Source of the DNA: Aquibaculum arenosum
GTDB lineage: Bacteria; Pseudomonadota; Alphaproteobacteria; Kiloniellales; DSM-21159
Direction of reading: 5' to 3'
Assembly (NCBI RefSeq): GCF_029222965.1
Contig: NZ_JARHUD010000002.1
Span: 124,001 to 188,000 of the forward strand
Length of the DNA stretch: 64,000 bases
A model generated the notes under the pieces. The model had not been told where the DNA came from. It did not search any database and saw only the letters and a program-made list of their open reading frames with translations. This document shows positions 1 to 64,000 of this stretch, piece after piece. How positions within the stretch are numbered: position 1 is the first letter of the stretch; each line of letters begins with the position of its first letter. Made by a program: the position numbers and the translations under genes.

Positions 1-270
1 GCGCTGGATGATGCGGCTGCGTTCGCTGCGCAGGCGGGTCGAGAGGTAGGTGACGGTCAGGTGCTCGCTGCTCCGCGAGGCGATGAGCGCGCCGCTCATG
101 TAGAGGAAGATCGACGCCATGAGGCTGAGATCATGCGCTGCCGCGAAGTTCCAGCCGAAGACGTAGCGGGCCAAGACCAGCAACAGCAGGAAGCCAGCCA
201 GCGAAAGGCTGCAAAGAATCGCCACGGCGCGGAGCACCGTGGCGATGGTCTTGTCGATCTTGCCTAACAC
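1..270 (-). CDS. TRAP transporter small permease (DctQ family), C-terminus cut by window edge
   Basis: Translating the minus strand from a GTG at 268-270 gives 90 residues open to the window edge. The first membrane segment covers about residues 10-33 and contains the ARYVFGWNF-type motif that DctQ proteins show after helix 1. A second hydrophobic stretch follows around LMASIFLYMSGALIA. DctQ is the 4-TM small membrane subunit of tripartite ATP-independent periplasmic transporters and pairs with a large DctM permease, which should lie beyond position 1. An in-frame TGA sits three codons upstream (277-279), so GTG is the only reasonable start. It lies 28 bp downstream of the binding-protein gene on the same strand, consistent with one operon. 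The family is clear; the substrate is unknown. Confidence 0.8.
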   Translation of the reverse strand, partial: MLGKIDKTIATVLRAVAILCSLSLAGFLLLLVLARYVFGWNFAAAHDLSLMASIFLYMSGALIASRSSEHLTVTYLSTRLRSERSRIIQR

Positions 271-298
271 GTCGTTTCAGTCGGTCCGGGTCTCGAGA

Positions 299-1297
299 TT
301 AGAGTGGGCTGGCGTTGGCCCGCACCACGTCCATGATTTCGGAACCCACCTGGTCTTCCATCTGCGGCCAGACCTTCTCACGCACCACCTTGGCCAGACC
401 CATGATGGTCTCCTCGTCGGGCTCGATGTACTCCATGCCGGATTCCTCGGCGAGTGAAGCGTAGTGTGCGTCGATCTCGCGGCCGTTGACGAAGTGATCT
501 TCCATCACCTTGACCGCGGCGTCCTGAACGACCTTCTGGTGCTCTTCGCTCAGGCCCTCGAAGGAGCCCAAGTTCATGGAGATCATGCCGGTAACGAAGG
601 ACTGCTTGGTGCGCACGTAGTAGTCCAGCGTGTCGCGGAAATACTCGTAATCCCAGTAGATGACGTTGGCTGCATCGCCGTCCACCACGCCGGTCTCAAT
701 GGAGGTGAAGACCTCGCTCCAGTCGATGGAGGCCGTCTGGTAGCCCATGGCTTCCAGAGTCTCGGCCTGTGGGAACATCGGCGGCACGCGGACCTTGATG
801 TCTCCGGCATCCTCAACGGTCAGGGCATACTTGCCGCGGGTTGCAACGCCGTTGAAGCCTTCCGGCCAGGCACCGAAGAACTTGAGGCCCACATCCTGGT
901 AGATGCCGTCCAGCATGCCGTTGATCCAGCCGCCGGGCTTGTAGGCTTCCAGCGCCTCTTCCCAGGTGAAGACCATGTAGGGGGTGTAGATCACGCCGAT
1001 GCGCCGGTCGTAGGCGGTGATCGGCCAGTTGATCATCAGATCGACATCGCCGGCCACGTGCAGGTCGAAAACCTCCTGCTGGCTGCCGAGTTCGTTCTGA
1101 TAGAAGATATCGACCTCGATCTCGCCGTTGGTGCCCTCTTCGATCAACTCCGCCCACTGCTCCATGGAGGCAGCGGTCGGCGAGCCGGGAGCGCCGGAAT
1201 CGGTGGCCAGCTTGAAGGTGATCGCGGAGGCCGAACCCGTGCCCAGCGCCAGGACCGCCGCGGCGGTGAAGGCCAAGGTGGAAAGTGATTTGATCAT
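299..1297 (-). CDS. dctP: TRAP transporter solute-binding protein (DctP/TAXI-like, DctP family)
   Basis: This is a 332-residue periplasmic binding protein. I chose the ATG at 1295-1297 because a GAGGGGAG ribosome binding site lies just upstream and the N-terminus is then a clean signal peptide (hydrophobic core around residues 5-20, cleavage near ASA-I). The DctP fold is supported by the ITFKLATDS start of the mature protein, the ELGSQQEVFDLHVAGDVD stretch and the conserved IKVRVPP arginine strand that normally holds the carboxylate of the ligand. It is first in a TRAP operon with the small permease. The divergent neighbour is a sarcosine oxidase operon, so an amino-acid-derived carboxylate is a reasonable guess, but the ligand cannot be read from sequence. 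An open frame continues upstream of the chosen start but has no signal-peptide logic. Confidence 0.9.
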   Translation of the reverse strand: MIKSLSTLAFTAAAVLALGTGSASAITFKLATDSGAPGSPTAASMEQWAELIEEGTNGEIEVDIFYQNELGSQQEVFDLHVAGDVDLMINWPITAYDRRIGVIYTPYMVFTWEEALEAYKPGGWINGMLDGIYQDVGLKFFGAWPEGFNGVATRGKYALTVEDAGDIKVRVPPMFPQAETLEAMGYQTASIDWSEVFTSIETGVVDGDAANVIYWDYEYFRDTLDYYVRTKQSFVTGMISMNLGSFEGLSEEHQKVVQDAAVKVMEDHFVNGREIDAHYASLAEESGMEYIEPDEETIMGLAKVVREKVWPQMEDQVGSEIMDVVRANASPL

Positions 1298-1353
1298 TTT
1301 CTGCTGCTCCCCTCTCTCGTTATGCAAGGCTGTGACTTGATTTGCCTGTTTCA

Positions 1354-1369
1354 TGGACATTAGTGTCCA
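1354..1369. promoter_or_regulatory. Operator-like perfect inverted repeat between TRAP and sox operons
   Basis: TGGACA-TTAG-TGTCCA is a perfect 6+6 inverted repeat in the short divergent region. It covers the putative -10 of the TRAP promoter and lies 45 bp upstream of soxB, so one bound regulator could control both directions. No obvious cognate regulator is in the window on this side. Its role is inferred from position. Confidence 0.45.
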
Positions 1370-1386
1370 GGGATCGGCGATGTCAA
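1357..1386 (-). promoter_or_regulatory. Candidate sigma-70 promoter of the TRAP operon
   Basis: Read on the minus strand, a perfect TTGACA (1381-1386) is followed after 18 bases by TAATGT (1357-1362), about 60 bases upstream of the dctP start. The -35 is ideal and the -10 is weak, which fits a regulated promoter. The -10 lies inside the palindrome annotated at 1354-1369. Confidence 0.45.
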
Positions 1387-1413
1387 CGAGTTGCAACGGG
1401 ACGGGGCCAAGCC

Positions 1414-2667
1414 TTGGCGAAGGACTATTCGACGCTGCGTCTGCTCCGGGAAGGGCTGCGCGGACACACCGGCTGGCAGCCAGCCTGGCGCGATGCCGAA
1501 CCCAAAGGCGATTACGACGCACTGGTCATCGGCGGCGGCGGGCACGGGCTGGCCACGGCCTACTACCTTGCCAAGAATCATGGCCTGAAGCGGATTGCGC
1601 TGGTGGAGAAAGGCTGGCTGGGCGGCGGCAACACCGGTCGCAACACGACGGCCATCCGCTCCAACTATTTCTACCCGGAAAGCGTGGCGCTCTATGATTT
1701 TGCGCTGAAGCTTTACGAAGGCCTGTCACGCGACCTCAACTACAACATCATGTTCTCGCAGCGCGGTCTGGCCGTGGTGGCCCACTCCGAAGCCGAGATG
1801 GAGATGGCCGCCCGGATCGTGAACGCCATGCAGATCAACGGCACCGACGCCGAACTGCTGAGCCGCGAGCAGGTCCTGGAGAAGGCGCCCCTGCTCAATC
1901 AGAGCGACCGCGCCCGCTATCCCATTTACGGGGGCATCTGGCAGGGCCGCGCAGGGACGGCGCGCCACGACGCTGTGGCCTGGGGCTATGCGCGCGGCGC
2001 CAGCACGCTGGGCGTCGACATCATCCAGAACTGTGAAGTGACCGGCTTCCTGGTCGAACAGGGGCGCTGTGTCGGAGTCGAGACCAGCCGCGGGACCATC
2101 CGCGCCGGGGTGACAGGCATGGCCGTTGCCGGACACTCTGGCGTGCTGGCCGGCCTCGCTGGCTTCCGCTTGCCGATCCGATCTTTCGCGCTGCAGGCCA
2201 TGGTGTCGGAGCCGGTGAAGCCCTGCCTGGATACCGTGTTGCTCTACATGGGAACTGGCACCTATCTCAGCCAATCCGACAAGGGCGAACTGGTGATCGG
2301 CGGAGGGCTCGACCGCGTGCTCTCCTATGGCCAGCGCGGCAATCCGCCGCTGCAGGAGCAGGTGATCTCGGGCATGCTGGAGATGTTCCCCTCCTTCGGG
2401 CAGCTCAAGCTGCTGCGGCAGTGGGCCGGAATCGTGGACGTGGTGCCCGACTCCTCGCCGATCATCGGCCCCTCTCCCCTGCCCGGTCTCTTCATCAACG
2501 GCGGCTGGGGCACCGGCGGCTTCAAGGCCATACCGGCCGGCGGCTGGCTGCTGGCCCACCTGATGGCCACCGGCGAGCATCATGAGATCAGCCGCCCCTT
2601 CGACCTCTCCCGCTTCACCACCGGACGCCTGATCGATGAGGCGGCCGGTTCGGCCATCGCCCACTGA
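1414..2667 (+). CDS. soxB: Sarcosine oxidase beta subunit (FAD-dependent oxidoreductase)
   Basis: SoxB is the flavin subunit of heterotetrameric sarcosine oxidase, which oxidises sarcosine to glycine, passes the one-carbon unit to tetrahydrofolate and makes H2O2. The dinucleotide-binding motif VIGGGGHGLATAYYLA lies near residues 38-53, followed by the GGGNTGRNTT flavin loop. The conserved RHDAVAWG segment near residue 185 contains the histidine that in this family carries covalent FMN. The C-terminal GWGTGGFKA glycine-rich loop is present. I start at TTG 1414: the resulting 417 residues match the family length, and the N-terminus (AKDYSTLRLL...GHTGW) aligns with the usual M-x-R-Y-S start. The only other in-frame start is TTG 1342, which would add residues unlike the family. 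First gene of soxBDAG. Confidence 0.93.
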   Translation: MAKDYSTLRLLREGLRGHTGWQPAWRDAEPKGDYDALVIGGGGHGLATAYYLAKNHGLKRIALVEKGWLGGGNTGRNTTAIRSNYFYPESVALYDFALKLYEGLSRDLNYNIMFSQRGLAVVAHSEAEMEMAARIVNAMQINGTDAELLSREQVLEKAPLLNQSDRARYPIYGGIWQGRAGTARHDAVAWGYARGASTLGVDIIQNCEVTGFLVEQGRCVGVETSRGTIRAGVTGMAVAGHSGVLAGLAGFRLPIRSFALQAMVSEPVKPCLDTVLLYMGTGTYLSQSDKGELVIGGGLDRVLSYGQRGNPPLQEQVISGMLEMFPSFGQLKLLRQWAGIVDVVPDSSPIIGPSPLPGLFINGGWGTGGFKAIPAGGWLLAHLMATGEHHEISRPFDLSRFTTGRLIDEAAGSAIAH

Positions 2668-2688
2668 TCGGCGCCCAGGAGGCATTTC

Positions 2689-2955
2689 ATGCAGCGCTTT
2701 CCCTGCCCCTTCTGCGGACTTCGCGACGAAACCGAGTTCCACTACGGGGGCGAAGCCGGCAACGACAGGCCGGAACCAGCCGCAGAGGTGAGCGACCAGG
2801 GCTGGGCCGAGTATCTTCACATCGAGACCAACCCAAAGGGACGCTCGCGCGAGATCTGGGTGCACATGACGTGCGGCGAGTTTTTCCTGCTGGAGCGCGA
2901 TACGGTGACGCACGAGGTCTTTGCCAGCGAGAGCCTGCGGAGGGCCGCGCCATGA
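2689..2955 (+). CDS. soxD: Sarcosine oxidase delta subunit (zinc-binding)
   Basis: An 88-residue protein preceded by an AGGAGG-like site. It begins with the SoxD zinc motif FPCPFCG, has the family WAEYLHIETNPKG stretch and the downstream HMTCGEFF His/Cys pair that completes the zinc site. The family length is about 90-100 residues. In the heterotetramer the delta subunit is structural and holds zinc. Its stop codon overlaps the soxA start (ATGA at 2952-2955), so the two are translationally coupled. Confidence 0.93.
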   Translation: MQRFPCPFCGLRDETEFHYGGEAGNDRPEPAAEVSDQGWAEYLHIETNPKGRSREIWVHMTCGEFFLLERDTVTHEVFASESLRRAAP

Positions 2956-5807
2956 CCGCCGCCAGCCAGAGCAAGCAGCACACGACGTCCACCGACGCGC
3001 TGACCTTCACCTTCGACGGGCGCGCGCTTGTCGGGCGGCATGGCGACACGGTTGCGTCTGCCCTGCTCGCCAACGGCGTCTTCACCATCGGACGCAGCTT
3101 CAAGTACCACCGCCCGCGCGGCTTCTGGAGCGCCGGCGCCGAAGAGCCCAACGGGCTCTTCGACATCCGCCACCAGGGTCGCCACCACCCCAATGCCCGC
3201 GGCACCCTCGTGCCGCTGGAGGCGGGTATGGAAGTACGCTCGGTCAACACGAGTCCCTCTGCTGCGCAGGATCGCCTCAGCCTGCTGGATCGGCTGGGTC
3301 GCTTCCTGCCAGCCGGCTTCTACTACAAGACCTTCCTGTGGCCCGACTGGCATCTCTACGAACCGCGCATCCGCGCCATGGCAGGCCTGGGTCGCCTCGA
3401 CCCGGCCTTCGAGCCACCGGGGAACTCGCCTCAACGCTCTCTCCATTGTGACCTGCTGATCATCGGCGCCGGGCCCGCAGGACTGGCAGCAGCCCACGCC
3501 GCCGCAACCGCCGGCCGGCGCGTGCTTCTCGTCGAGCTGCAGCGCCAGGCCGGCGGCAGCCTGCTGCACCGCCCGGCCCGGATCGAGGGCCTCGACGGGA
3601 CGGACTGGGTTGCCGCCACGCTCAACAAGCTGTCGGACCAAGGCGGAGAGCTTCTGACGAGTACAACCGCCTACGGCATCTATGACCACAACCTGGTCTG
3701 CCTCTGGGAACAGCGGCAGGGCCGGCCGGACCGCCTCTGGCGCGTGCGCCCGCGGGAGATCGTCCTGGCCACCGGTGCTAGTGAACGCCCTCTGGTTTTT
3801 GAGAACAACGACCGCCCGGGCATACTCTCGGCTGACGCAGGCTTGCACTATCTGCGCCGCCATGGGGTGCGCCTGGGCGAGCGGGTGGTGATCGCCACCA
3901 ACAACGACAGCGTCTGGCCAGTCGCCACGGGGCTGCGCGACGCCGGCGCCAGGGTCACCATCGCCGACAGCCGCGCGCAGGCGTCTCTGCCCGCGCCCGA
4001 GGGCGTAGAACTGTTGACCAGCGCGCCCGTCACCTCGGTCCAGGGTCGCAAGCGGGCCGAGGCCGTCATTGTGAAAGGTCGCAGTCTCGCGGCGGATCTC
4101 GTGCTGGTCTCTGGCGGCTTTACGCCCAACGTGCACCTCTACTGCCAGGCCCGAGGCCGTCTGCACTATGACGAAGAACGCCTCGCCTTCCGGCCGGGCC
4201 AGGCCGTCCCAGGCCTGCAGGTTGTCGGCGCGGCCAATGGCACTTTCCTGCTGGCCGATGCCCTCAAGGAAGGGCACCGGAGCGCCGGCAGCAAGGAGGA
4301 TGTGCCGCGCGCTGAGGCCGCCCTCGAACAGTTCAGCATCGAGGCTGCCTGGCCCGACACCAAGCTGGCCGGGCGGCAATGGATCGATTTTCAGAATGAC
4401 GTGACGCTCAAGGATGTGGCACTGGCGGCGCAGGAGAACTTCCGCTCCGTCGAGCATCTCAAGCGCTACACCACGCTCGGCATGGCAACCGACCAGGGCA
4501 AGACCTCGAACATGAACGGCCTGGCGGCCATGGCGGCGGTCACCGGGCGGACCATTCCCGAAGTCGGCACCACCACCTTTCGCCCGCCCTACGTGCCGGT
4601 GCCCTTCACGGTGATCGCCGGGCGGCGCCGAGGCGAGCTCTTCTCGCCGGTGCGGCGCTTGGTGCTGGAGAACGCGCACCGGCAGGCCGGCGCCGCATTT
4701 CGCGAGTATGGCTCCTGGCTGCGCCCGGCCTTTTACGGCGTCGGTACGCCGGAAGAGGCGATCCACCGCGAGGCACGGCAGGCGCGCCAATCCGTTGGAC
4801 TCTTCGACGGCTCGCCACTCGGCAAGATCGAGGTCATGGGCCCCCAGGCTGCGGCTCTGCTGGATTTCAATTCCTACAATCGCCTCTCGACCCTGAAGCC
4901 CGGCCGCATCCGCTACGGCTTCATGCTGACCGAAAGCGGCGTGGTCTACGACGACGGCGTGGTGCTGCGGGTGAGCGAGGATCACTTCATCGTTTCCTGC
5001 TCCTCCGGCCACGTGCCGGGTGTGGTCATGCGGCTGGAGGAGTGGCGGCAGGACCGCTTCGACCCGAGCCAGGTCGTGGTGCACAACTCCACGGCCCAGT
5101 GGTCGACCCTGACCGCCACCGGCCCGCAGGCCCGGTCGTTGGTCGCTGCACTGGACCTGGGCGTCGACCTCGGCGACGACGCCCTGCCGCACATGGCATT
5201 CGCTCAGGGGCGCTTCCGGCAGTGGCCCGTGCGGGTGGCCCGGGTCAGCTTCACCGGTGACCGCTCCTACGAACTCTCCCTGCCGGCCGCCGGTGCACTG
5301 ACACTCTGGCAGCGCATGCTGGTGGAGGGGCAGAAGCGCGAGGCGACCCTGCTCGGCTCCGAAGCCTTGATGATCCTGCGGGCCGAGAAGGGCTATATCG
5401 TCGCCGGCAAGGACACGGACGGCTACACCATGCCCATGGACCTGGGCCTCAGCGGGCCGCGCGAGAAGCGACAGGACGAATATGTCGGCAAGCGTGCGCT
5501 CTTTACCCCCGAGGCCACCAAGCCGAACCGGCCCGCACTCGTCGGCCTCGAGGTGGAAGGGTCGGAACCGCTGCCCACCGGCGCCCACGCCATCGAGCGG
5601 AGCGGAACGGGTCAGCGCTCGCTCGGCTTCGTGACCTCCAGCTATTGGAGCCCGATGCTCGGCCGCCCCATCGCCCTGGCGCTCGTCGAGGCGGGCCGGG
5701 CGCGCCTGCAGCAGGAGATCGAGATCTATCATCTCGGCCAGCAGCGCCGGGCGCGGGTGGTGGCACCCTGCGCTTTCGATCCCGAAGGAGCGCGCCTCAA
5801 TGCGTGA
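2952..5807 (+). CDS. soxA: Sarcosine oxidase alpha subunit
   Basis: A 951-residue subunit that binds NAD+ and tetrahydrofolate. Residues 15-100 are a 2Fe-2S-ferredoxin-like fold (Fer2_4) domain (FDGRALVGRHGDTVASALLANG). Residues 166-200 carry the Rossmann motif LLIIGAGPAGLAAA. The C-terminal ~370 residues are a GCV_T/aminomethyltransferase-like folate-binding domain. The length is typical. I start at ATG 2952, whose ATGA overlaps the soxD stop; the frame is open further upstream only inside soxD. The end overlaps soxG by 8 bases. A very long antisense open frame is a G+C codon-bias shadow. Confidence 0.95.
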   Translation: MTAASQSKQHTTSTDALTFTFDGRALVGRHGDTVASALLANGVFTIGRSFKYHRPRGFWSAGAEEPNGLFDIRHQGRHHPNARGTLVPLEAGMEVRSVNTSPSAAQDRLSLLDRLGRFLPAGFYYKTFLWPDWHLYEPRIRAMAGLGRLDPAFEPPGNSPQRSLHCDLLIIGAGPAGLAAAHAAATAGRRVLLVELQRQAGGSLLHRPARIEGLDGTDWVAATLNKLSDQGGELLTSTTAYGIYDHNLVCLWEQRQGRPDRLWRVRPREIVLATGASERPLVFENNDRPGILSADAGLHYLRRHGVRLGERVVIATNNDSVWPVATGLRDAGARVTIADSRAQASLPAPEGVELLTSAPVTSVQGRKRAEAVIVKGRSLAADLVLVSGGFTPNVHLYCQARGRLHYDEERLAFRPGQAVPGLQVVGAANGTFLLADALKEGHRSAGSKEDVPRAEAALEQFSIEAAWPDTKLAGRQWIDFQNDVTLKDVALAAQENFRSVEHLKRYTTLGMATDQGKTSNMNGLAAMAAVTGRTIPEVGTTTFRPPYVPVPFTVIAGRRRGELFSPVRRLVLENAHRQAGAAFREYGSWLRPAFYGVGTPEEAIHREARQARQSVGLFDGSPLGKIEVMGPQAAALLDFNSYNRLSTLKPGRIRYGFMLTESGVVYDDGVVLRVSEDHFIVSCSSGHVPGVVMRLEEWRQDRFDPSQVVVHNSTAQWSTLTATGPQARSLVAALDLGVDLGDDALPHMAFAQGRFRQWPVRVARVSFTGDRSYELSLPAAGALTLWQRMLVEGQKREATLLGSEALMILRAEKGYIVAGKDTDGYTMPMDLGLSGPREKRQDEYVGKRALFTPEATKPNRPALVGLEVEGSEPLPTGAHAIERSGTGQRSLGFVTSSYWSPMLGRPIALALVEAGRARLQQEIEIYHLGQQRRARVVAPCAFDPEGARLNA

Positions 5808-6324
5808 TTTCGCCCAGAAGTGGACCGCCTTTCCCGAGTGGAGCGAAGCCGAACTGCTGCGCGACGGCTGGCGGGCGCGAGTGGTGCCCGGGCTATCCCA
5901 GACTCTGGTCAGCGGCGCGCTGGACAAGGCCTGGGCTCAACTCGGCCCGGAGGGCGCGGAGGTCGGACTGTGGCAGATTGCATCGCCCGAAACCCCCTAC
6001 CGGGTGCGAATCGCCCGCGATCGCGCCCTGCTCGTCTCCCCCGAGGCAATGGCGTTCGATCCGGGCTGGCACGCCGACGGATGGGCGGCCACGGTGGCAG
6101 ACAACAGCTACGCCGTTCTGGAGCTCGAAGGGAGCGAGACGCGCAACGTCGTGAGCGAGGCGACCACCGCCGATCTGGACGCTGGCAGCCCCTCGGCCGC
6201 CACACTGTTTGCCGGACTGCAGAGCGTTCTGCTCTATCGCACAGCGGAGGCCAGGGTGCGCCTGCACGTAGAATCGGGCTACCTTCCCTACCTGTGGCGC
6301 TGGCTGGAAACGCGCCCGGAGTAG
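5800..6324 (+). CDS. soxG: Sarcosine oxidase gamma subunit
   Basis: 174 residues, overlapping soxA by 8 bases. The sequence is poorly conserved in general, but the place in the operon, the length, and the pattern of a short folate-domain-like protein ending in PYLWRWLETRPE fit SoxG. Gamma packs against the alpha subunit in the tetramer. The order B-D-A-G is the classical bacterial arrangement. Confidence 0.88.
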   Translation: MRDFAQKWTAFPEWSEAELLRDGWRARVVPGLSQTLVSGALDKAWAQLGPEGAEVGLWQIASPETPYRVRIARDRALLVSPEAMAFDPGWHADGWAATVADNSYAVLELEGSETRNVVSEATTADLDAGSPSAATLFAGLQSVLLYRTAEARVRLHVESGYLPYLWRWLETRPE

Positions 6325-6356
6325 AGCAATTCAAGCAAATCGTAAGGAGGATGGGC

Positions 6357-7151
6357 ATGCGCCTGGGAATCATCGGTGCCACCGGCTGGCTCGGCAGCGC
6401 CCTGGGCAAGGCCGTGCTCAACAGCGGCCTTGTGGAGCCGCAGGATCTCGTGCTGCTGAACCGCAGCGGCCCCCGTCCCGACTACCTCGGCTACAGTGAG
6501 CCGCACTGGGCCAGCGATCCGGCGGACCTGGTGGCACGCGCGGACGTGATCGTGCTTTCCGTTCGGCCCGAGGACTATGCGGGGCTCGGTCTGCGAGCCG
6601 AAGGCCGATTGCTACTCTCCTTCCTGGCCGGCACACCGCTCGAGGTACTCGCAGCCAGTGGTGCCCGCGTGGTGCGCTCCGCCCCAAACGGCGCTGCGGA
6701 TCGGGGACAGTCCTACACCCCCTGGATCGCCGGACCGGATGTGACACGAGAGGATCGGGCCGTCGTTTGTGACTTGCTGTCCACTGTGGGCCGCGAGGAC
6801 GAGGTGGATAACGAAGCGCAGATCGACTATCTCACCGCGCTCTCCGGCTCCGGAGCCGCCTACCCGGCCTTGATGGCTGCTGCCATGCTCGCGGACGCGC
6901 GCAAGGCCGGTCTACCCGAAGGCGTCGCCCAGCGCGCGGTGGAAGCCGCGGTGTGCGACGGCGGCGAAACCCTGCGCGGACACATCGGCGAGGCGGAAGA
7001 GACCGTGGCCCTCTACCGCAGCTACCGGGGCACCACGGCCGCCGGACTGGACGCTGCCGAAGGCGCCGGGTTCTCCAAAGCACTTGCCGAAGCCTTAGGC
7101 GCTGCGACTGAGAAGGCGCGTGCGATCAGTGACGAAGCGAAGAAGCGATAG
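6357..7151 (+). CDS. Pyrroline-5-carboxylate reductase family protein (ProC-like)
   Basis: 264 residues. TAAGGAGG ends at 6350, so the second ATG (6357, six bases on) is preferred over the ATG at 6351 that touches the site. The N-terminus MRLGIIGATGWLG is a Rossmann NAD(P) motif, but with GATGWLG instead of the GxGxMG usual in housekeeping ProC. The C-terminal dimerisation domain carries the family signature ALSGSGAAYPALMAAAMLAD. The typical reaction is reduction of 1-pyrroline-5-carboxylate to proline with NAD(P)H. It sits 32 bp behind soxG, so it is probably co-transcribed, which points to N-methyl-amino-acid or imino-acid catabolism rather than general proline synthesis. Another cyclic imine substrate is possible. 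Confidence 0.82.
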   Translation: MRLGIIGATGWLGSALGKAVLNSGLVEPQDLVLLNRSGPRPDYLGYSEPHWASDPADLVARADVIVLSVRPEDYAGLGLRAEGRLLLSFLAGTPLEVLAASGARVVRSAPNGAADRGQSYTPWIAGPDVTREDRAVVCDLLSTVGREDEVDNEAQIDYLTALSGSGAAYPALMAAAMLADARKAGLPEGVAQRAVEAAVCDGGETLRGHIGEAEETVALYRSYRGTTAAGLDAAEGAGFSKALAEALGAATEKARAISDEAKKR

Positions 7152-7299
7152 CGCTTCGGCGCCCGGCCCCATCAGAACGCTCGACAAGCGAACCGAAAGC
7201 ACCGATGGCCTCCCGCCCTGTGATGCGGTAGAAAGTGAAACTCGTAGCGATAGCGAACATTTGGCCGGTTGCGAGCAACAGTCTCAAACGTGAGCGGCA

Positions 7300-10200
7300 A
7301 TGCTTCAGAAGAACCCTCCCGGCTCGGCGGCAGCTGAAGGTCGATCCTTGCAGGCTTCCGACCCACGCGGAGCCGGCATAAGGATCTCTATCGCCTGGAC
7401 GGCCCGCGCTGACGGCAGCGTCGATTACATCAGCCCGAACTTTTACGAGCTCATCGGTCGGACCGCCGCGGGGTACAGCCCTAGAACCTGGCTGGATGCT
7501 CTGCACCCCGATGACCAAGAACGCGGCAGAGAGGGCTGGCAGCAGGCCGTTGGCAGCCGTCAAGTCTATGCGGAGGAGCTTCGCCTGCAGCTTGGTGATG
7601 AGGGCACTCATCGCTCTTTCCTCTTCACCGCCCACCCAATGCTGGATGCGAACGGCAAGCTCACTCACTGGCACGGCAACGCCGTCGAACTGCGCCCACA
7701 GGCACAGTCCGCCCCGGCTTCCCGCCGGAGGCGGGACGCTCATGCCAAAGGTGCCGACACCGGAGATCGCAGCGAGCAGTTCGATGCCCTCTTGGACGCA
7801 GTGCCGGCACCAATCTGGGCCGCAGATGGCGATGGGCGCGTGTATTATGCCAATGGCATCCTCTTCGCCTGGCTGGGCTACACGCGCGAGGAGTTCGACC
7901 CACGCCACTGGCTTTCCCTGATCCATCCCGATGATCTCGACTGCGTCGAGCGCACTGCCAGGGAGGCCGTGCAAGCGGGCGAGAGCTTTGCCGTCGAGTT
8001 GCGCCTGCGTCAAGGTGACGGGAGCTATCGCTGGTACGTGGACACCGGAGCCCCGCTCAAGGACGAGAGGGGTCGGGTCCTCAAGTACTACGGCACCCTC
8101 ACCGACATCGACCGTCTGAAGGCTGCCAGCGAAGCGCTGCGCGACAGCGAGGCACGCCAGCGGGCCATCATCGAGAATGAACCGGAGTGCGTGAAGCTCG
8201 TTGCCGCTGACGGCAAACTGCTCGACATAAACCCGGCGGGGTTACACCTGATTGAGGCAAACAGCCGCGAAGAGGTTGTCGGAACCATCGTTCGAGGTCT
8301 GGTGCATCCCCAGGATCGCGAGCGCTACAAGACGCTGCACCGAGAGGCTATGAACGGCCACACTGGCCAAGCATCCTTCCGGTTGATCGGTCTGAAGGGC
8401 ACGACGCGCTGGATGTCGGCCCATGCCACACCGATGTATGACGCCAGCGGGCAGGTCTACGCGGTCCTGAGCGTCACCCGGGACATCACAGAGCAGCGCC
8501 ATCTCGCCGAGCTGCGGGAGTTGGAAGCCAGCATTCTAGATGCGGTCAGCGCGGGCCTGCCCCTATCGGCAATCCTGGGAACCCTGACCGAGACCGTCGA
8601 CCGGTTGCAGCCAGGGGTGCGCTCCTCCGTGCTGCTGGTCGAGGATGACCGGCTGCGCCACGGCGCCGCGCCCCATCTAACCGAAGCCTATAATCGTCTC
8701 GTGGATGGCCTGCCGGTGCGCGAAGGCGTCGGATCCTGCGGTACAGCCGCGGCCCGCCGCCGTCAGGTCGTGGTCGAAGACACGCAGACCAGTCCTCTGT
8801 GGCGAGACTATCGCGAGGTTGCGAAAGCGCACAACCTGGCTGCCTGCTGGTCGACGCCGGTGCTGGATGCTGAGGGTGCTGTGCTCGCCACCTTCGCCAT
8901 GTACTACGATCACCCGTTACGCCCGTCATCCTCCGAGCAGGCCTTCATTGCGCGCATCGGTCAGTTCCTGCGGGTAGCAATTGAGCGCACACGTCAGCAC
9001 CAGAGACTGCGGGAAAGCGAAGCAAACTTCCGATCGGTGTACGACCTGGTCCCTGTTTCCATCTGGGAGGAGGACTGGAGCGGTCCGATTGGCATTATCA
9101 AGCGCTTGCGTGACCAAGGGATCACAGATGTCGGCGCAGCGTTGCTGGCTGATGACGCCCTCATGGCAGAGGCCCTCTCGGGCACACGCGTGCTCAACGC
9201 GAACGCCACCGCAGTTTCCATGTTCGGTGCGAAGGATCAGGCACACCTCATGGAATCCTTCCCGATCGTGTTTGGCGGGGAGGTTACGCGCAAAGCCTTC
9301 ATTAAAGGCATCGCCGCGCTGGCGAAGGGGGCGCGCGATTACGAGGCCGAAAACACACTGCACGACATCTCGGGCCGCCCTTTTGACGTCCTTGCACGCT
9401 TTTCCCTGCCCGACATCGACAAAGGCGAGACCCGGGTGCTGGTCACCGAAATGGACATCACAGAGCGCAAGTATGCCAATGACCGCTTTCGCGTGATTGC
9501 GCAGGCTACAAGCGACGTTGTTTGGGATCGGGAACTGCCCAACGGCAAGGTTTGGTACAGTGAGGGGATGCTCAACGTCTTCGGCTACCCGCCCGAGGCG
9601 CTCAGCAAGAGTGCCGAACTCTGGACGGACCTGATTCATCCCGAGGACCGCGAAAGGGTATTGGCAGCGGCGCAGGAGGCCTTCGGCGGAGGAAAACCCT
9701 ATCGGGAGTTTTACCGGGTGGCCCGCGCCGACGGCAGCTGGGCGCATGTCCGTGATCAGGGTTTTCTATTGAATGACGCTTCCGGACGGCCGGTGCGCAT
9801 GATCGGCAGCGTGGTCGACGTCTCGGAACAGCATAAGCTCGAGGAGCAACTGCGCGAGGCACAGCGCCTGGATGCCATCGGTCATCTCACCGGCGGCATC
9901 GCCCACGACTTTAACAATCTCCTGACCGTCATTTTGGGCAATGCGGAATTGCTAAGCGAAAGCCTCTCAGACAACCCGGAGTTGGCCCGGCTGGCAGACA
10001 TGACGGGAACAGCCGCGCTGAAGGGCGCTGAGTTGACTGCGCGGCTGCTCGCCTTCGCCCGCAAGCAGCCGCTCAACCCCAAGGCGGTCGACGTCAACGC
10101 CCTCGTACGAGGCCTGGAGGAGATGCTACGTCGGACACTGGGCGAGCCGATCGAGCTCGAAGTGAATGCCGGCGCGGGCATTCCGGCTGCCCTGCTCGAC

Positions 10201-10989
10201 GCCCCGCAGCTGGAAAGCGCGCTGCTCAACCTGTGCATCAATGCACGCGACGCCATGCCCAACGGCGGCCGCCTGACCATCGCCACAGAAAGCCGGCTGG
10301 TCGAAACCGAGGACGTACAGCAGCAGGGGCCCATGCCGGGAAACTATGTGCTGCTGACGGTCTGCGATACCGGCAGCGGCATGGATAGGTCCACACGCCT
10401 GCGCGCTTTCGAACCCTTCTTCACCACCAAGGACGTGGGCGAAGGCAGCGGTCTGGGTCTGTCGATGGTCTATGGCTTCGCCAAGCAGTCCAAGGGACAT
10501 GTTGCACTCGATTCTGGGCTCGGCAAAGGCACCCAGGTACGCCTCTACTTGCCGGCCGCCGAGACCACCGAATTCGAGGAGACGGAAAGCAGGCTGCAAG
10601 GCTTGGCAGCCAGCACGAAGCGGCAGCGCATCCTCCTAGTCGAAGATGATGTTCTGGTGCGACACCATGTCGAACGCCAGCTCACAAGCCTGGGCTATGC
10701 CGTGACCTGCGCGGAGAACGGACCTGCCGCTCTCGATATCATCTGCAGCGGTGCCACCTTCGATCTGCTCTTCACCGACATCGTGATGCCGGGCGGAATG
10801 AGCGGAGACGATCTGGCGCAAGCAGCGCGCAAGCACCTGCCCCACCTACCCGTACTCCTGACGACGGGCTATTCCGAAGTGGCGTTGGCCCGAGCTGGCT
10901 CGAGTGACTGCGAGCTCGCCATACTGCCTAAGCCCTATCGCCTGCAGGACCTGGCGGCCAAACTGGGCGAAGTGCTCTCAGCCGCGTAA
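7300..10989 (+). CDS. Cytosolic multi-PAS/GAF hybrid sensor histidine kinase
   Basis: 1229 residues without an obvious transmembrane segment, so it probably senses an internal signal. Order read from sequence: PAS at about 25-135, PAS at 158-275, PAS at 285-400, GAF at 405-565, a PAS of the PVSIWEEDWSG subtype at 570-720, PAS at 727-850, HisKA with phospho-accepting His869 (GGIAHDFNN), a HATPase domain with NARDAMP and GSGLGLSMVYG boxes, and a C-terminal receiver with phospho-Asp1160 (LFTDIVMPGG). The DFNNLL-type H box followed by a fused receiver is common in alphaproteobacterial hybrid kinases. No response regulator or phosphotransferase lies beside it, so it is an orphan and its output is unknown. 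The ribosome binding site is weak. It follows proC after 148 bases in which I see no other gene. Confidence 0.88.
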   Translation: MLQKNPPGSAAAEGRSLQASDPRGAGIRISIAWTARADGSVDYISPNFYELIGRTAAGYSPRTWLDALHPDDQERGREGWQQAVGSRQVYAEELRLQLGDEGTHRSFLFTAHPMLDANGKLTHWHGNAVELRPQAQSAPASRRRRDAHAKGADTGDRSEQFDALLDAVPAPIWAADGDGRVYYANGILFAWLGYTREEFDPRHWLSLIHPDDLDCVERTAREAVQAGESFAVELRLRQGDGSYRWYVDTGAPLKDERGRVLKYYGTLTDIDRLKAASEALRDSEARQRAIIENEPECVKLVAADGKLLDINPAGLHLIEANSREEVVGTIVRGLVHPQDRERYKTLHREAMNGHTGQASFRLIGLKGTTRWMSAHATPMYDASGQVYAVLSVTRDITEQRHLAELRELEASILDAVSAGLPLSAILGTLTETVDRLQPGVRSSVLLVEDDRLRHGAAPHLTEAYNRLVDGLPVREGVGSCGTAAARRRQVVVEDTQTSPLWRDYREVAKAHNLAACWSTPVLDAEGAVLATFAMYYDHPLRPSSSEQAFIARIGQFLRVAIERTRQHQRLRESEANFRSVYDLVPVSIWEEDWSGPIGIIKRLRDQGITDVGAALLADDALMAEALSGTRVLNANATAVSMFGAKDQAHLMESFPIVFGGEVTRKAFIKGIAALAKGARDYEAENTLHDISGRPFDVLARFSLPDIDKGETRVLVTEMDITERKYANDRFRVIAQATSDVVWDRELPNGKVWYSEGMLNVFGYPPEALSKSAELWTDLIHPEDRERVLAAAQEAFGGGKPYREFYRVARADGSWAHVRDQGFLLNDASGRPVRMIGSVVDVSEQHKLEEQLREAQRLDAIGHLTGGIAHDFNNLLTVILGNAELLSESLSDNPELARLADMTGTAALKGAELTARLLAFARKQPLNPKAVDVNALVRGLEEMLRRTLGEPIELEVNAGAGIPAALLDAPQLESALLNLCINARDAMPNGGRLTIATESRLVETEDVQQQGPMPGNYVLLTVCDTGSGMDRSTRLRAFEPFFTTKDVGEGSGLGLSMVYGFAKQSKGHVALDSGLGKGTQVRLYLPAAETTEFEETESRLQGLAASTKRQRILLVEDDVLVRHHVERQLTSLGYAVTCAENGPAALDIICSGATFDLLFTDIVMPGGMSGDDLAQAARKHLPHLPVLLTTGYSEVALARAGSSDCELAILPKPYRLQDLAAKLGEVLSAA

Positions 10990-10997
10990 AGCCGGCG

Positions 10998-12443
10998 TCA
11001 CTCTGCCTCAGCCTCAGCGATCTCCCCGGTCCAGCCGCCGCCCATGGCCTTGAAGAGGGTGGTGGTTGCGTTGAGCCGATCACGCTGAGCTTCCGTCAGC
11101 GCCAGTTCCGCTTCGAGCAGCGCGCGCTGCGCGTCCAGCACATCGATGAAACCGACAAAGCCCTCGCGATAGCGCAGCTCGGCCAGACGCAAGGTTTCCT
11201 GCAGCGCTTCCACCTGGCGCTGCAGCATTTCCATGCGCTCGCCCGTCGTATCATATGTGATCAGGGCGTCGCGCACTTCACGGAAGGCGGTGCGCAAGGT
11301 GATGCGATACTGCGTTTCCGCCTGGTCACGCCGGGCTTCTGCAGATTCCACACGTGCCTGTCCCCGACCAAAATCGAATATCGGGCCCAGCAAACCAGCG
11401 CCCACGCCACGTGTCGCAGACGCGGCGGTGAAGAGGTCACCGACGCTGATGGCTGCCGTACCCAGGAAGGCTGAAAGATTGAGCTGCGGAAAGCGCTCGG
11501 CCTCGGCCACCCCGATCAGGGCATTGTTGGCTACAAGACCGGCCTCCGCCGCGCGAATATCCGGCCGCCGGCGCAGGAGTTCCGACGGCACGACTGCCGG
11601 CACCCCTTCCGGCCGTGCGATGCCATTCAGGCTGCCCTCGCCAAAGTTCAGATTGTCGAACAGCTCCGCCGGCGTCATGCCCACCAGCGTGGCCAATGCA
11701 CTTTCGAGGAGCAACACCTGTTCACGCTGCGCTGGCAAGCGGGCGCGCGTTGCTTGCAGTTCCGATTCCGCCTGACGCAAGGTCAGCGAGTCGGTTTCGC
11801 CATCGCGATAGCGCATGTCCTCCAGCGCGTAGGTACGCTCGCGTGCCTCCAACGCCCGCTCAACGATGCGCAACTGCTGCTGCGCCGCCCGAAGATTGAA
11901 GTAAGTGGCGACCACGTCAGCGACGACGTTAAGCCGTACGGCATCCCGGCTGAAGATCGACTCGTCGAGCAGCGCCGCAGCCGCTTCCTCTTCACGGGCG
12001 AGCCGACCCCAGAAGTCGACCTCATACCCGAGCGTGGCGGACAGGGAGTAGAAGTTCTCGGGACCGCCATCGATCGGGGTCCGGGAGGTCGCTTCCGACT
12101 GTCGCTCGCGCGCGGCCCTCCCCTGGCCCTCGAGCGTCGGCAAACGCTCGGCCCGAGCCAGTCCCAGTTGGGCCCGCGCCTCCTGTAGGCGCTGGACCTG
12201 TAAGCGGATGTCCAGGTTGTCGTCGAGCGCGCGCGCCACCAGAGCGTCGAGTTGCGGCTCCTCGAAGCGAGTCCACCAGTCGGTCCAGTCCTGCCGCTCC
12301 TCACTCGTGAGGAGCAGATGTGCCGGCCAGGAATCCGGCACCTCGACCACTGGCGCCTCATAGTCTGGCCCCATCGCACAGGCCCCGAGGGCGAAGAGCA
12401 CCAGGGCCAGGGCTGCACCGCGACAAAACCGACGATCAACCAT
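10998..12443 (-). CDS. RND efflux outer-membrane channel lipoprotein (NodT/OprM family)
   Basis: 481 residues from ATG 12443. A lipoprotein signal is visible: a basic start, a hydrophobic stretch and the lipobox LGAC, followed by MGPDYEAP, which is a hallmark of the OprM/NodT family. Two repeated OEP domains follow, seen as paired long amphipathic helices rich in Arg, Glu and Ala. The protein forms the TolC-like trimeric duct that takes substrates from the RND pump across the outer membrane. The start overlaps the pump stop by 8 bases. An upstream extension of the frame lies wholly within the pump gene and lacks signal logic. Confidence 0.93.
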   Translation of the reverse strand: MVDRRFCRGAALALVLFALGACAMGPDYEAPVVEVPDSWPAHLLLTSEERQDWTDWWTRFEEPQLDALVARALDDNLDIRLQVQRLQEARAQLGLARAERLPTLEGQGRAARERQSEATSRTPIDGGPENFYSLSATLGYEVDFWGRLAREEEAAAALLDESIFSRDAVRLNVVADVVATYFNLRAAQQQLRIVERALEARERTYALEDMRYRDGETDSLTLRQAESELQATRARLPAQREQVLLLESALATLVGMTPAELFDNLNFGEGSLNGIARPEGVPAVVPSELLRRRPDIRAAEAGLVANNALIGVAEAERFPQLNLSAFLGTAAISVGDLFTAASATRGVGAGLLGPIFDFGRGQARVESAEARRDQAETQYRITLRTAFREVRDALITYDTTGERMEMLQRQVEALQETLRLAELRYREGFVGFIDVLDAQRALLEAELALTEAQRDRLNATTTLFKAMGGGWTGEIAEAEAE

Positions 12444-15400
12444 GTCCGGCCGCCTTGCTGCTCTCGCTCGCATCCACTCGCTTGCTCCCCCTGCGCAACC
12501 CATCGAGCAGCTTATAGAATAGCGGCACGAAGAGCAGGGCCAAAGAACTCGCTGCGAGCATCCCGCCCACGGAAACCGTGCCGATTTCCTGCCGACTGGC
12601 GGCACCGGCGCCCGTGGCCAGCATCAGCGGCAGCGTGCCGATGATGAAAGTCAGCGCTGTCATCATGATCGCTCGGAAACGCTGGCGTGCTGCAGTGCTG
12701 GCCGCTTCAGTCGCGCTGAGCCCCTCGCGCCGATTCTGCGCGGCAAATTCGACGATCAGAATGGCGTTCTTCGCAGCCAGTCCGATCAGCACCAGCAGCC
12801 CCACCTGGAAATAGACGTCATTGGGGAAACCCCGCAGCATCAAGGCTATGACCGCGCCGAACACGGCGAATGGCACGGCCGTCACCACGGCCAGCGGCAA
12901 GGTCCAACGTTCATATTGGGCGGCGAGGATCAGGAAGACCATCAGCAGCCCCAGTCCGAAAGCGGCTCCGCCCGCACCGGCAGCTGCATCGAGCTGGAAG
13001 GCCTCGCCGATCCAGCCGATCAGGCTGTTGCTGTCGAGCACCTGGGCGGCAACCTCTTCCATCACCACCTTGGCCTCGCCGCTGGTATAGCCCGGCGCCG
13101 GGTCGGCCAGTAGCTTGGCGGCCGGGAAGACGTTGAAGCGGTTGTTAATGTCGGCGCCGGCAGTGCGTTCCAGAGTCACCAGGGAGCTGAGCGGCAGCAT
13201 GTCGCCGTAGGAGGAGCGCACGAAAACCCGTCGCAGGTCCTCCGGCTTGCTACGGAACTCACCCTCGGACTGCAGATTGACCTGCCAGTTTCGCCCGGAC
13301 AGCGTGAAATCATTGACGTAGAGCGAACCGAAGGTGCTCTGCATGGCATCAAAGATCTCGTTGATCGGCACGCCGAGCGCCTTGGCTTTCTCCCGATCGA
13401 CCTCCGCAGCAAAACGAGGAATGCCGGTGTTGAGGGTGGTCCGGACATTGATCAGTTCGGGCCGCTCGTTGGCTGCGGCGACCAGACGCTGGGCGATGGC
13501 CTCGATCTCGGCGGTTGTTGCGCCGCCGCGCACCTGCAGATAGCCCTCCACGCCGCCGGTGAGCGAAAGGCCCATGATCGGCGGCGGAATGAAGGAGATG
13601 ACATTGGCCTCCTGAATGTCCGCGCCCATGCCCATGACGCGCCCAGCCATGGAGGCAGCGTCCTGCCCCGGTCCCTCGCGCTCACTCCAATCCGACAGAT
13701 TGGCGAAGCCCACGCCGGCATTGGTCCGCAGCGATCCAGCGATGATGTCCCAGCCTGCGAAGGCGGTGAAGTCCTGGATCTCGTCCATCTCCAAGAGGCG
13801 ACCGGCGACCTCGTCTCGCACCACCTCAGTGCGGGACAGAGCGGACACCGGCGGCAGTTCCACCATCACCAGGGCCACGCCCTGGTCCTCTTGTGGCACC
13901 AGTCCGTAGGGCAGCCGATCGAGCATCCACAGCGTGGCACCGACAACGCCGGCAAAGAGCAGGCAGCCAATGATCGCATGACGCAGCAGTCGGTCGACGG
14001 CCCAACCAAAGCCAGCAGTCAGACGATGGAAGCCCGCATTGAACCAGCGGAACGGCAAAGCGGGGCGCTTGGGCTGGCGGTCCAGCAACAGGGCGCACAT
14101 GGCCGGGGTCAGGGTGACGGCGACAATGCCGGAGACCACCACGGAGACGGCGATGGTCACCGCGAACTGACGGTAGAGCTCACCCGTCAGTCCACCCAGA
14201 AAGGCAACCGGCGCGAAGACCGCCACGAGCACGAGGGTAGAGGACACAACCGCGCCCGCAACCTGGTCCATGGTGACCACGGCCGCATCGCGCGCACTGA
14301 GGCCACGCTCGCGCATCAAGCGATCCACGTTCTCCAGCACGATGATGGCGTTGTCCACCACGATGCCGATTGCCAGCACCAGGCCGAAGAGAGTCAGCAG
14401 GTTGACTGAGAAGCCCAGCGCAAGCATGCCGGCAAAGGTGCCGATCAGCGAAACCGGGATGGCCGCAACGGGAATGAGGGTTGCGCGGAAGTTCTGCAGG
14501 AAGAGATAGGTGACCAGCACCACCAGCAGCACGGCGAGCAGCAGCGTGACAAAGACTTCCCGGATCGAGATTTCCACGAACTCGGTGGTGTCGTAGGGCA
14601 CCGCATAGCTCACGCCCTCGGGAAAGCGCCCCGACATCTCCTCCAGAGCGTCGTGCACAGCACTGGCCGTATCCAGAGCATTGGCGCCTGGCTGAAGGAA
14701 GATGCCCAGCGGCACTGCCGCTCGGCCGTTATAGGTGGCCGAGAAGGCATAATCCTGCGCGCCCAGCTCAGCGCGAGCCACATCGCCCAGGCGCAGCGTG
14801 CTGCCATCCTGGTCGGAGCGCAGAATGATGTTCTCGAACTCCTTGGCGTCGGCCAGCTGACCGCTGGTGGTCACCGCGAAGGTGAAGGCCTGGCCCTCCG
14901 GCGAGGGCTCTGCGCCCAATCGCCCGGCCGCAAACTGCGCGTTCTGTTCACGGATCGCGGCAGCAACCTCGCTGGGCGTCAGGTCGTACTGCGCCAGCTT
15001 GTCCGGCCGCAGCCAAATGCGCATGGAGTAGTCCTGCGCGCCAAAGAGCGAGGCATCGCCCACACCGGGAATACGCACCAGCTCATCCAGAATGTTCAAC
15101 AGGGCATAGTTACTGATGAACAGCGGGTCGTAGGTACCATCCGGAGAGTAGAGTACCGGCACCATGAGAATGTTGGTGGAGCGAGCCTCGACCCGGACGC
15201 CCTGATCTCGCACCTGCTGCGGCAGGCGCGACATGGCTGCCTGCACGCGGTTGTTCACGTTGATCGCGGCCTGATCGGGGTCAGTGCCGATGTCGAAGGA
15301 CACGGTCACCTGGATGCTGCCCGCGTCGGTGCTGCTGGATTCCAGGTAGATCATGTCGTCGACGCCGTTGATCTCCTGCTCCAGCGGCGCGGCAACGGTC

Positions 15401-15576
15401 TCTGACAGGGTATCGGCACTGGCACCGGGATAGCTGGCCTGCACCACCACCTGCGGCGGCACCACATCGGGATACTGCTCCACCGGCAGGTTGCGCAGCG
15501 CAGCGACACCGGCCAAAACGATGATGATGGAGATGACCGCCGAGAAAATGGGGCGGTCGATGAAGAAACGGAACAT
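12436..15576 (-). CDS. RND multidrug efflux permease (HAE1/AcrB-MexB family)
   Basis: 1046 residues, typical of AcrB/MexB. The protein starts MFRFFIDRPIFSAVISIII, the usual first helix, and has the FLQNFRATLIP and LAAKNAILIVEF helices including the relay lysine. In TM4 the proton-relay motif reads GIVVDNAIIVLENV: Asp408 is present but the neighbouring residue, Asp in AcrB, is Asn409 here. It works as a proton-driven inner-membrane trimer taking lipophilic compounds from the periplasm. It shares one base with the upstream adaptor stop and overlaps the downstream channel gene, so all three are translationally coupled. It is under the control of the TetR operator at 16988-17015 (inferred). The substrate range is unknown. 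Confidence 0.95.
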   Translation of the reverse strand: MFRFFIDRPIFSAVISIIIVLAGVAALRNLPVEQYPDVVPPQVVVQASYPGASADTLSETVAAPLEQEINGVDDMIYLESSSTDAGSIQVTVSFDIGTDPDQAAINVNNRVQAAMSRLPQQVRDQGVRVEARSTNILMVPVLYSPDGTYDPLFISNYALLNILDELVRIPGVGDASLFGAQDYSMRIWLRPDKLAQYDLTPSEVAAAIREQNAQFAAGRLGAEPSPEGQAFTFAVTTSGQLADAKEFENIILRSDQDGSTLRLGDVARAELGAQDYAFSATYNGRAAVPLGIFLQPGANALDTASAVHDALEEMSGRFPEGVSYAVPYDTTEFVEISIREVFVTLLLAVLLVVLVTYLFLQNFRATLIPVAAIPVSLIGTFAGMLALGFSVNLLTLFGLVLAIGIVVDNAIIVLENVDRLMRERGLSARDAAVVTMDQVAGAVVSSTLVLVAVFAPVAFLGGLTGELYRQFAVTIAVSVVVSGIVAVTLTPAMCALLLDRQPKRPALPFRWFNAGFHRLTAGFGWAVDRLLRHAIIGCLLFAGVVGATLWMLDRLPYGLVPQEDQGVALVMVELPPVSALSRTEVVRDEVAGRLLEMDEIQDFTAFAGWDIIAGSLRTNAGVGFANLSDWSEREGPGQDAASMAGRVMGMGADIQEANVISFIPPPIMGLSLTGGVEGYLQVRGGATTAEIEAIAQRLVAAANERPELINVRTTLNTGIPRFAAEVDREKAKALGVPINEIFDAMQSTFGSLYVNDFTLSGRNWQVNLQSEGEFRSKPEDLRRVFVRSSYGDMLPLSSLVTLERTAGADINNRFNVFPAAKLLADPAPGYTSGEAKVVMEEVAAQVLDSNSLIGWIGEAFQLDAAAGAGGAAFGLGLLMVFLILAAQYERWTLPLAVVTAVPFAVFGAVIALMLRGFPNDVYFQVGLLVLIGLAAKNAILIVEFAAQNRREGLSATEAASTAARQRFRAIMMTALTFIIGTLPLMLATGAGAASRQEIGTVSVGGMLAASSLALLFVPLFYKLLDGLRRGSKRVDASESSKAAGHG

Positions 15577-16805
15577 CAGCCGGCCTCCCCGGCATTCGCA
15601 GCACCGTCTGCCTCATCGGCATCGCCCGGGTCGCTAGCCACTTCGGGGGTCACCGGCGCACCATCCTGCAAGGCAACCTGGCCGTTGATCACCACACGAT
15701 CACCTGCCTCCAGTCCGGAAAGGACAACTCGGCCATCGGCCACCAGCGGACCCAGCTCTACGATGCGCGAACGCGCAGTGTCCTCTTCATCGACCACAAA
15801 GACCTGCGGCCCTTGTGGCCCCTGCCCGACCGCAGATTCCGGAACCACGATCACATCATCGAGTGTGTGCAACAGCATGCGCACGCGCACGAACTGTCCC
15901 GGAGCCACCTCGCCCTCGGGATTGTCGAACACCGCGCGGGCCAGAACGGTGCCGGTGTTGGGGTCCACCGTGCTTGCGGTGAAGTCGATCTCACCTATCC
16001 GGGAGTACTCGCTGCCGTCGGGCAGGAGCAACCGAGCCTCGCGGCGATATTGCTCCCCATTCCCGTTGGACATGGCCTGCAGGGCCGTGTGCTGCAGAGC
16101 CGCATCGCTTTCGGGCAGGGCAAAGCGGACATGCACTGGGTTCCGCTGCACGATCTCGGTCAGCAGAGTGCCCCGACTCACCAGAGTACCCTCTGACTGC
16201 GCCTCCAGGCTCGTGACACCGGCGATCGGTGCTTCCACCTGGGTGTAGCCCAGTTCCAGCTCAGCCCGCTGCAGCCCAGCATCGGCAGCAGCCAGGGCAG
16301 CCTTGGCGACTTCAAGGCGAGCGCGTGACATGTCGCGTTCACGTTCGCTGATCGCATTGCGATCGAAAAGCCGAGCAATGCGCTGCCAGTCACTTTCAGC
16401 CTGACGCAGATCGGCCTGAGCGGTTTCACGCTCCGCTTGCGCCGCAAGCACCGCAACCTCGAAGGGCTTGGGATCGATGCGGAACAGCGGTTCACCCTGC
16501 GACACCACCGAACCTTCGTCGTAGAGGCGCTCTTCCAGAATGCCGTCAACGCGCGCACGCACCTCCACCTGGCGTGAGGCTCGCACCCGGCCGGCATAGT
16601 CGGAGTAGACATCGGCTGAGGTCGACTCGACCGGTAAGACGGTCACGCTCGGCGGTGGTCCCTGCGGCGGACCTCCGGCTCCCGCGCCTTCGTCCGGCCC
16701 ACCCGCATCACAGGCTGCGAGCCCCAGCACCAAGACAATCACGGCAAGTGGCACGAGCCTGCCCCGGCGACCGAGCCGCGGCGTAAAGGGAAAATGAGCC
16801 GGCAT
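15576..16805 (-). CDS. RND efflux periplasmic adaptor (membrane fusion protein)
   Basis: 409 residues. The N-terminus is a lipoprotein signal with lipobox LAAC near residue 32, followed by an acidic Gly/Pro-rich linker. The adaptor pattern follows: a beta-barrel/lipoyl half (VRARVDGILEERLYDEG), an alpha-hairpin of about 70 residues rich in Ala, Glu and Arg, the second lipoyl half (LGYTQVEAPIAGV), then the barrel and membrane-proximal domains. It bridges the pump and the channel. It is first in the three-gene operon; the promoter and operator lie about 180 bases upstream, leaving a long leader. Confidence 0.94.
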   Translation of the reverse strand: MPAHFPFTPRLGRRGRLVPLAVIVLVLGLAACDAGGPDEGAGAGGPPQGPPPSVTVLPVESTSADVYSDYAGRVRASRQVEVRARVDGILEERLYDEGSVVSQGEPLFRIDPKPFEVAVLAAQAERETAQADLRQAESDWQRIARLFDRNAISERERDMSRARLEVAKAALAAADAGLQRAELELGYTQVEAPIAGVTSLEAQSEGTLVSRGTLLTEIVQRNPVHVRFALPESDAALQHTALQAMSNGNGEQYRREARLLLPDGSEYSRIGEIDFTASTVDPNTGTVLARAVFDNPEGEVAPGQFVRVRMLLHTLDDVIVVPESAVGQGPQGPQVFVVDEEDTARSRIVELGPLVADGRVVLSGLEAGDRVVINGQVALQDGAPVTPEVASDPGDADEADGAANAGEAG

Positions 16806-16987
16806 GTTTCAACTCTCCGAGCGATGGCCGTACCACGCTGGGCCGGCAAAAAACTATGACTTGATGGGCGGAAGCGCGAAGCCTGCAGTCAGGACCAAGG
16901 GACCGCACAGGCAGGATCCCTTCTGCCTGTGCACGACCCACCAACCCATAGCAAACCTGCCCCAGCTTGCGAGGCGCCGTCTGCAGG

Positions 16988-17015
16988 TTTATATACATTC
17001 ATGAACGTTTGTAAA
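16988..17015 (-). promoter_or_regulatory. TetR operator coinciding with the RND operon promoter
   Basis: A 28-bp imperfect palindrome is centred on TTCATGAA (16998-17005) between the adaptor gene and tetR. On the minus strand it contains TTTACA (17010-17015), a 16-base spacer and TATAAA (16988-16993), a good sigma-70 promoter for the pump operon. The plus-strand reading (TTTATA, 16, TGTAAA) could be a weaker tetR promoter. It resembles AcrR-type operators in length and symmetry. Binding of the adjacent TetR would occlude both promoters. Confidence 0.7.
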
Positions 17016-17092
17016 CAAGAAGGGCTGGTCATGCTTTGTCATTTTAGGCTCGGCCACATCTCGCCGTCCGAGGCTTATGGGGTGCCTGAGAA

Positions 17093-17704
17093 GTGAGGCG
17101 TACCAAAGCCGAAGCACAGGCCACGCGCGAAGCGATCTGCGCGGCCGCGCTGGATGTTTTTTATGATCGCGGTGTCGCCTGCACAACCCTTGAGCAAATC
17201 GCCCAGGCTGCCGGCGTCACCCGCGGCGCGATCTATCACCATTTCCGCAACAAGGCGGAACTCTTCGAAGCGATCCATCAGCAGGCCGTTCTGCCGATGC
17301 AGGACGTAGCCAACGCCATCTTTGCCGATGATGGTCCGAATGCCTTGCAGCGTTTAGAGTGCTTCTGCGTGCAATCACTGCTGCGCCTGCATAAAGATGC
17401 AGAGGTCCGCCGACGCTTCGCAGTCGTTCTGTTGAAGTGCGAATCGACGCCCGATACCGAAGCCCTGCTCGCCCGCATGCAGGCGGCCAAGGGAGAAAGC
17501 ACACAACGTCTGGCGGCCTTCTTTACTCGTAAACTGAAGCGAGGGGTCCTGCCGCCCGAGTCCGATCCACGCCTGCTGGCCCTTGGCCTGCACGACTACA
17601 TGACCGGCCTTTTCACCGGCTATCTGCGCTCACCGGGCAGCTATCGAATGCCGGAAGACGCGCACAGCTTGGTCCGGCACTACTTCGCACCGCTTCGGGC
17701 GTAG
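17093..17704 (+). CDS. TetR/AcrR-family transcriptional repressor of the RND operon
   Basis: 203 residues from GTG 17093. The N-terminal TetR helix-turn-helix is intact: TREAICAAALDVFYDRGV, then TTLEQIAQAAGVTRGAIYHHF at about residues 32-52. The C-terminal ligand-binding domain has the AcrR-like RRFAVVLLKCE and LGLHDYMTGLFTGYL segments typical of local efflux repressors. It is divergent from the pump and faces the palindrome at 16988-17015, so it most likely represses the pump and itself and is released by pump substrates. Role inferred from family and context. Confidence 0.92.
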   Translation: MRRTKAEAQATREAICAAALDVFYDRGVACTTLEQIAQAAGVTRGAIYHHFRNKAELFEAIHQQAVLPMQDVANAIFADDGPNALQRLECFCVQSLLRLHKDAEVRRRFAVVLLKCESTPDTEALLARMQAAKGESTQRLAAFFTRKLKRGVLPPESDPRLLALGLHDYMTGLFTGYLRSPGSYRMPEDAHSLVRHYFAPLRA

Positions 17705-17718
17705 TTCCCAAGGCTTCT

Positions 17719-18321
17719 TCACGACAAGCTGCGACCCAGCAGGACGGCATTGCCTTCGCTGTAGTGGAGGCTCGGGTGCGGCACGATGGGGCGGCGGTCC
17801 AGTTCGCGATAGTTGCGCCGCCGATAGAACGTCATGGCCCGTTCATTTCCATCAAAGCAGATAAGTGACATGCGGCCCAGCCGGCGCGCCGTCTCGGAGT
17901 CCTCGGCTGCGTCCATCAAGGCTGCACCTACCCCCTGACTGCGGTATGGCTCGTAGATCGCCAAGCCTGAGACATACAGCGATCCCGGATCCTCCAGTTC
18001 CGAATAGGGATGCAGCACCGGGTCCTCCTCGACCTCACCCGGTTCGCGCGGCGTCATCTCGAAAGCGTGGAGCATGCCCAGTATCTCCTCGCCGCGTTTT
18101 GCGATGAGACAGTTTTCATAGGAGAAGGGCACACCGCTGCGGGCATAGCGCGCCCTGCCCACCTCCTCCAGGGCCTGACCCGGCTGCGCCATGGCGCTCC
18201 AGATGTAGCTTGCCATGCCATCGGAGGAGATCAGGAAAAGCTCGGCAATGGCGCCAGCATCTTCCTGAACTGCTGGACGAATTTTGAGCGCACTTTTTTG
18301 AACCGAACTCTGCTCAACCAT
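17719..18321 (-). CDS. GNAT-family N-acetyltransferase
   Basis: 200 residues with one GNAT fold. The acetyl-CoA loop is visible as YRSQGVGAALMDAAE (the R-x-x-G-x-G/A motif), preceded by the LYVSGLAIYEPY beta-4 strand and followed by SLICFDGNERAMTFYRRRNY, the usual motif B. The substrate is unknown. It follows the homocysteine methyltransferase gene after 17 bases and is probably in the same transcript. It converges with tetR with only 14 bases between them. Confidence 0.85.
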   Translation of the reverse strand: MVEQSSVQKSALKIRPAVQEDAGAIAELFLISSDGMASYIWSAMAQPGQALEEVGRARYARSGVPFSYENCLIAKRGEEILGMLHAFEMTPREPGEVEEDPVLHPYSELEDPGSLYVSGLAIYEPYRSQGVGAALMDAAEDSETARRLGRMSLICFDGNERAMTFYRRRNYRELDRRPIVPHPSLHYSEGNAVLLGRSLS

Positions 18322-18338
18322 AATTGAAGCTCCATTGC

Positions 18339-19283
18339 CTATGTCGCACCGAGACAGGCACGGCCGATTGCCTCGATGTGGCGGTGATCAGTGCCGCAGC
18401 AGCCACCGAGCACAGTGATCTGCGGGAAGCGTCGGCAGAGCCCGGCATAGTCCTCTCCCAGTTCGAGCGGATCGCCGGCATCCAAGTCTTCCGCCTGATC
18501 CAGTTCAGCGTGGCTGCGCTTGGAGGCATTGCAGCGCAGACCACGAATCCGCCCCGTCCAGGGCGCGTCTTCCAAGGTGCCCGCGAAGTGGCTGGGGTGG
18601 GCACAGTTGACCATGTAGTAGACTGGCCCCTGCCCCGTTGCCGCATCCACCGCCTCAATGGCTTCACCCAAGCTCTCTCCGGTGGGCAGACGACCATCGG
18701 TTTCGGTGGTGAAGGAAACTGCGACCGGCAAGCCCTCCGCTTGCGCGGCCCGGACCAGCCCGATCGCCTCGGGCGTATTGGTCATGGTGATCGCCGTGGC
18801 CATGTCGGCCCCGCTTTTGGCAAAGACCCGCATCTGGTGGGCGTGGTAGGCTTGGGCCACTTCAGCCGTCATGACCTGGCCTGGATCGTAGCCATCGCCG
18901 CGCGGCCCCAAACACCCACTCACCACCATGGGCGAGGTTTCGCTCTCCAGTTCATTGCGAAGGTCGACCAACATTTCGATCGCCTGTCTATTGGCTTCCT
19001 CCAGCTCTTCCGGCGAGTAGCCCAGCTTCTCAGCCCAGTCGGGGCTGGCTCGCCAGGTGGCACTCTCCAGAACGAAGCCGGCTTTCTTGTCCAAGGCGAT
19101 TTCAGCGTGCTGTCGGAAATAGCGGCGCAGCGTCTCGTGCCCGGCCTCGTCGCGCAGCAGCGTGAAGGCTGCGAAGTATGGTAAGTCCAATCCATCATGA
19201 AAGATCAGCGTGGTCTCGAGACCTGCGTCCGTCAGAAAGGGTACGCTCTTGGTTTGCGGCAGCTCTGCACGGTACTTTGCCAT
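18339..19283 (-). CDS. Homocysteine S-methyltransferase family protein
   Basis: 314 residues from ATG 19283, chosen for the AGGGAGAG site ahead of it; an in-frame start seven codons upstream lacks one. The TIM-barrel zinc methyltransferase signature is complete: the N-terminal LTDAGLETTLIF, the VNCAHPSHF cysteine, and the C-terminal GGCCGTD cysteine pair, which together bind the zinc that activates homocysteine thiol. Enzymes of this type move a methyl group from S-methylmethionine, betaine or related donors to homocysteine, making methionine. The donor cannot be read from sequence. The nearby demethylation genes make a methylated amine or betaine plausible. Confidence 0.85.
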   Translation of the reverse strand: MAKYRAELPQTKSVPFLTDAGLETTLIFHDGLDLPYFAAFTLLRDEAGHETLRRYFRQHAEIALDKKAGFVLESATWRASPDWAEKLGYSPEELEEANRQAIEMLVDLRNELESETSPMVVSGCLGPRGDGYDPGQVMTAEVAQAYHAHQMRVFAKSGADMATAITMTNTPEAIGLVRAAQAEGLPVAVSFTTETDGRLPTGESLGEAIEAVDAATGQGPVYYMVNCAHPSHFAGTLEDAPWTGRIRGLRCNASKRSHAELDQAEDLDAGDPLELGEDYAGLCRRFPQITVLGGCCGTDHRHIEAIGRACLGAT

Positions 19284-19551
19284 GGTCGCTCTCCCTGTTT
19301 GCAAAATAGGGAATAAGCGAACGAGCTTGCGGCACCCGCGCCCTGCGTCCGCTGACGCCCTGTTTCTGTGTGTGAAGGCGGCGGACTATAGGCAGAGTTC
19401 ATACGATGTTGCGGACCATAAATGGGGGTTAACAAGAGCGCGAATGTGGTAGCGGCTATGCCTGTTCTCCGAACGACTTCGGCATGGACAAGCGAGAAAG
19501 GCTCAGAATAGCTGTTGGGAAACTGTTCACGCGAAAGGCACCGGCAAGCCC

Positions 19552-21594
19552 ATGTCCAATGATCCCCTCCTCCAGCCTTACCGCTTGAAGCATCTCACGC
19601 TGCGCAACCGCCTCATGGTGACGGCCCACGAGCCCGCCTATTCCGAGGATGGTCTGCCGAAGGATCGCTATCGGCTGTATCACCTGGAGCGGGCCAGGGG
19701 CGGTGTGGCGCTGACCATGACCGCCGGCTCTGCCGTGGTCTCGCCCGACTCGCCCGAGGCTTTCGGCAACCTGCACGCCTACAAGGACGAGATTGTCCCC
19801 TGGCTGCGCCGCCTCGCCGACGACTGCCACGAGGCCGGTGCCGCGGTGATGATCCAGATCACGCATCTGGGCCGCCGTACCGCCTGGAACCAAGGACACT
19901 GGCTGCCAGTCCTGGCCCCCTCGCCCATCCGCGAGCCGGCACACCGCTCTTTCCCCAAGGAGGCCGAGGACTGGGACCTCGAGCGCATCCTTCGCGACTA
20001 TGCCGCCGCAGCACAGCGGATGCAGGAAGCCGGCCTCGACGGTATCGAGATCGAGGCCTATGGGCACTTCATGGACGGCTTCTGGTCACCGGCAACCAAT
20101 CGCCGCCAGGATGACTATGGCGGCAGCCTCGACAATCGACTGCGTTTCACGCACCAGGTGCTCGACGCCGTGCGTGCCGCCGTGGGACCGGAGTTCATCG
20201 TGGGCCTGCGCCTTGTTGCCGATGAAGACTGGCGCAAAGGTTTGAGCCGACAGGAAGGCGTTGAGATCGCCCAGCGCCTGGTGGCCGGCGGCCAGATTGA
20301 CTTCCTGAACGTCATCCGCGGGCACATCGACACCGATGCCGCCCTGGCGCGTGTCATTCCCGTTCACGGGACCCCTGCCGCCCCGCATCTGGACTTTGCC
20401 GGCGAGGTCAGGACAGCGACCCGCTTCCCGGTCTTCCACGCTGCACGCATCAACGACGTGGCCACGGCCCGCCATGCCATCGCCGAAGGCAAGCTGGACA
20501 TGGTGGGTATGACCCGCGCCCACATCGCCGATCCGCACATCGCACGCAAAGTCGCAGAGGGGCGAGAGCAGGAGATCCGTCCCTGCGTCGGCGCGACCTA
20601 CTGCCTGGATCGCATATACGAGGGGCGCGAGGCCTTATGCGTCCATAATGCCGCCACCGGCCGCGAGGCCAGCATGCCCCATGTTATCCGCCCCAGCGAC
20701 GGCCCCAAGCGCAAGGTGGTGGTGGTCGGCGCCGGGCCGGCCGGTTTGGAGGCGGCTCGGGTCGCCGGCGAGCGCGGTCACAACGTGGTGGTGATGGAGG
20801 CTGCGGACCAGGCCGGCGGACAGGTGCGCCTGGCCGCCCGCAGCCGTCGTCGCAGCGAGTTGATCGGCATCATCGACTGGCGCCTGGAACGCTGCGCGGC
20901 TGCCGGTGTGGAACTGCGCTACAACCTGCTGGCCGAGGCTGCGGACGTGCTGGCCGAGAACCCGGATGTCGTCGTCCTTGCCACCGGCGGCCTGCCCAAC
21001 AGCGAGAGTCTTGAAGCCGGCAACGACCTGGTGGTGTCGAGCTGGGATATTCTGTCCGGAGATGTCAAACCCGGCGCAGAGGTGCTTCTGTTCGATGACA
21101 ATGGCGCCCATCCCGGCTTGCAGGCTGCCGAGACCATTGCCGAGGCCGGTGGACGTTTGGAACTGGTCACCCCTGAACGTTTTTTCGCGCCGGAGATCGG
21201 TGGCCTGAACCACGCCCACTACGCCGAGGCCTTTCAACGCAAGGACGTGCGCATCACCATCGCCCGGCGCCTGCTGTCGGTCACCCGCGAGGGCAACCGG
21301 CTCTCAGCCCGGCTCGGCAGTGACTACGGTGATGACATCGAGGACATCCGGCAAGTCGATCAGGTGGTGGTCGAGCACGGCACCCTGCCCTTGGATGAGC
21401 TCTACTTCACGCTGAAACCGGACTCTCGCAACCTAGGGGCCATGAACCAACAGGCGCTGATCGCCGGGCAGCCCCAGAAGGAAGTCCGCAACCCGGAAGG
21501 ACGCTTTGAACTCTACCGCATCGGGGATGCCGTGGCGTCGCGAAACATCCACGCCGCAATCTACGACGCGTTGCGGCTCGCCAAGGATTTCTGA
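19552..21594 (+). CDS. NADH:flavin oxidoreductase, N-demethylase type (DgcA/StcD-like)
   Basis: 680 residues in the TMADH / 2,4-dienoyl-CoA reductase family. Residues 1-335 are an old-yellow-enzyme FMN barrel (NRLMVTAHEPAYSEDGLP; QPIAARMTMA is only a shadow frame). An iron-sulfur loop follows at 345-363, then an FAD/NAD part with VVVVGAGPAGLEAARVAG near residue 389. The family includes dimethylglycine and N-methylproline (stachydrine pathway) demethylases of the same length. The iron-sulfur loop has Cys345, Cys351 and Cys363, but the second classical cysteine position (348) is Ala. It is divergent from the homocysteine methyltransferase, and the sarcosine oxidase operon is nearby, which supports N-methyl-amino-acid degradation. 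The exact substrate (dimethylglycine, N-methylproline, other) is unresolved. Confidence 0.82.
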   Translation: MSNDPLLQPYRLKHLTLRNRLMVTAHEPAYSEDGLPKDRYRLYHLERARGGVALTMTAGSAVVSPDSPEAFGNLHAYKDEIVPWLRRLADDCHEAGAAVMIQITHLGRRTAWNQGHWLPVLAPSPIREPAHRSFPKEAEDWDLERILRDYAAAAQRMQEAGLDGIEIEAYGHFMDGFWSPATNRRQDDYGGSLDNRLRFTHQVLDAVRAAVGPEFIVGLRLVADEDWRKGLSRQEGVEIAQRLVAGGQIDFLNVIRGHIDTDAALARVIPVHGTPAAPHLDFAGEVRTATRFPVFHAARINDVATARHAIAEGKLDMVGMTRAHIADPHIARKVAEGREQEIRPCVGATYCLDRIYEGREALCVHNAATGREASMPHVIRPSDGPKRKVVVVGAGPAGLEAARVAGERGHNVVVMEAADQAGGQVRLAARSRRRSELIGIIDWRLERCAAAGVELRYNLLAEAADVLAENPDVVVLATGGLPNSESLEAGNDLVVSSWDILSGDVKPGAEVLLFDDNGAHPGLQAAETIAEAGGRLELVTPERFFAPEIGGLNHAHYAEAFQRKDVRITIARRLLSVTREGNRLSARLGSDYGDDIEDIRQVDQVVVEHGTLPLDELYFTLKPDSRNLGAMNQQALIAGQPQKEVRNPEGRFELYRIGDAVASRNIHAAIYDALRLAKDF

Positions 21595-21600
21595 GCAGGT

Positions 21601-22158
21601 TCAGCCCTTGGGCGCGTACTTGGCCAGGATGCGCTGGAGGGTGCGACGGTGCATCCGAAGCTGACGTGCGGTCTCCGAGACATTGCGGTCGCACTGCTCG
21701 TAGACGCGCTGGATGTGTTCCCAGCGCACACGGTCCACAGTCATGGGTTGCTCCGGGGGCGGCGGTAGGGAGCCTTCTTCCGCCAACAGAGCCGCTTCGA
21801 TCTGGTCGGCATCGGCCGGCTTGGGTAGGTAATCGGTTGCCCCCACCTTCACCGCGGCGACCGCGGTGGCGATGTTGCCGTAACCGGTCAGCACGATGAT
21901 GCGGGCGTCGCTCTTCAGATCGCGCAGCGCCTGCACCACGTCGAGGCCACTTCCATCGCCCAAGCGGAGGTCTACGACAGCATAGTCCGGTGGACTGCGG
22001 CGGGCGCTCTCCACGCCCTGCTCGACCGAGAGCGCCACGTCGACGGCGAAGCCACGTCGTTCCATCGCGCGGGCAAGACGCTGCGCGAAACGCTCATCAT
22101 CATCGACGATCAGCAAATGGCGGCTTCCCGGGGGGCGCTGGGCGGCATTCAGGCTCAT
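21601..22158 (-). CDS. regA: Redox response regulator RegA/PrrA/ActR
   Basis: 185 residues: an N-terminal receiver with the acidic pocket IVDDDE at 17-22, phospho-Asp63 (VVDLRLGDG) and the KP of YLPKPAD, a proline-rich hinge (LPPPPEQPM), then a Fis-type helix-turn-helix at about 140-180 (NVSETARQLRMHRRTLQRIL). This matches RegA/PrrA/ActR in length, hinge and DNA-binding helix. In alphaproteobacteria the protein controls photosynthesis, respiration, denitrification and nitrogen fixation genes according to redox state. Its ATG overlaps the regB stop by 4 bases. The nitrate reductase operon in this window is a plausible target. Confidence 0.93.
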   Translation of the reverse strand: MSLNAAQRPPGSRHLLIVDDDERFAQRLARAMERRGFAVDVALSVEQGVESARRSPPDYAVVDLRLGDGSGLDVVQALRDLKSDARIIVLTGYGNIATAVAAVKVGATDYLPKPADADQIEAALLAEEGSLPPPPEQPMTVDRVRWEHIQRVYEQCDRNVSETARQLRMHRRTLQRILAKYAPKG

Positions 22159-23561
22159 GTATCTTCACTCCTGATCCTAAGATGTGCCAGCGGCAGATGG
22201 ATGACAACCTTCGCCCCACCGGCCGCGCGATTGCCAAAGGACACACTGGCACCGACATGCGCCAGTAGATTGCGGGCAATGAAGACGCCGAGTCCCATGT
22301 GCGCATCGCTCTGCGTGTCCCGGCCATGGTCCCGGCGTGGCGACTGGCCGGCCTTGGCCGAACCATCCGCAATCGCGGCACTGCGGCGGCCACGGCTGCC
22401 CGTTGACACATAAGGCTCGCCCAGCTCACCGAGCACGGCCTCGTCAAAGCCCGGCCCATCGTCGCAAATGGTGAGGCGTGCCTGCACGTCGTCCCACCCG
22501 ATCTCGACCGTCACCTCGCTGTGCGCAAACTGCAGCGCATTCTGCAACAGCGTGCCCAGGCCATGCAGCAGTTCCGGCAGACGTGGCACGCTGGGCTGCG
22601 CTTCCTGCGGGCCCTCGAACTGCAGCCGCAGCGCTATTCCAGGATGGGCATGCGGCTGGGCTGCCGCTTCCACCAAAGCCGACAACGGCAGACGATGGTA
22701 GGGCGTGTCCTCGTCTTCGTCCGGACGGTTGGCCAGCTCGGCCAGGATGCGCCGGCACCGCTCCGCCTCACTGCGCAACAGGGCCGTGTCCTCGCGCAAA
22801 GGATGCTCCGGGGGCAGAGTCTCCGGCAGTTCATGCTCCAACTCACGCGCCACCACGGCGATGGTTGCCAGCGGGCTGCCCAGTTCATGGGCCGCCGCCG
22901 CGGCCAGTCCGCCCAAGGCCGACAGGCGCTGTTCGCGTGCCAGGGCCAATTGCGTGGCCCCCAGGGCATCGGCCATGCGTCGGGCTTCCAGGGCCAGCGA
23001 GGAGACATAGGCGGCAATGAAGACCACCGCCAGGATGAGCGAGACCAGAATCCCGGCCACATAGAGCTGCGGCACCTCCAGCCCGGCCCCACCCCAGGGC
23101 AGCGGCAGGCGCAGGACCGCCAAAGCGGCGATGCCTGCAACCGCGAGCACGGCCAGCAAAACCGTACTGCGCCGCGACAGAGTGGCCGCAGAGACCACCA
23201 CCGGCGCCAGGATCAGAACAGAGAAGGGATTCTGTAGACCACCGGTCAGGCCCAGCAGCACCAAAAGCTGCAGCAGATCGCAAGCGAGATAGACCCGAGC
23301 CGCACTGTCCCGCAACCAGATCGCCCCGCGGTGCCGCAAAGCCGTCACGAGATTGAGCAAGGCCAGGGCCCCGATGGTCGCTGCCACCGGCACCAGCGGC
23401 ACATCGAAATCCAGCCCAGCCTGTACCGCCACCACGGCCACCACTTGGCCCAACACCGCGATCCAGCGAATGAAGATCAGGGTGCGCAGGCGCAACCGGC
23501 TGCCCGGGTAGATCAGTGGCAGGGGCGCCGGAGCGGTGGAAGCGGTGACCCGGGGTTCCAT
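22155..23561 (-). CDS. regB: Redox sensor histidine kinase RegB/PrrB/ActS
   Basis: 468 residues from ATG 23561. Six hydrophobic segments span about residues 27-190. The quinone-site heptapeptide GGLQNPF (GGxxNPF) is at 107-113, the H box at AAAAHELGSP (His225), and the redox cysteine at Cys269 in AERCRRIL, equivalent to Cys265 of Rhodobacter RegB. The GHKL box GMGLGVF is replaced by HMGLGVFIARNLL. Together these identify RegB. The kinase reports quinone-pool redox state to RegA. An insert of about 30 residues rich in Arg, Ser and Asp (around 397-428) between the kinase N and G2 boxes is longer than I would expect. Confidence 0.94.
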   Translation of the reverse strand: MEPRVTASTAPAPLPLIYPGSRLRLRTLIFIRWIAVLGQVVAVVAVQAGLDFDVPLVPVAATIGALALLNLVTALRHRGAIWLRDSAARVYLACDLLQLLVLLGLTGGLQNPFSVLILAPVVVSAATLSRRSTVLLAVLAVAGIAALAVLRLPLPWGGAGLEVPQLYVAGILVSLILAVVFIAAYVSSLALEARRMADALGATQLALAREQRLSALGGLAAAAAHELGSPLATIAVVARELEHELPETLPPEHPLREDTALLRSEAERCRRILAELANRPDEDEDTPYHRLPLSALVEAAAQPHAHPGIALRLQFEGPQEAQPSVPRLPELLHGLGTLLQNALQFAHSEVTVEIGWDDVQARLTICDDGPGFDEAVLGELGEPYVSTGSRGRRSAAIADGSAKAGQSPRRDHGRDTQSDAHMGLGVFIARNLLAHVGASVSFGNRAAGGAKVVIHLPLAHLRIRSEDT

Positions 23562-23619
23562 GAGATAACTATCTCGCCCGGACTCCCACTCCTGGCAAGC
23601 CTTTGCTTTCCCTCCGCCT

Positions 23620-24339
23620 TCAGCCGTAGCGCAGCAGGCGCGGCCCTTCGTGGCGCAGCCAAGCCCGCCCCTCACGGACGTGCGGCGACAGGGCGGCGTT
23701 GAGACGCCAGAACGCCGGGGAGTGATCCATGTGCACCAAGTGGGCCACTTCGTGGGCCACCACATACTCCAGGACCAAGCGTGGCGCGAAGATCAAACGC
23801 CAGGAGAAACTGAGATTGCCGGTCGAAGAACAGCTCCCCCAGCGACTGACTGTATCACGCACCGACACACGGCCGAGGGCCCGCGCTCCTTTGGGCAATG
23901 CCTCTGCCAGCTCGCGGGCTTGTGCGGTCATATGACTTCGCGCTTCGCGGCGCAGATGATCGTGCAGGCGTCGCGACAGATGCTCGGCCTGCCCGCTCAC
24001 GTAGAAGGCTCCCTCTTCCCGCCAGACACCGCCTCTGGCGCGCGGCACATGCCGTATCTCATGAAGGTCACCCAGGAAAGGAATCTGGGTCCCGTGCCCA
24101 AAGGGAACGCGCGGCGGCAGATGGGACAGCCGCGCTCGGACCCACTTCTCCTGGCGCCGGGCGAAGCCCATGCCCTCCTCCGGCTTCACACCGGGCGGCA
24201 AAGTCAGCACCAGGGCTCCCTCCGCCGGCGCCAAGCGCAGCGTGATGCGCCGGGCGCGAGCGGAGCGGCGGAGGCGCAATGGCACCTCAGTGTCCCCCAG
24301 TGTGAGGACAGTGCTTTCGCTTTCCTCCAAAACTCTCAT
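23620..24339 (-). CDS. YgjP-like zinc metallopeptidase (M48/SprT-related)
   Basis: 239 residues. The zinc motif is HEVAHLVHMDHSPAFW near residue 193 (HExxH with the downstream conserved HS.AFW), preceded by the family RWGSCSSTGNLSFSWRL stretch. This is the YgjP/DUF45 metallopeptidase signature. The N-terminal half carries the RARRITLRL beta region typical of the family. The cellular substrate is unknown in the family. Its ATG overlaps the stop of the upstream HAMP protein by 4 bases and regB follows after 58 bases, so it belongs to a four-gene minus-strand unit. Confidence 0.87.
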   Translation of the reverse strand: MRVLEESESTVLTLGDTEVPLRLRRSARARRITLRLAPAEGALVLTLPPGVKPEEGMGFARRQEKWVRARLSHLPPRVPFGHGTQIPFLGDLHEIRHVPRARGGVWREEGAFYVSGQAEHLSRRLHDHLRREARSHMTAQARELAEALPKGARALGRVSVRDTVSRWGSCSSTGNLSFSWRLIFAPRLVLEYVVAHEVAHLVHMDHSPAFWRLNAALSPHVREGRAWLRHEGPRLLRYG

Positions 24340-25163
24340 CCCGGAGTACGCGGACCGCCTTCGACCGGGTCCTCATCCTTCTGCTCCCGCTGGCCCTTCT
24401 CCGCAGAACGGTCCATCTCGAAGCCAAGGTGATCCAGAGCCTGCACCAGGCGCAGGACCACACGCGCGAGGCGCCCGATCTCGTCACGCCGGTCGATCAA
24501 CGACGTGATGCTGGCCGTGTTGAAGCGACCGCTTTCCAAGCGGTCGGCAACGGCTGCCAACCGTCCGATCGGGCGCGCGACCTGACCAGTGAGCACAGCC
24601 GCCGCAATCAACCCCAGCAACACGGAGAGCGCCAAGGCGAGGCTGGCGAAGAGCCACTCGTAGCGGTTGCCGATCACCAGAACTTCTTTCGGTAGACCCA
24701 CGCCCAGCACAAAGTGGGAGTTCCCGCTGCTGTCCACCAGTGGCGCGAAAACATAGAAGGCGTCGGGCAACGTGATCACGTGCAATACGGGTTGCCGAAT
24801 AACTCTCTCAAAGGGCGCTGCCCCGAAGACGGCAAAAGCCCCCTCCTCTTCCAGCCCCGGGGGCGTCAACTCGACAAGCGGCTCGGAATGCTGATTCGCG
24901 ACGGTGACGGCAAGCAAGCGCCCCGTGTCCATGATCTCCTGCGCGCGCTGTCTCAGCAGTTCGATGCCTTCCGGCCCCTCACCGGCCTCGAAGGGGGCGA
25001 AGGCGATGGCATGGGTGATGAGCCGCGCGATGCTGGTTGCCTCATGATGCGCCTCGGCTTCCGCCTGCCGCTGATTCACCAGCATGTAAGCACCGATGGC
25101 TATGGCCGCGGCCGCCAGAGCGATGCTGGTCCCCATGATCCAAAGACGTAGGAAGAGATTCAA
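24336..25163 (-). CDS. Membrane HAMP-domain protein without an output domain
   Basis: 275 residues from a TTG start. TM1 is at about residues 5-29, followed by a periplasmic sensor-like region of about 140 residues, TM2 at about 170-194 and a HAMP linker at about 195-245 (ARPIGRLAAVADRLESG ... RRDEIGRLARVV). The protein ends in a charged tail (EKGQREQKDEDPVEGG). Normally a kinase, cyclase or methyl-accepting domain follows HAMP; none is present here and no frameshift is evident. It overlaps the downstream metallopeptidase, which suggests it senses a signal and passes it to another protein. Function unknown. Confidence 0.8.
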   Translation of the reverse strand: MNLFLRLWIMGTSIALAAAAIAIGAYMLVNQRQAEAEAHHEATSIARLITHAIAFAPFEAGEGPEGIELLRQRAQEIMDTGRLLAVTVANQHSEPLVELTPPGLEEEGAFAVFGAAPFERVIRQPVLHVITLPDAFYVFAPLVDSSGNSHFVLGVGLPKEVLVIGNRYEWLFASLALALSVLLGLIAAAVLTGQVARPIGRLAAVADRLESGRFNTASITSLIDRRDEIGRLARVVLRLVQALDHLGFEMDRSAEKGQREQKDEDPVEGGPRTPG

Positions 25164-25390
25164 TGCCGTGGATCTCGCGACGTCGCAGCAAAAGTTCGAC
25201 GAATCATTGATTGGTTACGCCGCTCGACGGTTGAACATAGGCATGGGCCCGCTTGCGGGTTAATCTTGGAGCCAAGAGTCGTTGACCGCAAGCAAAAGGG
25301 GCAAGGGCCATCGCCACTGTCAGTCCGGTTCGCCGCCCGAGAACCCTAATCTACAGGCGTCGCGACATCCCGCCGGCTGCAACGCTGGCG

Positions 25391-27076
25391 GTGCTCGCCC
25401 TGCAGCATGCCGCTCTTGTGGCGATCTTCCTGATCGTCGCCGTAACGGTTGCACGCATGGCGGGTCTTGATGCGGAATCGGGGCGGAATTTTCTCGCGCT
25501 GACCATGGTGGCCGGTGGGCTGGGCGCCATCCTGCAGGCGCTGGCTTGGCGCGGCATGGGTTCCGGTTACCTCGTACCCCCCACCACCACGACCATCTTC
25601 CTGCCGGCAGCAGGCAGCGCTCTGGCAGCAGGTGGATTGCCCCTGCTGTTTGGCATGATGGTCTACAGTGGCCTGGTGACCGCGGTCCTGTCGCGCTTCA
25701 TCCATCGCCTGCGCCCCATCTTTCCCGCGGAAATCGCTGGCTTCGTGGTGCTGATGGTGGGACTCAGCGTGGTGGTCCTCGCCATGCGGAACTTTCTGGG
25801 GGTCGGCCTGCCCCACGGGGACGCAAGCAGCAGCGTCCTTATCGCCGGCTTCGCCCTCACCTGCATGGTCGCGCTGAACGTCTGGGGATCAGCACAGTTG
25901 CGGCTCTACAGTTCTCTCCTGGGAGTGGGCATTGGCTGCATAGCCGCTTTGGTCGCGGGCGGTTTCGGCCATCGCGAACTGGCCGCGGTCGGTGAGGCGC
26001 CCTGGATCGCTCTGCCGCGCCCCTTTACGATGGGCCTAGCGTTCGATGCCGCCTTGCTTGTGCCTTTTACCATTGCTGCACTGGCCATCGCACTCAATGC
26101 GCTTGGTGCAATAACCGCGGCCCAAAAAGTGGAGGATGCCGACTGGAAGCGTCCTGAGATGGGATCGCTTGGCCGCGGCATCATGGCCGATGGCACCACG
26201 AACGTGGTTGCGGGCCTGCTCGGCGGCTTCGGGCAGGCTTCCACTTCGGGCGCTGTCGGTCTTTCAGAAGCAACCGGCGCCAACAGCCGCGTGATCGCTT
26301 TCGTGCTCGGCGGCCTGCTGATCCTCGTGGCCTTCCTGCCGAAGATCGGCGCCTTTCTCTTGGCCATGCCTGCGCCGGTGGTGGGCGCTGCCCTGACCTT
26401 CTCCGGCTGCTTCCTCATCACCTCCGCCATCCAGATGATCGCCTCGCGCATGCTGGATGCGCGCAAGACCTTCGTGCTGGGCATCGCCTTCTCGCTGGGT
26501 GTGGCGGCCTTCGTTTTCCCGGAGCACTTCGAGGGCGCGCCCGACTGGCTGCAGCCCTGGGTCGGTTCACCACTGTCGATCTCGGTAGCAACGGCCGTGC
26601 TGCTGAATCTCATTTTCCGCTTCGGCGTCTTTCAGCGCAACGCCATCACTCTGGACAGCCACAGCATTGACCAGCGCCAGCTTGCGGAGTTCATCGCCAG
26701 CCAAGGCGCCCTCTGGGGTGCACCCCAGGATCTGGTCTATCGGACCGAGTTCATGACCATCGAGGCCATCGACGCCCTGGTGGACCATGGCTTGGTGCAG
26801 GATGCGGTGAAGGTCAGCCGGCAACAACCGCCGGTCTCGATCCCCGGCGGGCTGATCGGCCTGTCGACCCGCTTTGACGAATTCAGCCTGCAGGTCACCA
26901 TCACCTATCGCGGCGTCCTATTGGAGCCGAGCGACAAGCGCCCCAGTTCCGAAGAGGTCTTGGAAGAGGATGGTCAGCTTCGGCTTGCCCGCTACATGGT
27001 CGGCCGCGCCGCTGACCGCGCCAAGGCCGAGCGCCAGGGTGATCTCTGCGTTCTCACCCTCACGCTCCAGAATTAG
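25391..27076 (+). CDS. NCS2-family (xanthine/uracil) permease with C-terminal GHKL-like domain; 5' end uncertain
   Basis: 561 residues from GTG 25391, the first standard start in frame. About 12 membrane segments with NCS2 landmarks: LQHAALVA in TM1 and the SGAVGLSEATGANSR loop. Residues from about 425 to the end are soluble and resemble a degenerate RsbW-type ATPase domain (see findings). Family proteins normally begin 20-30 residues earlier, and the same frame does continue upstream in a family-like way (RRPRTLIYRRRDIPPAATL) to a stop at 25283, but without ATG, GTG or TTG. A TTG at 25282 with GGAG ten bases upstream lies in another frame, separated by an AAAAGGGG run (25294-25301). The gene may therefore be frameshifted, use a rare start, or contain a sequence error. 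Substrate unknown. Confidence 0.8.
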   Translation: MLALQHAALVAIFLIVAVTVARMAGLDAESGRNFLALTMVAGGLGAILQALAWRGMGSGYLVPPTTTTIFLPAAGSALAAGGLPLLFGMMVYSGLVTAVLSRFIHRLRPIFPAEIAGFVVLMVGLSVVVLAMRNFLGVGLPHGDASSSVLIAGFALTCMVALNVWGSAQLRLYSSLLGVGIGCIAALVAGGFGHRELAAVGEAPWIALPRPFTMGLAFDAALLVPFTIAALAIALNALGAITAAQKVEDADWKRPEMGSLGRGIMADGTTNVVAGLLGGFGQASTSGAVGLSEATGANSRVIAFVLGGLLILVAFLPKIGAFLLAMPAPVVGAALTFSGCFLITSAIQMIASRMLDARKTFVLGIAFSLGVAAFVFPEHFEGAPDWLQPWVGSPLSISVATAVLLNLIFRFGVFQRNAITLDSHSIDQRQLAEFIASQGALWGAPQDLVYRTEFMTIEAIDALVDHGLVQDAVKVSRQQPPVSIPGGLIGLSTRFDEFSLQVTITYRGVLLEPSDKRPSSEEVLEEDGQLRLARYMVGRAADRAKAERQGDLCVLTLTLQN

Positions 27077-27130
27077 GGCCGGGCCCCGCGATCGGCACCG
27101 CTTCACGCTACGACTGGGAGCGCGCCCGGC

Positions 27131-28846
27131 TCAATGCTCAAAGTGCAGCGTCAGCCTCTGGCTCTCGCCCTCGCTTCTCTGAGTCATGCGGTCCGCATAG
27201 CGTCTTATGAGAAACCCGGCGAGACGCGCGAAGCTTTGATCGTCGTCCATGATCGCATCAAAATCCGGGCGCTCCGCTGGCGTCTCGAGCGGCCGACCAC
27301 GCCAGCGAAAGACGACATCGAGATTGAACTCATCAAAGCGGGCGCCGAGTTCGATTTCGTGCTCGGCCAGCCCGTGCTCGCGCAAGGTTTCCAGCGTTTC
27401 AGCCGCCGCATGTGCCGCCCGCCCGATAACCTCTCGCCGCGCCCCCCAAATGTCGCCCTGTCGTCCCAGGAACGACTGCGCAAACTCATAGGCATCGACC
27501 TGCATCGGAACGGGAAGTGAAGCCTGTTGCGCGATGCCGATCCTAAACAAGAGGTTGAGGCCAATGGCAGCGAGCGCTGCGACAGCCAGTTCCGAGCGGA
27601 ACAGTGGCGCCAGCCAGGGCGGCAGATTGTCGTAGACCCCGGGCAGCAAAACGACGCTGAGCCCAAGCAAGATGGAGAGCCCCACGGTGAAGATGCGCCG
27701 CTCGCTCAGCATGCGTGACAGGATCAAGTCCATGCCGGAAACCATCATGTAGGCAGAGGTATAGACCATGATCGCACCAATCACCGGCGGCGGTATCAGC
27801 GCCAGGGCCGTCACCACCTTCGGCATGAAGACCGCAAGCAGTAAGAGGATGCCAGCGGCAAGCGCGATCACCCGGGAGGTTGCACCACTGGCAAAAGACA
27901 GGCCTACGTGGGCCGAAGAGACACCCATGGCGCTGCCGCCCAGCGCGCCCGCTGACATGTTACCCACCGCATTGGCCTGAAGTCCGCCGCTGGCGCTTCG
28001 CAGGTGCATTCGTTTCCAGTCAGCATCATTCAAGCGCTGTATGCTGACCAGAACACCAAGGTTGTCGACACTGTTAACGATCGCCATGAGCGCGAAGAGC
28101 GGAAGCAAGACCAACTCGAACTTCCAGGTGGGCAAAGCCAAGCTCGGCAAGCCCAGAATTGATGCCGCGGCCAATCTTTCGCTAGCCATCGGCTCAAAAA
28201 GGCCGAGGAGCAGGCAGAGTCCCGTTCCGACCAGAAGGCCAAAGACGAGGGCAAAGAGCTTCAGAGCACCGCGGCCGAAGATCGCCACCAGCACCATGGT
28301 CGCGAGCGTTGCCCCTGCTACCGCCAAATGCTGATGATCAACGCTGGTTCGGTGCAACGGCTCGAGGGTCCCGCCTGTGAAGCGGATGAGCGCGGGACTG
28401 GCCAATGACACCCCCAGCATGAACACCACGACGCCACAAACCTCGGGGGGAAGCAGGCGGCGCAGGCGATGCAAAATGCGCGCCAAACCGGACTCCAGCA
28501 GACCAAGGATGAAGGTCATGCTGGCAATTAAGCCAACGCCGCCGATGGACCCAGCTTGGATCATTGCCGGGAGCATGACCGGCGTTGGGATAAGCACCGC
28601 GAGTTCACCGCTGCCCATGGGAGGCTGCCTGGACTGCAGCAAGGTCGCAATGGCGATGGCAAGCAGGCTGGAAGCCAGAAGTCCGCTGGTTTCCGCAGAG
28701 GTGAGGCCAAGCTCCTGCGCGACCACCACAGGGTAGATCATGAACATGATCGCGAGACCTGCGTGCTGAAGGCCCAGCACGAGCAATGTCGGCGCGGGCG
28801 GCCGTTCCTCCACTGCGTAACTCAGCCAAGTGGGCCTACGTGCCAA
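27131..28846 (-). CDS. NCS2-family (xanthine/uracil) permease with C-terminal GHKL-like domain
   Basis: 571 residues from TTG 28846, which gives the family start ARRPTWLSYAVEERPPAPT; the open frame runs further upstream but that part is unlike the family. The membrane part has LGLQHAGLAIMF in TM1 and the GVSSAHVGLSFASGATSR substrate loop. Residues from about 440 onward are a soluble domain that matches the one in the convergent paralog: a conserved Trp-Gly, an EHG or DHG turn, ARFDEFNLDV, then a RRYADR helix and a final LTLHF strand. NCS2 carriers import purines, pyrimidines or ascorbate-like compounds with protons or sodium. The tail is not part of ordinary NCS2 proteins. Confidence 0.85.
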   Translation of the reverse strand: MARRPTWLSYAVEERPPAPTLLVLGLQHAGLAIMFMIYPVVVAQELGLTSAETSGLLASSLLAIAIATLLQSRQPPMGSGELAVLIPTPVMLPAMIQAGSIGGVGLIASMTFILGLLESGLARILHRLRRLLPPEVCGVVVFMLGVSLASPALIRFTGGTLEPLHRTSVDHQHLAVAGATLATMVLVAIFGRGALKLFALVFGLLVGTGLCLLLGLFEPMASERLAAASILGLPSLALPTWKFELVLLPLFALMAIVNSVDNLGVLVSIQRLNDADWKRMHLRSASGGLQANAVGNMSAGALGGSAMGVSSAHVGLSFASGATSRVIALAAGILLLLAVFMPKVVTALALIPPPVIGAIMVYTSAYMMVSGMDLILSRMLSERRIFTVGLSILLGLSVVLLPGVYDNLPPWLAPLFRSELAVAALAAIGLNLLFRIGIAQQASLPVPMQVDAYEFAQSFLGRQGDIWGARREVIGRAAHAAAETLETLREHGLAEHEIELGARFDEFNLDVVFRWRGRPLETPAERPDFDAIMDDDQSFARLAGFLIRRYADRMTQRSEGESQRLTLHFEH

Positions 28847-29163
28847 GTATCTGTAGTTCCTAAGTTTTTGACTTCTGGCAGCCACATCCGACCGAATGGG
28901 CGCTTTTATAATGCATAATCCAGCGGCGGATTGTGAACGCTTTTCTGGGCTTGGTTTGCCCTCTCTGGGGCCGTCCTCACACTCATCGACCGCCCGCATT
29001 GCCTTTCCGGTTGCCGTGAGCACGCGGCTCTGAAACCATAATCAGGAAAGAGTGGCTGCCCGGATGCGCGAGCGGGCCACTGCCGCCCCAGCGCGCCTCC
29101 CGGCCTGCGGCTCGGTGACGAGACCCGTGACGTAGAGGCACGAGCACAAAAGGGGAGGACAAA
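28847..29163. other. Divergent intergenic region between NCS2 permease and EF-G-like gene
   Basis: 317 bases with no convincing gene. The permease side is A+T-rich for this genome (around 28860-28920) and contains TATAAA on the minus strand at 28905-28910, without a good -35. Toward the EF-G-like gene there is CATAAT at 29037-29042, also without a well-spaced -35. I see a short hairpin-prone stretch at about 29050-29081 (AGTGG...CCACT). No riboswitch or small RNA is recognisable. Confidence 0.5.
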
Positions 29164-31197
29164 ATGGCCGAACAGGTTTCCACCACACGCTGCGCCGTCC
29201 TTGTAGGGCCTTACACCTCCGGCAAGACCAGCCTGCTGGAAGCGATGCTGTTTGCGACCGGAGCTGTGCCGCGCAAGAGCAAGGTCGGTGACGGTGCGAG
29301 CTTCGGAGATGCCTCCCCGGAAGCACGTGCCCGGCAGATGAGCACCGAGCCCAACCTGGCGCACTTCGAGTATCTGGGCGACCCCTGGGCGGTGGTCGAC
29401 TGCCCGGGCTCGGTGGAACTGGCGCAGGACGCTATCAATGCACTGATGGTCGCAGATATCGCCGTGGTCGTGGCCGAAGCCGAGCCGGACAAGGCGGTGA
29501 CGCTGTCGCCCTTGTTGAAGTTTCTCGACGACCGTCGGATCCCACATGTCATCTTCGTCAATAAGATGGACCGGGCCTCTGCGCGCATCCGCGACCTGTT
29601 GGCGGCACTGCAAGCCGTCTCCAGCCGACCGCTGCTGCTGCGCCAGGTGCCAATCCGCGAAGGTGACTCCGTCACTGGTTTCGTGGACCTCGTAAGCGAG
29701 CGTGCCTGGCGCTATCAGCCCAGCCAAGCCTCAGCGCTGATCGAGATGCCAGACACGGTGCGCGAACGCGAAAGCGAAGCCCGCCGGGAGATGATGGAAA
29801 GCTTGGCGGATTTCGACGATGCGCTGCTGGAGCAGCTGCTCGAAGACAAGGAACCGCCCCCAGAGGCGCTTTATCAAGAGATCACCAAGGATCTGCAGGA
29901 TGACCTGATCGTGCCGGTGCTGCTGGGCGCCGCGGAAAGCAGCCATGGCGTACGACGCTTGCTCAAGGCCCTGCGACACGAGGCCCCGAGCCATGAGCGC
30001 GCCGCCGAGCGGCTGGGTGTTCCCGCCGCAGGCAATGGCGGCTTCGTAGCCAGCGTTTTCAAGACCTTCCATCTCGCCCATACCGGAAAGGTCAGCGCCG
30101 CCAGACTTTGGCATGGCTCGATAAAGGAGAACGCCACCATTGGCGGCGAACGCCTCTCCGGCTTGGTGCGTCTCAAGGGCGGCAGCCAGGAAAAGCTTTC
30201 GGAGGCCGCGCCCGGAGACCTGCTGGGCCTGGCGCGTATGGACAAGCTCAGCACCGGCGATCTGGTGACGGAGAAGGGAGCGGTCACGGCCGAGTTGCTC
30301 TGGCCCGAGCCCCTAACCCCGGTCTACAGCCTCGCGCTGCAGCCGGAGAACCGTCAGGACGAAGTCAAACTGACCGCTTCACTCACGCGCCTATGCGAAG
30401 AGGACCCCTCGCTCAGCTTTCGTCACGACCCGGATACGCACGAACTGCTCCTCTCCGGTCAAGGCGAAATTCACCTACAGATCGCCGTTGAGCGCCTGCG
30501 CAACCGTTTCAATGTCGCCGTCATAACCCACCCCCCGACCCCGGCCTACAAGGAAACAATACGAAAGGGCGCCGACCAGCATGCGCGATTCAAGCGCCAG
30601 ACTGGTGGTCACGGGCAGTTTGCCGACATCAAAGTGAAGATCGATCCCCTGCCCCGCGGCGAAGGTTTCCGCTTTCATGACAAGGTCGTGGGCGGCGCCG
30701 TGCCGCGCAACTACATTCCCGCCGTTGAAGTCGGCATCAAGGAATACCTAAGCCGAGGTCCTTTGGGCTTTCCGGTGGTCGACCTGGAAGTCACATTGCT
30801 GGACGGGCAGCACCACGCCGTCGACAGTTCAGACATGGCTTTCAAAACCGCAGGCCGCCAAGCCATGACGGAAGCCTTGCCAGCCTGCGACCCGGTGCTA
30901 CTGGAGCCGATCTGCAAAGTCTCAATCTTCGTGCCGCAAGAGCAGACCAATCGCGTCCACGGCCTGATCTCGGGACGGCGCGGACAGATCCTTGGCTTCG
31001 ATGCGCGACCCGGTTGGCCAGGCTGGGACGAGGTTCAGGCCCACATGCCGCAGTCGGAACTGCGTGATCTCATCATCGAATTGCGCTCGCTGACTCTTGG
31101 CGTCGGCTCCTACAGCGCCAAGTTCCATCACCTGCAGGAATTGCACGGGCGCGAAGCCGACAAGGTGGTCGAAGCTGGCCGTCAATCGAGCGCGTGA
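29164..31197 (+). CDS. EF-G-like translational GTPase (FusA2-type paralog)
   Basis: 677 residues after a strong AAAGGGGAGGA site. All five EF-G domains are present: GTPase (P-loop GPYTSGKTS at 15-23, NKMD near 136), the beta-barrel domain, then domain III/IV with GQGEIHLQIAVERL and RQTGGHGQFADIKVKI, and domain V (GLISGRRGQILGFD). The switch II motif reads DCPGS at 79-83, where canonical EF-G has D-T-P-G-H, so the catalytic histidine is Ser83. The switch I region is also diverged. This is the EF-G-like paralog seen in many alphaproteobacteria, not the fusA of the str operon. Its role is unclear. It converges on grpE. Confidence 0.88.
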   Translation: MAEQVSTTRCAVLVGPYTSGKTSLLEAMLFATGAVPRKSKVGDGASFGDASPEARARQMSTEPNLAHFEYLGDPWAVVDCPGSVELAQDAINALMVADIAVVVAEAEPDKAVTLSPLLKFLDDRRIPHVIFVNKMDRASARIRDLLAALQAVSSRPLLLRQVPIREGDSVTGFVDLVSERAWRYQPSQASALIEMPDTVRERESEARREMMESLADFDDALLEQLLEDKEPPPEALYQEITKDLQDDLIVPVLLGAAESSHGVRRLLKALRHEAPSHERAAERLGVPAAGNGGFVASVFKTFHLAHTGKVSAARLWHGSIKENATIGGERLSGLVRLKGGSQEKLSEAAPGDLLGLARMDKLSTGDLVTEKGAVTAELLWPEPLTPVYSLALQPENRQDEVKLTASLTRLCEEDPSLSFRHDPDTHELLLSGQGEIHLQIAVERLRNRFNVAVITHPPTPAYKETIRKGADQHARFKRQTGGHGQFADIKVKIDPLPRGEGFRFHDKVVGGAVPRNYIPAVEVGIKEYLSRGPLGFPVVDLEVTLLDGQHHAVDSSDMAFKTAGRQAMTEALPACDPVLLEPICKVSIFVPQEQTNRVHGLISGRRGQILGFDARPGWPGWDEVQAHMPQSELRDLIIELRSLTLGVGSYSAKFHHLQELHGREADKVVEAGRQSSA

Positions 31198-31231
31198 GGC
31201 ACGAGTAGACACCGGTCTGAGCGACACGACG

Positions 31232-31268
31232 CCGGCCGGACAACCAAATGTAATGACTGTCCGGCCGG
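31232..31268. terminator. Perfect 11-bp stem between convergent EF-G-like gene and grpE
   Basis: CCGGCCGGACA (31232-31242) and its exact complement TGTCCGGCCGG (31258-31268) flank a 15-base loop in the 86-bp convergent gap. There is only a short T run (TATTTT) beyond it on the plus strand, so it may be a bidirectional terminator of modest strength. Confidence 0.5.
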
Positions 31269-31283
31269 GGCACGTAACGTATT

Positions 31284-32000
31284 TTAGGACTGCCGCTCTT
31301 CGCCGGCCGTGTCGTCAGAGCTTTTGGCCGCACCAGGCGCCGGACCGCCCTTTGCAACCGCGACACGCGCCGGCCGCAGCAGGCGTTCGTGCAGCACATA
31401 GCCGATCTCGAACACCTGGGCGACGGTGCCCGAAGGCTTGCTGGGATCTTGCACCTCCATCATGGCCTCATGGCGGTGGGGGTCCAGCTTCTCTCCCAGT
31501 GGATCGACCTGCGCGACGCCATGCTTGGCAAGCGTGTCCAGCAACGCCTTCTCGGTCATCTCCACGCCCACAAGCAGGCCCTTGAGGCGCTCGTCAGCCT
31601 CTGCGGCCTCTGCGGGAACGGCCTCGATGGCGCGGTGCAGGTTGTCGGCGACGGGGAGCAGATCCTTGGCCAGCGGGGCCGCAGCATAGCGCAGCGTCTC
31701 TTCGCGTTCGCGCTTGGCCCGGTTGCGCACGTTCTCGGCCTCGGCCAGAGCGCGCAGCAACTGGTCCTTCAGCTCGGTAACCTCCTGGCGCAGGCCATCG
31801 GCTTCGGCCTTCAGGACGGCGAGTGGATCGTCACTCTCCATGCTCTCTCCTTCCGCCAATCCCTCACCTTCTGAAGTCGCGCCAGCTTCCGATTCAGGGA
31901 AATCGAGCACCTCGGCGCTGGCATCCGCGGCCGCGGCCTCGTCCTTCGTGTCGTCTCGCGGGGCATCCTTGCCGCCCGGTGGCGTGCTATGCGTGACCAT
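31284..32000 (-). CDS. grpE: GrpE nucleotide exchange factor of DnaK
   Basis: 238 residues after a GGAAAGGA site. An acidic, disordered N-terminus of about 60 residues is followed by a long coiled coil (about 60-110, ELKDQLLRALAEAENVRNR) and the C-terminal beta domain with HRHEAMMEV and GYVLHERLLRPARVAV, the GrpE signature. GrpE promotes ADP release from DnaK in the cytosolic chaperone cycle. It lies 37 bp downstream of hrcA on the same strand, the standard arrangement. The C-terminal tail is slightly extended and charged. Confidence 0.96.
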   Translation of the reverse strand: MVTHSTPPGGKDAPRDDTKDEAAAADASAEVLDFPESEAGATSEGEGLAEGESMESDDPLAVLKAEADGLRQEVTELKDQLLRALAEAENVRNRAKREREETLRYAAAPLAKDLLPVADNLHRAIEAVPAEAAEADERLKGLLVGVEMTEKALLDTLAKHGVAQVDPLGEKLDPHRHEAMMEVQDPSKPSGTVAQVFEIGYVLHERLLRPARVAVAKGGPAPGAAKSSDDTAGEERQS

Positions 32001-32037
32001 GGATCCTTTCCACTACTCTACTGTTGGGAGACGCCGC

Positions 32038-33096
32038 TCATCCAAGCAGGCGGCCGATCACCTTTGCGGTGTAATCGACCATGGGGATGATGCGGGCATA
32101 GTCGATGCGAGTCGGGCCGATGACGCCAATCGCACCGACAATCTGCTGTTGCTGATTGTAGTAAGGCGCAATCACCGTTGAACAACCGGTCAATCCGAAA
32201 AGTTCGTTCTCCGTGCCAATGAAGATCTGGACCCCCTCGGCGCGCTCGGTCAGGGAGAGCATGCGCAGCAGGGCTTCCTTTTGCTCCAACGCGGCGAAGA
32301 GATGCCGGATGCGCTCCAGGTCTTCAATGGCTTGAACATCGGACAGGAGCTGAGCTTGGCCGCGCACGATCAGCGCCGCCCCGCGCTCCCCACCGGCCCA
32401 GGTGGCCAGGCCGGCCTGAACCACCCGGCCGGTCAACTCATCAAGTTGAGCGCGCTGACTGCGAATCTCATCGGCGATGTCCTTCTGGGTGTCGCCCAAA
32501 GAACGGCCTTTCAGCCGGTGCGACAGGAAGTTTCCCGCCTCGACCAGGGACGAGGGTGGCAATCCTATGGGAACGTCGACGATGCGGTTTTCGACATTGC
32601 CCGATTCCGTCACCAGCACGACCAGCGCCCGCCCCGGCCCGAGTGCCACGAACTCGATGTGCTTTAGCGGCTCGTCCTGCTTCGGCGCCATCACAAGACC
32701 GGCGCAACGCGAAAGGTCGGACAGCAGACGCGTAGCCTCCTCCAGAACTTCCGGCACAGAGCGACCGAAGGCCGCGCACTGTCCTTCGATCAACTCCTGT
32801 TCATCCCGGCCGAGATTGCCGCGTTCCAGCAGTCCGTCGACATACAGCCGCAATCCCTGATCGGTGGGCAGACGACCGGCCGAGGTGTGCGGCGCCATCA
32901 GCAGCCCCAGATCCTCCAGGTCCGCCATCACGTTGCGGATGGTGGCAGGCGAGAGGTCCAGCCCCATCTTGCGCGCAAGCGTGCGCGAGCCGACCGGCGC
33001 CCCGGTTTCCACATAGGCGTCGACGATCGTGCGCAAAATATCGCGCGAACGTGCGTTAAGCACGCTGCTCAGGGAGGGGTGAAGCGGTTCGCTCAT
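32038..33096 (-). CDS. hrcA: Heat-inducible transcription repressor HrcA
   Basis: 352 residues from ATG 33096. An in-frame ATG at 33153 is rejected because it falls inside the likely -10 box. The N-terminal winged helix (SRDILRTIVDAYVETGAPVGS and LSPATIRNVMADLEDLGLL) is followed by the HrcA C-terminal domain (HTSAGRLPTDQG, IIPMVDYTAKVIG). HrcA binds CIRCE operators (TTAGCACTC-N9-GAGTGCTAA) upstream of groE-type operons. I found no CIRCE in this window, so the direct targets lie elsewhere. Confidence 0.95.
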   Translation of the reverse strand: MSEPLHPSLSSVLNARSRDILRTIVDAYVETGAPVGSRTLARKMGLDLSPATIRNVMADLEDLGLLMAPHTSAGRLPTDQGLRLYVDGLLERGNLGRDEQELIEGQCAAFGRSVPEVLEEATRLLSDLSRCAGLVMAPKQDEPLKHIEFVALGPGRALVVLVTESGNVENRIVDVPIGLPPSSLVEAGNFLSHRLKGRSLGDTQKDIADEIRSQRAQLDELTGRVVQAGLATWAGGERGAALIVRGQAQLLSDVQAIEDLERIRHLFAALEQKEALLRMLSLTERAEGVQIFIGTENELFGLTGCSTVIAPYYNQQQQIVGAIGVIGPTRIDYARIIPMVDYTAKVIGRLLG

Positions 33097-33150
33097 GCGT
33101 AGGCCAAGCCGAGTAGGGACCTCATTTTTGGAAATTCTAGTACGGAAAGG

Positions 33151-33179
33151 CATTTAGTCCACAGTGACGGTGCTTTCAA
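33151..33179 (-). promoter_or_regulatory. Candidate hrcA-grpE promoter
   Basis: Minus strand TTGAAA (33174-33179), 17-base spacer, TAAATG (33151-33156), placing transcription near 33144, about 48 bases before the chosen hrcA ATG. GTTGAAA would also suit a heat-shock sigma -35, so sigma-32 use cannot be excluded. Confidence 0.4.
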
Positions 33180-33272
33180 CGGGCCGAGCCGAGAAGCCAG
33201 CTTTGCTGTGCTGGACGAGACACCAAGGGCGCATTAGGGTCCGCCCTTCCAATCATGAGCAGGAGTGTTCCC

Positions 33273-34007
33273 ATGCCTTCGAGCGGGCGTCCAAGCGGCC
33301 GTGCGGCCGATGCCTTGCGCAGCATCGACTTTCAGATCGACGTCAACAAGTATGCCGAGGGCTCCTGCCTCATCTCCTTCGGTGACACCCGCGTACTCTG
33401 CACCGCGAGCATCGAGCAGTCGGTGCCGGGCTGGCTGCGCAACAGCGGTCGCGGCTGGGTCACGGCCGAGTATGGCATGCTGCCCCGGGCGACCGACACC
33501 CGCACCGACCGCGAAGCCGCACGCGGCAAGCAAAGCGGGCGCACCCAGGAGATCCAGCGTCTTGTCGGCCGTTCGCTTCGTGCAGTGACCGATCTGAAGG
33601 GTTTCGGTGAACGCCAAATCCGCGTCGACTGCGACGTGCTGCAGGCCGACGGCGGCACCCGCACCGCCGCGATCACGGGCAGCTACGTTGCGCTTCATCT
33701 CGCCTTCGAGCATATGCGGCGCCTAGGTGCGGTGACACGCGTCCCCCTGCTGGAGCCTGTGGCCGCCATCTCCTGCGGGCTGTATCAGGGAGCGCCGGTG
33801 CTCGATCTGGACTATGCGGAAGACTCCCAGGCCGAAGCGGATGCCAACTTCGTCATCACCGCTTCGGGGCAACTGGTAGAGGTGCAGGCCACCGCGGAGA
33901 AGACGGCTTTCCGACGCCAGGAACTGGACGCCCTGCTCGACCTGGCCGAGAAGGGTGTCGGCGAGTTGGTGGCGCTGCAGCGCGAGGTGCTGGGCCTCTC
34001 CGAATAG
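33273..34007 (+). CDS. rph: Ribonuclease PH
   Basis: 244 residues. ATG 33273 is chosen over ATG 33255 because AGGAG lies eight bases upstream and the N-terminus ([16 protein letters not shown]) then matches RNase PH. The conserved RNase PH fold motifs are visible: [46 protein letters not shown] and the metal-binding DANFV. The enzyme is a phosphate-dependent 3'-5' exoribonuclease trimming tRNA 3' ends. It is divergent from hrcA, an order conserved in alphaproteobacteria, and leads the rph-rdgB-hemW run. Confidence 0.96.
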
Positions 34008-34045
34008 ACTTGAAGCAGGCGCCCGGAAAGGCGACATCCTCAGCC

Positions 34046-34645
34046 ATGAAACGTGACATTCCCGGGCGTAAACTGGTGATCGCCAGCCACAACCCCGGTA
34101 AGGTGCGCGAAATCGCCGATCTGCTCGCGCCCTTCGATCTGGAAGTGACATCCGCCGCCAACTTCGGGCTGCCTGAACCGGAGGAAACCGGCACGACCTT
34201 TGCGGCCAATGCCGAACTCAAGGCCCGTGCTTCGGCCGAGGCCACGGGCCTGACCGCTCTGGCCGATGACAGCGGTCTGAGCGTGCGCGCACTGGACGGG
34301 GCGCCGGGAATCTACTCCGCTCGCTGGGCCGGCCCGGACAAGGATTTCACCGTCGCAATGGAGCGCGTCGAACGCGAGCTCGGCGACACCTCCGATCGCG
34401 GGGCTGCCTTCATCTGCGCCCTGGCACTGGCCTGGCCCGATGGCACGACGGAGGTGTTCGAGGGACGGATCGAGGGAACGCTGACCTGGCCGCCGCGCGG
34501 CACCAGGGGCTTTGGCTATGATCCCATCTTTGTGCCGGAGGACGACACTCGCACCTTCGCGGAAATGGATCCGGCGGAAAAACACGCCATCAGCCATCGC
34601 GCCCGCGCCTTCGCCCAACTCGTCGACCGCCTGCGCGCAGGCTGA
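34046..34645 (+). CDS. rdgB: dITP/XTP pyrophosphatase (RdgB/HAM1)
   Basis: 199 residues from ATG 34046; a TTG at 34010 is in frame but adds an unlikely leader. Family motifs: [14 protein letters not shown] at the start, [40 protein letters not shown] and AISHRARAF. The enzyme hydrolyses deaminated purine triphosphates such as dITP and XTP to monophosphates, keeping them out of DNA. It follows rph closely and precedes hemW by three bases. Confidence 0.96.
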
Positions 34646-34648
34646 CCC

Positions 34649-35824
34649 ATGGCGCAGACTGCTCCCGATCCCGGGTTTGGGCTTTATGTCCACTGGCCTT
34701 TCTGCTTGGCCAAGTGCCCTTACTGCGACTTCAACAGTCATGTGCGGGCGAAGGTGGATCAGCAGCGCTGGCGCCGCGCACTGCTGGCGGAACTGGACCA
34801 CTTCGGCCGGCGCACCGCCGGTCGCAAGCTGACCTCGGTCTTCTTCGGCGGCGGTACACCCTCGCTCATGGCGCCCGAGACCGTGGCGGCCATCCTGGAG
34901 CGCCTTCAGACCTACTGGCTGCTGGACCCAGCGCTGGAAGTGACACTGGAGGCAAACCCCACGTCCGCGGAAGCTGAGCGCTTCGCCGGCTTCGCTGCGG
35001 CTGGCGTCAACCGGCTTTCCATCGGTGTGCAAGCCCTCGACAACGCCGCCCTCGCCTTTCTCGGCCGCCAGCATTCCTTTGAAGAAGCTCTGGAGGCCGT
35101 GGCCTTGGCGCGAAGGAGCGTGCCGCGCTTTTCCTTCGATCTGATCTATGGTCGCGCCGGGCAGACACCCGCGGAGTGGCGAGATGAACTCTCGCGCGCG
35201 CTCGACGAAGGGCCGGAGCACCTTTCGCTCTACCAGCTCACCATCGAACCGGGCACGCAGTTTCATGCCGCCGCGCGCCGGGGTGAGCTTCCCCTCCTTG
35301 ACGACGACCGACAAGCGACGCTGTTCGAACTGACCGCCGAGATGCTCGAGGTGGCCGGACTGCCCGCTTACGAGATCTCCAACCATGCCCGCCCCGGCGC
35401 CGAAAGCCGGCACAATCTGACCTACTGGCGCTACGGCGATTATGTGGGCATCGGACCAGGCGCTCACGGCCGCCTCACCACGAGTCAAGGCAAGTATGCA
35501 CTGCGCCAGCATCGCGCGCCCGAAGCCTGGCTGCAGCGGGTCGAAACCCTGGGCCATGCCACGCGGCAGGAAAGTCTTCTCACCAGAGAGGAACGTCTGG
35601 CCGAGCTCTTGATGATGGGCCTGCGCCTCACCGACGGCATCCCGCGCGCGGCCTTCCAACGGGAATTCGGCGCGCAGCCGGACGCCCTTCTCGACAGCGG
35701 CCGACTGGCCGGCGCACAGGAGGCTGGCTACTTGCACCTCGATGACGAGCGGCTGCACTGCAGCAGCGAAGGCCGCCTGCGCCTGAACGCCCTTCTGCCC
35801 TGGCTGCTGCACGGCACGGCCTAA
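34649..35824 (+). CDS. hemW: HemW radical SAM haem chaperone
   Basis: 391 residues. The radical-SAM cluster Cys19-x3-Cys23-x2-Cys26 lies in FCLAKCPYCDFNSH, followed by SVFFGGGTPS and the RLSIGVQALD strand. The C-terminal HemW domain (GIGPGAHGRL) is present. HemW binds haem and inserts it into respiratory enzymes, and is often misnamed coproporphyrinogen III oxidase because it is related to HemN. The lack of the N-terminal HemN extension and the CxxxCxxCDF form favour HemW. Haem insertion would suit the nearby cytochrome-containing nitrate reductase, though the gene is conserved in this position anyway. Confidence 0.93.
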   Translation: MAQTAPDPGFGLYVHWPFCLAKCPYCDFNSHVRAKVDQQRWRRALLAELDHFGRRTAGRKLTSVFFGGGTPSLMAPETVAAILERLQTYWLLDPALEVTLEANPTSAEAERFAGFAAAGVNRLSIGVQALDNAALAFLGRQHSFEEALEAVALARRSVPRFSFDLIYGRAGQTPAEWRDELSRALDEGPEHLSLYQLTIEPGTQFHAAARRGELPLLDDDRQATLFELTAEMLEVAGLPAYEISNHARPGAESRHNLTYWRYGDYVGIGPGAHGRLTTSQGKYALRQHRAPEAWLQRVETLGHATRQESLLTREERLAELLMMGLRLTDGIPRAAFQREFGAQPDALLDSGRLAGAQEAGYLHLDDERLHCSSEGRLRLNALLPWLLHGTA

Positions 35825-35942
35825 AACGGCGCCATCAGGGCTATTGCCTAAGGGAAATACCTCATACCGCGTTTCTCGTCTTCTGCGCTAAGCAAGCTCA
35901 ATGACGGTTGCCGGTCCTTTCCCCCACGGATGATGCCTTGCA

Positions 35943-36341
35943 ATGCCTATTGTCCTACCAGATCACTGGACTCTTTACGTTCTCGAGAACGATGAAGCCG
36001 TTCGGGAATCGATCTGTGCCTTGGCGGCGAGCAACGGCTGGCATTACCGGGCCTTCGATACGGCCGAGGCCTTCAGCGAAATAAAGCCCCCCTGCGCGGC
36101 CGCATGCCTGCTTGTCGACTGGGATCTGCCGGACGCTCAACCCAGCGCCTTTCTCCGGATACTGCGTGAGCGAGAGCCCAAGCTGCCGGTGGTGGTGATG
36201 ACGGCACGGGACGATGAGCCGACGCTGGCGCGCATCCACCGGGCCGGCTCCGACGCCGTCCTACCCCGCCCCTTTAGCTTCTCCGAACTGTCCAGCGCGG
36301 TGGCGAAGGCATTTGCCACCGACAAGGCACCCCTGCGCTGA
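35943..36341 (+). CDS. Stand-alone divergent receiver-domain protein
   Basis: 132 residues forming one CheY-like receiver. The acidic pocket reads VLENDEAVRES, the likely phospho-Asp is in LLVDWDLPD, and the T/S position is present in VVMTARDDEP. The invariant lysine of the K-P pair is Arg (VLPRPFSF), so classical switching is doubtful. The overall pattern is closest to FixJ/TodR-type receivers but no DNA-binding domain follows. No kinase is adjacent; the hybrid kinase at 7300 is far away. It is convergent with the nitrate operon. The function is unknown. Confidence 0.75.
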   Translation: MPIVLPDHWTLYVLENDEAVRESICALAASNGWHYRAFDTAEAFSEIKPPCAAACLLVDWDLPDAQPSAFLRILREREPKLPVVVMTARDDEPTLARIHRAGSDAVLPRPFSFSELSSAVAKAFATDKAPLR

Positions 36342-36366
36342 CTTCTGGCGACAGCTTCACAGGGGC

Positions 36367-37569
36367 TCAAACTCGGCGCAGCAGCAGTGGCGCGTAGAGC
36401 GCCACGAAGAGACCGAAACCTCCGATCCAGGCCAAGGCGGATGCCGCCAGCAGCGTGATCTCGATTCCGGGCAAGGCCGGAGCGATCACCCGCATCGCCG
36501 CTGCCACCGTCACCAGCAGATAGCAGAGGCTGGTCCCCGCATCCGCCGTCAGGTCTCGGCCGCTGTGCCCCAGGCTCGCCCGTGTCATGACGGCAAGGAT
36601 CATGGTGCCGGCCGCCCCCGCTGCAAGCGCGTGCATGCCACCGCGCAAAGCCGCTATGCCGGTCAGGATCTCGACCCCGAGCAGCAGCAGGCCCAGGGCA
36701 AACCAGAAGTAGCCAACGTGCAGGATGGTCAGCAGCGGCTCGGCCAGCGTCGCCAGCCCGCGCCAGCGAGCCAGGCGCAGGAAGTGCAACGCGCCCGCCA
36801 GCGCCAGGAGAGCACCGACAGCGGTTGCGTGAGGAAACAGCACCCAGCCCAGCAACGCGATCAGCGCCGCGATCAAGGCGACGCGATCCAGTCTGCCGAA
36901 GGGCGTGGGCAAGGCGTCCGCCTTGCGCTTGGCGAGCCAGTTGCGGGTGAAGCTGGGGACGATCCGCCCACCGATGAGCGCGATCAGCATCAGCAGCACC
37001 GCCAGCCCCAACCGACCACCAAAGCCATAGGGCAGCCATGCGACATGGTCCTGCAGGTGCACGGCGGCATTGCCCAGCGCCAGGACCAACACCGCCACGG
37101 CCGGCGGCAGGTTGCGCCAGTTCTTACCCGCCATAACCTCGCGCAGGATCATGACGAAAAGGACGCTCAGGAAGGCCAGGTCAACGGCCATGGCGAGCAG
37201 CCAGCCGCTCCAGCCCGACAGCAGGCAGAACACCCGACCCGCCACCCAGAGCCCCACCAGACCCGCCAGCCGAGCGCCGGCGATGGGCAAACGCCCGGTC
37301 CAGTTCGGCACGGCAGTGAGTAGGAAACCGGCCACGGCGGCAGCGCCGAAGCCGTAGATCGCCTCGTGCAGGTGCCAGGTCATGGGATCGAAGGCAGTGG
37401 GCAGCGTCATGTGGCCGAGATAGGCCGGAATCCAGAGGCCCACGGCAACCGCCGCCCAAAGCCCGGAGAGCAGAAAGAACGGTCGGAACCCGGCCTGCAG
37501 AAGCGGGAGGGAACGGGCGGCCCGAGCCCGGGCCTCGACAGCGGGTTGCGCCTTGGCACCTACGGCCAT
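36367..37569 (-). CDS. nnrS: NnrS family haem-copper membrane protein
   Basis: 400 residues from ATG 37569, with about 12 hydrophobic segments. NnrS landmarks are visible: FRPFFLLSGLWA near the start, the WHLHEAIYGFGAAAVAGFLLTAVPNWTG region with conserved histidines (split here for length: WHLHEAIYGFGAAA, GFLLTAVPNW), GGRIVPSFTRNWL, and MTRASLGHSGR. NnrS proteins are linked to nitric oxide and denitrification and help protect cells from nitrosative stress. It overlaps nnrU by 10 bases and is the last gene of the nitrate operon. Confidence 0.92.
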   Translation of the reverse strand: MAVGAKAQPAVEARARAARSLPLLQAGFRPFFLLSGLWAAVAVGLWIPAYLGHMTLPTAFDPMTWHLHEAIYGFGAAAVAGFLLTAVPNWTGRLPIAGARLAGLVGLWVAGRVFCLLSGWSGWLLAMAVDLAFLSVLFVMILREVMAGKNWRNLPPAVAVLVLALGNAAVHLQDHVAWLPYGFGGRLGLAVLLMLIALIGGRIVPSFTRNWLAKRKADALPTPFGRLDRVALIAALIALLGWVLFPHATAVGALLALAGALHFLRLARWRGLATLAEPLLTILHVGYFWFALGLLLLGVEILTGIAALRGGMHALAAGAAGTMILAVMTRASLGHSGRDLTADAGTSLCYLLVTVAAAMRVIAPALPGIEITLLAASALAWIGGFGLFVALYAPLLLRRV

Positions 37570-38246
37570 GACAAAGCTCCTTGCAGGGGATCGACCCCGA
37601 AGACGAAAGGATGGAGGAACAGCACCAGCAGGTAGGCCGCCATGGCCAAGAGCGGCCAGCGCCAGCCGATCTCGGAACGGGGCCAATGCTGGCGGCCGGA
37701 GAGGATCGCAAGGCCCGGCAGCAGGCTGGTGCCGGAGAGGAATCGCACGGCTTCTGGCGCAGCGGCTCGGCGCAGAACGCGTTCGTTCTTGATCATGGCC
37801 CAGAGCGCGATGGCCGCCATGGCACCGAAGAGCGTCACCCGGGCGGAATCGCCGGTGGATAGGATATGCAACGTCGCCCAGAGCAGAAGCCCCAAGGAGC
37901 CGGGGAAGCGGCAGAGGCGATAGATGCCCCGCGGCGGAGGTGGCTGGCGCAGGTCGCCGAAGGGCGTCGCCAGCCGCCCGGCGATCAGCAGAAAGGCCAG
38001 CGGCATGAGCAACAACACCAGCAGCCGCAGTTCCGGTGGTGGCCAGAACAGCATGACGATGCTGTCCACCTGCCAATAGGTCCAGGCGATGAAGCCCAGC
38101 GTCGCCAGGCTCACCAAGGAATGCAGCACCATGAATCCCGACCGTCCCAAGCGGGCAATCAGGCTTTCCCGCAGCCCCGGCGCCGAGGGAACGGCGTGGC
38201 CCAGCACCAGCAGCACCGCCGCCAACAGATGAAGAGATGCACTCAT
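37560..38246 (-). CDS. nnrU: NnrU family membrane protein
   Basis: 228 residues, with six or seven hydrophobic segments. The pattern matches NnrU: LGHAVPSAPGLRESLIARLGRSGFMVLHSLVSLATL-type start (seen as GHAVPSAPGLRESL then GFMVLHSLVSL), YRLCRFPGSLGLLLWATLH and VRFLSGTSLLPGLAI. NnrU is required with denitrification genes in some alphaproteobacteria but its biochemistry is unclear. It follows the peptidyl-prolyl isomerase gene after 17 bases. Confidence 0.9.
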   Translation of the reverse strand: MSASLHLLAAVLLVLGHAVPSAPGLRESLIARLGRSGFMVLHSLVSLATLGFIAWTYWQVDSIVMLFWPPPELRLLVLLLMPLAFLLIAGRLATPFGDLRQPPPPRGIYRLCRFPGSLGLLLWATLHILSTGDSARVTLFGAMAAIALWAMIKNERVLRRAAAPEAVRFLSGTSLLPGLAILSGRQHWPRSEIGWRWPLLAMAAYLLVLFLHPFVFGVDPLQGALSWP

Positions 38247-38263
38247 ACTCGAGATCGGGTCTC

Positions 38264-39040
38264 CTACTGCACCAGGGGGCTGTCCGCGGCGTCCAGAGCG
38301 AAACCTTCGATCCGCGCCTGTCCGGCGAGGATCTGAATGTACTGGCGCACCGCGCGCTGCCAGGACTGCTGGCGCAGATAGTCGGCGATGCGCTCGCGCA
38401 CCGACTCATAGGGCAGCGTCTCGCCCAGGGCACGTTGATCCAGCCGCAGCAGATGATAGCCGTAGCGGCTGGGCACCGGCTCTGGGGCAATTTGTCCCGG
38501 CTCTAAGGCATAGAAGAATGTTTCCAGTTCGCTGCAGGTCTGGCCGCGCGCCACCTGACCCAGGCTGCCCCCCTGGTCGCGCGAGGAGCAGTCGGAGAGT
38601 TCCTTGGCCAGGCCCGAGAAGCGTTCGGGATGCTCCCTGAGCAGTTCCAGCGCCGCCGCGGCCCGCGTGCGCGCCTCGTGGCGCTTCTCTTCATCCTCCG
38701 GCGCGGCGGCGAAGAGAATGTGCGCCGCCTCGAAGAGATCCGGGCTGCGAAAGCGCCGCTTGTTGGCGTCATAGTATCGCCGGCAGTTCTCCTCGCTCAG
38801 CTCCGGCAGCGCGATCTCCTGCTCCAGCAATGCCCGGATCAGCGCCTCCTCCTTGGCTTCGCTGGGAATGCTGTCGGACGGCTCCACCTCCAGGCGCCAG
38901 GCTTCCTGAAGCAGAAGCTCGCGGACCACCAGGGCCCGGGCCGCCTCGGTGCGGGCGGTTTCCAGGGTCGGGGCCGGGTGATGCTGCACCTCCGCGGCCA
39001 GGGCGGATTCCGGAATGTTGCGATCGTTCACCTGGATCAT
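38264..39040 (-). CDS. PpiC-type peptidyl-prolyl isomerase of the nar operon
   Basis: 258 residues from ATG 39040, which has AAGGAG eight bases upstream; a second ATG five codons earlier contains that site and is rejected. The N-terminal helical part is followed by a parvulin domain at about 105-205 (AAHILFAA, SDCSSRDQGGSLGQVARGQ, YGYHLLRLDQRALGE). No signal peptide is visible, so it is probably cytosolic. Parvulins of this type commonly follow narI in alpha- and betaproteobacterial nitrate reductase operons and may help NarGH assembly. It lies 11 bases after narI. Confidence 0.88.
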   Translation of the reverse strand: MIQVNDRNIPESALAAEVQHHPAPTLETARTEAARALVVRELLLQEAWRLEVEPSDSIPSEAKEEALIRALLEQEIALPELSEENCRRYYDANKRRFRSPDLFEAAHILFAAAPEDEEKRHEARTRAAAALELLREHPERFSGLAKELSDCSSRDQGGSLGQVARGQTCSELETFFYALEPGQIAPEPVPSRYGYHLLRLDQRALGETLPYESVRERIADYLRQQSWQRAVRQYIQILAGQARIEGFALDAADSPLVQ

Positions 39041-39051
39041 GGCGTGCTCCT

Positions 39052-39753
39052 TCATTCCGCGGCCTGGGGCCGCTTGCTGCGCACGATCTGGTAGCCGCGC
39101 CGGCCCAGGTACCAGATGGGCGCACTCCAAATGTGGACCAGTCGCGTGAAGGGGAAGACAAGGAAGAGGGTCAACCCCAGGAAGAGATGCGCCTTGAAGA
39201 TGGGATGGGCATCGAGCACGAGGTCGGCCACGCCCGGCTGGAAGGTCACGATGCCCTGCGCCCAGGCCATGAAGCGCAGCATCTCCGAGCCGTCCAGGTG
39301 CCCCAGCGACAGGGGAATGGTCAGCAAGCCCAGCGTGAGTTGCGCGTAGAGCAGCAACAGGATGCCGATGTCGGCGGCGCTGCTGGTGGAGCGGATACGG
39401 GGATCGACCAGCCGCCGATGGATCAGCATGGTCAGTCCCACGAAGCAAGCAATCCCGGCAACGCCGCCCAGGATGATCGCGAGCAACTGCTTGGCGGTGT
39501 AGCCGATGCCGAAGAAGGCGTAGATCGTCGAGGGCACCAGCAGCCCAAAGAGGTGGCCGACGAAGATGACCAGAATGCCGACATGGAAGAGGTTGCTGCC
39601 CCAGCGCAGTTGCCGCCGCCGCAGAAGCTGGCTCGACCCGGCCTTCCAGGAATACTGCTCCCGGTCGAAGCGGATCAGACTCCCGAGCAGGAAGATGGTG
39701 AGGGCAATGTAGGGGTAGTAGCCGAAGAAGAAGGAGTTGAGGTGGGCGTACAT
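39052..39753 (-). CDS. narI: Respiratory nitrate reductase gamma subunit (cytochrome b)
   Basis: 233 residues from ATG 39753 with an AGGAGAGG site. Five membrane segments are seen, with the NarI histidine ligands in FHVGILVIFVGHLFG near the N-terminus and LVFPFTRLVHIWSAP at the C-terminus. The protein oxidises quinol at the periplasmic side and passes electrons through two b haems to NarH. The start choice avoids 26 residues that overlap narJ and have no membrane character. Confidence 0.95.
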   Translation of the reverse strand: MYAHLNSFFFGYYPYIALTIFLLGSLIRFDREQYSWKAGSSQLLRRRQLRWGSNLFHVGILVIFVGHLFGLLVPSTIYAFFGIGYTAKQLLAIILGGVAGIACFVGLTMLIHRRLVDPRIRSTSSAADIGILLLLYAQLTLGLLTIPLSLGHLDGSEMLRFMAWAQGIVTFQPGVADLVLDAHPIFKAHLFLGLTLFLVFPFTRLVHIWSAPIWYLGRRGYQIVRSKRPQAAE

Positions 39754-39766
39754 TGATCCTCTCCTG

Positions 39767-40450
39767 TCAGGAGCGCGCCGGGGGCGGCGCCATCCGGGCG
39801 AGCAGGTCGCGGGTCTGCGGGCAGCCGGCATGGGGATCGGGCCCGAAAGTCACCGCCGTTTCCTCCCAGGCCCGGTCCAGCGCCTCCCGGTCGTCCGGGT
39901 CCGTGTCGGGTTCCTGCAGCAGCGCGGTGAGGGCCTCATCATCGGCCTTTCCCGCGGCAAGACTCAACAAGGTGCCGAAGACCCCGGCGTAGCAGCTCTC
40001 CCGCTTCAGCAGCCGCCGGTGCAGGGCGTCCACCACATGCGCCGGCTCGGCCAGCAACTCGGCTGCGTCGCGGGGCGGCAGCAGGGAGAGAAACTCGAGG
40101 AAGAGCGGCAGGTAGTCCGGCAGTTCCCGATCGCTCACCTCCAGGCCGTGTTCGGCATAGAGTTCGCCCAGGTTCACCATGGCCTGCCCCCGGTCGCGGG
40201 ACTCGCCATGGACATGCTCGAAGAGGTGCAGCGACAGACTGCGGCTGCGGTCGAACAGCAGGACGTAGCGTTCCTGCAGGTCGAGCAGTTCCTTGCTCTC
40301 CAGGTCCGCCAGCAGCGGCTCCAGCGCCTTCCGGTCGCTCGAGGAGACCAGCCCCTCCCCTTCCAGAACGGCCCGCATCTCCCCAACGGCCGCCACCGTC
40401 TTCGCGCCGGGATAGGACAGCAGGCGTGACAACACTCGATAGGTCAGCAT
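39767..40450 (-). CDS. narJ: Nitrate reductase molybdenum cofactor assembly chaperone
   Basis: 227 residues. NarJ signatures: LTYRVLSRLLSYP at the start, the conserved YVLLFDRSRSLSLHLFEHVHGESRDRGQ (split: YVLLFDRSRSLSLHLFEHV, HGESRDRGQAM) and ELPDYLPLFLEFLS. NarJ binds apo-NarG and is needed for insertion of the molybdenum cofactor before the complex docks on NarI. It starts three bases after narH stops. Confidence 0.96.
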   Translation of the reverse strand: MLTYRVLSRLLSYPGAKTVAAVGEMRAVLEGEGLVSSSDRKALEPLLADLESKELLDLQERYVLLFDRSRSLSLHLFEHVHGESRDRGQAMVNLGELYAEHGLEVSDRELPDYLPLFLEFLSLLPPRDAAELLAEPAHVVDALHRRLLKRESCYAGVFGTLLSLAAGKADDEALTALLQEPDTDPDDREALDRAWEETAVTFGPDPHAGCPQTRDLLARMAPPPARS

Positions 40451-40453
40451 GGT

Positions 40454-41976
<1,523 letters not shown>

Positions 41977-41977
<1 letters not shown>

Positions 41978-44900
41978 TACTCGGCCGCCTCCTTCGCGGA
42001 TCCGGTGGCAGTCTGGGACGAGGTCGCGTCGGAGGTGGCCGCCGGCCGGTCGAGCCAGTCCACCTTGCTCATCTTGCGGACGATGACGAACTCGTCGCGG
42101 TTGGCGCCCACGGTGCCGTAGTAGTTGAAACCGTAGGAAAGCTGGGCGTAGCCGCCGATCATGTGGGTGGGCTTGGTGACGGTGCGGGTGACAGAGTTGT
42201 GGATACCACCGCGCGTCCCGGTGATCTCCGATCCGGGCACGTTCACGATCTTCTCCTGGGCGTGGTACATCAGCACCAGTCCCGGCTTGACCCGCTGCGA
42301 CACCACCGCCCGGGCCACCAGCGCGCCATTGGCGTTGTAGGCCTCGATCCAGTCGTTGTCCTCGATGCCCGCAGCCTTGGCGTCATCCTCGCTGATCCAG
42401 ACGATGGGGCCGCCGCGCGAGAGCGTGAGCATCAGCAGGTTGTCGGTGTAGGTGCTGTGGATGCCCCACTTCTGGTGCGGCGTGATGAAGTTCAGCACCA
42501 CCTGGGGATTGCCGTTGCCCTTCTTGTCAATCACAGGCGCCACGGTTCGGGTGTCGATCGGCGGCTTGTAGACGCAAAGCGCCTCCCCGAAGGCCCGCAT
42601 CCAGAGGTGATCCTGGTAGAGCTGCTGACGGCCCGTCAGCGTGCGCCAGGGAATCAATTCGTGGACGTTGGTGTAGCCGGCGTTGTAGCTGACCTTCTCA
42701 CTCTCCAGCCCGGACCAGATCGGCGAGGAGATGATCTTGCGCGGCTGGGCCTGGACGTCGCGAAAGCGGATCTTCTCGTCTTCCTTGTGAACCGCCAGGT
42801 GCCGGTGGTTGCGGCCAGTGAACTTCCCCAGAGACTCCCAGGCCTTGACTGCGACCTCGCCATTGGTTTCAGGCGCCAGGGTGAGGATCACCTCAGCGGC
42901 ATGGATGTCGGTCTCGATGCGCGGCATGCCCTTGGTCGGACCCTCCTCGGTCACGGCGCCGTTCAGGCGGGCCAGGTACTCGACCTCCTCGCCGGTCTTC
43001 CAGGCCATGCCCTTGCCGCCGTTGCCGATCTCGCCCATCAGCGGGCCGAGCGCGGTGAAGCGCTTGTAGACGTTGGGGTAGTCGCGCTCGACCACGACCA
43101 TGGCCGGCATGGTCTTGCCTGGCAGGGCGTCGATCTCGCCCTTCTTCCAGTCCTTCACCTCCAGCGCTTGCGCCAGCTCGCCGGGGCTGTCGTGCTGGAT
43201 CGGCGTGAGGACCAGATCCTTCTCCTTGCCCAGCACCTCGGGCGCCACGGCAGAGAAGGCCCGGGCGATGCCCTTGTAGATCTCCCAGTCGCTGCGACTT
43301 TCCCAGACCGGATCCACCGCGCCCGAGAGCGGATGGATGAAGGGGTGCATATCCGAGGTGTTGAGGTCGTTCTTCTCGTACCAGGTGGCCGTGGGCAGCA
43401 CGATGTCCGAGTAGAGACAGGTGGTGGACATTCGGAAGTCGAGCGTCACTAGCAGGTCGAGCTTTCCTTCCGGCGCTTGCTCGTGCCAGACGACCTCCTT
43501 GGGCTTCTGGCCACCGGTCTCGCCCAGGTCCTTGCCCTGCACGCCGTGGGTCGTGCCCAGCAGGTGCTTGAGGAAGTACTCGTGCCCCTTGCCGCTGGAG
43601 CCCAGCAGGTTGGACCGCCAGACGAAGAGATTGCGCGGCCAGTTCTCCGGTGCATCCGGGTCCTGACAGGAGAACTCCAGCCGGCCTGCCTTCATCTCCT
43701 CGACCGCATAGTCCTTGGGGTCCTTGCCGGCCTTTTCCGCCGCCTTCACCACCTCAAGCGGATTGGTGCGCAACTGCGGCGCCGAAGGCAGCCAGCCCAT
43801 CCGCTCCGAGCGCGCATTGAAGTCGATCAGGCTGGCGTCCCAGTCGCCCTTCGGCGCGGTGGGCGAAAGGATGGAGGCGACGGGCAGCGTCTCGTAGCGC
43901 CACTGGTCGCTGTGGGCGTACCAGAAGGAGGTGGAGTTCATCTGCCGCGGCGGACGGCCCCAGTCGAGGGCAAAGGCCAGCGGCAGCCAGCCGGTCTGCG
44001 GCCGCAGCTTCTCCTGCCCGACGTAATGGGCCCAGCCGCCGCCCGACTGGCCGACGCAACCGCACATCACCAGAAGATTGATGATGGAGCGGTAGATCAT
44101 GTCCATGTGGTACCAGTGGTTCAGGCCCGCCCCGAGGATCACCATGGAGCGGCCTTCGGTCTTGTCGGCGTTCTGTGCGAACTCCCGCGCCGTCGCGATC
44201 ACCTGGGCCCGCGGCACACCGGTGATCTTCTCCTGCCAGGCCGGGGTGTATGGCACATCCTCATCGAAGGATTTCGCGACGTGGGCACCACCCAGGCCGC
44301 GGTCGAGGCCATAGTTGGCGCAGAACAGATCGAAGACCGTGGCCACCTTCACCGGGCCTTCCGGCAAATCCAGTTCACGGATGGGTACATTGCGCTCGAG
44401 GACGTCCGGATGCTCGCTGTGCTGGAAGTGCTCATGCGGCGTGCCGCCGAAGTAGGGGAAGGCCACCGGCAGCACGTCATCGCGGGCATCCAGCAGCGAC
44501 AGCCGCAGGCGCACCTCATCGCGCCCGCTGGCCCGCTCCTCGAGGTTCCAGCGCCCCTGCTCGCCCCAGCGGAAGCCGATGGAGCCATTGGGCACCACGA
44601 TCTCGCCGCTGCGCTCATCGACGGCCAGGGTCTTCCATTCCGGATTATTCGTTTCGCCCAGACCGTCCGCAAAATCGCTGGCGCGCAGCTGGCGCTCAGG
44701 CACCCAGCGCCCGTCCTGCTCCACGAGTCGCACAAGGAAGGGCATATCGGAATAGCGGCGGCAGTAGTCCTGGAAGTAGTCCGAATGCTTGTCGAGATGA
44801 AACTCCCGCAGGATCACGTGGCCCATGGCCAGGCCCAGGGCGGCATCGGTGCCCTGTTTCGGCGAGATCCACAGGTCGGCGAACTTGGAGGCTTCCGAGT

Positions 44901-45750
44901 AGTCGGGTGTGATGACCACCGACTTGGCGCCCTTGTAGCGCGCCTCGGTGTAGAAGTGGGCGTCCGGCGTGCGCGTCTGCGGCACGTTCGAGCCCCAGAT
45001 CAGCAGAAAGCCGGCGTTGTACCAGTCCGCGCTCTCGGGCACGTCAGTCTGCTCACCCCAGGTCTGCGGGCTGGAGGGCGGCAGGTCGCAGTACCAGTCG
45101 TAGAAGCTCAGGCAGGTGCCGCCGAGTAGCGAGAGATAACGCGTGCCCGCGGCGTAGGAGATCATCGACATGGCCGGGATCGGCGAGAAGCCCGCGACGC
45201 GGTCGGGGCCGTAGCGGCGGATCGTGTAGGCATTCGCAGCAGCGACGATCTCCTCCACCTCAGCCCAGTCGGCTCGCACGAAACCGCCCTGCCCGCGCAC
45301 CCGGGTATAGCGTTCGCGCTTTTCCTGATCCTCCACGATGGAAGCCCAGGCCGCCACCGGAGTCTGCACCGCCCGCGCCTCACGCCAGAGCTGGATCAGG
45401 CGCTTGCGCACCATGGGGTACTTCAGGCGGTTGCCGGAATAGAGGTACCAGGAGTAGCTGGCACCACGCGAGCAACCGCGCGGCTCATGGTTCGGCATGT
45501 CGGGGCGGGTGCGCGGATAGTCTGTCTGCTGCGTCTCCCAGGTGACGATCCCGCCCTTCACGTAGATCTTCCAAGAGCAGGAGCCGGTGCAATTCACACC
45601 GTGGGTCGAGCGTACCGTCTTGTCGTGCTGCCAGCGGCGACGATAGGACTCCTCCCAGCCCCGATCCTCGTTGGTCACGATGCCGTGCCCTTCGGAGAAG
45701 TCGCCGACGGTCTTACGGAAGAAGTTGAGGCGGTCGAGAAAGTGACTCAT
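41977..45750 (-). CDS. narG: Respiratory nitrate reductase alpha subunit (molybdopterin)
   Basis: 1257 residues, normal for membrane-bound NarG. The FS0 cluster ligands are His50, Cys54, Cys58 and Cys93 (STHGVNCTGSCSW; RGCSRGAS), the same positions as in E. coli NarG. Further molybdopterin motifs are WGSNVPQTRTPDAH and LDFRMSTTCLYSDIVLPTATWYE (split: LDFRMSTTCLYSD, IVLPTATWYE). A short vestigial RRR near residues 37-39 replaces a cleaved Tat signal, and the catalytic site faces the cytoplasm. I start at ATG 45750 after GGAG-type spacing because the extra upstream frame overlaps narK2 and is unlike NarG. It reduces nitrate to nitrite with two electrons. Confidence 0.97.
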
Positions 45751-45766
45751 CGGGGTACTCCACTCC

Positions 45767-47116
45767 TCAGCAGGGGGCTTCCGCGCCCTTGCGGGCGTAG
45801 AACCACCAGTTGATGGCAAGGCAGGCGGTGTAGAAAATCGCGGCCCAGTAGAAGAAGGCATTGGGCGTGCCGAAGAAGCTGACCGAGAGCCCAAGCATCA
45901 TGCCGGCGGCAAAGGGCCCGTAGGCGGCAACTGCGCTGGTCCAGCCGATGACGCCGGCCGCCTGGCGCGGCGTAAAGAGCATCGGCATCTGCTTGAAGGT
46001 CGAAGCATTGCCGATGCCGGAGAAGAAGAAGATCCCCAGCATGAAGGCCACGAACCAGGGGAACTGGTCCAACGAGGTGGGGCTGGTGAAGAAGGTGACA
46101 GCCAGGACGCAGATGATCAGCCCGATCGCCGAAACCTGCGTGACCTTGGCACCGCCCAAGCGGTCCGAGATCGGTCCGGCCACGACCCGCATGACCGAAC
46201 CCACCAGGGGCCCGAGGAAGGCCCAGGCCAGGGGGTCCGGTGCATTCTCGAAGTCGCCGTAGAGCTGGCGGATCAGCAGCGGGAAGGTGGCGGAGAACCC
46301 CGAGAAGGTGCCGAAGGTCATGATGTAGAGGACGGTCATCAGCAAGCCGTGCTTGAGCTTGAAGATGTCCAGCTGCTCCCGGAAGTTCGCCCGCACCGGG
46401 ACCGAGCGCAGCAGGAACCAGGAGGCAAGACCGAAGGCCAGGATGAAGGGGACATAGACCAGGGCGGCGTTCTGCAGCCAGAGTTCCCGCTCGGCCCCCG
46501 TCGCCACCTGCGGCCCGCCTGCCAGGCCGCCGATCAGCGCGAAACCGATGATCCAGGGGGTCACGAACTGGACGATTGAGACGCCGAAGTTGCCGATGCC
46601 CGCCTGGACCGCCAGCGCCGTGCCCTGCAGCCGCTTCGGGAAGAACAGGCTGGTCGAGGGCATGAAGGAGGAGAAATTGCCGCCGCCCAGTCCGGCCAGG
46701 AAGGCCAGACCGAGCAGCACCGCGTAAGGCGTCTCGGGATTCTGCACTGCAAAGAACCAACCGATCATCGGCAGCAGCAGCAATAGGGTCGAGAGCGTGA
46801 CCACGTGGCGGGTGCCGTAGATCGGCACCAGAAAGGTGTGGAGGATGCGCAGCGTGCCGCCCGCCAGGCCCGGCATGGCGGTCAGCCAGAAGAGCTGGCT
46901 GCCGGTCAGGTCGAAGCCGATGTTCGGCAGACGCACCACCAGGGCGCTGACCATGAACCAGACCACGAAGGCCATGGTCAGGTTGGCGGTGGTGATGGAA
47001 AGCGTGCGCCAGGCCAGAGCCTTGCCCTGACTGTCCCAGAATGCCGGGTCTTCTGGCTCCCACCGCTTCAGCCAGGTGGAGCCCTGACGGCCGGCCTGCA
47101 GGCTTTCGCTCGACAT
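45767..47116 (-). CDS. narK: NarK2-type nitrate/nitrite transporter (MFS)
   Basis: 449 residues, 12 membrane segments. NNP-family signatures are present: GGGNFSSFMPSTSLFFPKR in the first half and the related GIGNASTFKQMPMLFTPR in the second. The WFMVSALVVRLPNIGFDLT start is typical of the NarK2/NarU group, which exchanges nitrate for nitrite. It is encoded 16 bases before narG and follows a second, different narK gene. Confidence 0.93.
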   Translation of the reverse strand: MSSESLQAGRQGSTWLKRWEPEDPAFWDSQGKALAWRTLSITTANLTMAFVVWFMVSALVVRLPNIGFDLTGSQLFWLTAMPGLAGGTLRILHTFLVPIYGTRHVVTLSTLLLLLPMIGWFFAVQNPETPYAVLLGLAFLAGLGGGNFSSFMPSTSLFFPKRLQGTALAVQAGIGNFGVSIVQFVTPWIIGFALIGGLAGGPQVATGAERELWLQNAALVYVPFILAFGLASWFLLRSVPVRANFREQLDIFKLKHGLLMTVLYIMTFGTFSGFSATFPLLIRQLYGDFENAPDPLAWAFLGPLVGSVMRVVAGPISDRLGGAKVTQVSAIGLIICVLAVTFFTSPTSLDQFPWFVAFMLGIFFFSGIGNASTFKQMPMLFTPRQAAGVIGWTSAVAAYGPFAAGMMLGLSVSFFGTPNAFFYWAAIFYTACLAINWWFYARKGAEAPC

Positions 47117-47146
47117 GCTTTCGCGCTCCCTTCCCAGACAGGACCA

Positions 47147-48541
47147 TCAAGCCGCGCCCTTGGGGGGCGCAGCGGGGCGTTGATGTGCGGCACGTTGGTT
47201 TTCGGGGCGTTGATGTTCAGGCCGTAGATGCTCTGGCCGATGGATTTCCAGCATCTCGGGGAGCTGGGGCAGCTCCTTGCGACCAGGCGCGGCGGCGCGC
47301 TCCATGCGCAGGACGGCGAGGTGCATCCAGATAAAGGCCACGGCGACCAGCAGGAAGAGCAGCATGAAGCAGCTTGTCCAGACGCCGATCATGTCGTTGA
47401 GGGCGCCGAAGGTAATCGGAAGGATGAAGCCGCCCAGCCCGCCGATCATGCCGACGACACCGCCGACGGAGCCCACATGATCGGGGTAGTAGACCGGGAT
47501 GTGCTTGTAGACCGCCGCCTTGCCCAGCGACATGAAGAAGCCGAGGATGAAGACAAGGATGGTGAAAGGAAGCACCCCCATCTCGACCGTGAAGGCGATC
47601 GGCCCGTCGATCCCATGCACCACATAGTCGGTCGAGGGATAGGAGAGCAGGAAGGTCGCGACCGCCGAAACCCCGAAGGTCCAGTACATCACCGCTCGCG
47701 CACCGATGCGATCGGACAACCAGCCGCCGAAGGCCCGGAACACACTGGCTGGGATCGAGTAAGCGGCCCCGAGCATGCCCGCCGCGGTGATCGGCAGGCC
47801 GTAGGCGCCGACGAAGTAGCGCGGCAGCCAGAGCGCCAGGGCGACGAAGGCGCCGAAGACGAAGAAGTAATAGAGCGCGAAGCGCCAGACCTGCAGCTTC
47901 CTCAGCGGCGCGAGCTGCTGGGCGATGGACTGCGGCTTGCTTCCGCTGCGTCGCCGTTCCGCCAGTGCCGGATCGTCCTCGGTGGTGAACCAGAAGACCA
48001 CCGCCATGACCAGCAACGCCGCCGCCCAGACCACGGCCACCGCCTGCCAGCCGTAGGCCACCATCACGAAGGGCGCCAGGAACTTGGTCACCGCAGAACC
48101 GACGTTGCCCATGCCGAAGATGCCGAGCGCCGTGCCTTGCTTTTCCTTCGGATACCACTTGGAAACGTAGGCGACCCCGACCGAGAAGGAGCCGCCCGCC
48201 AGCCCGACACCCAGCGCGGCGATCAGGAAGGTTTCGTAGGTGGTGGCCCAGGAGAGGAGAAAGGTGGCGATCGCCGCAGCGATCATGACGATCGTATAGA
48301 CCAGTCGACCGCCGTACTGGTCGGCCCAGATGCCCAGGATGAGCCGCACCAGCGAGCCGGTGAGAATGGGCGTGCCGACAAGCAGACCGAACTCGGTCTC
48401 GGAAAGACCCAGCTCCTCCTTGATCTGCACACCGATGATGGAAAAGATCGTCCAGACGGCAAAACAGACCGTGAAAGCCACGGTGCTCAGCGACAGGATG
48501 CGGTTCGGCGTGGTGGATCCGCTGCTTGGCCTCGTCGGCAT
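47147..48541 (-). CDS. narK: NarK1-type nitrate transporter (MFS) with charged repeat tail
   Basis: 464 residues from ATG 48541, chosen for the GGAGAGGG site; a GTG nine codons upstream would place that site inside the coding region. Twelve membrane segments with the NarK1 signatures GLAGGSFSVGVAYVSKWYPK and GKAAVYKHIPVYYPDHVG. The NarK1 group is thought to be a proton-nitrate symporter, and in Paracoccus relatives NarK1 and NarK2 are fused; here they are separate genes 30 bases apart. The C-terminus carries an unusual His/Pro/Arg-rich tail with units such as HLRPEHQRPENQ and HQRPAAPP. It is the first gene of the nitrate operon. Confidence 0.9.
   Translation of the reverse strand: MPTRPSSGSTTPNRILSLSTVAFTVCFAVWTIFSIIGVQIKEELGLSETEFGLLVGTPILTGSLVRLILGIWADQYGGRLVYTIVMIAAAIATFLLSWATTYETFLIAALGVGLAGGSFSVGVAYVSKWYPKEKQGTALGIFGMGNVGSAVTKFLAPFVMVAYGWQAVAVVWAAALLVMAVVFWFTTEDDPALAERRRSGSKPQSIAQQLAPLRKLQVWRFALYYFFVFGAFVALALWLPRYFVGAYGLPITAAGMLGAAYSIPASVFRAFGGWLSDRIGARAVMYWTFGVSAVATFLLSYPSTDYVVHGIDGPIAFTVEMGVLPFTILVFILGFFMSLGKAAVYKHIPVYYPDHVGSVGGVVGMIGGLGGFILPITFGALNDMIGVWTSCFMLLFLLVAVAFIWMHLAVLRMERAAAPGRKELPQLPEMLEIHRPEHLRPEHQRPENQRAAHQRPAAPPKGAA
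47173..47216. repeat. Short direct repeat encoding the narK1 tail
   Basis: The 14-base string cggggcgttgatgt occurs at 47173-47186 and again at 47203-47216, 30 bases apart. It encodes the repeated HQRP units at the narK1 C-terminus, and partial copies continue toward 47240. Such repeats can change copy number by slippage. Confidence 0.7.
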
Positions 48542-48721
48542 GTCGCCCTCTCCGGCAATGCTCGACACTTGTTGTGCCGTTCGGAAAGGACGCTATTCGG
48601 AATGTCGCCCGCCTTGATTGATCCAGCGCAAAGTAGTGATCTGAAACCCGCACTTCTTGGATAGAGTTATTAAAGTTACCCTATTCATTCCTTACAAATT
48701 TACCTGACCGCAAAGAAGAAC

Positions 48722-48735
48722 ATGATGAATATCAT
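48722..48735. promoter_or_regulatory. FNR/DNR-like box upstream of narK1
   Basis: ATGAT-GAAT-ATCAT is a perfect dyad that differs from the FNR consensus (TTGAT-N4-ATCAA) by the outer base of each half. It is centred at 48728.5 in the divergent narK1-crp/fnr gap. A minus-strand TAAATT (48697-48702) would place transcription about 40 bases downstream, consistent with class II activation of the nar operon by an FNR-type protein. Confidence 0.6.
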
Positions 48736-48742
48736 TCTATGC

Positions 48743-48758
48743 TGTGATATAGCTCACA
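48743..48758. promoter_or_regulatory. Crp-type palindrome TGTGA-N6-TCACA
   Basis: TGTGATATAGCTCACA is a full match to the Crp consensus core. It lies 13 bases from the FNR-like box and 41 bases before the start of the adjacent Crp/Fnr-family gene, so it could serve autoregulation or activation of the nar operon. Confidence 0.6.
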
Positions 48759-48798
48759 ATTGCCCGATCCCGCCGGCGAGCGGACAGGAGTAAGCGCC

Positions 48799-49530
48799 GT
48801 GCCGCTACGCGAGAGCGACATCGAGAGTCTGCAGCAGATTCCGCTCTTCTCCGGGCTGGGAATCCCGGATCTCAAGGCCCTGACGGCGGGAGCGCTGCTA
48901 CAACGCTTCCCAGCCCGCACCCGTCTGTTCGATTCGGGCGCGCAACCGGACTTCCTGCACATCCTGCTCGACGGCAGCGTGCAGCTCTCTGCCACAGAGG
49001 CGGACAGTGAACGAGAAGTCGTCATCGAGATCGTGACACCGCCGGACTGCTTCATTTTGGCGGCCGCCCTGACCGACACGCCCTACCTGATGAGCGCAAC
49101 GGTGCAGGAGCCGGCGCGCCTTCTGCTGCTGCCCGCGGCCGAGCTCCGCCGCAACATTGCCGCGCATCCCGAGCTGGCCTTGACGCTGCTCGCCTCCCTC
49201 GCCGGCCAGTTCCGCCGCATGGTCCGCCAGGTGAAGAACCTCAAGCTGCGCACCACGGTGCAGCGCGTCGGCTGCTTCCTGCTCAGCCTGGCTGAGCCCG
49301 GAGACGAATCGGAAATGACTGTTCAACTGCCCTACGACAAGCAGGTCATCGCTTCGCAACTGGGCATGACGCGCGAAAGCCTGTCCCGCGCTCTGGCAAC
49401 GCTGCGCGACCTGGGGGTGGAAACGCAGAACGACCGGATCCTGCTGAAGGATCCGGTCGCCCTGGCCGCCTATTGCCACCCCGATCGCTTGATCGACGGC
49501 GTGGAAAAGGAACTCAGCGTGCCGCGCTGA
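48799..49530 (+). CDS. Crp/Fnr family transcription regulator next to the nar operon
   Basis: 243 residues from GTG 48799, nine bases after ACAGGAG. It has an N-terminal cyclic-nucleotide-type beta roll at about 15-130 ([21 protein letters not shown]), a long dimer helix and a C-terminal Crp-type winged helix ([27 protein letters not shown], split: [25 protein letters not shown]). The DNA-reading motif TRESLSR has the E-SR pattern of FNR/DNR. The N-terminal FNR cysteines for an oxygen-sensing cluster are absent, so it may respond to NO, nitrate/nitrite or haem as DNR, NnrR or NarR do. It is divergent from the nar operon, which is its obvious target. Confidence 0.88.
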
Positions 49531-49543
49531 GCAGCACCTCGGT

Positions 49544-50749
49544 CTACACCTTCTCCAACAGCAGCGCGATGCCCTGTCCGACGCCGATGCACATGGTGCA
49601 GAGCGCCAGGCGCCCGTCCCCGCTCGACAACTCTTCCGTCGCCGTCAAGGCCAGGCGCGCGCCCGACATGCCCAGGGGATGCCCCAGCGCAATGGCGCCG
49701 CCGTTGGGGTTCACCTGCGGCGCGTCGTCGGGCAGGCCGAGCTGTCGCAGGACGGCCAGCGCCTGGGCGGCGAAGGCCTCGTTCAGCTCGATCACATCCA
49801 TGTCCGCGATGGTGTGACCACTGCGGGCCAGCAGCTTTTGTGTCGCCGGCACCGGCCCGATTCCCATGATGCGCGGTGCCACACCGGCGCTGGTGCAGGC
49901 AACCACGCGGGCACGCGGGGTGAGGCCATAGCGCTTCACGGCCGCTTCCGAGGCCACGATCAGCGCCGCAGCTCCATCGTTCACGCCCGACGCATTGCCG
50001 GCGGTCACCGTCCCCTCCTGGCGGAAAGGTGTGCCGAGTGACGCAAGCTTCTCCAGCGTGGTCGCCCGCGGGTGCTCGTCCTGCGCGACAACGAGCGGAT
50101 CACCGCGCCGTTGCGGGATGGTGACAGGCAGGATTTCGCGGGCCAGCCGACCGGACTGCTGCGCTGCGGCCGCCCGCTCCTGGGAGCGCAGGGCGAAGGC
50201 GTCCTGATCCGCGCGCGCAATAGCAAACTCGGCCGCCACGTTCTCCGCCGTCTCCGGCATGGAGTCCGTGCCATAGAGCTTGTGCATCTGCTTGTTGATG
50301 AAGCGCCAACCGATGGTGGTGTCGAAAACCTCCGCCTTGCGCGAGAAGGCGCTGTCCGCCTTGCCCATCACGAATGGCGCCCGGCTCATGGACTCCACGC
50401 CACCGGCCAGGACAAGATCGGCCTCGCCGGTGCGGATGGCGCGCGCCGCCTGCCCCAGGGCCTCCAGTCCTGAGCCGCACAGCCGGTTCACCGTCGCCCC
50501 CGGCACTGCTTCCGGCAGCCCGGCCAACAGTGCGGCCATGCGCGCCACATTGCGGTTATCCTCGCCGGCCTGGTTGGCACAGCCCATGATCACGTCGTCG
50601 ACCTGGCTCCAGTCGACGCCCTCGTTGCGCCCCATAAGGCCACGCAGGACACCGGCCAACAAATCGTCCGGTCGCACGGAGGCGAGGGCTCCGCCATAGC
50701 GACCGATAGGGGTGCGCAGCGCGTCGCAGACAAATGCTTCCTGGCTCAC
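49544..50749 (-). CDS. Acetyl-CoA acyltransferase, 3-oxoadipyl-CoA thiolase type
   Basis: 401 residues from GTG 50749 after GAAAGGAA. Catalytic residues are visible: nucleophilic Cys91 in [20 protein letters not shown], and the C-terminal [16 protein letters not shown] His and [10 protein letters not shown] Cys. The [24 protein letters not shown] start (split: [16 protein letters not shown]) resembles PcaF/PaaJ thiolases that release acetyl-CoA and succinyl-CoA from 3-oxoadipyl-CoA. It is encoded 38 bases downstream of the dehydrogenase, so the two probably form a beta-oxidation-like pair. No ring-cleavage or phenylacetate genes accompany them here. Confidence 0.88.
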
Positions 50750-50787
50750 GTCACTCGTTCCTTTCACTTTTCGCTTCTCGGGCGCTT

Positions 50788-52296
50788 TCAGACGCTGGGC
50801 CGGTAACCGGCCGGGAGGTTGAGCGCTGCCCGGCGCCGGAGCCACAGCGACGGCCGATAGCGGTCGTCGCCGGTCAGGGCCTGCATGCGCTCGAGAATGG
50901 TGAAGACCTGGCGGCAGCCGAGGTGTTCCACGATCTCCAACGGACCCTTGGGATAGTTGAGGCCCAGCTTCATGGCGGTGTCGATGTCTTCCGGCGGCGC
51001 CAGACCGATCTGGGCCATCTCGCAACCGAGATTGCCGACCATGGAAAGAATCCGCTGTGCGACGAAGCCTAAGGAATCGGCGATGGCCGTGACCTTGCGC
51101 TTCTGGCCGAGCAGATCGATCACCGCCTGGCGCACCTCTGGATCGACGTTCGGTGCGCCCATCAGCGTAATCCGGGCGGATACATCGGGCAGCAGGTCGA
51201 TGGCGATCAGCCGCGTCGGGTCGATGCCGCTGCGTCGGGCCAACTCCGTACAGTCCTCACCCAGCGGCGCGGCCAGGATCGGGCTGCTGCCGTCATCTTC
51301 CTCCAGGAGGTCGGCACCCAGTTCCCCGGCGAAGGCGCGCAGATGCTCATCGGCCTCGAAAAGGACCAGCTTGCGTGCCGGCTTGTCCCCGACGGCAGCA
51401 TCGGCACTGGGCACCTCCGGCTTGCCGTCGCGGTAGACGTAGTGCCCGTGATTCGTCTTGCGCCCGAGGCGGCCGGACTCGAAAAGCGAACGATGCAGCG
51501 TGGTGGAGCGCAGGCGCGGGTCGTGGAAGAAGGACTCGTGCACCAGACGGGTCACCGGGAAGTTCACGTCCATGCCGGTCAGGTCCATCAACTCGAAGGG
51601 ACCCATGCGAAAGCCAAAGCCGTCGCGCATGATGGCATCGACCTGGGCCGGCGTGGCCACGCCCTCTTGCACCACGGCCAGGCCCTCGGTGGTGTAGGCG
51701 CGCCCGCCGAGGTTCACGAGAAAGCCCGGCGAATCCGGCACCTCCACCGGCGTGCGTCCCAGCCGGGACCCCAGACCACGCAGAGCCTCCACCACCTTCG
51801 GGGCGCTGTCCGGGCCGCGGATAACCTCGACCAGCCGCATCACGGGAACGGGGTTGAAGAAATGCAGGCCTGCAATGCGCTCGCGCCGCTCGCACACGCG
51901 GGCGATGGCGCCGATGGGCAGCGACGAGGTGTTAGAAGCGAGCACGCAGTCTGCGGCGACAATGCCCTCCAGTTCCCGGAACAGACCGCGCTTGATCTCC
52001 AGATCCTCGATGATCGCCTCGATCACCACCTGGCGGTCGGCGAAATCCTGCAGACTCTCGCCCAGGCGCAGGCAGGCCTTGGCTGCAGCCACCTCTTCGG
52101 GACTCGCCTTGCCGTTTGTCACACGCTTGTCGAGGCGGGCGAAAACCGCGTCTCGGGTCTTGGCGGCAGCCTCAGCGTTCTGATCAAAGAGAATGACGTC
52201 CACACCGGCGGAGATGGCGACCTGGGCGATGCCGCCCCCCATCGCGCCGGCCCCGACGATGCCCAAACGAAGATCGGCAGCTGCTGGATCGAACAT
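50788..52296 (-). CDS. Two-domain 3-hydroxyacyl-CoA dehydrogenase (PaaH/PaaC type)
   Basis: 502 residues from ATG 52296 after GGAAAGGA. The N-terminal NAD Rossmann fold GIVGAGAMGGGIAQV is near residue 12; LASNTSSLPI and the catalytic His in GLHFFNPVPVM follow. The first C-terminal 3HCDH helical domain contains DSPGFLVN, and a second shortened copy at the end contains DSLGFVAQRILSMVGNLG. This architecture is that of PaaH/PaaC, which oxidises 3-hydroxyadipyl-CoA. The neighbouring PcaF-type thiolase fits the same step sequence. Confidence 0.9.
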   Translation of the reverse strand: MFDPAAADLRLGIVGAGAMGGGIAQVAISAGVDVILFDQNAEAAAKTRDAVFARLDKRVTNGKASPEEVAAAKACLRLGESLQDFADRQVVIEAIIEDLEIKRGLFRELEGIVAADCVLASNTSSLPIGAIARVCERRERIAGLHFFNPVPVMRLVEVIRGPDSAPKVVEALRGLGSRLGRTPVEVPDSPGFLVNLGGRAYTTEGLAVVQEGVATPAQVDAIMRDGFGFRMGPFELMDLTGMDVNFPVTRLVHESFFHDPRLRSTTLHRSLFESGRLGRKTNHGHYVYRDGKPEVPSADAAVGDKPARKLVLFEADEHLRAFAGELGADLLEEDDGSSPILAAPLGEDCTELARRSGIDPTRLIAIDLLPDVSARITLMGAPNVDPEVRQAVIDLLGQKRKVTAIADSLGFVAQRILSMVGNLGCEMAQIGLAPPEDIDTAMKLGLNYPKGPLEIVEHLGCRQVFTILERMQALTGDDRYRPSLWLRRRAALNLPAGYRPSV

Positions 52297-52529
52297 GGCT
52301 TCCTTTCCGTGAACCTGACTAGAGGATGTCCTGAGGCGCGCAGAGAACCCGCAAGCAGGCCTTCGGTCAAACAAAAGCAGCCACCCGTCTACCCCGTCAC
52401 GACGTTGAAGTTCAGCCCCGTGGATAATGCAATCCTGGTCCCGCCTTCCGCCAGTTGTGCCTCAGGGAGCAGCGGGGTAACGCTGCTGCCAGCATCAAGA
52501 AGTCTGTCGTCGAATGGGAGGGGTATGGC

Positions 52530-53780
52530 GTGAGCGCAAAGGTTGACGGGGACCACCTGGAGTCCAGCGAGGTGATAGACAGCCCCTACGCCTGGTGGCG
52601 CCTGTTGGTTTCGCTGCTCATTGCCATGGTCGGTGGCATTGGCCTCTGGTCCTCGGTTGTCGTTCTGCCCGCCATCGAGGCCGAGTTCAACATCGACCGC
52701 GGCGACGCTTCCCTGCCCTATACAGCCACCATGATCGGTTTTGCCATCGGCGGCCTGTTTTTCGGTCGCATGACCGACCGCTATGGCATCGTCCGGCCGC
52801 TGCTGTTCGGTGCCGTTATGCTGTGTGGCGGCTACATCGCCATCTCACAGGTCTCGGCCTACTGGCAGTTCGTGGCGATCCAGGCCGTGATGGTCGGCAT
52901 GCTCGGCAGCGCCGCCTCCTTTGGGCCACTGATCGCTGATGTGACTCACTGGTTTCTCAAACGCCGGGGAATCGCCACAGCGGTCGTCGCCAGCGGCAGT
53001 TACCTTGCCGGCACCATCTGGCCACCCATCCTGAGCTACATCACCGAAGCCTATGGCTGGCGCGAAGCGCATCTGGTCATCGGGGTGGTCAGCCTGGTCA
53101 TCATGCTGCCGCTGATCATGCTGATGCGTCGGCCCACGCCGATCCACGCCGGGCCGAAAGCCGTCAGCACCCGTCCGCCGGTCCGTGCCCCCCTTCCTGC
53201 GCCCGTCCTGCAGGCCCTGCTGGTCTTCGCCGGCATCGCCTGCTGCGTGGCCATGGCCATGCCCCAGGTCCACATCGTGGCCTACTGCGGCGACCTGGGT
53301 CATGGGGCGGTGCGCGGGGCAGAAATGCTGTCCCTGATGCTGGCCATGGGCATCGTCAGTCGGCTGATTTCCGGGGTGATCGCCGACCGCATCGGCGGTC
53401 TGGGCACGCTCATTCTGGGATCCACTTTGCAGTGCCTGGCGCTGATCCTCTACATCCCCTTCGACGGCCTCACTTCGCTCTATGTCGTCTCGGCGCTCTT
53501 CGGCCTGGCGCAGGGCGGTATCGTGCCGAGCTATGCCTTGATCGTGCGGGAATACTTCCCGGCCAAGGAAGCCGGTGCCCGGGTGAGCCTCGTCCTCATG
53601 GCCACAATTATCGGCATGGCGCTGGGCGGCTGGCTTTCCGGTGCCATTTACGACTGGACCGGCTCCTATCAGGTCGCCTTCCTGAACGGCATCGCCTGGA
53701 ACATGGTCAACTTCGCCGTCGCCTTCTTCCTTCTCCTCCACCGCTTGAAGGCCGACATACCGATAAGCGCCCGCGGGTAA
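52530..53780 (+). CDS. Major facilitator superfamily transporter
   Basis: 416 residues from GTG 52530, chosen for the GGGAGGGG stretch upstream; an earlier in-frame start (52455) adds a non-family leader. Twelve membrane segments. The MFS loop 2-3 motif is GRMTDRYGIVRPLL and the equivalent in the second half is SGVIADRIGG. The pattern resembles monocarboxylate/oxalate-formate type carriers. The substrate is unknown. It is divergent from the beta-oxidation pair and convergent with the peptidase cluster. Confidence 0.85.
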   Translation: MSAKVDGDHLESSEVIDSPYAWWRLLVSLLIAMVGGIGLWSSVVVLPAIEAEFNIDRGDASLPYTATMIGFAIGGLFFGRMTDRYGIVRPLLFGAVMLCGGYIAISQVSAYWQFVAIQAVMVGMLGSAASFGPLIADVTHWFLKRRGIATAVVASGSYLAGTIWPPILSYITEAYGWREAHLVIGVVSLVIMLPLIMLMRRPTPIHAGPKAVSTRPPVRAPLPAPVLQALLVFAGIACCVAMAMPQVHIVAYCGDLGHGAVRGAEMLSLMLAMGIVSRLISGVIADRIGGLGTLILGSTLQCLALILYIPFDGLTSLYVVSALFGLAQGGIVPSYALIVREYFPAKEAGARVSLVLMATIIGMALGGWLSGAIYDWTGSYQVAFLNGIAWNMVNFAVAFFLLLHRLKADIPISARG

Positions 53781-53810
53781 GAGCCGGATCTGCTCTACAC
53801 CTTTGATTCA

Positions 53811-53869
53811 GAGCGGGTTCACGCGTTTGTTCCGAACGCTGCGCGTTACAGATCAAACGCGATCCGCTC
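53811..53869. terminator. Long imperfect palindrome in a convergent gap
   Basis: GAGCGGGTTCACGCGTTTG (53811-53829) pairs with CAAACGCGATCCGCTC (53854-53869), with further inner pairing around GAACGCTGCGCGTT. It fills the 92-base gap between the convergent MFS and M81 genes. The size and position suggest a bidirectional terminator or a dispersed REP/ERIC-like palindrome; I see no second copy in the window. Confidence 0.65.
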
Positions 53870-53872
53870 CGG

Positions 53873-55384
53873 TCAGTTCGTGGTGCTGCGGTCCTGGATA
53901 TCGTCCAGGGGATAAATCGGGCGACGAACCTTGGTGAAGTTGAGCTGGCTGTAGTCGGAGGTGCAAACGCCCACGCCCGCGCATTCGATTATATCCCGGG
54001 CGATATGCTTCAGCCCCGCGCGCCAATGGATGCGGCTCTTCAGCATGATGTAGCGCTTTTGCATCGGATCGATGCCGAGGCTGAGCAGCACATTGATGTC
54101 ATGAGGCTCCACGTGGCGGGAGATGATGACGATCTCCACGCGGCCGGTATCCAGAACCACAGCGGTGCCCATGTCCATGGCGACGCCCGCGTACATCGGC
54201 CCCTTGTTACGATAGCGACCCTCGGAGATGGTCTTGACCCGCCCCGTCACTTCGAGGGGCTTGCTGTCAACAGGAATGCTCGGCATTGGCAGCTTGCCGC
54301 CAATGCTCAGCGTCACGCTCTCGCCAATGCCCGCAGCCACGGCCTGCTGCACCGCTTCCGGATCAAAGATCGCGAAGGCTGCCACATTCTCCAACTCCTG
54401 CCGAAGGATCTCTGCCAGAACGGCAGTGGTATCCATGGTACCGCCCGAAGCTGCATTGTCGTAGTGATCAAGCAGGATGATGGGACCCTGCGTCACATCC
54501 TTCGGCAGCTCCTTGGCGCGCCCGACAGATGCAGCCAGAGGTTCCGGATGGTAGACGAAGGCCGCTCGTTCTTTCCAGGCACTGTCCAGCAGCTCATCGC
54601 GCAATCGCTCGGCCAAGGCGCGATCGTTATCCGTTACCACCACCACGGAAAGGCCGGCATCACGGATGTCAGCATGGGGAAAGCCCACAAAAAGGCTGAC
54701 GGCCAGCACGCCGGGAAGGTTTTCCATCTCTTGTGCGCGCGCCTGCAGCATGCCGTTGGGGTGATCGTCGGTGCCCTGACGCATCACGTGAGGCAGCATG
54801 GGGTTGTTGTCCCACGCCTGAACCGGCCGTACCTCGCCACGAATCTTCGCCACCAGTGCTCTCGCCGCCCGCTGCCCGGTCTCGAACATGTCGATGTGCG
54901 GATAGGTCTGGTACCCGGCGACGACGTCGCTGTTGGCGACGATGGCATCATAAATGTTGGAGTGCATGTCGAGGCCGACAGCGACAGGGGTCGTGGGGGC
55001 AAGCGCTCGCACCCGCGCGAGCAGGCTGCCCTCTCCGTCCTCCAGGCTTTCCGTCACCATGGCGCCGTGCAGATCGAGGAGAATGCCGTCCCAGCCGCCT
55101 CGTTCGACCGCATCGCAGATTGCGTCGGTCATGATGCGGTAGGCCTCGTCATCCACCGGCCCGCTGGGCCAGGCCTCGGCGGCAATGGCAACCTCGATCT
55201 CCGCACCACTTTCTTCGGCCACCGCCATGAAGCCGCCCAGAACCGTACCGGTGCCGCGATAGGCGTCGATCGCCTCCTGGCCACGCAGGGGCTGATCCCC
55301 CCGCCGGGCAAAACGCTCGATCTTGGTCTCCACCGGCGAAAAGGTGTTGGTCTCGTGCTTCATCATGGCCAGGAGCAGGCGCAT
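53873..55384 (-). CDS. M81 family metallopeptidase (MlrC/microcystinase C-like)
   Basis: 503 residues. The M81 pattern is clear: MKHETNTFSP at the start, DGILLDLHGAMVTE, the metal ligands in VGLDMHSNI and TYPHIDMFETG, and LLDHYDNAASGGTMDTT. These enzymes bind a zinc ion; MlrC finishes microcystin breakdown by cleaving a tetrapeptide, but most members have unknown peptides or lactam-like substrates. It sits with an M20 hydrolase and a dipeptide-type ABC importer, so it likely processes an imported peptide or acyl compound. An AGGAGA site precedes the ATG. Confidence 0.88.
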   Translation of the reverse strand: MRLLLAMMKHETNTFSPVETKIERFARRGDQPLRGQEAIDAYRGTGTVLGGFMAVAEESGAEIEVAIAAEAWPSGPVDDEAYRIMTDAICDAVERGGWDGILLDLHGAMVTESLEDGEGSLLARVRALAPTTPVAVGLDMHSNIYDAIVANSDVVAGYQTYPHIDMFETGQRAARALVAKIRGEVRPVQAWDNNPMLPHVMRQGTDDHPNGMLQARAQEMENLPGVLAVSLFVGFPHADIRDAGLSVVVVTDNDRALAERLRDELLDSAWKERAAFVYHPEPLAASVGRAKELPKDVTQGPIILLDHYDNAASGGTMDTTAVLAEILRQELENVAAFAIFDPEAVQQAVAAGIGESVTLSIGGKLPMPSIPVDSKPLEVTGRVKTISEGRYRNKGPMYAGVAMDMGTAVVLDTGRVEIVIISRHVEPHDINVLLSLGIDPMQKRYIMLKSRIHWRAGLKHIARDIIECAGVGVCTSDYSQLNFTKVRRPIYPLDDIQDRSTTN

Positions 55385-55426
55385 GGTGGGGAATCTCCTC
55401 TGGTTTCTGGACTTGTTGGGGACTGG

Positions 55427-56593
55427 TCAGGCCGCCTGCAGGCGGCGCTCAACGATCCGCGCCATGATCGAAGCGCCGATCGGCAGAATGCCGTCATCCA
55501 CGAAAAAGCCTGGGTTGTGTAGCGGCACGTCTCCGCCGTGACCGACACGGCAATAGGCGCCGGGCACCACCTTCAGCATGTCGGCAAAATCTTCACTGCC
55601 GGTCGCATACTGCTCGGATTCCAGCGCATTCTCGGCACCCACCACATCGGCCGCGGCTTCCAGATAGGCTTGGCCGAATTCCGGGTCGTTCATGAGCACA
55701 TCGAAAATGTTACGAAGGTCCACCTCGATTCTGACCCCATAGGCCGTCTCCATGCCCGCACAAAGCTCATGGATGCGCTGGTGGGTCATCTCACAGGCTT
55801 CGTCCGAGAAGTAGCGGATCGTGCCAGAGACCGTCGCCGTGTTGGGCACCACATTATAAGCTGAGCCTGAGTGGATTTGCGTCACCGACAGGACCAACGG
55901 CACGGCGGGCGCACGATTGCGGCTAACGATGGTCTGAAGCTGTTGCACCAGTGCTGTCGCCACGATGATAGGGTCCTGGCCCTGGTGCGGCATGGCGGCA
56001 TGGGCACCGGTCCCTTTGACGGTGAGGTCGAAGAAGGTTGCCCCTGCCATGGCGGCCCCGGGCTTCAACCGCACCTGACCCACCGGACTCGTCGGATCGT
56101 TGTGCATTCCGTAAATCTCGTCGCAGGGAAAGCGCTCGAAGAGTCCCTCTGCGAGCATCCGCCGAGCACCACCGAGGCCTTCCTCCGCGGGCTGAAAGAT
56201 AAGATGCACCTTGCCGGCGAACTCGCGCGTTTCGGAAAGGTAGCGCGCCGCGCCCAGCAGGATCGCCGTATGGCTGTCATGCCCGCAAGCGTGCATCTTG
56301 CCCTCATGCTTGGAGGCATAAGGAAGGTCCGTCGCCTCCTGAATGGGCAGGGCGTCCATGTCGGCGCGCAGGCCTATCGCGCGATTGCCGGGATGCTTTC
56401 CCTGGATGACACCGACGACGCCAGTGCCCCCGATCCCCCTGTGCACCTCGTCGACGCCCCAGGCTTCCAGCTTGTCCGCCACCAGGTTGGCTGTCCGCGT
56501 TTCCTCAAAGCCCAGCTCGGGGTGGGCGTGAATGTCATGGCGAATGGCACGCAGCTCTTCAGCGAATTCCTGTATTCTGGACAAAACAGGCAT
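55427..56593 (-). CDS. M20 family amidohydrolase (aminoacylase/hippurate hydrolase type)
   Basis: 388 residues. Metal-binding motifs of the M20D group are in place: GKMHACGHDSHTAILLGAA, the catalytic QPAEEGLGGAR and the His of GAHAAMPHQGQDP. The C-terminal ATGSEDFADML ligand is also present. Such enzymes remove acyl groups from amino acids (N-acyl amino acids, hippurate, IAA conjugates). It follows the ABC ATPase gene after 150 bases that hold only a small hairpin (ACGGC-ATAC-GCCGT near 56694). Confidence 0.92.
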   Translation of the reverse strand: MPVLSRIQEFAEELRAIRHDIHAHPELGFEETRTANLVADKLEAWGVDEVHRGIGGTGVVGVIQGKHPGNRAIGLRADMDALPIQEATDLPYASKHEGKMHACGHDSHTAILLGAARYLSETREFAGKVHLIFQPAEEGLGGARRMLAEGLFERFPCDEIYGMHNDPTSPVGQVRLKPGAAMAGATFFDLTVKGTGAHAAMPHQGQDPIIVATALVQQLQTIVSRNRAPAVPLVLSVTQIHSGSAYNVVPNTATVSGTIRYFSDEACEMTHQRIHELCAGMETAYGVRIEVDLRNIFDVLMNDPEFGQAYLEAAADVVGAENALESEQYATGSEDFADMLKVVPGAYCRVGHGGDVPLHNPGFFVDDGILPIGASIMARIVERRLQAA

Positions 56594-56743
56594 CTCATCT
56601 TCCTCTCTTCATGACGCCGCCGCATCAGCCGGCCGCTTCTAACAGTCTTCCGCTCCCCGGGGTGGGCGAAGGCGTCCCAGTGAAGGAACCCACGGCATAC
56701 GCCGTCGGCCGCAGGCGTCAGCGCCGTTCTGGCCCTTCCCAAC

Positions 56744-58423
56744 TCAAGCCGATTGGAGCTCACGAAAGTTGGCAAAGTCCCAGCCCCGTCCCGGCGCCGC
56801 GTCGGTCAGGGCGCGGGTGTAGGCGTCACGCGGGTTGGCGAGAACGTCGCCGGCGGGGCCATATTCGACAATCTTGCCATTCTGCATCACCAGGATGTCG
56901 TCGCAAATCTGCGCCGCCACCCGCAGGTCATGAGTGATGAAGAGAATCGCGACCCCGAGCTTCTCTTGGATGTCCGCCAGAAGTTCGAGCACCTGCGCCT
57001 GAATGGATACATCCAGCGCCGAGACCGCTTCGTCGGCCACCAGAACGTCGGGCTTCATTGCCACCGCACGTGCGATGGCGATCCGCTGGCGCTGCCCACC
57101 GGAAAACTGGTGCGGATAGCGGCCGAGCGCTTCGCGGGGCAGGCCGACCAGTTCCATCAGGTCACCCGCCTGCTGCATGGCCTCTTGCCGCGACGCGCCA
57201 TAATTCACTGGCCCTTCGACCAGGCTGCGCCCAACCTTCCAGCGGGGATTAAGTGAGCGGAAGGGGTCCTGGAAAACAATCTGGATGTGGCGACGATGCG
57301 GCCGCAGTGCCTGGCGGGATAGCTGCGCGATCTCGCTGCCTGCGACAACGATCTGCCCGTCGGTCGGCTCGATAAGGCGCATCACACAGCGCGCCACCGT
57401 GGATTTTCCGGAGCCGCTTTCACCGACGATGCCCAAGGTTCGGCCCCGGGTAATGGCGAAGCTGACATCTTCCGCTGCGAGCGTCCCTTCGCCCCGCCGG
57501 AAAAAGCCGCGCCCACCATAGACCTTTCGCAGCTTTTGCACCTGAAGAACCTTTTCACCCTGGCTCTCTGGCTCACTTAGCGTCTCTGGGCGCTCTTGCC
57601 GCGGTATCAGGCTGGGGACCGCCTTCAGCAGCTTACGGGTGTAGTCCTCGCGCGGCTGCCGCAGGAGTTGTTCAACCGGCGCCTGCTCCACCACCTGACC
57701 GTCCTTCATCACGTGCACCGAGTCCGCTATCTCGGCAACCACTCCCATGTCGTGAGTGATGAAGAGCACTGCCGTGTCCTGCTTTTCCTGCAACTCGGCA
57801 ATCAGTTTCAGGATCTGCCCCTGGGTCGTGACGTCGAGCGCGGTCGTCGGCTCATCGGCGATCAACAGCTCGGGCTCCAGGATCAAGGCCATAGCGATCA
57901 TGATGCGCTGGCGTTGTCCTCCGGAAAGCTGGTGGGGATAGGAGGCATAGACCCGACGCACATCCGGCAGGTGCACTTGCTCCATGATGGCCAGCACGCG
58001 CTCCTGGCGCGCTTTCTGCGGCAGGTCGCCATGGACTTTCAGTACTTCCTCGATCTGGTCGCCAACCCGCATCACCGGATTCAGCGCCGTCATCGGCTCC
58101 TGAAAAATCATGGCCATGTTGCGGGCGCGCGCCGCACGCATCTCCTTTTGCGTTAGCTCCAGAAGATTGCGGCCACTCAGCGTGATGCCGCCGCCGGTCA
58201 CACGCAGCGCATCCTTCGGCAGAAGGCCCATCACCGCCAGCGAAGTCACCGATTTTCCCGAGCCGCTCTCCCCCACCAGACAGGCGGTTTCTCCGGCGCG
58301 AATCTGGAGGCTGACCTGGTTCAGAATAGGCGCCACCTGAGGTTGGTTCGGCAAGCGAACTGAGAGGTCGCGCACATCCAGAACGACCTTGTTGTTCGAG
58401 AAGTCGCGAGAATTGAACCGCAT
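56744..58423 (-). CDS. Fused dipeptide/oligopeptide ABC transporter ATP-binding protein (DppD-DppF)
   Basis: 559 residues carrying two complete ABC ATPase domains. The first has GESGSGKS near residue 56 and LSGGQRQRI; the second has GESGSGKST near 345 and FSGGQRQRI, each followed by a Walker B (LLIADEPTTALD, VLVADEAVSALD). The oligopeptide C-terminal regions (ARNMAMIFQEP, HIQIVFQDPFRSLNPR) identify the Opp/Dpp group. It energises import by the two membrane subunits encoded just upstream. It begins three bases after the dppC-like gene ends. Confidence 0.94.
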   Translation of the reverse strand: MRFNSRDFSNNKVVLDVRDLSVRLPNQPQVAPILNQVSLQIRAGETACLVGESGSGKSVTSLAVMGLLPKDALRVTGGGITLSGRNLLELTQKEMRAARARNMAMIFQEPMTALNPVMRVGDQIEEVLKVHGDLPQKARQERVLAIMEQVHLPDVRRVYASYPHQLSGGQRQRIMIAMALILEPELLIADEPTTALDVTTQGQILKLIAELQEKQDTAVLFITHDMGVVAEIADSVHVMKDGQVVEQAPVEQLLRQPREDYTRKLLKAVPSLIPRQERPETLSEPESQGEKVLQVQKLRKVYGGRGFFRRGEGTLAAEDVSFAITRGRTLGIVGESGSGKSTVARCVMRLIEPTDGQIVVAGSEIAQLSRQALRPHRRHIQIVFQDPFRSLNPRWKVGRSLVEGPVNYGASRQEAMQQAGDLMELVGLPREALGRYPHQFSGGQRQRIAIARAVAMKPDVLVADEAVSALDVSIQAQVLELLADIQEKLGVAILFITHDLRVAAQICDDILVMQNGKIVEYGPAGDVLANPRDAYTRALTDAAPGRGWDFANFRELQSA

Positions 58424-58426
58424 GGG

Positions 58427-59311
58427 TCAGGCCTCCCGCTTCTTCAGGCGCGGATCCAGCAGATCGCGGGCCGTATCGCCGATCAGGTTGATCGACAGGA
58501 TGCACAGCGAAAGCATAAGGCCAGGCCAAAAGATCAAGCCTGGGTTGAGTTGAAAGTAGCTTCGTCCCTCAGCCATGATGTTGCCCCAGGTGGGGATCTC
58601 GGTACTCACGCCTGCGCCCAGGAAGGACAGGATGGCTTCGATCAGGATCGCCGATGCGCAGATGTAGGTCCCCTGAACGATCAGCGGCGCCATGGTGTTA
58701 GGCATGAGATGCTGGATCAGAATCTTGGGCATGCTCGAACCCAGCGCTGTTGCGGCCTCCACATAGGGCTCCTCGCGTGCGCTGAGGACCACGGAACGCA
58801 CGAGGCGTACCACACGCGGAATCTCGGGGATTGTGATGGCGATGATCACGGAGCCGATGCTGGCGCCACTGAGCGCAACCAGCGCAATCGCCAGCAGTAT
58901 GGCCGGGATGGCCATGAGACTGTCCATGATGCGCATGATGATGGCGTCCGCTGTGCGGAAGAAACCAGCGATCAGACCTATGATGAGTCCGAGCGCGATG
59001 CTCACGAGCGCCGCCCCCACGCCGATCAGCAGCGAAACCCGGCCGCCATAGAAAACCCGGCTGAACATGTCCCGTCCATAGGGGTCCGTCCCCAGCAGAT
59101 ACTCCGACGAGGGCGGCTGCAGGCGTTTGGTTGCCTCCATCGCCAGCGGATCGTGGGTCACGAAGAGCGGCGCCAGCAGCGTCGCCAGCACAATGGCAAG
59201 CAGGAGCAGTCCAGCAATGATCGGGGCAGCGCCCAGGCGCCAACGGCGCGGCAGCGACAGAGCGCCCAGCAACCATTGCGACGAAGAAGCAGGTTGTACC
59301 GCCTTTTCCAT
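58427..59311 (-). CDS. Dipeptide-type ABC transporter permease (DppC-like)
   Basis: 294 residues, six membrane segments with a long N-terminal loop before the first core helix. It has the LLGTDPYGRDMFSRVFYGGRVSL motif of OppC/DppC (split: LLGTDPYGRDMFSRV, FYGGRVSLLIGVG) and the EAA loop YVEAATALGSSMPKILIQHL. It overlaps dppB by one base. Confidence 0.93.
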   Translation of the reverse strand: MEKAVQPASSSQWLLGALSLPRRWRLGAAPIIAGLLLLAIVLATLLAPLFVTHDPLAMEATKRLQPPSSEYLLGTDPYGRDMFSRVFYGGRVSLLIGVGAALVSIALGLIIGLIAGFFRTADAIIMRIMDSLMAIPAILLAIALVALSGASIGSVIIAITIPEIPRVVRLVRSVVLSAREEPYVEAATALGSSMPKILIQHLMPNTMAPLIVQGTYICASAILIEAILSFLGAGVSTEIPTWGNIMAEGRSYFQLNPGLIFWPGLMLSLCILSINLIGDTARDLLDPRLKKREA

Positions 59312-60252
59312 CAGTAGCGGATCCTCGGGTCGATAAGGCTGTAGGACAGGTCGATCAGAAGATTGACGAGCACGTAAATTCCGGCGGTCAGGAGAATCAT
59401 TGCCTGAATGACCGGGTAGTCGCGCGCCAGGATGGCATCGACCGTCAGCCTCCCGATTCCGGGTATGTTGAAGACGCTTTCAGTGACCACCACCCCGCCG
59501 ATGAGCAAGGCAAAGCCGATGCCGATAATGGTCATGATTGGCACGGCGGCGTTGCGCAGCGCATGGCGAAAGAGAACGTCACGCTCCGACACACCCTTGG
59601 CCCGGGCGGTGCGGATATAGTCCTCGTTCAAGACCTCCAGCATGCTCGCGCGTGTCATGCGGGCGATCAGCGCGATGTAGATTGTCGCCAAGGTCAGGGC
59701 CGGCAGGATTGCTCGCTGAAAAAAGCCCAGCAGATCTTCACTCGGAGCCGTATAGCCCTGCACTGGAAGCCATCGCAGTTGCAGGGAGAAGATGCTGATA
59801 AAGATATAGCCGATGACGAAGACGGGGATCGAAAAGCCCAGCACGGAAAAAGTCATGACCAGGTAGTCGGCCCAAGTCCGGTGCTTCCAGGCGGCGATTA
59901 CACCCATCGGGACCGCCAGCATGACTGAGATGAATATGGTCAAAAGAGCGATGTTGATCGTCGGATCGATGCGCCGCTCGATCATCGTCCAAACGTCGGT
60001 GCGCGAAATCAACGACGTGCCCAGGTCGCCCTGAAGCAGTTGACCCATCCAGGTGATGAACTGGACATGGAGAGGGTCGTTGAGACCCAGTTCCGTGCGG
60101 ATGCGATCGATCTGAGCCGGGGTGGCCGCATCTCCCGCCAGGATGGCCGCTGGATCGCCAGGGGAGAGACGCAGCATCAAGAAAACGATGACCGCGACGA
60201 TCAGCAATACGGGTAGAATCGCTAGAATGCGCCGGATGATATAGCCAAGCAT
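59311..60252 (-). CDS. Dipeptide-type ABC transporter permease (DppB-like)
   Basis: 313 residues, six membrane segments. It starts MLGYIIRRILAILPVLLIV and has FLMLRLSPGDPAAILAG and the EAA loop DYIRTARAKGVSERDVLFRHA (split: DYIRTARAKGVSER), all DppB/OppB signatures. The start has GAGGAAA ten bases upstream. Confidence 0.93.
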   Translation of the reverse strand: MLGYIIRRILAILPVLLIVAVIVFLMLRLSPGDPAAILAGDAATPAQIDRIRTELGLNDPLHVQFITWMGQLLQGDLGTSLISRTDVWTMIERRIDPTINIALLTIFISVMLAVPMGVIAAWKHRTWADYLVMTFSVLGFSIPVFVIGYIFISIFSLQLRWLPVQGYTAPSEDLLGFFQRAILPALTLATIYIALIARMTRASMLEVLNEDYIRTARAKGVSERDVLFRHALRNAAVPIMTIIGIGFALLIGGVVVTESVFNIPGIGRLTVDAILARDYPVIQAMILLTAGIYVLVNLLIDLSYSLIDPRIRY

Positions 60253-60295
60253 CAGGAAAGAATTTCCTCAAGAACGTCAAGCTTGAGCGGCAAGC

Positions 60296-60321
60296 GGCGG
60301 CCGGCATTGCTGCCGGCCGCC
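60296..60321 (-). terminator. Intercistronic stem-loop after the binding-protein gene
   Basis: Perfect 11-bp stem GGCGGCCGGCA (60296-60306) with TGCCGGCCGCC (60311-60321) and a 4-base loop, 12 bases after the stop of the solute-binding protein. No T run follows, so it may stabilise the upstream message and lower expression of the permease genes, a common design in ABC operons. Confidence 0.65.
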
Positions 60322-60333
60322 CGTGCACATGCC

Positions 60334-61941
60334 TCAGTCTTCTTTTTTGACGTTCCAGAAGACCGGGACTGGAGCGGGAATGATCCCGCTGATGTTGGTG
60401 CCAGTGGCCTGCGGGAAGAAGTACTGGCCAAGCGGCACATAGAGCACCTCATCCAGGGCATGCGCCTGGATCTTGCGCGCCACTTCCGCCTGCTCTTCCG
60501 GGCTGGCGGCCGCGACGTAGTCCGCCCGCAGCGCCTCGACCGCCTCGTCCTCTGGCCAGCCGAACCAGCCGTCATCACCGCGGCCGTTCAACATCACGTT
60601 GATCAGCGGGTCCGCGACTTCAGGCAGCATCCAGTTGGTGAAGAAGATGTTCCAGCCGCCCTCGGACGGCGGGTCCATGCTGGCGCGGCGCGTGACCACG
60701 CTCTGCCAGTCCATCGGTTGCAAATCGACCACAAAGCCGGCGTTCCGCAGGGCCTGCGCCGCCACCACAGGCTGATCGTTCAGCGTGACCACATCCGTCG
60801 GCGCCATCAGCACGACCGGCGTTCCGTCATAGCCCGCCTCCTCCAGAAGCTGGGCTGCCGCTTCCGGGTCACCGCCGCTGGTCAAACTCTCGGAGCCTGT
60901 CTCGTCGGCCAGCGGGGTACCGCAACCGAAGATGGCGCCGCAGAGTTCATAGTACTCCGGGTTGCCGACCATGGTGGCCAGCACATCTTCCTGGCTCAGA
61001 GCCAGCAGCGCCGCCTGGCGCAACTTCTTATCGTCGAAGGGCGGGTGCTTGAAGTTCATGCGCCCCATGGTCTGATAGCCAAGAGGATCACGCCGCTCGA
61101 CAACCACATCCGGGTTGCTCTCGACCATCGGCAGAAGGTCCACCTGGACCTGCTCGATGTAGTCAATCTCACCGGCGCCAAGCGCGTTGATGGCGGTCTG
61201 CTGGTCCGCCATGTTCACCCAGACTACGCGATCGACATAGACGTGCTTGCCGCCCGCCATCCAGCTGGGTTCTTCATCGCGCGGCACATAGTCATCAAAG
61301 CGCTCATAGACCACACGCTGGCCGGGATCGAACTCATCTTCAACGAAGACGAAGGGACCCGAGCCGATATGCTCCTCGATGGGGGTGTCCGCCGAGGTCT
61401 CCGCCACGCGCTTGGGCATGATGAAGGGAGGCAGCGCCGACTGCTTGGAGATGACGGAAATCAGCGGCTCGAAGGGTTCAGAGAGAGTCCAGGTCAGGGT
61501 CTTCTCATCAGTCGCCTCAAGGCTTTCGGTCACATCGAAGATAAGCTGACCACCGGAATCCCGCTTGCCCCAACGGTTGAGCGAAGCCACGGCGTCTTCA
61601 GCGGTCACCGCTTCCCCATCGTGGAACACCAAGCCATCGCGCAGGGTAAAAGTATAGGTGAGGCCATCATCGGAGACCTCCCAATCGGCCATCTGTGGCT
61701 GCGGCTCGAAGTTCTCGTCCTGCGCCAAGAGAACGTCGTAGATCATGTATGCATGGTTGCGGGTGATATGCGCCGTGGTGATGACAGGATCGAGAACCCG
61801 CAGCCCGGAGTGCATGACGCCGGTGATGGTCTGGGCCTCCGAAACAGCCGGTGTGAGCAGCGTTGCAGCCAACAAGGCACCGGCAGCGATACCACCGCCA
61901 CGCCGCAACAGCCTGCTCTTCAGGTTCAAGGCTTCAGTCAT
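60334..61941 (-). CDS. ABC transporter substrate-binding protein, family 5 (peptide/nickel type)
   Basis: 535 residues with a strong AAGGAGGT site. The signal peptide has an RR motif (KSRLLRRGGGIAAGALLAA), with cleavage near SEAQ. Family 5 features: ADWEVSDDGLTYTFTLRDGLVFHDG (split: DWEVSDDGLTYTFTL, RDGLVFHDGEAV), and long peptide-binding lobes through residue 535. It delivers a peptide-like ligand to the DppBC-like permease. The gap upstream (61942-62158) shows no gene. Confidence 0.93.
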   Translation of the reverse strand: MTEALNLKSRLLRRGGGIAAGALLAATLLTPAVSEAQTITGVMHSGLRVLDPVITTAHITRNHAYMIYDVLLAQDENFEPQPQMADWEVSDDGLTYTFTLRDGLVFHDGEAVTAEDAVASLNRWGKRDSGGQLIFDVTESLEATDEKTLTWTLSEPFEPLISVISKQSALPPFIMPKRVAETSADTPIEEHIGSGPFVFVEDEFDPGQRVVYERFDDYVPRDEEPSWMAGGKHVYVDRVVWVNMADQQTAINALGAGEIDYIEQVQVDLLPMVESNPDVVVERRDPLGYQTMGRMNFKHPPFDDKKLRQAALLALSQEDVLATMVGNPEYYELCGAIFGCGTPLADETGSESLTSGGDPEAAAQLLEEAGYDGTPVVLMAPTDVVTLNDQPVVAAQALRNAGFVVDLQPMDWQSVVTRRASMDPPSEGGWNIFFTNWMLPEVADPLINVMLNGRGDDGWFGWPEDEAVEALRADYVAAASPEEQAEVARKIQAHALDEVLYVPLGQYFFPQATGTNISGIIPAPVPVFWNVKKED

Positions 61942-62158
61942 CCATATACCTCCTTCGGTTCATGTATTTCAGGCTGCTTTCCCGCAGCTTTCAGGCGGCA
62001 GCACACCGTCCAAGCCGACCAAGGAAAGAGCCTGCCATGCCATTTCCCGCAAGGCAAACAACTCTGGAAGCAGGGCAGTATGAGCAAGGATGGCTGCTAA
62101 GTACGCAGCGCGATCCACGGTGCACTCAGACGTAAGGGCCCGCGGGTCGCCTCCACGA

Positions 62159-63727
62159 TCAGGCGATCATCGCACGCAGCCGCTCCAGCGGGTCTGCCTC
62201 GCCGGCCGGCTTGTCCCAGCGGATGCGGGCGATGCGGGGGAAACGCAGGGCGATGCCCGACTTGTGACGGCTGGAGGGCTGGACCGCATCGAAGGCCACT
62301 TCCAGTACCAGTCCTGGCTCGACAGCCCGCACGGGCCCGAATCGATCGACCGTGTGGTCACGCACCCACTTGTCGAGGCGCTTGAGCTCCGAATCGGTGA
62401 AGCCGCTGTAGGCCTTGCCAATGGGCACCAGCGTTCCCTCCTCGGTCCAGGCGCCGAAGGTGTAGTCGGAGAAGAGCGAGCTGCGCCGCCCGTGACCGCG
62501 CTGCGCGTACATGAGCACCGCATCAACCGTCAGCGCATCGCGCTTGAACTTGTACCAATGGCCCTTCGGCCGGCCGGCAAGATAGGGGCTGGCCGCCCGT
62601 TTCAGCATCAGCCCTTCGACGCCGCTCGTGCGCGCCTCCCGCCGTAAGCGCTTGAGCTCCGCGTGGTTCTCCACGACCACCAGCTCCGAAAGGTCCATGA
62701 GCGCCGGCCGGTGGCGGGCATACCAGGCCTCCAGCCGTGCCCGCCGCTCGGAGAAGGTCAGGTGCCGCAGGTCTTCCCCGGCGTCGATTAGCAGGTCGTA
62801 GAGCCGAAGATGTGCCGGATGCGAGCGCTGTAGCTTGGCTGTCGGTGCCTTGCGTCCCAGTCGTGTCTGCAGCTCGTTGAAGGGCGCTGGCGCGCCCTCG
62901 CGCGCGACCAGCAGTTCTCCGTCAAGCACGGCATCGAAGCCAATATTCTGCAGCAAGTCCGGGAAAGCCGGACCAATGTCTTCGCCCGTGCGGCTGAAGA
63001 GGCGGCACTCCCCCTTGTGCGCCACCAGCTGCGCGCGGATGCCGTCCCACTTCCACTCAGCCAAGAACTCTCCCAGAGGAAGCGCGTCGACCTCCGCTTC
63101 CTCCAGGGGATGGGCCAGCATCAAGGGCCGGAACAGCGCCGCTTCGGCCACCTCCGGCTGAGGTGCCCGGCCTTCTAGCCAGGCGAAGAGGTCGTCATAG
63201 GGCGGGCGCAGGCCGTGCCAGAGTTCCTCAATTGCGCCCGCATCCTGACCGCCAAAGCTTGCCAAGGCCGTCTTCGCGAGCCGCTCGGACACGCCGACGC
63301 GCAAGCCGCCGGTGATGAGTTTGAGCAGTGCCCAGCGCCCGGTGGGATCGAGCGCATCCAGCCAGCCGGCGAGCAGCGTGGGAACTTCGGTGCGGCCGGC
63401 CTCCTGCAGTGTCTCCACCACCTCCGCCAGCCCCGGCTCGCGGTTGGCACCCCGGCGTTCGGGCCAGAGCAGCGCTGCGGTTTCCGCCAGATCGCCCACA
63501 TAATCGTAGGACCAGCGGAAGAGAACGGGATCGCAGCGCTCCTCGATCAAGGCCCGAATCATGGCCGGCTTGGCGCCCGGGAAGGTCAACCCGCCGGTCA
63601 GTGCCGCCAGGGCCCAGCCCCGATCCGGGTCGGGCACCCGGGCGAAGTAATCGCCGATGAGGCGCAGCTTGATGCTGCGACGCGGCGTGAACACCAGCCG
63701 GTCCAACAGCTCGGCGAAGTCCCTCAT
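62159..63727 (-). CDS. ATP-dependent DNA ligase (ligase-associated DNA repair cluster)
   Basis: 522 residues. An N-terminal helical ligase domain of about 200 residues precedes the adenylation motif EWKWDGIRAQ with catalytic Lys226; other nucleotidyltransferase motifs are DGELLVAREG and EGLMLKRAASPY, then GHWYKFKRDALTVDAVL (motif V). A C-terminal OB fold follows (TFGAWTEEGTLVPIGK). The architecture matches the ATP-dependent ligase that, in alphaproteobacteria, is encoded with a ligase-associated exonuclease, an Lhr-type helicase and a PdeM-type phosphoesterase and is linked to DNA damage resistance. Its start overlaps the exonuclease stop (ATGA). Confidence 0.92.
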   Translation of the reverse strand: MRDFAELLDRLVFTPRRSIKLRLIGDYFARVPDPDRGWALAALTGGLTFPGAKPAMIRALIEERCDPVLFRWSYDYVGDLAETAALLWPERRGANREPGLAEVVETLQEAGRTEVPTLLAGWLDALDPTGRWALLKLITGGLRVGVSERLAKTALASFGGQDAGAIEELWHGLRPPYDDLFAWLEGRAPQPEVAEAALFRPLMLAHPLEEAEVDALPLGEFLAEWKWDGIRAQLVAHKGECRLFSRTGEDIGPAFPDLLQNIGFDAVLDGELLVAREGAPAPFNELQTRLGRKAPTAKLQRSHPAHLRLYDLLIDAGEDLRHLTFSERRARLEAWYARHRPALMDLSELVVVENHAELKRLRREARTSGVEGLMLKRAASPYLAGRPKGHWYKFKRDALTVDAVLMYAQRGHGRRSSLFSDYTFGAWTEEGTLVPIGKAYSGFTDSELKRLDKWVRDHTVDRFGPVRAVEPGLVLEVAFDAVQPSSRHKSGIALRFPRIARIRWDKPAGEADPLERLRAMIA

Positions 63728-64000
63728 GGCAGAGCGTCCTGCTCCTCCTCGCCGCGACCAATCAGCGAAAGTGCCCGCGCCCGCATCCCCTCGCCCCGGG
63801 CCCAGTGGATCAAGGCCTCCTCGCTGCCATGCGTCACCCAGACCTCCGGCGCGCCGACCTCGCGCAGGGTCTGGGTCAGCTCATCCCAGTCGGCATGGTC
63901 CGAAATCACCAGCGGCAGCTCCGCGCCCCGCTGGCGCGCCCTTTGCCGCACCCGCATCCAGCCCGATGCCATGGCGGTCAGGGGATCAGCGAAGCGTCGT
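63724..64000 (-). CDS. Ligase-associated DNA exonuclease, C-terminal part
   Basis: The minus frame is open to the window edge and ends at 63724, giving the last 91 residues. It contains ASGWMRVRQRARQRG and the ISDHADWDEL motif, in which SDHAD is the conserved metallo-beta-lactamase/beta-CASP motif of the ligase-associated (mRNA 3'-processing-factor-like) exonuclease. The end VTHGSEEALIHWARGEG is also typical. The 5' part lies beyond 64000. The 4-base overlap with the ligase indicates one operon. Confidence 0.86.
   Translation of the reverse strand, partial: RRFADPLTAMASGWMRVRQRARQRGAELPLVISDHADWDELTQTLREVGAPEVWVTHGSEEALIHWARGEGMRARALSLIGRGEEEQDALP

Follow-up and report, generated by a model that had tools for sequence, protein, structure and literature searches.

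Why would a membrane transporter terminate in a domain that resembles an anti-sigma kinase? The question is raised by two convergent genes of the window, the 64 kb stretch of Aquibaculum arenosum DNA analysed here, whose products each carry a soluble C-terminal domain of ~135 residues matching that of the other (Table 1). An initial annotation had read these tails as a degenerate GHKL/RsbW-like domain and the carriers as transceptors that report substrate flux by binding a partner protein. The overall reading is supported in part, through the degenerate GHKL/RsbW domain; the results below favour a carrier that receives the signal.

Table 1 Features of the locus, in window coordinates
Feature	Position	Strand	Evidence
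Carrier A, NCS2 clade	25391..27076	+	ORF; Pfam Xan_ur_permease E 1.4e-44
Carrier B, NCS2 clade, convergent paralogue of A	27131..29023	-	ORF; Xan_ur_permease E 6.2e-41
Carrier A C-terminal domain, predicted RsbW-like pseudokinase	26633..27076	+	Full-length model residues 432-577; tail B match E 5e-20
Carrier B C-terminal domain, predicted RsbW-like pseudokinase	27131..27529	-	AF2 and structure matches
HAMP membrane protein, divergent from carrier A	24336..25163	-	HAMP E 3.4e-08

Two paralogous carriers with matching tails

The match between the tails lies at 26655-27527, as first reported, with 40/138 identities (29%) and 70/138 positives at E 5e-20 in a single-pair comparison. The motifs named at the outset, WG, IEAIDALVDHG or AETLETLREHG, RFDEF, ADR and a last LTL strand, are all present in the sequence. 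The similarity is not specific to the tails, since carriers A and B are 32% identical across 567 columns and are thus paralogues over the whole protein. Because the entire carriers are paralogous, the likeness of the tails is that expected from common descent, and chance resemblance is ruled out. The GTG at 25391 is the first ATG/GTG/TTG start of the carrier A frame, and the N-terminus of the family extends upstream to ~25310-25340. The divergent membrane protein displays HAMP alone in Pfam at 0.01, and no output domain. Kinship of this protein with the membrane proteins adjoining tailed carriers at three other loci (L047, L048 and L065) was considered and dropped, as those are Hanks-type kinases and the slight similarity is confined to about the HAMP region.

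Predicted fold of the tail

The AF2 model of the carrier B tail (pLDDT 91.2, pTM 0.84) has UsfX (Z 14.1), SpoIIAB (Z 13.4) and RsbW (Z 13.2) as its nearest solved structures (Foldseek and VIA), and its top ten structure matches are anti-sigma kinases only, at Z 12.7-14.1. LvrC (11.7), a chain of the SiaB-SiaC structure (10.4) and histidine kinase domains (8.8 at most) rank lower. Similarly, residues 432-577 of the full-length AF2 model of carrier A (25340-27073; pLDDT 91.0, pTM 0.87) follow the strand and helix order of the tail B domain, with a low-confidence insertion behind the N-box helix, while the membrane part (residues 2-432) matches UapA (Z 40.1), UraA (Z 40.0) and SLC26Dg (Z 32.5). 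The tail domain is predicted from these models to adopt an RsbW-type GHKL fold (AF2, Z 13-14), and both membrane fold and Pfam family place the carriers in NCS2/SLC23.

Homology to RsbW and loss of the ATP site

A profile of 68 tails (A3) aligns end to end with a profile of 34 RsbW-like domains from the same loci (A4; hhalign probability 97.4, E 1.3e-11, 127 columns), indicating homology of the whole domain. HATPase_c_2 is the sole Pfam family that recurs among the tails, found in 16/68 at E <= 1 with a best E of 2.6e-4 against 2/68 for the next families, four single tail matches having bit scores all under the curated cut-off. Window tails A and B taken individually have no HATPase_c_2 match, Pfam and NCBIfam yield nothing useful for them, and a PDB sequence search with the tail profile returned one match, a glucosidase at E 0.29. 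Because direct sequence searches are uninformative, the link to the RsbW family rests on the fold, the profile-profile comparison and the matches of relatives.

The residues of the ATP site are largely lost. The N-box Asn occurs in 0/68 tails and in 34/34 neighbouring RsbW proteins, the G1 Asp in 0/68 (with Tyr in 61) compared with 33/34, and the last G2 Gly in 2/68 compared with 34/34. The claim that the G1 and G2 glycines are missing therefore holds for the last G2 Gly, lost in 66 tails, and fails for the glycine of the G1 motif, retained in 67/68. A tail-specific signature, WG (68/68) and E78 (68/68), is conserved across phyla. Judged by the N, G1 and G2 residues for ATP binding, the tails do not qualify as active kinases. 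Predicted fold, profile-profile comparison, recurrence of HATPase_c_2 and loss of ATP residues all bear out the degenerate GHKL/RsbW assignment, and on sequence grounds the tail is an ATP-dead pseudokinase of the RsbW/SpoIIAB family.

The tailed group within NCS2

All 165 tail ORFs (frames of at least 100 residues, near-copies included) contain an NCS2 domain, which bears on whether the tail always accompanies this family, a check put forward with the initial annotation. The tail is the mark of one NCS2 group that spans Pseudomonadota to Bacillota and archaea; the group tree (FastTree, unrooted, with some long branches) holds 160/163 rows, including duplicates and the complete tail-less rows L209 and L089, three partial rows being left out. 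The TM8 Glu is found in 1/110 tailed rows and 37/37 tail-less rows, and Gln or Glu as first residue of the NAT motif in 0/110 tailed and 35/37 tail-less rows, the 110 tailed rows containing near-copies. These are substrate-binding positions of NCS2/SLC23, and the tailed group lacks both canonical substrate residues of the nucleobase transporters, as alignment to UapA also shows. A second NCS2 group bears a tail of type II, with one member within a PP2C.RsbW-STAS-NCS2 cluster.

Linkage to rsb genes and co-occurrence with RsbV

Tailed loci were retrieved with patterns covering the tail and the final membrane helix, and 79 were taken from the best 80 of 132 relatives. Genes for an RsbV-like STAS protein, RsbW or an RsbU-like PP2C lie within 5 kb in 41 of these 79 and within 300 bp in 36, with all three kinds present in 22. 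The scoring profiles were themselves seeded from three of the counted loci (L038, L045 and L053) and extended on the loci being counted. Among tail-less NCS2 loci from these genomes, 0/40 have an rsb gene (P 4e-10 versus tailed). These controls are a selection, made on frame length and score, of the tail-less places listed by a PF00860 search of 34 genomes, and flank lengths are unequal, with several tailed loci and controls L202, L205, L214, L216 and L219 cut by contig ends. A smaller control of tail-less NCS2 loci with 1.5 kb flanks likewise had no rsb gene. Linkage is sparse in Bacillota (2/15 tailed loci from the best 80 of 132 relatives), and 17/20 tailed flanks read in the class sample are without an rsb gene. 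On the tree the linkage state switches at least nine times (67 scored rows), the tail persisting. The STAS matches mostly keep Ser-Ser-x-Gly around the phosphorylated serine, the pattern failing in 6/46, one of them a partial match. Of the genes that the initial annotation suggested looking for, STAS and PP2C are found nearby at these linked loci. A recurrent sigma factor is not: 123 neighbour ORFs, drawn from 24 of the 41 linked loci, include no sigma-factor family more than once among the 25 families listed, and single occurrences may exist. Shared regulation may by itself account for the adjacency of tailed carriers and rsb genes.

An RsbV-like STAS match at E <= 1e-30 is present in 20/22 tailed genomes of the class sample versus 21/363 others, a limit set after inspection of the table, with hand tallies, genome G318 sitting on the limit and genome relatedness uncorrected; eight of these tailed genomes hold type II tails only. 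Genome G098, whose match covers the membrane-helix part only, is omitted here, and its inclusion gives 20/23. At E <= 1e-10 the counts are 21/23 versus 98/362. Tailed genomes in this sample are a lower bound, nine candidates at most being scored per genome. RsbV does not require the tail, because 21 genomes of the sample with no detected tail carry a strong RsbV-like match.

The carrier as a probable output of a partner switch

Gene context and co-occurrence support a putative binding of a partner protein by the tail. Probably the tail binds the RsbV-like protein in its dephosphorylated form, which would couple transport to the partner switch, with the carrier as output. The tail would be cytoplasmic and would retain the RsbW-family binding of the STAS protein RsbV without the ability to phosphorylate it, reading the level of dephosphorylated RsbV as set by RsbU (phosphatase) and the true RsbW (kinase). 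Docking of RsbV would then alter transporter activity, which is judged likelier than a carrier reporting substrate to the switch. This direction is favoured because receiver, HAMP or sensor domains are already built into three of the four RsbU-like proteins scanned with Pfam (L038, L131 and L241, not L074) and because no sigma-factor family recurs among the 123 neighbour ORFs; the gene context fits signalling from switch to carrier at least as well as the reverse. If so, partner switching would extend from transcription to transport control. A broader form is offered tentatively, namely that RsbU-RsbV-RsbW switches act directly on the entire NCS2-fold group, whose substrate site is altered, and that dephosphorylated RsbV gates transport by docking on the pseudo-RsbW tail; the target of the switch would then be a transporter instead of a sigma factor.

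A transceptor, in which substrate occupancy or flux would shift the affinity of the tail for RsbV (or RsbW) and the carrier would be the input to a switch controlling a sigma factor or another target elsewhere, seems rather unlikely. The evidence from fold and gene context applies to it equally, and the near absence of the TM8 Glu (1/110) and absence of the NAT-motif Gln/Glu (0/110) suggest that some members may now be receptors, but sensing is already provided for in most of the scanned RsbU-like proteins (3/4) and the 123 neighbour ORFs from 24 linked loci include no recurrent downstream output gene.

RsbW-family proteins are dimers, and pseudokinases frequently serve as allosteric partners. 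The tail might instead be a pseudokinase subunit that joins true RsbW and tunes this kinase or anchors it at the membrane. RsbW genes do lie within 5 kb in 29/79 loci (best 80 of 132 relatives), but STAS genes are linked more often (40/79) and in 7 loci without either of the other kinds, while RsbW is never alone, which makes this pairing improbable. Just as improbable is a structural or stability module serving folding or dimerisation, a fusion fossil devoid of present signalling whose adjacency to rsb genes is inherited: the 38/79 loci without an rsb gene within 5 kb (best 80 of 132 relatives) and the unlinked window itself agree with it, whereas the conservation of WG and E78 across phyla, the persistence of the tail through the linkage changes and its co-occurrence with RsbV in trans argue against it. 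A STAS domain of the SLC26/SulP type or an unrelated alpha/beta fold is scarcely credible and was rejected, for although SLC26 carriers share the membrane fold and terminate in STAS domains, the ten best structures are all anti-sigma kinases and Pfam gives HATPase_c_2 and no STAS match in the 68 tails.

Comparison with known systems

The tail shares with RsbW, SpoIIAB and UsfX (HATPase_c_2) the predicted fold of the whole domain, the profile homology and the RsbV- or RsbU-like partner genes that often adjoin it, and differs from them in its fusion to a transporter, its lost ATP residues and its lack of a recurrent adjoining sigma factor. The tailed carriers in turn share the membrane fold (Z 40) and Xan_ur_permease with the NCS2/NAT (SLC23) proteins UraA and UapA, from which they are set apart by the missing TM8 Glu and NAT-motif Gln/Glu and by the additional C-terminal domain. 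SLC26/SulP proteins have the same membrane fold and also a C-terminal module of the partner-switch type, but theirs is the STAS (RsbV-like) half whereas tailed NCS2 carriers hold the RsbW-like half; if the proposed mechanism is true, SLC26 and SLC23 carriers each acquired one complementary half of the same switch. CbrA likewise combines a carrier domain with a GHKL-type module, which in CbrA is an active histidine kinase and here is RsbW-like and predicted to be ATP-dead.

Several Gram-negative RsbV-like STAS proteins have unknown targets according to the review PMC8256260. The non-canonical switches SypA, BtrUVW and RbaVW, as presented there, combine STAS with a kinase or phosphatase, and their targets are unknown or other than a plain sigma factor; unlike them, the cluster described here includes a transporter with an RsbW-like tail as candidate target. 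Such an RsbW-shaped, ATP-dead tail on transporters of the same operons would offer RsbV-like STAS proteins a concrete candidate target. The literature searched, which included PMC8256260, PMC11362169 and PMC2700814 and had subscription papers falling mostly outside it, yielded no account of an RsbW-like domain on any NCS2 carrier.

Switch genes in the genome of the window

The 64 kb window holds no RsbU, RsbV or RsbW gene (three profiles, E 1e-4), and the flanks read around the four tailed carriers of this genome contain no rsb gene. An RsbW-RsbV-RsbU cluster is located elsewhere in the genome, on contig C23, from which the partner would act in trans. Separately, a PP2C match lies ~18 kb from the third tailed carrier, on contig C25.

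Two paralogous tailed carriers

As their ORF positions show, carriers A and B are convergent NCS2 permeases at the place given in the initial annotation, and the membrane domains of both are assigned to NCS2 by Pfam and NCBIfam. The likeness claimed for their C-terminal soluble domains of about 135 residues (tails) is confirmed by a pairwise match with E 5e-20. Since the match extends across the entire proteins and not the tails alone (32% over 567 columns), the sequences identify A and B as paralogues with a tail present in both. They occupy two of the five NCS2 places in the own genome. A non-standard start codon is possible for carrier A; its same-genus orthologue (L019) displays ATA at the place equivalent to the in-frame ATC, preceded by AAGGGGG, and a TTG also further upstream.

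Coordinates and gene order of the carriers and associated loci
Feature	Position	Strand	Description
Carrier A	25391-27076	+	NCS2 permease, tailed
Carrier B	27131-29023	-	NCS2 permease, tailed
Upstream of carrier A	25286-25391		no ATG/GTG/TTG upstream of GTG 25391, yet family N-terminus reaches further upstream
In-frame ATC	25310		8 nt downstream of AAGGGG
HAMP membrane protein	24336-25163	-	divergent from carrier A; no recognised output domain
L001, own genome			NCS2, tail-less
L002, own genome	955-2832		NCS2, tail more diverged (type II)
L003, own genome			NCS2, tail of same kind as A and B
L131, own genome, contig C23	3431-13296		RsbW-STAS pair and RsbU-like PP2C, no NCS2
L074, L133, Fodinicurvata			RsbW-STAS-NCS2-NCS2-...-PP2C
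L234			PP2C-RsbW-STAS-NCS2
L241			PP2C.RsbW fusion, STAS, type II carrier
L045	10159-16180		run of ABC_sub_bind-like periplasmic binding proteins (by eye), downstream of rsb-NCS2 cluster
L038	9716-14999		as L045

Fold and ATP site of the tail

Structure searches were run with the tail of carrier B, whose AlphaFold2 model (68-sequence alignment; pLDDT 91.2, pTM 0.84) displays the predicted order strand-helix-helix-strand-strand-short helix-helix-strand-strand. The anti-sigma kinases SpoIIAB, UsfX and RsbW ranked first in Foldseek against the PDB (best E 1.8e-6) and in VIA-align (Z of 13.4, 14.1 and 13.2, respectively), followed in the latter by LvrC (11.7), SiaB-SiaC (10.4) and histidine kinase domains from 8.8 downward. 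Carrier A is known from a full-length model (53 sequences; pLDDT 91.0, pTM 0.87), in which a UapA/UraA-like membrane domain precedes the same element order; it shares the UapA/UraA membrane fold but differs by the extra RsbW-like tail. HATPase_c_2 was the sole recurrent Pfam family in the tails (16/68, best E 2.6e-4; next families two each), with no Pfam match to it for either window tail, and an alignment of 127 columns (E 1.3e-11) joins the tail profile to 34 RsbW-like domains encoded at the tailed loci. The degenerate RsbW-like GHKL assignment initially proposed is supported by fold search, profile-profile alignment, the recurrence of HATPase_c_2 and lost ATP-site residues.

In the RsbW-aligned columns, the N-box Asn is found in 0/68 tails versus 34/34 RsbW neighbours, the G1 Asp in 0/68 (Tyr in 61) versus 33/34, and the last G2 Gly in 2/68 versus 34/34. 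The reported absence of G1 and G2 glycines holds for this last G2 Gly but not for the G1 Gly, retained in 67/68 tails. At the catalytic Glu position, 45 of the 68 tails retain Glu and the other 23 have Gln. A tail-specific signature comprises WG (68/68), R (67/68), Phe/Tyr-Asp-Glu with Glu in 68/68, and Tyr-x-Gly. As read from its sequence, the tail cannot be a normal kinase.

Distribution of tailed carriers

One scan of named genomes gave at least 79 tailed loci; most of the 79 listed (from the best 80 of 132 relatives) belong to Pseudomonadota (51) or Bacillota (15), with 3 in Acidobacteriota and the remainder in two archaeal MAGs and further groups. Asked whether the tail always goes with NCS2, all 165 tail-matching frames of at least 100 residues at the loci examined, near-copies included, also matched NCS2. 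In an unrooted membrane-domain-only tree, 110 tailed rows (near-copies included), 13 type II and 37 tail-less rows are each set apart by a branch supported at 99-100. Carrier B clusters with an Armatimonadota carrier (L084) whose STAS gene is 24 bp away, and carrier A lies elsewhere in the tailed group, beside its same-genus orthologue. The type II group, with a diverged RsbW-like tail, comprises L002, L115-L118, L120-L123, L128-L130, L146 and L241. In a sample of genomes from the class, with at most 9 candidates scored per genome, matches occur in at least 23/385 genomes, that of G098 covering the membrane helix only.

Association with rsb genes

With RsbW, STAS and SpoIIE/PP2C profiles derived from the tailed loci themselves, several matches being verified with Pfam, an rsb gene was found within 300 bp at 36 and within 5 kb at 41 of the 79 loci listed (STAS 40, RsbW 29, PP2C 27, all three kinds 22), including the anti-anti-sigma and PP2C genes that the initial annotation had suggested looking for nearby. 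Among tail-less NCS2 loci of the same genomes, with about 5 kb per side where the contig allows, the count was 0/40 (P 4e-10). No rsb gene was found within 5 kb at 38/79 loci listed or in 17/20 class-sample flanks, and the three profiles at E 1e-4 found none in the 64-kb window. Of the 67 rows scored for linkage on the tree, 44 are linked, and at least nine changes of linkage occur among them. The own genome holds an RsbW-STAS-...-PP2C cluster on another contig (L131), where the stretch between RsbW-STAS and PP2C encodes sensor-like membrane proteins and an MFS-like protein whose N-terminus resembles a sensor.

In the class sample, 20/22 tailed genomes (8 type II only; G098 outside the set) versus 21/363 others match RsbV-like STAS at E <= 1e-30, a limit chosen after the table was seen and on which one genome (G318) falls; the count is uncorrected for kinship. 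With G098 it becomes 20/23, and at E <= 1e-10 it is 21/23 versus 98/362. The STAS matches mostly retain the Ser-Ser motif phosphorylated by RsbW in the canonical system (pattern failed in 6/46). On three MAG contigs (L047, L048, L065), STAS, tailed NCS2 and a HAMP-bearing Hanks-type Ser/Thr kinase adjoin. ABC_sub_bind occurs in 5/123 neighbour ORFs.

A candidate partner switch

The tail would bind a STAS protein in the manner of RsbW, would be unable to phosphorylate it, and the carrier would thereby be coupled to the STAS phosphorylation state set by RsbU and RsbW. The initial annotation saw a possible transceptor, a carrier reporting substrate flux through a partner protein. Against this, three of the four RsbU-like proteins scanned (L038, L131, L241; not L074) already own receiver, HAMP or sensor domains, and sigma genes, looked for near the carriers, gave no recurrent sigma factor among the families listed from 123 neighbour ORFs. 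For these two reasons the preferred candidate direction is the carrier as output of the switch, with the transceptor a less probable alternative.

Precedents exist for STAS tails on SLC26 carriers, for partner switching by Rsb proteins and for RsbV-like proteins whose targets are not known (PMC8256260). In contrast to the C-terminal STAS of SLC26, tailed NCS2 carriers bear an RsbW-like domain, a combination of which no description was found in the literature searched, most subscription papers lying outside it.

Substrate site

The TM8 Glu and the Gln/Glu opening the NAT motif, which we take to be the substrate-binding residues of canonical NCS2, occur in 37/37 and 35/37 tail-less rows versus 1/110 and 0/110 tailed rows, and alignment with UapA points to the same positions. 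Given this loss, tailed carriers are unlikely to take a nucleobase as substrate through the canonical binding mode. The TM8 site is Lys in 41, Asp in 26, Arg in 24 and Asn in 8 of the 110 tailed rows, and an anion would fit the many Lys/Arg rows (65/110). Carrier A displays Asn and carrier B Asp at this site, and the type II group retains the TM8 Glu in 7/13.
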